The translations under genes were made by a program, and so were the position numbers. Below, in pieces: positions 1 through 33,348 of a stretch of 33,348 nt of DNA. Under the pieces are notes generated by a model. The model saw only the letters and a program-made list of their open reading frames with translations, was not told the DNA's origin and ran no database searches. Source of the stretch: Acidobacteriota bacterium (lineage in GTDB: Bacteria > Acidobacteriota > Thermoanaerobaculia > Thermoanaerobaculales > Sulfomarinibacteraceae); NCBI GenBank assembly GCA_022340665.1, contig JAJDNM010000044.1, positions 1 to 33,348 of the forward strand, given 5' to 3'. How positions within the stretch are numbered: the first letter of the stretch is position 1; every line of letters starts with the position of its first letter.

Positions 1-104
1 TCCTCGCAGTGGGGACAGACGAGCACGAAGTCGCTCGCCGCTGCCATCGGGGTGAGGCACGCCATCAGGATCGGCACCACGAGGCGACCGTACTTGTGAA
101 GCAC
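1..104 (-). CDS. N-terminal fragment of an exported protein (runs off the left edge)
   Basis: Only the first 34 codons lie in the window. Read on the minus strand, a GTG at 102-104 is preceded by an AGGAGG ribosome site five bases upstream, and an in-frame TGA lies further upstream, so this start is well fixed. The peptide begins VLHKYGRLVVPILMACL and continues through LTPMAAASDFVLVCPHCE. That is a basic N-terminus, a hydrophobic core and an AAAS-type signal peptidase site, so the protein is probably secreted. The first mature residues carry a C-P-H-C pair that could bind zinc or form a disulphide. The rest is outside the window and no family can be assigned. Confidence 0.6.
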   Translation of the reverse strand, partial: MLHKYGRLVVPILMACLTPMAAASDFVLVCPHCE

Positions 105-181
105 GATGTCCTCCTCTTTTCTCAGAAAGCATCAACGAATATATGACTCCCCCGTTCACATTTCCACAACGGAAGGGTGAA

Positions 182-262
182 GGGTGCCACGTTCACCATT
201 GCACCATTGTCATGATTGGAAGGCAATACATGGGTGCCACCTTCACCGTCGCACCATTGTCA
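182..262 (+). repeat. Tandem pair of dispersed-repeat units
   Basis: Two 31-base units, 182-212 and 232-262, differ at only three positions and lie 50 bases apart. Each begins GGGTGCCAC, continues with TTCACC and ends GCACCATTGTCA. A third, degraded unit beginning ATACATGGGTG follows near 274. They belong to the same family as the inverted pairs at 15748-15826 and 20048-20118, but here the units are in direct orientation. Confidence 0.75.
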
Positions 263-554
263 AGGACATGGACATACATGGGTGTGACCCCTGATCTGCC
301 TCCGATTCTGATGGGAGCCAGATAGGTGCTGCCTTTCGCAGTCACGCATTGTCATTGCGGCAGCCAGTGTGGTGGACTCAAGGCATGCCGAACGGTTGTT
401 CGAGGTGCGCCAACTGGGGTCTCTGGTCACAATCCGCCATCTCGGATCGAGTTGAAACCGTGAGGCGCTCCCCATGTGGCACCCTCGAGACATCTTTGTG
501 TCCAGCACCACAAGGCAGACGCCTTGAACGGAGATTTTCGACGAACGCAAGACC

Positions 555-585
555 TTGACAAGGAGGTTAGCGATTGCTAACCTCC
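555..585 (+). promoter_or_regulatory. tetR promoter with embedded operator palindrome
   Basis: A consensus TTGACA (555-560) is followed by a 17-base spacer and TAACCT (578-583) as the -10 box. A perfect palindrome, GGAGGTTAGC (562-571), four bases, then GCTAACCTCC (576-585), fills the spacer and overlaps the -10 box. TetR-family repressors typically occupy this position. A near copy lies before the next gene at 1221-1249, so the gene product probably binds both. Confidence 0.8.
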
Positions 586-610
586 GTACCGAACAGGAGA
601 ATAATCGGTT

Positions 611-1213
611 ATGACGATCAACGACATACAATTCGCACCAACCGCCTCTGAAGGGAAGCAGCGCATCCTGCTCGCCGCCCTTCGGTTGTTCAGCGAAAAG
701 GGCTTGTGCGAGACAAGCATACGCGACATCGGAGAAGCAGCGGGGCTTTCAAATCCAGCGTTATATAAACACTACGCGAGCAAGGACGCACTGGCCCGAG
801 CGCTGTTCATCTTTTGTTATCGGTGGCTCCACTCTCCCCTGGAAAAAGTGGTCCGGGGCGAGTTCGAATCGATCGCAAGCCAACTTGGCGCATACAACTC
901 GACTTTTTTCCAGCAATTCGAGATCGCTCCCGAAGTAGTCATTTATCTTTCTGACAATATCCAACAGTTTTGGTCCGAGGTCCAGGCTGACGTCGCTGGA
1001 GACACATTTGTCTCCCAAATAAACCGGATGCTGGCTTCGGCAATCGACCGCAACGAAATCGGCGACGATCTCGACATCGATCTCGCATCAGCCATCATCA
1101 TTGGCGGAATACAACAGCTTTCACGGATGTGGTACCTCGGACTCCTCAAGCGTCCTGCTACCGATTGGACTGACTCGTTCACACAACGAATTCTTGCTCT
1201 GGTAACGGGTTGA
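611..1213 (+). CDS. TetR/AcrR-family transcriptional regulator
   Basis: This 200-residue protein has the usual TetR size. Residues about 16-62 form the DNA-binding helix-turn-helix: RILLAALRLFSEKG, then TSIRDIGEAAGLSNPALYKHYASKDAL, which matches the family pattern closely. The remainder is the divergent helical ligand-binding and dimerisation half, so the inducer cannot be read from sequence. The start has an AGGAGA site ten bases upstream. A perfect operator-like palindrome overlaps its own promoter and a near copy lies 15 bases after its stop, before the membrane-protein gene. It therefore probably represses itself and the downstream YdjM-like gene, perhaps also the SLC12-like transporter. 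Confidence 0.93.
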   Translation: MTINDIQFAPTASEGKQRILLAALRLFSEKGLCETSIRDIGEAAGLSNPALYKHYASKDALARALFIFCYRWLHSPLEKVVRGEFESIASQLGAYNSTFFQQFEIAPEVVIYLSDNIQQFWSEVQADVAGDTFVSQINRMLASAIDRNEIGDDLDIDLASAIIIGGIQQLSRMWYLGLLKRPATDWTDSFTQRILALVTG

Positions 1214-1220
1214 GATTTTT

Positions 1221-1249
1221 TTCAAACCGAGGTTAGCATTTGCTAACTC
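1221..1249 (+). promoter_or_regulatory. Second TetR-type operator and promoter, upstream of the YdjM-like gene
   Basis: GTTAGC (1232-1237), ATTT, GCTAAC (1242-1247) repeats the core of the palindrome before tetR. The promoter geometry is also repeated: TTCAAA (1221-1226), a 17-base spacer and TAACTC (1244-1249). The outer arm is less symmetric than at the tetR site. This predicts control of the 1269 gene by the adjacent TetR protein. Confidence 0.72.
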
Positions 1250-1268
1250 AGTAGAAAGGGGTTCACCG

Positions 1269-1946
1269 ATGTTTGCAGTCAATCACGCGGCCGCAGCGCT
1301 CGTGCTGAAGCGACGATATCCAACTGTTCGAATGGCCGTTATGCTGTTGGCCGTTCAGGCGGTTGAGCTCATATGGGTGGCGTTGAATCTCGTCGGAATC
1401 GAAACCACGACAACTGACTCTACCGTGCGCTCGGTGCAGAATATTCACCTCGTTAACATGCCGTGGTCTCATTCCATCGTAACGACGTTAGCCTTGGCCG
1501 TGGTCGCATGGGCGTTGATTCGGTTTGCCCTTGGAAAGCCAAAGACCGCGATCGCCGTCGCACTTGGCATAGCGTCCCATCTCGTGCTCGACCTCGTGAC
1601 GCACAGTCCTGATATCGCGATCGCGCCTGGGCTCGAAATGAAAAAACTGGGTTTAGGGTTTTACGGCAGCGTTCCCTTTGTCGCGTTCTTGATTGAACTG
1701 GGTTTCGGAATTGCATGCTGGCACATCTACGGAGGATCTCGATGGCTGCTGCTAGCGATTGTTTCGCTCAACATCGCCAACCTGAGTATGTTCTTCCCTC
1801 AGATCGTTGGAATTGAAGCTCAGCTCGCCGGACATACCACCGTGCTGACGCTTGTAATCTTGGCCCAGATCGTGGTTACGATGGCCATCGTTGGGTGGTT
1901 ATCGCGAAGTCACGACGTCAGGGCGGCTGCTCAAAAGAGTTCATGA
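1269..1946 (+). CDS. YdjM/DUF457-like inner-membrane protein, TetR-controlled
   Basis: This 225-residue integral membrane protein has about six hydrophobic segments. The motifs NMPWSHS (near residue 64) and SHLVLDLVTHSPD (near 102) supply clustered His and Asp residues, as in the YdjM-type membrane-associated putative metal-dependent hydrolases. Its biochemical role is not established. A homologous protein with PWTHS and SHWLLDLLSHRPD is encoded at 30863-31528 in this window. The gene follows tetR by 55 bases and has its own operator-containing promoter. An AGAAAGGGG ribosome site precedes the ATG. The tail after about residue 212 is polar. Family placement rests on the motifs and topology and is moderately sure. 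Confidence 0.8.
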   Translation: MFAVNHAAAALVLKRRYPTVRMAVMLLAVQAVELIWVALNLVGIETTTTDSTVRSVQNIHLVNMPWSHSIVTTLALAVVAWALIRFALGKPKTAIAVALGIASHLVLDLVTHSPDIAIAPGLEMKKLGLGFYGSVPFVAFLIELGFGIACWHIYGGSRWLLLAIVSLNIANLSMFFPQIVGIEAQLAGHTTVLTLVILAQIVVTMAIVGWLSRSHDVRAAAQKSS

Positions 1947-2111
1947 TCCGCGGTTCGGCAGCAAGAGTGAAAGACGACGGTACTGCGGACCTGGAGCCTT
2001 TGGGACGTTCAACTCGGCAATTCGATCACCCGCCTTGCGCGACGAAGAAAACACGCGTACTGTGCTTCGACGAACGAAACGTATAGAGCGCCAATTCGTG
2101 GAAAACGAAGA

Positions 2112-4349
2112 ATGACGCACGACGACAAGCTGGGCACCTTCATCGGTGTCTTCACGCCGACGATCCTCACGATCCTCGGCGTCATCATGTACCTTCGTTT
2201 AGGCTGGTTGGCCGGTCACCTCGGCCTCATCCGCATCGTCTTCGTCGTGGTCCTGGCCAACGCGATCACCTTCATTACCACACTGGCCTTTTCCGCTGTG
2301 GCCACGAACGCGAGAGTCGGGGTCGGCGGCGCCTACTTCATCATCTCTCGCAGCCTTGGCCTCGAGCTCGGCGGCGCGATCGGCGTACCGCTTTTCCTCT
2401 CGCAGACCTTTTCGGTCACTCTCTATGCCTACGGCCTCGCGGAATCTTTTCGGATCATCTGGCCGGAGCTTCCACTACTGCCGGTGACGCTGGTCACAGT
2501 CGTCGCAGTCGGGGTGCTTGCGTTCACCGGCGCTGAAAGGGCCCTCAGGGCGCAGATCGTCCTCATGGGATTCGTGGTGCTGTCGTTGGTTGCCCTCACC
2601 ATCGGCGCCTTTGTCCGCTCGTCCGGCATCGAGGTGACGCTTCATCCGCCGACCGGCGATGTCAGCTTCTGGGCCGGCTTCGCCGTCTTTTTCCCGGCTG
2701 TGACCGGCGTCATGGCCGGGCTTGGGCTTTCGGGCGATTTGCGGGACCCGGGAAAATCAATTCCCCTCGGGTCGATTGCGGCGGTGGGGACCGGCTTCCT
2801 GGTCTACCTGCTGGTACCGGTGCTCCTTTGCCTGGGTTCGGACCCGTCGTCTCTCCGCGACAACCCGATGGTGTGGTCGAAAATCGCGATACTCGGGCCG
2901 TGGCTCGTGCTCCCCGGTCTGTGGTCTGCGATTTTTTCGTCCGCCGTCGGCTCGATGTTGGCTGCCCCGCGCACCCTCCAGGCTCTGGCCCAAGACGGTC
3001 TTGTGCCCCGTTTCCTGTGGCGGCCGACGGGAGGCTCACGGGAGCTTCTGCCCGGGCTTGCGGTCGCACTGGCAATCGCGGTTGGAGCGGTCTTCCTCGG
3101 CAACCTCAATGCGGTGGCGGCGGTGGTGTCCATGTTCTTCCTCACCGTCTACGGGACGGTCAACCTCGTCGCAGCATTTGAAGTCCTGAGTGGCGATCCG
3201 TCGTGGCGCCCGAAGATCAGCGTACCGTGGCCAGTAACCCTCGCGGGCGGTTTCGCGTGCGTCGTGGTCATGGTGCTGATCAGCCCGGTGGCTGGCGTCC
3301 TCGCTCTGGTGGCGGAGTTTTCCCTCTGGATGTACCTGTCGCGGAAGGCGCAGCAAGCGCGCTGGGGAGACGCCCGACGCGGATTGTACGAGGCGTTGAT
3401 CAGGTGGGCCCTGATTCGCCTCAACGAGCGTCCGATGAGCGCGCGCAACTGGCGACCACATATCCTGACCTTCGTCGTCGATCCTCTGAAAGAGCTCGAT
3501 CTCATCCGTTTCGGCGACTGGTTCAGCCAGGGGCGGGGCGTGGTGACCGTGTGTAACCTCGTGATTGGCGACCTGCTGAACGAGGAGCTGGATCTCGCAG
3601 CCCGCAGGAACAAAATCGTCGAGGTGATCGAGGAGGAGGACATCGTCGTCTTCCCCGAGGTCGACGCCGTCAACGACGTGGCTGAGGGGATCATCAACGT
3701 CAGCCAAGCCAACGGCATGGCCGGGATGTCCAGCAACACCGTACTCCTCGGCTGGCCGGAGTCGGTTGAGCTTCGTGCGGAGTTTTTGCGCGTGATGCGG
3801 CGGCTGGAGCGTTTGAACAAGTCCTTCGTGTTGGGTCGAATCCGGCCGAGGTACATATACCGACGGGAGCGCCCGAAGATCCACGTATGGTGGGGCGGTT
3901 TGGAGCGCAACGGCGATCTGCTGCTCCTGCTCGCACACCTCCTCAACTCCAATCCGGAGTGGCGCGGCGCGACTGTCGAGGTGATGAGCATCGCCTCGTC
4001 CGAGCTGATGAAGACCCGCACCGAAGCGTATCTGCGACAGCTGATCCCGGAAATCCGCATCGACGCCTCGGTTCGTGTGGTTGTCAAACCGAAGGACGAG
4101 CCCGTGGTCGACGTTATCCAACGGGAAAGCGCCGACGCGGCGGCGGTCTTCCTCGGACTCCAAATGCCGGAGGTCGGGAACGAGGCAGAGTACGCGGAGC
4201 GGATTGAGCGACTCGCCGGAGACCTCCCGGTGGTCTTCTTCGTCAAGAACTCGAGTCTTTTCGTCGGGGAGTTATTGGAGGCCGCCGAAGCAGTCATCAA
4301 AGATGAGAGCGACGAAGAAAACGGCAGCGACGCGGTTATTGGAAAGTGA
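2112..4349 (+). CDS. SLC12-type cation-chloride cotransporter-like permease
   Basis: The protein has 745 residues. The first 430 or so form an APC-superfamily transporter with about twelve membrane segments, opening with GVFTPTILTILGVIMYLRLGW, a hallmark of SLC12 cotransporters, and including GVGGAYFIISRSLG. Residues about 440-745 are a soluble C-terminal domain with the SLC12 signatures ARNWRPHILTFV, GMAGMSSNTVLLGWPE and KIHVWWGGLERNGDLLLLLAHLL. Eukaryotic relatives move Na+, K+ and Cl- together; the ions used by bacterial members are mostly unproven. It lies 165 bases after the YdjM-like gene on the same strand and could be co-transcribed. The ribosome site before the ATG is weak. Long open frames on the opposite strand here are shadows. 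Confidence 0.92.
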   Translation: MTHDDKLGTFIGVFTPTILTILGVIMYLRLGWLAGHLGLIRIVFVVVLANAITFITTLAFSAVATNARVGVGGAYFIISRSLGLELGGAIGVPLFLSQTFSVTLYAYGLAESFRIIWPELPLLPVTLVTVVAVGVLAFTGAERALRAQIVLMGFVVLSLVALTIGAFVRSSGIEVTLHPPTGDVSFWAGFAVFFPAVTGVMAGLGLSGDLRDPGKSIPLGSIAAVGTGFLVYLLVPVLLCLGSDPSSLRDNPMVWSKIAILGPWLVLPGLWSAIFSSAVGSMLAAPRTLQALAQDGLVPRFLWRPTGGSRELLPGLAVALAIAVGAVFLGNLNAVAAVVSMFFLTVYGTVNLVAAFEVLSGDPSWRPKISVPWPVTLAGGFACVVVMVLISPVAGVLALVAEFSLWMYLSRKAQQARWGDARRGLYEALIRWALIRLNERPMSARNWRPHILTFVVDPLKELDLIRFGDWFSQGRGVVTVCNLVIGDLLNEELDLAARRNKIVEVIEEEDIVVFPEVDAVNDVAEGIINVSQANGMAGMSSNTVLLGWPESVELRAEFLRVMRRLERLNKSFVLGRIRPRYIYRRERPKIHVWWGGLERNGDLLLLLAHLLNSNPEWRGATVEVMSIASSELMKTRTEAYLRQLIPEIRIDASVRVVVKPKDEPVVDVIQRESADAAAVFLGLQMPEVGNEAEYAERIERLAGDLPVVFFVKNSSLFVGELLEAAEAVIKDESDEENGSDAVIGK

Positions 4350-4547
4350 CAATCTCAGCTCAGGCGTTCCCGTGGTTGGGCATGTTGGGACCGGCCCCCC
4401 AAGGCGAATATCGAGGACGAATTACCGCCTTCACCTGTGTCCGATAAACCGGGGGCGCTGTATTCCGGCACAGTTGCCATGCATCACCTCACAATAGTCG
4501 TCAGATGGAGCTCCTCCACACGCTGACGGCCTCTCGCGAATGACTCG

Positions 4548-5240
4548 CTACTCCAAAGCCAGTCGCACCGCTGCTTGAGCGTGAAGGAGGGTGGTGTCGA
4601 AAAGCGGGATCTCGCCCTCGTCCTGCTTCACCAGCAGCGGGATTTCGGTGCATCCAAGGATGATGCCTCGCGCCCCCTTAGATTGAAGCCGGCGAATGGC
4701 CTCCCAGTAGAGCATCTTCGATTCGGGTGAGATCACCCCGATTGTGAGCTCCTCCATGATGACCCGGTGGATCATGCTCACGTCCTGCTCCGATGGAATC
4801 ACCGTTTCGATTTCATGCTTCTCCGCCAGACGCCGACGGTAGAAGTCCTGGGTCATGGTAAACCGCGTGCCGAGCAGGCCCACCGTTCCGATGCCGGCGG
4901 CCCCGACGGCCTTCGCCGTTACATCGATGATGTTCAGAATCGGGATGCCGATCCTCTCCTCGACCTGATCCGCCAGCTTGTGCATGGTATTGGTGCAGAT
5001 CACCAGGAAATCAGCGCCGCCCCGCTCCACGGCAACGGATCCCGCGACCAGACGCTCGAGAACCAGATCCCAGCGCTCGGTTTCCATTTCCGGCTCGATC
5101 TCACCGAAATCAATTGAGTACATCAGGGACTGCGCCGAGTGGATGCCGCCCAGCTTCTCCCGCACACCCTGGTTGATCAGTCGGTAGTACTCCACCGAGG
5201 ACTCACACGTCATCCCACCAAGTAGACCGATTGTCTTCAT
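4548..5240 (-). CDS. Aspartate/glutamate racemase, probably with its own start inside the fused frame
   Basis: From the ATG at 5238-5240 the frame encodes 230 residues, the normal length for Asp/Glu racemases. It begins MKTIGLLGGMTCESSVEYY. Both catalytic cysteines of this cofactor-independent family are present, in VICTNTMHKLAD and in ILGCTEIPLLV. These enzymes invert the alpha carbon of an acidic amino acid, often to supply D-amino acids. A GGGAG ribosome site lies about eight bases before this ATG, supporting independent translation. The preceding residues of the shared frame (about 185-248 counting from 5984) look like translated spacer. The exact substrate cannot be told from sequence. 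Confidence 0.75.
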   Translation of the reverse strand: MKTIGLLGGMTCESSVEYYRLINQGVREKLGGIHSAQSLMYSIDFGEIEPEMETERWDLVLERLVAGSVAVERGGADFLVICTNTMHKLADQVEERIGIPILNIIDVTAKAVGAAGIGTVGLLGTRFTMTQDFYRRRLAEKHEIETVIPSEQDVSMIHRVIMEELTIGVISPESKMLYWEAIRRLQSKGARGIILGCTEIPLLVKQDEGEIPLFDTTLLHAQAAVRLALE

Positions 5241-5861
5241 CCATGACTCCCACCGACGACGTTGTGACAACCCCGATTTCGGCTCTGGCATTGTCGCACT
5301 CCTGCTTGGTTTTACATGAGTTCCGCGTTCACCATGGCATGGGTTTCGCCGATGCCACTCTCTGCGAAAAAGCCGCCGTTGGCCGTTTCGGCTATTTGAG
5401 GGTGTCCGGGGAGGGTTCTGGATCCGCGCTCGGTAGTCGATAAGTTGCCGATGGTACTCGCTGTGCAGCAGTGGACTCGAAATCAGAAAATCCGCAGTTG
5501 CGAGGTTGCACGCAGTCGGAATGTTGTAGACCACCGACAGCCGCAGCAAGGCCTTGACGTCAACATCGTGCGGATGTGGTTCCAGCGGGTCCCAGAAAAA
5601 GATCAAAACGTCGATCTCACCCTCAGCGATCTTCGCGCCGATTTGCTGGTCGCCCCCCAAGGGACCTGACTGGAAGCAATAGACCTCCATATCCAGCACC
5701 TTCCGGATGATCCGTCTGGTGGTGCCGGTGCCGAAAAGCTGGTGCAAGGCCAGGGTCCCTCGGTTGAACTTCGCCCACTCCAACAGGTCCTGCTTGCGGT
5801 TGTCGTGGGCAATCAGAGCAATCCGCTTGACCTCGGGTAAAAGCTCGCGGTGATGTGTCAT
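4548..5861 (-). CDS. mgsA: Methylglyoxal synthase fused in frame to an Asp/Glu racemase
   Basis: One open frame encodes two enzymes. Residues about 5-150 are methylglyoxal synthase, which makes methylglyoxal from dihydroxyacetone phosphate. The active-site pieces are present: IALIAHDNRKQ, SGPLGGDQQIGA (catalytic Asp) and DPLEPHPHDVDVKALL (His and Asp), ending with ACNLATADFLISSP. A low-complexity, Arg-rich stretch of about 65 residues follows, then a complete Asp/Glu racemase. I chose the start at 5861 because GGAGG lies seven bases upstream; the frame is open to 5984, but that extension looks non-coding. A free-standing synthase would end near residue 145-150. Either the stop was lost, perhaps by repeat insertion, or this is a true fusion. 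Confidence 0.75.
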   Translation of the reverse strand: MTHHRELLPEVKRIALIAHDNRKQDLLEWAKFNRGTLALHQLFGTGTTRRIIRKVLDMEVYCFQSGPLGGDQQIGAKIAEGEIDVLIFFWDPLEPHPHDVDVKALLRLSVVYNIPTACNLATADFLISSPLLHSEYHRQLIDYRARIQNPPRTPSNSRNGQRRLFRREWHRRNPCHGERGTHVKPSRSATMPEPKSGLSQRRRWESWMKTIGLLGGMTCESSVEYYRLINQGVREKLGGIHSAQSLMYSIDFGEIEPEMETERWDLVLERLVAGSVAVERGGADFLVICTNTMHKLADQVEERIGIPILNIIDVTAKAVGAAGIGTVGLLGTRFTMTQDFYRRRLAEKHEIETVIPSEQDVSMIHRVIMEELTIGVISPESKMLYWEAIRRLQSKGARGIILGCTEIPLLVKQDEGEIPLFDTTLLHAQAAVRLALE

Positions 5862-6179
5862 CTTCGATCCTCCGAAGCGGTCATGCTTGGTCATGAATAT
5901 GAAGACGCGATGAAGCGCCTGCGAAGGTGAGCATGCCGCGTTTGTCTTCATCAAACATTGGTGCCGGTTTTCGCGATGACACATTGTGGGTATCTCAGCG
6001 ACAAAGAGTCAAAGCGAGCTGTGGCACCCTGGCTCGGTTCGACGTTTGCGAGTACCCTCTGGTATAGTACGTTTCAGAACTGAGACGCAATATCGAGACC
6101 AAACGGCCGGTCAACCGCAACCTCGAGGCCAGTCCGAGCATCGCGGCCAGCCTGTCGGCACGGAAAGCGAGCGCGAACC
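5862..6179. other. Divergent intergenic region between the mgsA frame and the TPR lipoprotein gene
   Basis: This 318-base spacer must hold promoters for both directions. On the plus strand TGGTATAGT (6060-6068) resembles an extended -10 box about 110 bases before the lipoprotein gene, with no good -35 at the usual distance. GTGGCACCCTGG near 6021 is a fragment of the dispersed repeat in inverted orientation. I see no further gene here. Confidence 0.4.
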
Positions 6180-7847
6180 ATGAACCACACGAGAACCATC
6201 ATTCGTCAGGTCGCGGTGGCCGCGGTCTTGTTGACGACGATGGCCGCAACCGCATGCAGTCGCCAGTCGTTGCCACCCGACAACGGTGCCAGAATCTACC
6301 AAGGTTTCGGCAACTACGAACGGGCGATCACAACCAACTCGGCTATCGCCCAGCAGTGGTTCAATCAGGGCATGCAGCTGATGTACGGCTTCAACCACGA
6401 CGAAGCCGTCCGCTCCTTCGAACAGGCTGCCGCGGCCGATGACTCGGCGGCCATGCCGTGGTGGGCCATCGCCTACTGCCAGGGCATCAACATCAACGAC
6501 CCCGAGATGACCGAGGAGCGATCGCGGCGCGCCTGGGAAGCTGTGCAGGAGGCCCTCGCCCGCCTCGGCGACGATTCGGCGGTCGAGGCCGCCCTGGTTC
6601 GGGCGGTTGCCGAGCGTTACGCGTGGCCGGCGCCGGAAGATCGCAGCGCCCTCGATCAGGCCTACGCCAACGCCATGCAAGCGGTCTACGAGAGGTTTCC
6701 CGAGGACCCCGACGTAGCGACCCTGTTTGCCGAGTCGTTGATGAACCTCCAGCCATGGGATTACTGGACTGAAGCCGGCGAGCCCAGGGGTCGGATCGGT
6801 GAGATCGTCGAGGTCGTGCAGAGAGTCCTCGAGACCCATCCCCGGCACCCGGGTGCCAACCACTACTTCATCCACGCCGTCGAGGCCTCGGCCCAGCCCG
6901 AGCTCGCCGTCGAGGCGGCCGACCGGCTCTCAACCATCGTTCCCGGTGCGGGACACCTTGTCCACATGCCGTCGCATATCTATATCCGCGTCGGCCGCTA
7001 CGCCGACGCCGCACGGTCCAACCAGAACGCCATCGAGGTCGACCGCGCCTACCTCGCGCAGGCTCCTCCACCCGGGCTCTACGCTGCCTACTACGGCCAC
7101 AACCTCCACTTTCTGGCCTTCGCATCAATGATGTCCGGGAACTTCGAGCAGGCCCTCGGGGCGGCGCGGGATCTCGAAGCCGAGATGCCCGAGGACGCCC
7201 TCCGTGAATGGGCCGGGCTCATCGAGGGGATCATGCCCACGACGTTCCATGTCTTGATCCGCTTCGGCAAGTGGGAGCAGATTCTCGCCGAGCCCGACTA
7301 CCCGGAGTGGCGGCTCGTGTCGCGGGCCGTGCGACGCTACGCCCGCTCCATCGCCAACTCGGCGCTTGGTCGCACCGAGGAGGCGCGGGTCGAGCTGGCG
7401 GCGTTCGAGGCCGCCTGGACCGAGATCCCCGAGGACTGGTGGGTCTTCAACAATCGGGTCCACCAGATCCTTCCCGTTGCCAATGCGATGATCAACGGCG
7501 AGCTTCTCTTCCGCGAAGGCAGGCACGACGAGGCCTTTGCCGTCCTCCGCGAAGGAGTGGCGGCGGAGGACGCCCTGGTCTACGACGAGCCGCCGGCCTG
7601 GATGCTCCCCGTGCGGCACGCTCTCGGGGCGCTGCTCATGTCGGACGGTCGGTACTCCGAGGCCGAGGCGGTCTACCGCGAGGATCTCGAACGCAACCGC
7701 GACAACGGTTGGGCGCTCACCGGACTCAAGCTTGCGCTGGAAGCGCAGCAACGCGGTCTCGAGGCAGAGGAGCTCGCACCCCGGCTCACGCTGGCGTTCA
7801 ACTCCGCAGACACCCGCCCCACGTCGTCCTGTTACTGCGAACCCTGA
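6180..7847 (+). CDS. TPR-repeat lipoprotein with conserved His-rich motifs
   Basis: This 555-residue protein starts with a lipoprotein signal: basic NHTRTIIRQ, a hydrophobic core, then ATAC with the lipidated Cys at about residue 26. Helical TPR-like units fill the rest (WFNQGMQLMYGFNHDEAVRSFEQAAAAD; GRYADAARSNQNAIEVD; GRYSEAEAVYREDLERN). Three His-containing stretches stand out: GANHYFIHAVEAS, GHLVHMPSHIYIRVGRY and YYGHNLHFLAFA. From memory these are shared by a widespread group of uncharacterised TPR proteins in Acidobacteriota and Gemmatimonadota. The clustered histidines suggest a metal or ligand site, which is inference. It is probably envelope-anchored. The ribosome site before the ATG is weak (GGAAAGCGAG). 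It is transcribed alone, with a hairpin just after the stop. Confidence 0.88.
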   Translation: MNHTRTIIRQVAVAAVLLTTMAATACSRQSLPPDNGARIYQGFGNYERAITTNSAIAQQWFNQGMQLMYGFNHDEAVRSFEQAAAADDSAAMPWWAIAYCQGININDPEMTEERSRRAWEAVQEALARLGDDSAVEAALVRAVAERYAWPAPEDRSALDQAYANAMQAVYERFPEDPDVATLFAESLMNLQPWDYWTEAGEPRGRIGEIVEVVQRVLETHPRHPGANHYFIHAVEASAQPELAVEAADRLSTIVPGAGHLVHMPSHIYIRVGRYADAARSNQNAIEVDRAYLAQAPPPGLYAAYYGHNLHFLAFASMMSGNFEQALGAARDLEAEMPEDALREWAGLIEGIMPTTFHVLIRFGKWEQILAEPDYPEWRLVSRAVRRYARSIANSALGRTEEARVELAAFEAAWTEIPEDWWVFNNRVHQILPVANAMINGELLFREGRHDEAFAVLREGVAAEDALVYDEPPAWMLPVRHALGALLMSDGRYSEAEAVYREDLERNRDNGWALTGLKLALEAQQRGLEAEELAPRLTLAFNSADTRPTSSCYCEP

Positions 7848-7849
7848 TG

Positions 7850-7883
7850 CTGCAAGGGGGCTCCCGCGCCTTGCTCCCTGCAG
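7850..7883 (+). terminator. Hairpin after the TPR lipoprotein gene
   Basis: CTGCAAGGG (from 7850) can pair with CCCTGCAG (to 7883) with one bulged A, three bases after the stop codon. There is no T-tract, so intrinsic termination is uncertain. Confidence 0.3.
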
Positions 7884-7890
7884 ATCTCAT

Positions 7891-7920
7891 GGGTACCAGG
7901 TTCACATAGGCGCCACGTTG
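7891..7920. repeat. Dispersed-repeat copy (variant)
   Basis: GGGTACCAGGTTCACA is followed closely by GCGCCACGTTG. Both are variants of the GGGTGCCACGTTCACA core. The copy lies in the spacer after the TPR lipoprotein gene. Confidence 0.45.
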
Positions 7921-8171
7921 GTCGATGGTCACCACCCCGCGTAGCCTCGGAGACCGCATTATTCATGACTCTACTGCTGCAAGGCGCTGTTCACCGCGCG
8001 TGGCTGGGCTTTCGCGATGAATCCTCATGAAAAATGCGGGTGAGTCAATCTTCGACAACGCTGAGAAGACAACTACGAGATCACGCGAGGTTCGGAACCG
8101 TGGCGAGGAATGTCGGAACAACTTAACTGGGGCGGGCGTAGTATGAGACGAAGCAACCGCAAGGAGGGCGA

Positions 8172-9100
<929 letters not shown>

Positions 9101-9101
<1 letters not shown>

Positions 9102-10348
9102 TGGCCTCCCTCGCCATCGTTCGTCGTGATCTCATCCGGTACGCCCGCAACCCGTTACGGACCGCCCTACTGTTCTCCTTGCCACTGATGCTCTCGGGCA
9201 TTTTCGCGCTGGTCTTCGGCGGAGGCGGCGCTGGCGAGATCACCATCAAGGTGCTGCTCTACGACGAGGACGAAAGCCTGCTGTCCAGGCTACTCGAAGG
9301 CGCCGGCAGCTCGTCGGAGATGGACCAGCGGCTGGAGATCGTAGCCGTCGGCGATGAGGGCTACGAGATGATGGAACGGGGCGAGGCGTCGGCCCTGATT
9401 CACCTCCCCGAAGGGTTCACCAGCGATTACCTCGCCGGTCGGCCCTCCACAATCGAAGTAGTCAAGAACCCGTCGGAACGCTTTCTTCCCAAGGTGATCG
9501 AAGAGGCTGCTGGAATCGCTGGTGTCGGCATGTCCGTCGGGTCGCGGGTCTTTCGCGACGAGCTGGCGCAGATCGGTCGTTTCGTGGATGACGAGGCCTT
9601 TCCAGCAGATCTGGCGGTAGCGTCGGTAAGCACAGGGTTCAACCAGAAGCTCAAGAACCTCGAGCGGTACATCCTGCCACCGGTCATCGATTTAGAAACC
9701 GTGACCCTCAGCGAGGCGCCTGAAGGCGAGCCCACTGGAGGTGTCGACATCCTTGCCTACTTCTTTCCGGGTTTTTCGGTGATGGGAATTCTCTTTCTCG
9801 CCCAGTCAGCCACCCGCGACATTCTCCGCGACCGGGAGCAGGGGCTGGTCCGGCACCTCCTGACAGCTCCCGTTTCCACCGGTGACTATGTCCGTGGCAA
9901 GAGCCTGTCTGTGCTCCTGGTGACCGGGTTGGGATTCGTGGTTCTGATGGCCATCGGAGTGGCCGCGGGCGTGGACTGGGGGCCCTTTCCGGCAGCCACG
10001 GCTCTGATCGTCTCTTCCGCGTTGATGGCCAGCGGTCTGCTCCTCCTGATCTCGGCCTTCGTGGACACCGAACGTCAGGCGGACACGTTGACCACGATCG
10101 TGATCATGGTCTTTACCATGCTCGGCGGCGCCTTCGTGCCGGTCTCGCAGATGCCCTCGTTTCTCCGCCCGGTGGCGGCAGCCACCCCGGTGTACTGGTC
10201 GGTGGACGGATTCACCAAGCTGACCATTGAAGGAGCGGGTCTTCCAGAGATCGCCCTCCATCTGGTGGTGCTGCTCGCCGTCGGCGGGGGCTGCCTGCTC
10301 GCCGGCTCGCTGCTCATGCGACGCAAGCTGGAACGTGGGGCCGTGTGA
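9101..10348 (+). CDS. ABC-2 type permease, first subunit
   Basis: The 415-residue protein has the ABC-2 exporter layout. One membrane segment (near 22-40, LLFSLPLMLSGIFALVFGG) is followed by a large extracytoplasmic domain to about residue 220. Five further membrane segments follow, with the cytoplasmic motif RDREQGLVRHLLTAPVSTGDYVRGK typical of the family. The start overlaps the ATPase stop by one base and the stop overlaps the next permease start by four bases (ATGA), indicating translational coupling. The large external domain resembles those of YhaP/NatB or drug-exporter permeases, but the substrate cannot be inferred. Confidence 0.93.
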
Positions 10349-11514
10349 TGAGGAGAATTCTGGCGATCGCCTTCAACGATCTGAAGCTGACCCTCACCGA
10401 CCGCGGGGCGGTGATGTGGATGTTCCTCCTCCCGCTGGTCTTCGCCACCTTTTTCGGATTGGTGATGGGTGGAGGCGGCTCCTCCCCAGCTGACGCCAAC
10501 GCCGCATTGACGGTGGTGGACAACGACGGTGGGGTACTCGCCCGGGGCCTCATCGCGGACCTCGAAGGAGCAGGCCTGGCGATCGAGGAACTCACGAACA
10601 CTGAATGGGAGAACTCCGAAACCGTTGTCCGGACGCTGGTGATCCCGGAAGGCTTCAGCGAAGGCGTGTTGTCCGGTACGCAGCAGACGATTCGTCTCGA
10701 GAAGAAGGCGGGGGCCTCCGAGGAGGCCGCGTTGGTAGTTCAGGCCCGGACGCTCGCGGCCGTCACCAGGCAACTCGGCCGCGTGGTCGAGGCCGCCCAC
10801 AGGCTCGAGGATGGTGCAGCAGTTTCCCAGCAAGCTTACTCCAGCGTGATCCCGGGCGAGGACCTTGTTCGGGTAGATTCCAGATTCGCTGGTCAAGCGA
10901 CCGTTGCGCCCGGCGGTTTCGCCCAGTCCATACCCGGCATGTCGGTCATGTTCGTCATGCTGGTGGCCCTGACCTACGGCGCGGCATCGGTCTCGGCCGA
11001 ACGTGCGGGCGGACAACTCCGCCGTTTGGCAACTGCACCCGTGACCCGGGCGGAGATCGTCGCCGGCAAGATCGGCGGGAGGTGGGTGGTTTCCGCCCTC
11101 CAGATCACGGCGTTCGTCCTCGCAGGTGTGGCCGGCAATCGGTTGTTCGGGGTGGAGATTGGTGACCACCCGCTGCAGCTGTGGCTGGTTCTATTGGTCT
11201 TCAGCCTCGCGACCGCACCACTCGGAGTGGCCATCGGGGGTTGGTTCAGGGACCCGGACCGCGCCGCCAATGTGGGAGTCATGGCGACCATGGCGATGGC
11301 TGCGTTCGGAGGCTGTTGGTGGCCGATCGAGGTCGTGTCGAAGCCCCTCAAGACTGCGTCGTTGTTCGTCCCGTCGGGCTGGGCCATGAGGGCCCTGCAC
11401 GGACTCATCTCGTTTGGGGCGGACCTCACCAGCCTCGGGCCGGAGATTCTGGCTCTGATTTTTTTCGGCGCATTCTTCTCGTTGTTGGCCGCTCGATCGT
11501 TACGAATCGAGTAG
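10345..11514 (+). CDS. ABC-2 type permease, second subunit
   Basis: This 389-residue protein is homologous in plan to the preceding permease. It has an N-terminal membrane segment (MWMFLLPLVFATFFGLVMGGG), an external domain to about residue 200 and a C-terminal group of membrane helices. The cytoplasmic loop SAERAGGQLRRLATAPVTRAEIVAGK parallels the first permease's REQGLVRHLLTAPVS loop. The pair probably forms a heterodimeric channel with two copies of the 8172 ATPase. The ATG overlaps the previous stop. No accessory protein or regulator is encoded directly after it, so the cargo remains unknown. Confidence 0.93.
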   Translation: MMRRILAIAFNDLKLTLTDRGAVMWMFLLPLVFATFFGLVMGGGGSSPADANAALTVVDNDGGVLARGLIADLEGAGLAIEELTNTEWENSETVVRTLVIPEGFSEGVLSGTQQTIRLEKKAGASEEAALVVQARTLAAVTRQLGRVVEAAHRLEDGAAVSQQAYSSVIPGEDLVRVDSRFAGQATVAPGGFAQSIPGMSVMFVMLVALTYGAASVSAERAGGQLRRLATAPVTRAEIVAGKIGGRWVVSALQITAFVLAGVAGNRLFGVEIGDHPLQLWLVLLVFSLATAPLGVAIGGWFRDPDRAANVGVMATMAMAAFGGCWWPIEVVSKPLKTASLFVPSGWAMRALHGLISFGADLTSLGPEILALIFFGAFFSLLAARSLRIE

Positions 11515-11861
11515 CTCCCGGTATGCGCGCCATGGCTACCGCGTGTCAAATCATGACTTCGCGACGTGGATTGTGACAATGAAGAGATGGGTACCACGTT
11601 GCACATTGTTCACGCGGACCCGATCAAAAACACCCTGCATCGGTGACACGGCTGAACTCCGGCCTCCGTATCGAACGCGACGACCAAGAATTCCGCTATC
11701 GCATCGATACCCTCGCTCGGCTGATCTCAACCGAAGAGGCCGACAATGCAGCAACGCGAAACGTGGCACCTTGCAGATGTTTCCGCGCTTGACGAACTGG
11801 CACGTGTTGGGCGAAGGTTCATCGAGGAAGTTCCAATTCAATGCGCAGGTGGGGGTGCCAG
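11515..11861. other. Repeat-bearing intergenic region
   Basis: This 347-base spacer holds an inverted pair of dispersed-repeat copies (11589-11608 and 11761-11782), about 150 bases apart. Open frames across it (11543-12286 plus, 11551-11841 minus) read through the repeats, lack ribosome sites and have no recognisable domain. Confidence 0.5.
11589..11782. repeat. Inverted pair of dispersed-repeat copies, long spacer
   Basis: The left copy GGGTACCACGTTGCACATTG (11589-11608) is matched in inverted orientation by ACGTGGCACCTTGCAGATGT (11761-11780). The 150-base interval is longer than in the compact pairs at 15748 and 20048, so an insertion or two independent copies are possible. Confidence 0.6.
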
Positions 11862-12431
11862 ATGTTCCGTTCGGGCCTGAGATCGGGAGCGGTTCTGCTC
11901 GTAGTAATGGGTTGGTTCGCGACCCTGACTGCCGCCGCAGGGGATGGGAATGCGGAGCCTGGGGATCGGGAACGTCTGCTGGCTGCCGCCCGCGAGGTCA
12001 TCGCCGCTTCGCGCTTCTGCGCGCTCGTGACGATCGGGGCCGACGGCGCGCCGAACGTGAGAATGATGGACCCCTTCGCGCCCGACGAAGACATGGTCGT
12101 TTGGATGGGTACCAACGCACTGAGCCGGAAGGTGGAGGATCTCCGCCGCAATCCGCACGTAGCCGTCTACTGTGCCGATCCGGATGCTCCCGGCTACGTC
12201 ACGCTCAGGGGGGTCGCGCGCCTTGTCGACGATCCCGACGAGACCAGGAAGCGCTGGAAGGACGAATGGAGCGCCTTGTACCGTGACGATCGCTCGAATT
12301 ACCTGTTGATCGAGATCACGCCCGAGACGGTCGAGGTGGTGAACCTCGCCGCCGGTGTCGGCAGCGAGAAGGATTCATGGGAAGTTCCCGCGGTCGTATT
12401 CGGCCAAGGGGAGACCTCGCCCGCGAAGTGA
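11862..12431 (+). CDS. Exported FMN-binding split-barrel (pyridoxamine 5'-phosphate oxidase-like) protein
   Basis: From the ATG at 11862, which has GTGGGGG six bases upstream, the frame encodes 189 residues. An in-frame ATG at 11841 lacks a ribosome site. Residues 1-26 form a signal peptide (FRSGLRSGAVLLVVMGWFATLTAAAG). The remainder matches the PNPOx-like / general stress protein 26 fold: SRFCALVTIGADGAPNVRMMDPF, then VVWMGTNALSRKVEDLRRNPHVAVYCADP and YVTLRGVARLVDD. Relatives bind FMN, F420 or haem and act in redox or stress roles, usually in the cytoplasm. An exported version is unusual. The actual cofactor and reaction are not evident. Confidence 0.85.
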   Translation: MFRSGLRSGAVLLVVMGWFATLTAAAGDGNAEPGDRERLLAAAREVIAASRFCALVTIGADGAPNVRMMDPFAPDEDMVVWMGTNALSRKVEDLRRNPHVAVYCADPDAPGYVTLRGVARLVDDPDETRKRWKDEWSALYRDDRSNYLLIEITPETVEVVNLAAGVGSEKDSWEVPAVVFGQGETSPAK

Positions 12432-12537
12432 AAGAGTGGCGGCACGGAGGTCGGAGATGGCAGTTGAATACCCAAAGAAATAATCCATCAACCTGTACGG
12501 CCGACGACCGCAGTTCTAGTGTCGAGCCGTCGCCGCC

Positions 12538-14145
12538 GTGGCGACGGTCCTGCTGTTGGGCGCAGTGCTGGTCGCGAGCGACGGGCCGGCGCGTATCTCG
12601 TCTTACGCCAACCCGGTGATACCGGGTTTCTACCCGGATCCCAGCGTCGTGCGGGTCGGGGACGACTACTACCTCGTTACCAGCTCCTTCGAGTTCTACC
12701 CGGGGGTGCCCGTCTTTCACAGCCGCGATCTGGTGCACTGGGTGCAGGTGGGCTACGCGCTCACGCGCCCCAGCCAGCTGCTCCTGGCGCACGCTGGAGT
12801 CTCCCAGGGTATTTTCGCGCCAACAATCCGTCACCACGAGGGGACGTACTATGTCATTACGACCAATGTCAGCGACGGGGGCAATTTCTACGTCACGGCA
12901 CAGGACCCCGCCGGCCCCTGGTCGGATCCGATCTGGGTGCAAGGACAGGGTGGTATCGACCCCAGCCTTTTCTTCGACGAGGACGGCAGCGTCTTCTTCA
13001 CGTCGAACGGAGGCGTGCCAGACACCCACACGGCTCCCGGAATCTACCAGTCAAAAATCGACGTGGCGACAGGCCACCTGCTCTCACACCCACGGCTGAT
13101 CTGGCGAGGGACCGGCGGCCGCTATCCGGAGGGGCCACACCTCTACAAGATCGGGGGGCGATACTACCTGATGATCTCGGAGGGAGGCACCGAGTACGGC
13201 CACATGGTGACGATCGCCCGAGCAGACTTGCCCTTCGGCCCATTCGAAGCCGGCTCGGGCAACCCGATCCTGACCCACCGCAACACCCAGATGGACCAGC
13301 CCATACAGGGCACCGGGCACGCCGACCTCGTCGAAGATCACGAGGGGAACTGGTGGATGGTATTCCTCGCCTTCCGCACGGTCGGCGGGTATTTCCACCA
13401 CCTCGGCCGCGAGACATTCCTGGCGCCGGTGGACTGGGACGAGGCTGGCTGGCCGGTGGTGAACGGCGGCCACCCGATCGAGGAGACCATGAACGTCGCC
13501 GGCCCGCCTGCTGTGCCCGTGTTCCCAGCTCGCGTGCGTGACGACTTCGACGGTCCACTCGGTTTCGCCTGGAACTACCTGCGTCAGCCAGTCGATGTGG
13601 ACTATTCCCTCGCGCTACGACCCGGTTGGCTGACTCTGCACGACAGCTCCGTCCGGCTCGAGGACTCTGTCGCACCCGGCGCCTCCCCCACCTTCGTGGG
13701 TCGTCGCCAGCAGCACCTGCGCTGCCGCGTGCGGACGCGTCTCGACTTCACCCCAACCGCCGACGGACCGGAGGCCGGTCTCACGGTTTTCCAAAACGGT
13801 CATCATCGTTACGACCTGGGTGTGCGCCGGGTAGCCGGCCGGCGCGAGGTTTTCGTGCGGCAGACGATCGGCCCGACACTTTCGGCCGTGACAGCGAGAG
13901 AACCGCTCGATGACGACACCCCCGTCGTCCTGGAGGTACGCGCCGAGCCGCAGGAGTATGGCTTCAATTTCGGTTCGTCGCTCGGTTCGGTGGAGCGCCT
14001 CGGCACAGCACCGACCCGTTACCTCTCTTCGGAGGTCGCGGGCGGCTTCACCGACGTCTACTTCGCTCTGCTCGCCACGGGCAACGAGCGCGGCGCGGGC
14101 ACCGCAGCGCACTTTGACTGGTTCGACTACGAACCGCAACAGTGA
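12538..14145 (+). CDS. Glycoside hydrolase family 43 (beta-xylosidase/arabinofuranosidase type)
   Basis: The 535-residue protein has an N-terminal five-bladed propeller with the GH43 catalytic set: Asp34 in NPVIPGFYPDPSVV (base), Asp141 in GGIDPSLFF (pKa modulator) and Glu198 in RYPEGPHLYKI (acid). Residues about 340-535 form the C-terminal beta-sandwich common in xylosidases (DDFDGPLGFAWNYLRQP onward). It probably trims xylan or arabinan side chains. The only usable start is GTG at 12538, because an in-frame TAG lies 21 bases upstream; no ribosome site is visible. The first 15 residues form a hydrophobic stretch without a basic N-terminus, so the signal peptide looks incomplete. No transporter or other carbohydrate genes are adjacent. 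Confidence 0.92.
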   Translation: MATVLLLGAVLVASDGPARISSYANPVIPGFYPDPSVVRVGDDYYLVTSSFEFYPGVPVFHSRDLVHWVQVGYALTRPSQLLLAHAGVSQGIFAPTIRHHEGTYYVITTNVSDGGNFYVTAQDPAGPWSDPIWVQGQGGIDPSLFFDEDGSVFFTSNGGVPDTHTAPGIYQSKIDVATGHLLSHPRLIWRGTGGRYPEGPHLYKIGGRYYLMISEGGTEYGHMVTIARADLPFGPFEAGSGNPILTHRNTQMDQPIQGTGHADLVEDHEGNWWMVFLAFRTVGGYFHHLGRETFLAPVDWDEAGWPVVNGGHPIEETMNVAGPPAVPVFPARVRDDFDGPLGFAWNYLRQPVDVDYSLALRPGWLTLHDSSVRLEDSVAPGASPTFVGRRQQHLRCRVRTRLDFTPTADGPEAGLTVFQNGHHRYDLGVRRVAGRREVFVRQTIGPTLSAVTAREPLDDDTPVVLEVRAEPQEYGFNFGSSLGSVERLGTAPTRYLSSEVAGGFTDVYFALLATGNERGAGTAAHFDWFDYEPQQ

Positions 14146-14161
14146 CACTTCCCTGGGTTGA

Positions 14162-14177
14162 CGCCCCTCATGGGGCG
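14162..14177 (+). terminator. Short GC hairpin after the GH43 gene
   Basis: CGCCCC-TCAT-GGGGCG is a perfect six-base-pair stem with a four-base loop, 17 bases after the GH43 stop. No T-tract follows, so it is only a possible terminator. Confidence 0.3.
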
Positions 14178-14308
14178 CGCCGGCCCGTCAGCCTGTGGCG
14201 GATCTCCATCTTGCAGCAATGATGAATTTGAACGTGGCATCCTTCTGGCTCCTGGGCCTGAGATGACAACCACCTCTGGATTGTGGTTATATGCTCGGGG
14301 TCGATATC

Positions 14309-15649
14309 ATGAGATCCGAAATCAAATACGCAACCAACGCGGACGGCCAGTCAGTCGCCTACCAGATCTGCGGCGCCGGCCCTCTGGACATCGTTTTCGT
14401 TCCAGATTGGGTCGGCAATCTCGAAGTGATGTGGGAGGAACCGACTATCGCCGCCTTCCTCGAGCGCATAGCGCGTTTCGCGCGGGTGATCTGTTTCGAT
14501 AAGCGCGGTACCGGGCTTTCGGACCCGGTCCCGCTCGGTGCGATCCCGACCTGGGAAGAATGGATGTACGACGTCGCCACCGTCATGAATGCGGCTTCGA
14601 GCCGCCAAGCGGCGATCTTCGGCCACGGCGACGGCGCGACGATGGCCCTGCTCTTCGCAGCCACCCATCCGGATCGCGCCACGGCTTTGATTCTCGCCGA
14701 CGCCTACGCCAGGCGGCTGCGCGCGGCGGACTATCCGTGTGGTGTCCCTGAAGAGGTGGCCGCACGTTTGATCGAGGGTATCTTGGAGGCGTGGGGTACC
14801 GGCGAGGCTGTGAGAGGAGGCGCTGCGCCGAGTCTGGCGGGAGACGAGTCCTTCATCACGTGGCGCGGCCGCTTCGAACGCCTCGCCATGAGCCCAGGAC
14901 AGTTCAACACGGTCTACCCCCTGACTTACTCCTTCGATCTCCGATGGGTGTTGCCGACGATTCGTGTGCCGACGCTCGTCCTTCACCGCGCTCATAACCG
15001 GTATGTCCTTGCCGCCAACGGACGCTACCTGGCCGAGCACATCGATGGCGCAACATTCGTGGAGCTCCCCGGAGCGGACCACCTCTTTCATGTTGGCGAC
15101 CCGGAGATTCTGCTCGGACCCGTGCAGGAGTTTCTGACCGGTCGCCGAGCGACTCCGGAACCCGAGCGCGTGTTGGCGACCATATTGTTCACCGATATCG
15201 TCGGCGCCACCGAAAAGGCGGAATCGCTCGGAGACGGCGCATGGCGCGAGCTGCTCGAGAGGCACCACACCTTGGTGCGGAGCGAGCTGGCGCATTTCGG
15301 AGGGCGCGAGATCGACACTGCGGGCGACGGTTTTCTCGCGTCTTTCGAAGGCCCCGGCCGTGGAGTTCACTGCGCAATGGCGATCCGAGACTCTCTCCAC
15401 CAGCTCGACCTCGAGATCCGAGCCGGCCTGCACACCGGCGAGTGTGAGTGGTCCGGTGAAAAGCTCGCCGGGATCGCAGTGCACATCGGCGCCCGTGTGG
15501 CCAGCCTGGCAGAACCCGGCGAGATCCTGGTGTCGCGCACCGTAAAGGACCTTGTGGTTGGGTCCAGCCTCGCCTTTGCCGACCGAGGCATACACAAATT
15601 GAAGGGCGTCAGTGATAGTTGGCAGCTCTTTCGGGCGGAGTCGGGGTAG
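14309..15649 (+). CDS. Alpha/beta-hydrolase-like domain fused to a class III nucleotide cyclase
   Basis: From the ATG at 14309 (GGGG about eight bases upstream; another ATG at 14291 is less likely) the protein has 446 residues. Residues 1-280 are an alpha/beta-hydrolase fold (VICFDKRGTGLSDP; LPGADHLF). The nucleophile elbow reads GHGDG at 105-109, so the usual Ser is Gly, and the acid position (HRAHNRY) lacks Asp. This domain is probably a sensor, not an enzyme. Residues 287-446 are a class III cyclase with both metal-binding aspartates, in ILFTDIVGATEKAE and EIDTAGDGFLASF, then RAGLHTGECE and AVHIGARVASLAEPGEILVS. It likely makes cAMP or cGMP in response to a ligand. Similar fusions occur in mycobacteria and rhizobia. 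Confidence 0.92.
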   Translation: MRSEIKYATNADGQSVAYQICGAGPLDIVFVPDWVGNLEVMWEEPTIAAFLERIARFARVICFDKRGTGLSDPVPLGAIPTWEEWMYDVATVMNAASSRQAAIFGHGDGATMALLFAATHPDRATALILADAYARRLRAADYPCGVPEEVAARLIEGILEAWGTGEAVRGGAAPSLAGDESFITWRGRFERLAMSPGQFNTVYPLTYSFDLRWVLPTIRVPTLVLHRAHNRYVLAANGRYLAEHIDGATFVELPGADHLFHVGDPEILLGPVQEFLTGRRATPEPERVLATILFTDIVGATEKAESLGDGAWRELLERHHTLVRSELAHFGGREIDTAGDGFLASFEGPGRGVHCAMAIRDSLHQLDLEIRAGLHTGECEWSGEKLAGIAVHIGARVASLAEPGEILVSRTVKDLVVGSSLAFADRGIHKLKGVSDSWQLFRAESG

Positions 15650-15695
15650 AGGAACCCACCACTCTTCTCCTCGCCACTCCTCACGCTCGACGGCC

Positions 15696-15751
15696 CATCG
15701 GGTCATCGGGTCATCGGGTCATCGGGTCATCGGGTCATCGGGTCATCGGGT
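15696..15751 (+). repeat. Seven perfect copies of the octamer CATCGGGT
   Basis: Seven uninterrupted copies of CATCGGGT fill 15696-15751. The last copy overlaps the GGGT that begins the palindromic repeat at 15748. The perfection suggests recent slippage expansion; copy number may vary between strains. Confidence 0.95.
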
Positions 15752-15826
15752 GCCACGTTCACATTTCCACATTTGTTCGCTGCCGCGACCCCAAGCGACA
15801 CATCAACAAATGTGAACATGGCACTC
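15748..15826. repeat. Palindromic dispersed-repeat element (best inverted copy)
   Basis: The left arm GGGTGCCACGTTCACATTT (15748-15766, continuing to CCACATTTG) is mirrored by CAAATGTGAACATGGCACTC (15807-15826). The interior can pair further, with TTTGTT against AACAAA, giving a hairpin of about 79 bases. It is the clearest full-length member of the window's repeat family and resembles REP or BIME-type bacterial palindromes in form. No transposase that could mobilise it is encoded nearby. Confidence 0.85.
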
Positions 15827-16057
15827 TTCCTCTTCTTGTGACGCACTGAGCTCGCCGTACATGGGTACCCCAGGGCACGCTAGAGACCTCGCAGCCTTTG
15901 AGCGTGCTACACTCCGCCAAGAATCCGCCAATCTTTTGTCGCGAGGATCCAGGTGATCTCGATTCGAAGACTCATCTGCTCTGCACCACCACTCGTCAGG
16001 TGTGTGGTGGGCGGTTGTGGTCCCAGCTTTTGTCGGGAATCCAGGAAGGGGGAAGCT

Positions 16058-17671
16058 ATGCGATACACCTCCCGCTCCGTGGTCGGCTTCGTTATTGGCA
16101 TTCTGATCAGCGTCGGGTCGGCGAGTGCCGGCGAGATCACCGGCACTGTGACCTTCACGGAGGGAAGCACCACGCCTGTTTACACGCTGGACGTGGCGGC
16201 ACACACCGCCCTCGACGTCCCACCGGTCGACTCCCAAACCGTGAGCAACGGCGGGGCGTACAGCCTCACAGTTCCGGACGGCACCTACTACCTCAGTGTG
16301 GTCGTGGACCTGAACTCCTCCGGCGGCCCGCCAGATCCTGGTGAGCCGTGGGCGTGGTACGACTCGGATCACAACAGGGCTGCGGACCCGGTTGCCGTGA
16401 GCGGAAGTACCCCCGGCATCGACATCGCGTTCGGCGTGATATACGTGGACGCTGACGCCACTGCCGGCGCCAACGACGGCTCCTCCTGGGCCGACGCCTA
16501 CACCGACCTGGCCGTCGGCATTGCGACGGCCTCGACCGGCGTCGACGTCTGGGTGGCCGAGGGCACCTACACGCCCGGCACCACTGTCTCCTCCACCTTC
16601 GATCTCAAGAACGGTGTGGGGATCTACGGTGGGTTCGACGGCACCGAGACCACGCGGGAGCAGCGACACCCCGATGCCCACCTCACCGTGCTCGACGGCG
16701 ACTACGGTGCTGACAAGGTTTACCACGTGGTTTCTTCCTGGAGCCACGACTCGACCGCCCTCATCGACGGCTTCACAGTCACCGGCGGCAGCGCGGACGG
16801 AGTCGGCACACCCAACAACTATGGCGGCGGAATGCTTGTGACTGGCGGCTACCCCGTGGTAGTGAACGTCAACTTCGTCGGCAACTTCGCGGCCCAGGCG
16901 GGAGGAGGAATGGCCGCCTACAACTTTGGCAGGCCCTACGTGTACAACTGCGGTTTCTTCGGCAACACGGCCGGCTCCTACCCTGTCGGCACCGGCGGTG
17001 GATTCTACGGCGCCAGCGCGGGCGAAGGGCTGGTCAACTGTGTGTTCAGCGGTAACTCCGCGGGGTTGCGGGGCGGAGGCGTTTACATCAGCTCCGGCTC
17101 ATACGGAGGCATGCTCAGAAACCTCTCGGTCAGCGGCAACACCGCCGGCTACGAGGCGGGGGGATTCTTCATAGACAACACTCTCGCTCCGGGCGTGGAC
17201 CTCACCAACTCCATCGTCTGGGACAACGTCGGAGGCGGATACCCGAACGTGCTCTTCTGGGGCACGGTATCGGCCAGCCGCGACATCGTCCAGGGGGGTC
17301 TCGTCGGCGGGACCAACATCCTCACCGGGGACCCGCTGTTCGAGGACCCGAACGGTGCGGACGACGTGCTCGGGACCGTGGACGATGACCTGCGCGTACA
17401 GTCCTCGTCGCCAGCCATCGACGCAGCGGAGAACGCAGCAGTGCCGCCCGATGTCGGCGATTGCGATTACGACTTCGTCACTTCCGAGCCGATGCCCATC
17501 GACAAGGACCTCAACGCCCGGTTCCAGGACGCACCAACCGTACCCGACACCGGCACCGGGACGCCTCCGATCGTCGACCTGGGCGCGTACGAGTTCACGG
17601 TGAATCCCCGGATTTTCGAGGACGGCTTCGAGTTGGGCAACACCACGGCTTGGTCGAGCGCGGTTCCCTGA
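16058..17671 (+). CDS. Secreted parallel beta-helix protein with a C-terminal DGFE tag
   Basis: The start at 16058 has AGGAAGGGGG just upstream and gives 537 residues beginning MRYTSRSVVGFVIGILISVGSASAG, a clear signal peptide. Residues about 25-125 form a beta-sandwich-like domain. IYVDADATAGANDGSSWADAYTDLAVGI then opens a right-handed parallel beta-helix of the polymorphic-outer-membrane-protein type, with short repeats such as GGGMLVTGGYPVVVNVNFVGN and GGGVYIS. The SSPAIDAAENAA and VDLGAYEF stretches are typical closing motifs of this class. The last residues, IFEDGFELGNTTAWSSAVP, closely match the end of the 31590 protein. Function is unknown; surface binding or polysaccharide contact is likely for the fold. 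Confidence 0.88.
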   Translation: MRYTSRSVVGFVIGILISVGSASAGEITGTVTFTEGSTTPVYTLDVAAHTALDVPPVDSQTVSNGGAYSLTVPDGTYYLSVVVDLNSSGGPPDPGEPWAWYDSDHNRAADPVAVSGSTPGIDIAFGVIYVDADATAGANDGSSWADAYTDLAVGIATASTGVDVWVAEGTYTPGTTVSSTFDLKNGVGIYGGFDGTETTREQRHPDAHLTVLDGDYGADKVYHVVSSWSHDSTALIDGFTVTGGSADGVGTPNNYGGGMLVTGGYPVVVNVNFVGNFAAQAGGGMAAYNFGRPYVYNCGFFGNTAGSYPVGTGGGFYGASAGEGLVNCVFSGNSAGLRGGGVYISSGSYGGMLRNLSVSGNTAGYEAGGFFIDNTLAPGVDLTNSIVWDNVGGGYPNVLFWGTVSASRDIVQGGLVGGTNILTGDPLFEDPNGADDVLGTVDDDLRVQSSSPAIDAAENAAVPPDVGDCDYDFVTSEPMPIDKDLNARFQDAPTVPDTGTGTPPIVDLGAYEFTVNPRIFEDGFELGNTTAWSSAVP

Positions 17672-17686
17672 TTCTCGAAACCTCTT

Positions 17687-17700
17687 GGGTGCCACGCACG
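17687..17700. repeat. Partial dispersed-repeat copy
   Basis: GGGTGCCACGCACG, just after the beta-helix gene, matches the first ten bases of the repeat core and then diverges. It may be a remnant. Confidence 0.4.
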
Positions 17701-17873
17701 GTGGAGGCAGGCGTTCGAGAGACCTGAAACAGGCGCCCGGGAAACAGACCCGATTGGCGAACTCCATTACGGTTCTGAGGGGACGATCACCCACAATGCC
17801 TGTCTATCGGGTTGCGGATGATCGAGTTGCGTGCGTCAAGTTCTGCAAAAAGGCATGAGACTCCTCGTCGTCG

Positions 17874-17927
17874 AGTCTGCGGAGGCTGTGGGAAGGTGCG
17901 AAGCAGCTTTCCACAAATCCGCAGACT
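17874..17927. other. Long hairpin at the transposase 3' end
   Basis: AGTCTGCGGA (17874-17883) pairs perfectly with TCCGCAGACT (17918-17927). An inner TGTGGGAA (17887-17894) pairs with TTTCCACA (17908-17915) with one mismatch. It sits between the left IS end and the transposase stop, where it could stop transcription into or out of the element. Confidence 0.65.
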
Positions 17928-17930
17928 GCA

Positions 17931-19133
17931 TCACGCCGCCTCGTCGAGCTTTCTGAGCGCCTCCTTTTTGTGTTCCTTGAGCAGGTCCATGTTGATGTAA
18001 CGGGTCGCCTCGATCCAGTTCTCGTGCATTTCCACGGTCAGTGCGCGCACCAGGCGGAGACAGCTCGCGACATTGGGGAAGATCCGGATGACTCTGGTCC
18101 GGCGCCTGATCTCCTCGTTAATCCTTTCCAGCATGTTGGTCGACTTCAGGTGTTTGTGATGCTGGATCGGGAGGCGGTAGTAGGTCAGCGTCTCCTCGAT
18201 GTTCTCCTCGACCCAGTCACAGAGCTTGGGGTACTTCTTCTGCCACTTGTCGAGCCAGGCCGCCAGGTCTCGCCGCGCCTCCTCGAGGCTCCGCCGGTCG
18301 TACAGCCACCGCAGCTCCTGCCGGCAATCGTCATCAGCCTTCCTGGGAAGGTAGTCCAGTGCGTTCCTCAGGAAGTGCACGTAGCACCGCTGCCACGCCG
18401 CCTCAGGTAGGATCTCCGCCACCGCCCGCTTCAGCCCGGCGTGATCGTCTGCGACGACAAACTCCACGCCGCTTAACCCTCTCTTGCGCAGGCCCTCGAG
18501 GAATGTCCTCCAGCTCGAAGACGTCTCCCGATTTGCCAGCTCCACGCCCAGCACACAGCGCCGACCTTCCCAATTGATACCGATCCCTGTCAGCACCGCA
18601 CGACGGCGAATTACTCCGTCCTCGCGGACCTTCTCGTACCGCGCGTCCAAAATCAGATAAGGGTAGGGCTCCTCCAGCTTCCTCGTCGCAAACTTGTCGA
18701 GCTCCGTGTCCAGCTTCTTGTTGATCCGGCTGATCGTCGACGCCGAAAACTCGTCTCCGCACAGTTGCTCGGTGATTGCTTTCACCTTCCTCGTCGACAC
18801 GCCCTGCGCGTACATCTCGGCAAGCGCCACCACCAGCGCCTTCTCACTCCGCTGATATCGCTCGAAAACTTCGGTCGAAAACCTGCCGTGACGATCCTGT
18901 GGTACACGAAGCTCCAGCTTGCCGACTCGCGTCACCAGCGTCCGCGGGTAGTACCCTGCCCGGTACCCCACCCGGGCATCGGTCCGCTCCCACTTGCCAG
19001 CTCCAATCGCCTCGTCCATCTCCGCCTCGAGCACCTCCTGCACGACTCCCTGGATCACCTCTCGAAGACCCTCATCTTTCGCGACCAGCTCTTTCCATTC
19101 CGTCGCCACACCGCTACGCTTTCTACGGGCCAT
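17931..19133 (-). CDS. IS256-family transposase
   Basis: The ATG at 19133 follows AAGGAGGAG by seven bases and gives about 400 residues, the normal IS256 length; the open frame extends to 19169 without support. It is a mutator-type DDE transposase. Visible signatures include REVIQGVVQEVLEAEMDEAIGA, WERTDARVGYRAGYYPRTLVTRVGKLELRVPQ, LILDARYEKVRE (first Asp), VVADDHAGLKRAV (second Asp), RCYVHFLRNALDYLPRK and the distal NMLERINEEIRRRTRVIRIFPN carrying the final Glu. The gene looks intact and potentially active. It copies and moves the element delimited at 17840-19213. Confidence 0.95.
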   Translation of the reverse strand: MARRKRSGVATEWKELVAKDEGLREVIQGVVQEVLEAEMDEAIGAGKWERTDARVGYRAGYYPRTLVTRVGKLELRVPQDRHGRFSTEVFERYQRSEKALVVALAEMYAQGVSTRKVKAITEQLCGDEFSASTISRINKKLDTELDKFATRKLEEPYPYLILDARYEKVREDGVIRRRAVLTGIGINWEGRRCVLGVELANRETSSSWRTFLEGLRKRGLSGVEFVVADDHAGLKRAVAEILPEAAWQRCYVHFLRNALDYLPRKADDDCRQELRWLYDRRSLEEARRDLAAWLDKWQKKYPKLCDWVEENIEETLTYYRLPIQHHKHLKSTNMLERINEEIRRRTRVIRIFPNVASCLRLVRALTVEMHENWIEATRYINMDLLKEHKKEALRKLDEAA

Positions 19134-19335
19134 GTCGCTCCTCCTTCTTCGGCGTTTTTCTCCAATCACCGGATGTAGCGGAGTCTCATGGCCCTCCTTC
19201 CTTTTTGCAGAACTATCGGCACACTACCCCTCTCCTGACGCCGATGTCGGTCACCATACCCTGATGAACACCTCCCCGCGTGCGGGCGATGAGAGGCCTT
19301 GCGAAGCCGACTCACCGCCCGGCTCGCAGGTGAGC

Positions 19336-19911
19336 TCACATCACCGGCGGTTCGATCGCGTCAGGCACCTGGTTCGAGATCGGCGGCAGCGACTGCAGAA
19401 AGGCGAAGATGGCCCGCAGATCCTCCTCGGGTGCGGTCGCGAGGTTGAACCAGGGCATCGGCGGCAGGATCGGTCGGCCGATACCCCGGTGGGTCCCGGT
19501 ATGCATCGCGTCGATGAACTCCTGGGCGGTCCAGTCGCCGCTGCCGGTATCGACGTCAGGCGTCAGGTTGGCCGCGAAGGACACACCCCACGGACCCACC
19601 GCAGCGGTCATGTGCTCGTTCATCAGCACCCACTTGCCAGGACCCACCATGGCCGCGTCGTACTCGGGCAGCTCGAGGTCCTGTGGGTGGCCCGACAGCA
19701 GGCGGCTTTCGTCCGGAGCCGCGCTGCCGCCCGAGAAGACCTTCGGCGTGTGGCAGTCGTTGCAACCTCCGATGGTCACCAGGTACCTGCCGCGCTCCAC
19801 CATCTCCTCCTGGGTCGGGGGGCCAGGCTCGCTCGGAAGGCAGCCGCCCATCAGCACGACGAGCCCGAGCAGCGCCATCGTGGACACGAGAAACGAATTC
19901 AGACACTTCAT
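19336..19911 (-). CDS. Cytochrome c-type lipoprotein
   Basis: The ATG at 19911 has GGAG nine bases upstream; the open frame further upstream lacks support. The 191-residue product starts with a lipoprotein signal (KCLNSFLVSTMALLGLVVLMGGC, Cys24). A single haem-attachment motif CNDCH (Cys50, Cys53, His54) follows in RYLVTIGGCNDCHTPKVFSGG. A likely distal methionine lies in ILPPMPWFNLA, followed by the terminal helix EEDLRAIFAFLQSLPPISNQVP typical of class I cytochrome c. It is probably a membrane-anchored electron carrier facing the periplasm. It stands alone, without an adjacent oxidase or dehydrogenase, so its partner is unknown. Confidence 0.9.
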   Translation of the reverse strand: MKCLNSFLVSTMALLGLVVLMGGCLPSEPGPPTQEEMVERGRYLVTIGGCNDCHTPKVFSGGSAAPDESRLLSGHPQDLELPEYDAAMVGPGKWVLMNEHMTAAVGPWGVSFAANLTPDVDTGSGDWTAQEFIDAMHTGTHRGIGRPILPPMPWFNLATAPEEDLRAIFAFLQSLPPISNQVPDAIEPPVM

Positions 19912-20047
19912 TTCAAGATCTCCAGTCCGGTTCAGAAATTTCGGTCTGGGTGACGTCCGCAAAATGGAGACGGTTTCGCAGTTTGTCAACACGGGTCACA
20001 GCTTTCTGGAGCCAGACCTACGAGAGATCAGTTGAGAACTGCCTCAC

Positions 20048-20118
20048 GGGTGCCACGAACACATTCGTACATTCTCCTCGAAGGCCTGGTTCGAGCCAAG
20101 ACATATGAACGTGGCACC
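20048..20118. repeat. Palindromic dispersed-repeat element
   Basis: GGGTGCCACGAACACATTCG (from 20048) is mirrored by CATATGAACGTGGCACC (20102-20118). The interior adds a perfect CTCGAA / TTCGAG stem, so the whole 71 bases can fold into one hairpin. It lies between the minus-strand cytochrome c and DUF1579-like genes. Confidence 0.8.
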
Positions 20119-20204
20119 ACGGAATCAGCAACTGGAACGTCGGGAACGGCACCTGATTGATAACCTCCCAAAACGCGAACCGGAACCTCCCAGACGACGA
20201 CTGC

Positions 20205-20741
20205 CTACTTTTTGGTGCTGGTGCCTTCCATCAACAGCACCCAATTTTCACCGTCCTCTGACATTTCCCAGGTGAACTTCATCGTGTCCGGAGCGGTCAA
20301 GGTCATCGTCGCCCGGGTGTGGTAGGTCCGGCCGCCCATCGTCTCCTTGCTGAAATAGGTCCAGGTGTCGCCCTCACGAGTGCCCTCGGAGTAGGCTGAC
20401 CAGCCGTTGTTGTCGACCCCGTAGTGGGTGTAAACCTCGCGTTCCGAGTTGTAGCCGACTATCCCGAGCCCCTTGACCGGACCCATAGGGCTGGCGCCTT
20501 CCGACGTGCACACCACGTGGAACTTGGAGCCCTCGAACCAGGCGCATTCTTCGTTCCAGGACATCGGGCCCCCAGGGCCAAAGATCCCGGGCTTCAGGTC
20601 GCCCTCGCCCGACCAGGTGCCGACCCACAGTTCGAGCGCCTTGTGCTCGGCTGTCGGCTGCGGCATTTCTGGCTGTTCGGCAGACACCACCGATGCCACC
20701 AGCAAGATACAGATACAGAGTGTTCCTCGCCGCAAACTCAT
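20205..20741 (-). CDS. DUF1579-like exported protein
   Basis: This 178-residue protein starts with a signal peptide (SLRRGTLCICILLVASVVSA, cleavage before EQPEMPQP). The mature part follows the DUF1579 pattern: ALELWVGTWSGEGDL, CAWFEGSKFHVVCTSEG, GLGIVGYNSEREVYTHYGVDNNG and FTWEMSEDGENWVLLMEGTSTKK. The fold is expected to be a lipocalin-like beta-barrel, and no biochemical function is established for the family. GGAGG lies just upstream of the ATG. It appears to be a single-gene unit, with a repeat element on its 3' side. Confidence 0.85.
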   Translation of the reverse strand: MSLRRGTLCICILLVASVVSAEQPEMPQPTAEHKALELWVGTWSGEGDLKPGIFGPGGPMSWNEECAWFEGSKFHVVCTSEGASPMGPVKGLGIVGYNSEREVYTHYGVDNNGWSAYSEGTREGDTWTYFSKETMGGRTYHTRATMTLTAPDTMKFTWEMSEDGENWVLLMEGTSTKK

Positions 20742-20957
20742 ACGTCCCTCCGTGTGTTGTTTTCACGAGGCTACCACAACGTGCATTTCACATTCACATG
20801 GGCGCCATCTACCACTTCATCACCTTCTGGTCCCTAACGTGACAGTGTGATGGCGGCCATTCACAAAATCACGACTCGATGACCGCCACTCCTGTTGGTT
20901 GCTGTGTTTGGATGTGAGTGCATGCGTCGCAAGAGCACACCCCGCGCAAGGATCAAC

Positions 20958-21296
20958 TCAATCAGCAACCCTCGCCACGGCGGTATTGAACACGTCGAGT
21001 ACTTCAGCCGCGGATGAGCAATGCAAGGCGGCATTGATGAACGACCGCAGAACGGGGTCGGTTATCCAGGGAGGCGTGACGTGTCTGGGGTAGAGCCGGG
21101 CGAGCGCGGTGGCGGTGGTCGCCGCCTCGTTCGCAGTTTGAGATTCGTAGAGCTTCGAACCCAACCAACCGGAAATGGACTTCTTCACCACGACTCCGGA
21201 CTGCGCCGTACGAATGAACACCGGATCGCCATTGTCCATGCGGACATTGGCATAACACCCCGATCCCTTGTCCTGAAAGCTGTGCAAACCCGACAC
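20958..21296 (-). CDS. Small protein of unknown function, GTG start
   Basis: I do not recognise this 112-residue protein. It begins with GTG at 21294-21296, four to five bases after a strong GGAGGGG site, which is the main reason to accept it. The N-terminal half (CYANVRMDNGDPVFIRTAQSGVVVKKS) looks like beta strands. The C-terminal half (WITDPVLRSFINAALHCSSAAEVLDVFNTAVARVA) looks helical. It has no signal peptide, membrane segment or obvious catalytic motif. An AT-richer spacer separates it from the divergent dioxygenase-like gene, so the two may share a control region. Confidence 0.6.
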   Translation of the reverse strand: MSGLHSFQDKGSGCYANVRMDNGDPVFIRTAQSGVVVKKSISGWLGSKLYESQTANEAATTATALARLYPRHVTPPWITDPVLRSFINAALHCSSAAEVLDVFNTAVARVAD

Positions 21297-21567
21297 AGTG
21301 CCCCTCCAGACTGCATCTCTAATTCGTAGTTGTTCCCATTATCGGAAACTTACATACATACCCGATCTCATTTATCACGTTTTTTCTTGAGACACAACAA
21401 TCTGGCGCAGAAATCGGGTGACAAGGGTGCAGACGGGTGCCGGACCAACGGTTGCTATGGCTGCCACATCCAGAATGCACCTTTGTTGCTGATGAGTGCC
21501 CTCCGTGGAATAGCCCCCACTCGGTTGAGGGTTGCATCACAAAGCAGATGCGCAAATCGAAAGTACG

Positions 21568-22194
21568 ATGATGAGAACCGGCTTCACTACGACGGCATTG
21601 ATGATTGCAATCTTTCTGTTCGCTCCAATCTGGCCGACCGTGGCTGAAGAACCGGTCATCGGCGGCCCCTGCGAGGGTTGCGAGCTGGTTTTCGTCGGCA
21701 TGCCGGATGAACTCGAGTCCGAGGCGCGGATCGCTCCGCCGGACGAGCCCGGTGAAGCGATGCGCATCGAAGGCAGGGTCACCAGCGCTGACGGCCGGCC
21801 TGCACCCGGAATCATCGTTTACGCGTACCACACCGATGCGACCGGCATTTACCCTCGGGCGGCGACCCGGCACGGCCGGCTCCGCGGTTGGGCGCGAACC
21901 GACGACCAGGGTCGGTATGCCTTCGACACGATCCGTCCCGGGGCATACCCCGGCAGGTCGAACCCCCAGCACGTCCACATGCATATCGTCGAGCCCGGCC
22001 ACTCGACCTATTGGATCTCCAGCATCGAGTTCGAGGACGACCCACTGCTAGAAAAAAGAGCGACTCGCGACTCTGAGCGCCAGCGCGGGGGTAGTGGGCT
22101 CGTCACTCCGACACGACACGCTGGAGGTGGCTGGCTCGTCCAACGCGACATCATTCTCGGCCTGAATGTACCGGGATACGGGACCGGTCCATAA
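21568..22194 (+). CDS. Exported intradiol ring-cleavage dioxygenase-like protein
   Basis: The start is one of two adjacent ATGs (21568 or 21571), giving about 208 residues with a signal peptide (RTGFTTTALMIAIFLFAPIWPTVAEE). The mature domain is the transthyretin-like fold of catechol/protocatechuate dioxygenases: IEGRVTSADGRPAPGIIVYAYHTDATGIYP, GWARTDDQGRYAFDTIRPGAYPG and PQHVHMHIVEPG. Candidate Fe(III) ligands are both present: the tyrosines of GIYPRA and GAYPGR, and the two histidines of HVHMHI. The set matches the family, so the enzyme may be active on an aromatic substrate outside the cytoplasm. No other aromatic-degradation gene is nearby, so the substrate is unknown. Confidence 0.87.
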   Translation: MMRTGFTTTALMIAIFLFAPIWPTVAEEPVIGGPCEGCELVFVGMPDELESEARIAPPDEPGEAMRIEGRVTSADGRPAPGIIVYAYHTDATGIYPRAATRHGRLRGWARTDDQGRYAFDTIRPGAYPGRSNPQHVHMHIVEPGHSTYWISSIEFEDDPLLEKRATRDSERQRGGSGLVTPTRHAGGGWLVQRDIILGLNVPGYGTGP

Positions 22195-22243
22195 GGGCGC
22201 CCGGAGCGGCAGCTAAAAAGCGCGAACCGATTCGCACACGCGT

Positions 22244-22324
22244 GGGTGTCGCGTTCCCATCTGCACAATTTTGGGTATCCCCTCCCCCCTTGAGACAACT
22301 CGACAAACGTGAATGCGGCGCTCC
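22244..22324. repeat. Diverged palindromic dispersed-repeat element
   Basis: GGGTGTCGCGTTCCCATCTG (22244-22263) is mirrored by CAAACGTGAATGCGGCGCTC (22304-22323). Size and arm spacing match the 15748 copy. Both arms share about two thirds of the core. It sits in the spacer before the first kinase gene. Confidence 0.6.
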
Positions 22325-22419
22325 GGCTTTTGCGTCCGCATCGATGAGATCGATCAAGTATTCGATTGTCAAAATTTTAAGACAGAGATACAATCTCGAT
22401 GATTGGGGGATCCCGAACA

Positions 22420-25091
<2,672 letters not shown>

Positions 25092-25095
<4 letters not shown>

Positions 25096-25275
25096 CCCGG
25101 ACTATTCATGAGGGTTCGCCTCGAGGGCGGCGAGGTGTTGTGGCCAGTGGGGTTTGCGAACCGAGGGGCGCGCAGGCGTACTTGACGGTACGTCGAGCAC
25201 CGCGAGGCAAGCGAACACCGTTGGATGCGGCACATCGCCGGCCGCAGCAGAAGCTTCATGAATAGTCCGGGCTAG
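25092..25275. mobile_element. MITE-like 184-bp inverted-repeat element
   Basis: CCCGGACTATTCATGA (25096-25111) is repeated perfectly in inverted form at 25256-25271. Each copy is bordered by CTAG (25092-25095 and 25272-25275), which could be a 4-bp target duplication. The interior of about 144 bases has no gene but contains further imperfect inverted pairing (GTTCGCCTCG against CGAGGCAAGCGAAC). This is the structure of a miniature transposable element or a large hairpin. It provides the TAG stop of the kinase gene. I cannot assign a parent IS family from the window. Confidence 0.75.
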
Positions 25276-25321
25276 ACGCCGTCCACTGCTGTGCGGCTCG
25301 AACGCCGTTAGGTGACTGGCC

Positions 25322-26530
25322 TCAGTCGGTCATGTTTCGGCGCACGGTCTCGGGGACAGAGCGGAACACCACCCACGCTCCGAAAACACACATCAGTCCG
25401 CCGATCATGAACGGCATCTCGAACGAATGCATTGCCAGCACGCCGGCGATGAGCGGCCCGAGGGCGAGGCCGAGGCCGAAACCGATGGTGACCACACTCA
25501 TCTGCCGCCCCTCGCCGCCGCTGGACGACAAATCGGCCGCCACCGCGAACGCCGGTGCGGCGATGGCGCCGGCCGCAAGTCCCTGGACCAGGCGCACGCC
25601 AGTGAGCTGCACGGTGGAGGTGACCAGGCCCAGGAGGGCGGTGGCCGGGCCCATCAGCACCAGTCCTCCGACGAGCAGCGGTTTGCGCCCGATCCGATCC
25701 GACAACCTCCCCAGGGGCACCTGGAACAGCAGACGGCTGACCATCAACGCGCTGAAGGCGACGGAAAAGCCGAGCGCGGTCTGATCGAGACGCTCGTTGA
25801 ACTGGTGCTCGAGGGTCGTCATCATCGAAAACGAGCTGGCCATGAGGAAGGTCGCCAGTCCCGCGCCGAAGATGCCCGGGCTGATCAGCTTGGGGTCGAA
25901 GATCAGAAACCGCCCGGCGGGCCCTGCGTTCTCTATCGCCGGCGGCTCCTTGACCCACAACGAGACGATGATCAGCCCGAGCAGGACAAAAGCGGCCCCG
26001 GCGACGAACACGGAGGGGAAGCCGAAGGTCACGAGGAGGAAACCGGAGATCAACGGCCCTCCGGCAAACCCCACCATCCGCATCGTGGAGTAGATTCCCA
26101 TCGAGCTACCCCGAGTCTCGCGGCGCGTCGCGACTGCCATCAGCGCCATCGACGCAGGGATCGTCAGGGCCACACCGAAGCCCTGGAGCATACGGAGCAG
26201 CAACAGATCGATGAAGCGGGTGGCGAACAGGAAGCCAATCGTTCCAACGCACATGACGGCCAGCCCGGCGACAATCATCGGCTTCCGACGCCCGAGGCGA
26301 TCGCTCCAGGCTCCGGCGAACGACTGGAGCACGGCAGCAACCAGCCCGTAGAGGGAGAGCAGGAGGCCCACCCGGACCGTTTCCTCGATCCGGATGAGTG
26401 GGGCCGGGAGCTTGGCGACGTACAGCGGCAGGGCGATGAACAGGATGCTGTTGCCAACCGCGTCGCCCAAGCGGGCGACGGACAGCGCGATGACCGTGCG
26501 GTTGATCCCCCAGCTGTCGGCTCTTCCCAT
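25322..26530 (-). CDS. MFS transporter
   Basis: From the ATG at 26530 the protein has 402 residues and about twelve membrane segments, the standard major-facilitator size. The open frame upstream to 26713 is Arg/Pro-rich and is not typical of the family. Motif A appears in the TM2-TM3 loop as GAWSDRLGRRKPMIVAG and again between the two halves as GRLSDRIGRKPLLVGG. These signatures suit a drug/H+ antiporter-like exporter, but the substrate cannot be given. The ribosome site (AAAGGA) lies about 13 bases upstream, longer than usual. The gene converges on the first kinase, with the MITE-like repeat between them, and diverges from the SDR gene. Confidence 0.9.
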   Translation of the reverse strand: MGRADSWGINRTVIALSVARLGDAVGNSILFIALPLYVAKLPAPLIRIEETVRVGLLLSLYGLVAAVLQSFAGAWSDRLGRRKPMIVAGLAVMCVGTIGFLFATRFIDLLLLRMLQGFGVALTIPASMALMAVATRRETRGSSMGIYSTMRMVGFAGGPLISGFLLVTFGFPSVFVAGAAFVLLGLIIVSLWVKEPPAIENAGPAGRFLIFDPKLISPGIFGAGLATFLMASSFSMMTTLEHQFNERLDQTALGFSVAFSALMVSRLLFQVPLGRLSDRIGRKPLLVGGLVLMGPATALLGLVTSTVQLTGVRLVQGLAAGAIAAPAFAVAADLSSSGGEGRQMSVVTIGFGLGLALGPLIAGVLAMHSFEMPFMIGGLMCVFGAWVVFRSVPETVRRNMTD

Positions 26531-26885
26531 CAGTGTGCCGCGTCCTTTCCCGTGGGCGTCCCCGGCGGGCCGCCCGTGTCGGGGAAGTCTACCTCGCTTC
26601 AAGGGCCACGGAATACGAACCGGAATCGGTCCGTGAAGCCCGCCGGGATGGGAGCCCCTGGCAGACAAACCCCAACTTTCCAAAACCCTGAAGCCGAGTA
26701 CCGATGGGATCAACGTTTCGGAATACGAAGCGATACCAAAGCTATTAAATATGAGAGTAGTCGGAAATGCAGAAAAACGACCGCACTATCGGCGTGGAGT
26801 ACTTCGCGCGAGCGCGGTGGGATTTCTGAGTCAAGCGCCGCCCATTCCTGTCGACCATGACTGCGTTCGTGATGGAGGTATCGAA
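26531..26885. other. Divergent control region between the MFS and SDR genes
   Basis: This 355-base spacer separates two genes read away from each other, so it should hold both promoters. An AT-rich patch, GCTATTAAATATGAGAG near 26740, is a possible -10 region for the SDR gene, without a clear -35. No dispersed-repeat copy is seen here. Frames entering it from both genes are upstream extensions without coding character. Confidence 0.4.
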
Positions 26886-27662
26886 ATGACCGATTCAGCA
26901 TCGTTCGATCTGACGGGTCGCGTGGCGATCGTCACCGGCGGCAACGGCGGCATCGGCCGCGCCATCGCCCTCGGTTTCGCGCAGGCGGGCGCCGCCGTAG
27001 CGATTTTCGGCCGAAACGAAGAGAAGAATGCAGCAACACTCGCAGAGCTGGAGGCAACCGGTGCGCGAGCCATCGCCGCCACGGTGGATTTGCAGGACCG
27101 TGAAGGGCTCGAACCGGCGGTGCGTCGAGTGGAGGCTGAGCTCGGCCCGGTCGACATTCTGGTCAATAACGCAGGCATCGTCTCGCTCAGCGGCGGCATC
27201 CTACACGAGTCGCCTGAATCCTGGGACGAGGTGATAGAGATACAGCTGAGCTCGGTATTTCTGCTGTCGAAGGTCGTCGCGGCGTCGATGGCGCAGCGCG
27301 AGCACGGCAAGATCATCAACGTCGGCAGCATGTACTCATTCTTCGGATCTGGGTTGATCCCTTCCTACAGTGCCGCCAAGGGCGCGATTGTCCAGCTGAC
27401 CAAGTCGATGGCAATCGAGCTCGCCCCGAGCGGCATTCAGGTGAACGCCATTGCACCCGGGTGGGTCGAAACCGACATGACGGCGCCGGTCCGAACCGAG
27501 GATTTCAAGGCGATGAACGACGAAATCATGTCGCGGACGCCGGCGGGGCGCTGGGGTCAGACCGAGGAGATGGCTGGACCGGCGATCTTCCTGGCCTCGC
27601 AGGCCTCAGACTTCGTCACCGGCGAGACGATTCGGGTGGACGGCGGCTACGCGATTCGCTGA
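26886..27662 (+). CDS. Short-chain dehydrogenase/reductase
   Basis: The ATG at 26886 follows GGAGG by seven bases and gives 258 residues, the classical SDR length. The nucleotide-binding loop is VTGGNGGIGRA (TGxxxGxG). NNAG marks the central strand. The catalytic Ser is in NVGSMYS, Tyr161 and Lys165 are in SYSAAKG, and the C-terminus is VTGETIRVDGGYAI. The loop after strand two (FGRNEEKN) has an Arg that could favour NADPH, but this is uncertain. Overall similarity is to gluconate 5-dehydrogenase or 2-deoxygluconate dehydrogenase types; the substrate is not determined. Upstream in-frame ATG 26751 lacks a ribosome site. Confidence 0.92.
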   Translation: MTDSASFDLTGRVAIVTGGNGGIGRAIALGFAQAGAAVAIFGRNEEKNAATLAELEATGARAIAATVDLQDREGLEPAVRRVEAELGPVDILVNNAGIVSLSGGILHESPESWDEVIEIQLSSVFLLSKVVAASMAQREHGKIINVGSMYSFFGSGLIPSYSAAKGAIVQLTKSMAIELAPSGIQVNAIAPGWVETDMTAPVRTEDFKAMNDEIMSRTPAGRWGQTEEMAGPAIFLASQASDFVTGETIRVDGGYAIR

Positions 27663-27965
27663 ATCGGGAACCAGCGCCAGCCCATGATTTCTCGTGAGCG
27701 TCATCATGACTGGGCCAATCGGATCATACTTTTCACCCTGACGAGACCCCCGACCCCTGGACCTTCAGTCCCACCTGACCTCAGCCCGCAAACAAGTTCC
27801 CAAAAGTCTGGCACCCAGGAAATTGTCGGGTCTGGCACCTCCATGTGATGCAACATCGTGCTTGGGTACCACACCTCGCTGTGGCTCGGCGTCGCCACGT
27901 AACACCGTTCCCTGCTCTGTTAAAATCTTCGCAGGAAGGGTCACATAATCGACGATACAACGCCG
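27663..27965. other. Intergenic region before the second kinase gene
   Basis: This 303-base spacer carries repeat-family fragments at about 27806-27875. An AGGAAGGG purine run near 27932 lies too far from the annotated kinase ATG to serve it directly; a non-standard ATA codon in the same frame lies at 27945. No other gene is visible. Confidence 0.4.
27806..27875. repeat. Degraded dispersed-repeat cluster
   Basis: Two TCTGGCACC copies about 23 bases apart are followed by TTGGGTACCACACC. All are fragments or variants of the GGGTGCCAC core in both orientations. Confidence 0.45.
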
Positions 27966-30683
27966 ATGTCGGGGGGTATTTCGAGATTCGAAATATCAGA
28001 GCGCCTCGGCGAAGGCGGGATGGGTGTGGTGTATCGCGCCCGCGACACCTTCCTGAAGCGCGACGTCGCCCTCAAGCGGATCAAGCCCGGCCTTGCGGAG
28101 AACCGGGAGGTCCGGGCCAGATTTCTCCGTGAATGCCGGGCGGCCGCGGCGATCAGCCACCCCAATGTGGCGACCATCTACGAGGCCGGGAGCTGTGACG
28201 ACGGCTCCATCTACCTCGCTTCAGAATTCATTCGCGGTGAGAGCCTCGTCCAGCGGCTGCGGCGTGAACGCCTGTCGCTGGAAGAGCAGCTGAGTCTGGC
28301 AGTCCAGCTGACCCGGGGTCTGGCGGCGGCCCACGAAGCCGGCATCGTCCACCGCGACATCAAGCCCGGCAACCTGATGGTGACCGACGACGGACGCCTG
28401 AAGATCCTCGATTTCGGTCTCGCACGTCTCAACCAGCCGTTGGCCGGACAAGCCGACGATGACGGCGACACGCTGACCCGGACTCGGCCGGGACATTTCC
28501 TCGGCACGCCGGCCTACATGTCGCCCGAACAGGTCACGGGCACCGAGGTCGACGCGACCTCCGACGTCTTTTCGTGCGGTTGCGTGCTGTACGAGATGGT
28601 ATCCGGCAAGGCTCCGTTCAGTGCCGACTCGGTTTCGGAAACAGTTCGCCGCATCCTCAGTGAAGATCCGCCCGACCTCGACACACTCGCCGAGGATGTG
28701 CCTCCGGGCCTTGTCGACATCATCCGCAGAGCGCTCGCAAAAAAGCCGACCGACCGTTTTGCCGACGCATCCGAAATGGCACAAGCTCTCACCGCTGTCC
28801 GCGACCAGACAGCTCCAGCCTCTGTCCACGAGCCGGAGACCCGGCCTCATCGGTCTCGGCGTATCAAAGTCGGTCTCGCGGCGGGTGGCGCGATTATCGC
28901 CGCAGCCCTGTTGTCCTGGTTCTTCGGCAGATCGACTCTGGCCTTCGAAACGAAGGATCGTCTCCTCATCACGAGTGTCGTCAACCAGACCGACGAGGAG
29001 GCCTTCGATCTGGCGCTGCGCACCGCGCTCGAGGCCGACCTCCAGCAATCTCCCTACGTGAGTTTGTTTCAACAAAGCCAGGTGGCTTCAGTGCTGCAAC
29101 TGATGCGGCTCGATCCGTCCGCCCCGGTCAACGAAACGCTGGGCCGTGACATCTGTCGCTTCGCCGGCATTCGGGCCATGCTGGTACCGCGAATCCTGGC
29201 GGTCGGGAACGCCTACGAGCTGCAGGCGATTCTGGTCGATCCGGTCAGCGGACGACACGTCGACCGTATTCGCGTCTCGGCCCAGGGGAGAGAACAGGTG
29301 CTACTGAACGCCATCGACAAGCTCACGCGAGAGGTGCGCAAGCGGCTGGGAGAGTCTCTCGAGTCAATCGAAGAGGCAGATATACCGGTGGTGACCGTCG
29401 CAACGTCGTCGTGGGAAGCTCTCAAGTACCTGGCGATGGCGCGATCGGCGTGGTGGGCCGGCCAGTTCGACGAGGCGACCGGACTCTTCGAGCTGGCCCT
29501 GGAAAAGGACCCGGAATTCGCCTCTGCCAAAAGGGGGCTGGCGCTCATTCTGATCCAGTTCAAAGGCGAGAAAGAACGTGGACAGCAGCTCCTGCGAGAG
29601 GCGTTGGTGAACGCCGACGGCCTGCCGGAACGCGAACGCCTGATGATCAGGGCCGCCAACAGTCAGTTCGTCGACGAGGATCTCGAGGCAGCCCTCGCCG
29701 AGTACGAGCTGATCTGCGACCTGTTTCCCGATTCTGCGTCAGCCCACAACAATCGCGGCCACGTCCTTTTGGCCCTCGGGCGGACTCGCGAGGCCCTGCC
29801 GATGTTCGAAAGGGCCGCTGAGCTCGATATCACCACCACACCTCCGCTCATCAGCCTCTACTTCGTATACCTGAACCACTTCCGCAATGCAGCAAAGGCC
29901 GCCGAGGCGGCACGAAGACTGGTCGAACGCGCACCCCAGAATGTCGGCTTCCGCGTCATGCTCGCGTGGAGCCTGGCCGCCGAGGGTCTGGTAGATGAAG
30001 CACTCGAGCTGACCCGCACGGCTGTTGACGAGGAACCGCATCATCCCTACGGCCTGCCGAACCTGGCACACCTGCTCTACGCCTCCGGCTCCGACGACGA
30101 GGCGGTGATTCACTATCGCACCGTCTACGACCTCACCGTCGATGGCGAACTCCGGGGCGAGCGATGGGCGGCTGCACGTAATCTCGCCGTCTCCCTGGCC
30201 TCGGCCGGTGAAGCGGACGAGGCCCGGCGGCTGGCGGACAGCGAGGCGTCCATCCTCCTCGCCTCCCCGGAGGAAACGCCACGAGAAACTCAACAACAAT
30301 TAGCGCTGGCGCAGCTGCGAGCCATCTCGGGCCTGGATACCCAGGCGAGAGGACACATCGAGAGAGCGGAGCGCCTCGGTCTGAGCGACCCGGTCTCGAT
30401 TCTCGCCCTCGCCCAGGCCCACGCATTTCTCGGGGATTTCGAAACCGCTCTTGGCGAAGTAGCTCGTTCCCTCGAAGGGGGTTATCCGGATCCGTTCATG
30501 CCGCTGTACCTGCCGTCCCTGAGGCCGCTGCGATCCGACAGCCGCTTCCTCGCCTTGTTTGCCCCGCCCGAAGAAGAGATCGACATGCCACCCGACCGGA
30601 ACTTCGCAACGGATGAGCTCCACAGCAACGAGTCACGGCAAGAGACCGGTGGCAGCGCCGACGAGTGGTGGAAGAAGAAGTAA
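27966..30683 (+). CDS. Transmembrane Ser/Thr protein kinase with a C-terminal TPR region
   Basis: The protein has 905 residues. Residues about 8-270 are a Hanks-type kinase: GEGGMGVVYRARD, VALKRIK, HRDIKPGNLMV (Asp131), DFGLARL and the intact SPEQVTGTEVDATSDVFSCG. A membrane helix follows at about 299-319 (VGLAAGGAIIAAALLSWFFG). Residues about 325-475 resemble the alpha/beta region that precedes TPRs in related kinases and cyclases (LLITSVVNQTDEEAFDLALRTALEADLQQSPYVSLF). Residues about 480-870 are TPR units such as AWWAGQFDEATGLFELALEKDPEFASAKRGL. The TPR part should lie outside the cytoplasm and bind a partner. The ribosome site for the ATG is poor, so the true start is uncertain by a few codons. 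Confidence 0.94.
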   Translation: MSGGISRFEISERLGEGGMGVVYRARDTFLKRDVALKRIKPGLAENREVRARFLRECRAAAAISHPNVATIYEAGSCDDGSIYLASEFIRGESLVQRLRRERLSLEEQLSLAVQLTRGLAAAHEAGIVHRDIKPGNLMVTDDGRLKILDFGLARLNQPLAGQADDDGDTLTRTRPGHFLGTPAYMSPEQVTGTEVDATSDVFSCGCVLYEMVSGKAPFSADSVSETVRRILSEDPPDLDTLAEDVPPGLVDIIRRALAKKPTDRFADASEMAQALTAVRDQTAPASVHEPETRPHRSRRIKVGLAAGGAIIAAALLSWFFGRSTLAFETKDRLLITSVVNQTDEEAFDLALRTALEADLQQSPYVSLFQQSQVASVLQLMRLDPSAPVNETLGRDICRFAGIRAMLVPRILAVGNAYELQAILVDPVSGRHVDRIRVSAQGREQVLLNAIDKLTREVRKRLGESLESIEEADIPVVTVATSSWEALKYLAMARSAWWAGQFDEATGLFELALEKDPEFASAKRGLALILIQFKGEKERGQQLLREALVNADGLPERERLMIRAANSQFVDEDLEAALAEYELICDLFPDSASAHNNRGHVLLALGRTREALPMFERAAELDITTTPPLISLYFVYLNHFRNAAKAAEAARRLVERAPQNVGFRVMLAWSLAAEGLVDEALELTRTAVDEEPHHPYGLPNLAHLLYASGSDDEAVIHYRTVYDLTVDGELRGERWAAARNLAVSLASAGEADEARRLADSEASILLASPEETPRETQQQLALAQLRAISGLDTQARGHIERAERLGLSDPVSILALAQAHAFLGDFETALGEVARSLEGGYPDPFMPLYLPSLRPLRSDSRFLALFAPPEEEIDMPPDRNFATDELHSNESRQETGGSADEWWKKK

Positions 30684-30814
30684 CCATCACGGACAGCACA
30701 TGCAGATCGCACCTTGGGTGCACGAGTCCCTTGACAACTTCGAAGCGTCTGACCTCTCCAAGTGATCCGTGGCATTTTTCAGCGCTCGTCAGGAATTGCG
30801 GGTCTGCAGTACAT

Positions 30815-30827
30815 TGTTTCGGAAACA
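30815..30827. promoter_or_regulatory. Possible operator palindrome before the second YdjM-like gene
   Basis: TGTTTC-G-GAAACA is a perfect 13-base palindrome 36 bases before the start codon. It differs from the TetR-type site at the other paralogue. No regulator for it is visible. Confidence 0.3.
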
Positions 30828-30862
30828 GCCATTGATGCAAAACAGAGGGGAGGCTACATCCC

Positions 30863-31528
30863 GTGTTCCTCGGTCATTTTGGAGTCGGTTTCGGGGCCAA
30901 AGCGGCGGCGCCGAAGACGTCGCTCGGAACTCTCTTCCTGGCCGCGCAGTTCGTAGACCTCCTGTGGCCCACCCTGCTGCTGATCGGCCTCGAAAAGGTG
31001 GTGATCGCTCCCGGCATCACAACGGTCACACCGCTCGATTTCACGCACTACCCGTGGACCCACAGTCTGCTCATCACACTGGTATGGGCCGCGCTGTTCG
31101 GTGGCACGTACTTTCTCGTGAGCCGGTACCCGAAGGGCGCGTGGATCTGTGGCGCCGCCGTCGTCAGCCACTGGCTGTTGGACCTCCTATCACATCGGCC
31201 GGACCTCCCGCTGATGCCGGGAGGCGCAACCCGGGTCGGTCTCGGGCTCTGGAACTCGTTACCCGCCACGCTGGTCGTCGAGATCGCCATCTTCGCGACA
31301 GGAGTCTGGCTCTATGCACGCACCACCACGGCGCTCGATCGCACCGGCTCGATCGCCTTGTGGAGCCTGGTCGGATTCCTTATCATCGCCTACCTCGGCA
31401 ATCTCTTCGGTCCGCCCCCGCCAGACGTCAGGGCTCTTGCATGGGTTGGCCAGGCTCAGTGGCTGCTCGTCATCTGGGCATACTGGATCGACCACCACCG
31501 AACGGCCAACGTGTCGATCGCATCCTGA
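30863..31528 (+). CDS. YdjM/DUF457-like inner-membrane protein, second paralogue
   Basis: This 221-residue membrane protein starts at GTG 30863, ten bases after GGGGAGG. It parallels the 1269-1946 protein along its length: an N-terminal FLGHFGVGFGAKAAAPK against FAVNHAAAALVLKRRYP, HYPWTHS against NMPWSHS, and SHWLLDLLSHRPDLPLMPG against SHLVLDLVTHSPDIAIAPG. Conserved His and Asp residues lie at membrane borders, as expected for a metal-dependent YdjM-type membrane hydrolase of unproven activity. Unlike its paralogue it has no adjacent TetR gene or GTTAGC operator. It follows the second kinase gene by 179 bases and is probably a separate unit. Confidence 0.82.
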   Translation: MFLGHFGVGFGAKAAAPKTSLGTLFLAAQFVDLLWPTLLLIGLEKVVIAPGITTVTPLDFTHYPWTHSLLITLVWAALFGGTYFLVSRYPKGAWICGAAVVSHWLLDLLSHRPDLPLMPGGATRVGLGLWNSLPATLVVEIAIFATGVWLYARTTTALDRTGSIALWSLVGFLIIAYLGNLFGPPPPDVRALAWVGQAQWLLVIWAYWIDHHRTANVSIAS

Positions 31529-31589
31529 TGGCCAGCTCCGTTCATGTGCCCGTGCAATGAGTGCCCACGCAATCAGTTGTGGCCCAGGA

Positions 31590-32435
31590 TTATGGCGTCA
31601 CCGACGACCACAGATCGGTGGTTCCCCACTCGAAACCATCGGCAAAGATGAGCGATAGCGTCGCCGGCATGACATCTGCGAAAGACAAACCGACGCGGAG
31701 GTCATCGAAGAAGGCAGGTTGGCCGTCCATCTGATCGCCTCTTATCGAGATTGACGCGATTTTCCCGCCGCCGCTATTCAGCAACTCAGCCGATACGCCG
31801 TCGATGACCGGCGGGCTTGACTCGTCGACGGGGTCCACCCAGATCGTGACAACCTCGTTGTCGTCCAGACCGCCGCCTTCGGTGTCGCCGTATTCGATCC
31901 GGACGAGCACCAGCTGCTCGTCGGCGGTCACCGTGCCGCCGCTGACGACACCGCTGATGCCGCCGTTCCCCACGATGTACGCCCCACCACTGATTCCAAA
32001 CGAGAAGTCGACCGTACCGCCGCCGTCGAGGCTCACAAGCTCGAGCTCAAACGTCATGTCTCCGCCTGCCCTCGCAGGGTCAATCAGAAAGCTCGCGTAA
32101 AACAGATCACCGTCGGTCTCATAGAGAACATGTTCGGCCGTGGTGTTCCGTGTCGCCCTGCGGGCTCCGTTGTCGCCAGCCGGCCGGTCGTAGACGGCCT
32201 TGCCCGTACCGGCGTCGTCGTCGGCCTCGGTCTTGTTGACATAGAAGTTGCTTTCCGGAAAAAGCGTCCAGTTGCCGATCAGTCCGGCGGCCGGCCCCGC
32301 CGGGTCAGCCGAGATCAATGCGTTGTCCGGATAGGCCGTGAACGTTTCCTCGATGATTGATGCCGCCTGCAAAGAGGCAGCCAGCGCGAATAGACACAGG
32401 GCTATGACGCCTGCCGCGATTCCGTGAATTCTCAT
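31590..32435 (-). CDS. Secreted LamG-like protein with a C-terminal DGFE tag
   Basis: The ATG at 32435 has GGAGGG about eight bases upstream and gives 281 residues; a second ATG at 32453 is possible. A signal peptide (RIHGIAAGVIALCLFALAASLQAA) is followed by a beta-rich domain resembling concanavalin/LamG-type jelly rolls (IIEETFTAYPDNALIS; FYASFLIDPARAGGDMTFELELVS; FFDDLRVGLSFADV). No catalytic residues are evident. The protein ends IFADGFEWGTTDLWSSVTP, almost the same as the end of the 16058 beta-helix protein. A shared terminal tag on two otherwise unrelated exported proteins suggests a common surface-sorting signal. Confidence 0.82.
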   Translation of the reverse strand: MRIHGIAAGVIALCLFALAASLQAASIIEETFTAYPDNALISADPAGPAAGLIGNWTLFPESNFYVNKTEADDDAGTGKAVYDRPAGDNGARRATRNTTAEHVLYETDGDLFYASFLIDPARAGGDMTFELELVSLDGGGTVDFSFGISGGAYIVGNGGISGVVSGGTVTADEQLVLVRIEYGDTEGGGLDDNEVVTIWVDPVDESSPPVIDGVSAELLNSGGGKIASISIRGDQMDGQPAFFDDLRVGLSFADVMPATLSLIFADGFEWGTTDLWSSVTP

Positions 32436-32862
32436 TCGATTGCCCTCCGACATTCTTCCGATCCCGCCGTCACACGTGTCATATGCGCAGTCCAAGGTAC
32501 CGGTTGTGGTCGCTGCCGACCGGGTTGATGATTCGCGTTCTGCCCTGGAAATCTCCCGCCGGTCAATCCGGCGGTGCGGCACGCTCACTCGATCCACTGC
32601 ACGACCGGTGCCAACTTCCCCGAGTTTTGACAAGTAGTTCGAGAATGGTTATTTGGCTGCAGATGAGTCGCGATCGGCCGCCTCGGTTTCGAACCTCGGA
32701 GAGTCGATGTACCACGCCGGTTGTGGCAAATCGACCCACTCGATGCTGCGTGCCGCATTCACCATCGCATCGACATGGGTGCCACCTTCAGCATTCACCA
32801 TCGTCGTGGGTGCAGGTGTCCAGAAGTGGTGTTGCCGAGGGTGACGGCGTAGGTTGCCTCCC
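32436..32862. other. Repeat-bearing intergenic region
   Basis: This 427-base spacer lies between two minus-strand genes. It contains a repeat-family copy at 32777-32803 and a probable fragment (ACGTGCCACCACAACC) overlapping the methyltransferase stop. Frames through it (32649-32882 minus, 32483-32992 plus) read across the repeats and are not gene-like. Confidence 0.5.
32777..32803. repeat. Dispersed-repeat copy
   Basis: GGGTGCCACCTTCAGCATTC followed by ACCATCG is close to the unit at 232-262, including its C at the tenth position. A GTGGGTGCAGGTGTCC fragment follows immediately. Confidence 0.6.
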
Positions 32863-33348
32863 CTATCGACGTGCCACCACAACCGGGAGATCCGCCTCCC
32901 CGGACACGGCTCTCCCGCTCAACGACGGGAATCTCTGCACCTCGCCAAACCCGGCCACACGCAGGGCATCGTCGAGCTCTTCCTCGGAGTAGGCTTCGTT
33001 GCTCAGGGCGAAACTGCTCACCGAGGCCGTCTCGGCGTCAATGACGGACCAGCGAAAGGTCGACGCCGCGGCCTCCGCATCCCAGAAGTTCTCCTGGAGC
33101 ACCAGGTGCGGCTTGCCGGAGAAGAGCCCCGACGGCGCGGAGTACCAGCTCGGAGCAGCCTCACCGTCCCTTTGAATCTGGGCGGCGGACTGCAGCTCCA
33201 GCAGCAGGCGCCCGCCGGGCGCGAGCGCAGCGTGGGCCTTCCTCAGGATCTCCATGCCGTGGTGTCTTGGAAAGACATTGAACTGCCCGTAGATCATCAT
33301 CACCAGGTCGAACCCGGCGCCGAACGCCTCCTCCCGCAGATCAGCCAG
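32863..33348 (-). CDS. SAM-dependent methyltransferase, C-terminal part (cut by the right edge)
   Basis: The frame is open to the end of the window, giving at least 161 residues, and begins mid-protein with LADLREEAFGAGFDLVMMMIYGQFNVF. The order of motifs fits a class I SAM-dependent methyltransferase after the cofactor-binding first strand: FDLVMMMIYGQFNVF (motif II), then LRKAHAALAPGGRLLLELQS (motif III). The C-terminal half has SEEELDDALRVAGFGEVQRFPSLSG. The glycine-rich SAM loop must lie beyond the window. The substrate is not evident. The internal GTG at 33303 is not a credible start because upstream codons match the family. Confidence 0.8.
   Translation of the reverse strand: MADLREEAFGAGFDLVMMIYGQFNVFPRHHGMEILRKAHAALAPGGRLLLELQSAAQIQRDGEAAPSWYSAPSGLFSGKPHLVLQENFWDAEAAASTFRWSVIDAETASVSSFALSNEAYSEEELDDALRVAGFGEVQRFPSLSGRAVSGEADLPVVVARR

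Follow-up and report, generated by a model that had tools for sequence, protein, structure and literature searches.

Short palindromic repeats such as ERIC, Correia (CREE/NEMIS) and REP/BIME lie near gene ends, are co-transcribed and fold as RNA. The MITE described here has other ends and other hosts and no match in Rfam, and none of these repeats is known to have an interior that is conserved across phyla. At its ends, the MITE is like the insertion sequences of the IS1380 family, for example IS1247 and the one that we found in a filamentous cyanobacterium (L101): the ends start with CC, the inverted repeats measure about 16 bp and the flanks read CTAG or YTAR. Unlike IS1380 elements, the MITE lacks a transposase gene, and its structured interior resembles no IS1380 sequence seen in this study. 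IS1247 of Paracoccus and Xanthobacter is a member of the family with 16-bp inverted repeats and is listed with a 5-bp duplication, as compared with the 4 bp assigned to the MITE here (PMC3281130). The element MITEPye1 of Paracoccus yeei is driven by IS1182, lies in intergenic regions, contains a long predicted stem-loop and is present in one to three copies per chromosome in one species (PMC11578231). It has in common with the MITE described here that it is non-autonomous, with the ends of an IS family, a long predicted stem-loop and an intergenic location; it differs in that the IS family is another one and that the accessible part of the source describes neither covariation nor conservation across phyla (PMC11578231). 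Insertion at a target that contains a stop codon is known from ISPsp10 (IS5/IS427 group), where the target gives the stop to the transposase gene (PMC4133298), whereas the MITE described here would instead preserve the stop of the host gene through the duplication. Neither an IS1380-driven MITE nor any description of these ends or of this structure came up in our search of the literature, with ISfinder and subscription papers outside its reach.

The element and its neighbours

The window (the whole stretch of DNA analysed, 33,348 nt of a contig from a bacterium of the Acidobacteriota) contains two perfect 20-bp arms, at 25092-25111 (CTAGCCCGGACTATTCATGA) and at 25256-25275 (the exact reverse complement), separated by 144 nt. 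This confirmed the inverted repeat that an earlier, sequence-only reading had reported, with ends of 16 bp, or 20 bp when CTAG is included. The 16-bp core, with up to three mismatches allowed, occurs four times in the window, against 0.3 occurrences expected. The symmetry extends past the arms: the stretch of 190 nt is predicted to form a single hairpin throughout, with an energy of -117.6 kcal/mol and a z-score of -12.6 relative to shuffled sequences. The element is devoid of any gene and stands between a gene for a kinase with PD40 repeats and a convergent MFS transporter gene (Table 1). A second copy in the window, absent from the sequence-only reading, has degenerate flanks.

Table 1. Coordinates, strand and supporting evidence of the features in the window
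Feature	Position	Strand	Evidence or remark
Ser/Thr kinase with PD40 beta-propeller repeats, 898 aa	22399..25095	+	Pfam Pkinase 166 bits, PD40 77 bits; stop TAG 25093-25095
Putative left target duplication CTAG, holds the kinase stop codon	25092..25095	.	
Predicted MITE, 176 bp	25096..25271	+ (strand with the more stable fold)	Own-genome blastn; 185 bits (+) and 68 bits (-) with the covariance model; about 61 genome places
Left terminal inverted repeat CCCGGACTATTCATGA, IS1380 type	25096..25111	+	
Conserved 5' internal-loop motif, here CGCCTCGAGG, elsewhere CGUMGCGAG	25117..25126	+	Cross-phylum alignment
Conserved apical stem-loop GGCGTACTTGACGGTACGTCGAG	25175..25197	+	Family and cross-phylum alignments
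Conserved 3' internal-loop motif CGCAGCAG	25243..25250	+	Cross-phylum alignment
Right terminal inverted repeat	25256..25271	-	
Putative right target duplication CTAG	25272..25275	.	
MFS transporter, convergent, downstream	25322..26530	-	Pfam MFS_1 202 bits; gene call
Second copy of the MITE, internally deleted to 88 bp	7953..8040	-	Covariance model 34.6 bits

The left CTAG contains the TAG stop of the kinase gene, in agreement with the sequence-only reading (the start of this gene was placed at 22420 by a codon-usage gene call). That reading had also suggested that the element supplies the stop and that the C-terminus of the kinase may have changed. Comparison of the C-termini speaks against both suggestions. 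The closest kinase homologue (62% identity, in the relative G014) has no element and ends with its own TAG at the homologous residue, the last residues being VIGWLDSLDLE in the homologue and VIGWRDSLGLD in the window. Since the TAG is part of the duplicated target, and since a homologue that lacks the element stops at the equivalent residue, the TAG is most likely the gene's own stop, and the kinase protein was most likely left unaltered by the insertion.

Copies in the genome and in its relatives

A blastn analysis of the own genome with the 184-nt sequence gave 45 matches, in which the other full-length copies are 76-93% identical. The covariance model gave 83 matches. By our count, 22 of them repeat a place that was already matched on the other strand, so that about 61 places remain. 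The search of related genomes found the element in 25 of 60, mostly belonging to the same family or order, and the interior is identical in a relative named Thermoanaerobaculales (L191). The earlier identification of the palindrome as a MITE is borne out by these dispersed places, together with the existence of autonomous insertion sequences with matching ends and with flanking 4-mers that act like a target duplication, both of which are described below.

A different origin would be a conserved terminator or RNA structure native to the intergenic region between the kinase and transporter genes, a reading to which the position between convergent genes and the strong fold would lend themselves. 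It would go with the same palindrome at orthologous places and with no other copies, as the sequence-only reading had pointed out. Contrary to this, the element is dispersed over about 61 places of the genome, and homologues of both neighbours exist without it, including an MFS orthologue in the relative G011 that is 81% identical and has no adjoining element. These two observations already refute a native terminator as the origin of the element. In addition, the hairpin is followed at its right end by CTAG and mixed sequence instead of a T-run, the sole terminator-like match lies outside the element, and no promoter or terminator pattern was seen inside it. The probability that we leave to a native structure is negligible. 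A strict empty site of the window copy was not found, the kinase homologue and the MFS orthologue without the element both being in other synteny.

Two further observations were made during these searches. Contigs of many GTDB genomes (L080, L103, L115, L130 and others) often stop about 100-130 bp from one terminal inverted repeat, and they look as if the assembly had broken inside hairpins. A different short repeat (CATCCCGAGCGGAGCGATCCGCAGGATCGCG...GTCGAGGGACC) is inserted inside kinase genes of a relative (L061, G014:C6, 270-430 and 3070-3210).

Ends and probable partner transposase

The ends of the MITE (CCYGSAYTATTCATGA), together with the CTAG flanks, are the same as those of autonomous insertion sequences of the IS1380 family. 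At least 118 stretches, from GTDB genomes of many phyla, contain the pattern CTAGCCYGSAYTATTCATGA; most pairs are about 95-250 bp apart, and these short-spaced pairs are MITEs. A full-length insertion sequence with the same ends, which the sequence-only reading had proposed to look for, was found in the filamentous cyanobacterium and in Nitrospira. In the former (L101), the 1618 bp between the ends contain a transposase of 449 aa (PF13701, 432 bits; NF033539 IS1380, 370 bits), and in the latter (L316) a full IS1380 copy has CTAG on both sides. The same ends are shared with further autonomous IS1380 elements (L126, L318, L322, L323 and others); the transposase of L126, which adjoins the same end, is 36% identical to that of L101. 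Related ends with CTAR/TTAR flanks were found in plasmid-borne IS1380 copies of Acidovorax, Azospirillum, Bradyrhizobium and Pseudanabaena. Close relatives of the L101 transposase were absent from viral contigs.

The MITE and a partner insertion sequence can also be found in the same genome. Four genomes that carry the homologous MITE contain, beside ends of the form ctagCC..G, either IS1380 genes (G061 and G066) or fragments of them (G067 and G077). The full copy in Nitrospira (L316) comes from this group of genomes, and the IS1380 copies in G066, G067 and G077 are partial. The MITE family has two end types, TTCATGA and TCACCA, and both occur in autonomous elements as well. From these sequence comparisons we predict, with good confidence, that the element is a non-autonomous MITE mobilised in trans by DDE transposases of the IS1380 family. 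The transposase would bind the ends, insert the element at a YTAR tetramer and duplicate this tetramer, and the ends of each MITE would be matched to the IS1380 type that is available (TTCATGA or TCACCA).

In the own genome, a MAG of 153 contigs with 97% completeness, a search with PF13701 found no IS1380 gene. This absence is less telling because multi-copy insertion sequences are often lost from such MAG assemblies; we infer a partner in this genome, which is unproven. The IS1380-like gene of a relative (G005, L201) was considered as a partner and rejected, its ends being different.

The TA core of the target, and an inverted correlation between the bases that adjoin the element, would also suit a MITE that is of the IS630/Tc1-mariner or IS5 type and inserts at TA or YTAR. 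Against such an assignment, every autonomous element found with these ends has an IS1380 transposase, no IS630 transposase was seen beside them, and the own genome contains neither DDE_3 (PF13358) nor DDE_Tnp_1 (PF01609). Its probability is very small, and IS1380 transposases are retained here as the predicted source of mobility.

Probable target duplication and insertion at gene ends

In the 49 copies whose ends are clear, the left and the right flank are in most cases both YTAR. As the sequence-only reading had remarked, CTAG is palindromic, and on its own it is uninformative; other flank pairs favour a 4-bp duplication. Identical pairs in direct orientation were found in other lineages (TTAG/TTAG in five cases and TTAA/TTAA in two), and the insertion sequence of Pseudanabaena has CTAA/CTAA, again direct and identical. 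Within the own family, the first and the fourth flank bases associate directly (p = 0.002 and 0.0007). The outermost bases of the flanks have no inverted association (p = 1.0), whereas the innermost ones, next to the element, do (p = 0.0002), and none of the 37 non-CTAG flank pairs with clear ends in this family is exactly identical. The best reading of these flanks is that CTAG represents a 4-bp target duplication; a shorter duplication of TA keeps some probability, given the inverted association of the inner bases and the lack of identical pairs among the 37. Under either duplication, the pre-insertion site is CTCGACTAGACG, with the kinase's own TAG. The target at this locus would be C-TAG at the end of the kinase gene, and the first duplicate would keep the stop of the gene and leave the protein unaltered. 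Safe insertion would in this way have a simple explanation, since the YTAR target doubles as a stop codon that is restored by the element's own duplication.

Gene ends at the target are frequent in the family. When ORFs of at least 200 codons were considered, 24 of 132 sides in the own family stop exactly in the duplicated target, as compared with a mean of 0.16 per other offset, and 31 of 170 sides do so in loci of other phyla, which had been picked for CTAG at one end (0.18 per other offset). Codon-usage scoring identified a gene that ends in the duplicated target at 22 of 66 copies. Pfam-named genes with this arrangement include infC, which encodes translation initiation factor IF-3 with a complete C-terminal domain, and genes for an ABC transporter, an aminotransferase and others. 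Stops supplied by the element also exist: genes that miss the stop of the target run to the TGA of ...TTCATGA, at offset -13, where ORFs of at least 150 codons gave a smaller peak, with 8 of the 132 sides in the family and 12 of the 170 in the distant loci. At L014 and L232, for example, the gene is read through the target as far as the TGA of the terminal inverted repeat, so that the element provides another stop along with a few additional residues. At another locus (L009, G000:C124), one duplicated target holds the stops of two convergent genes, which encode a DUF3667 protein and an FMN oxidoreductase.

CTAG is rare in the own genome, with about one site per 3.8 kb in a gene-called sample of 433 kb, and the 115 sites of this sample are divided into 62 in genes, 15 at stops and 38 in intergenic regions. 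That about one third of the copies lie exactly on gene ends follows from the scarcity of CTAG in coding sequence and from the stop codon that it contains in one frame; the target preference, together with the loss of insertions inside genes, explains the stop-codon pattern. A targeting of stop codons beyond the preference for CTAG was considered and is unnecessary, as the share of own-genome copies that lie on stops (10 of 25) does not differ from that of the non-coding CTAG sites (15 of 53; p = 0.31). The better-folding strand is antisense to the gene that stops in the target in a ratio of 17:9 in the family and 13:5 elsewhere, neither of them significant alone.

Fold and conservation of the interior

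The alignment of 54 copies of the family gave a hairpin of 49 pairs, 32 of which have compensatory double changes. A strand-neutral test of the Watson-Crick inner pairs along the tree counted 70 changes to G.U and 20 to A.C (p = 1e-7), while C>T and G>A changes occur equally often in the family (91 vs 87). In 53 of the 54 copies, the + strand is a better folder than the - strand (-108.5 vs -85.9 kcal/mol). The decay to G.U over A.C and the consistently better fold of one strand point to selection on a single strand, probably as RNA. Outside the own family, the preference for G.U over A.C is weak (16:15, 17:9, 7:5 and 10:0), and column-wise in the cross-phylum alignment it is 12:6, which is not significant.

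Beyond the ends, the interior is homologous in Nitrospirota, a Proteobacteria MAG, Gammaproteobacteria, Myxococcota, Krumholzibacteria and an Eisenbacteria MAG, and more weakly in Planctomycetota; 16 of 24 genomes gave matches, from 2 to 58 per genome with both strands counted. An alignment of 20 elements from several lineages revealed that the helices between the motifs have been mostly rewritten. Despite this, standard pairs occupy 90.3% of the pair cells, as compared with 71.3% in shuffled and 35-42% in slid controls, both partners have changed in 43 of the 54 pairs, and covariation scores 0.540, as compared with 0.196 in shuffled and 0.09-0.15 in slid controls. The support of the helices by compensatory change thus exceeds both kinds of control, and in helices 4, 5 and 6, inside the ends, every pair has changes on both sides. 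Within the interior, conservation is highest in CGUMGCGAG, which follows the left end, in CGCAGYAG, which precedes the right end, and in the apex, GGCGUAC-loop-GUACGUCGAG. The strand defined by homology is the better folder in all 20 elements. These alignments demonstrate that the predicted structure of the interior is conserved across phyla. Selection has likely acted on a single strand, and RNA is the probable, still unproven, form in which it was selected. A comparison with Rfam gave no match for the window stretch at E values of up to 1, and six homologue loci had none that reached the gathering score.

Covariation without a functional RNA could also arise in an ordinary IS1380 MITE whose palindrome is kept by DNA processes only, namely template-switch correction at replication and master copies that seed subfamilies. 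Long perfect hairpins and near-perfect palindromic copies do exist (L386), the requirement for matching ends explains the share of the covariation that falls in the terminal inverted repeats, and long stem-loops with no known RNA function are frequent among MITEs, MITEPye1 being one of them (PMC11578231). Correction should, however, bring back Watson-Crick pairs equally on the two strands, yet the changes to G.U far outnumber those to A.C in the family while C>T and G>A are balanced, and the same homology-defined strand folds better in every element across phyla. Further, the internal-loop and apical motifs, which correction would erase, are among the most conserved parts. DNA processes alone are therefore a possible but doubtful explanation.

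A related alternative is that a structure of ssDNA, and not of RNA, was selected, such as a hairpin that arises on one strand when the DNA is replicated and that a host protein or the transposase recognises. Strand-specific ssDNA hairpins are known from the IS200/IS605 and REP systems, and G.T wobbles are tolerated in ssDNA hairpins too. Contrary to this, IS1380 transposases belong to the DDE family and work on double-stranded ends, and we consider selected ssDNA unlikely. In the reading that we favour, selection would maintain the interior in the form of a folded single strand, and this strand would most likely be RNA, with ssDNA as a lesser possibility. As a guess at its role, a folded RNA flanking the 3' side of the gene, in the form of a stable structured tail or an antisense tail, may make insertion at gene ends tolerable, so that copies persist.

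Taken in full, the putative family would comprise mobile structured RNA hairpins of about 140 nt that have spread across phyla (Acidobacteriota, Nitrospirota, Planctomycetota, Myxococcota, Gammaproteobacteria, Krumholzibacteria and others) by means of IS1380-family ends, and that carry conserved motifs in their internal loops and at the apex. Its members would swap end types, settle on stop codons and join, or be antisense to, the 3' ends of genes. We see an even chance that this description is correct. If selection does act on the interior as an RNA, repeats of a kind usually called junk would carry an uncharacterised RNA through several phyla, with up to dozens of copies in a genome and a placement at gene ends. 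The copy in a genome of the Krumholzibacteria (G069, L386) is nearly perfectly palindromic and is a candidate for palindrome correction through template switching.
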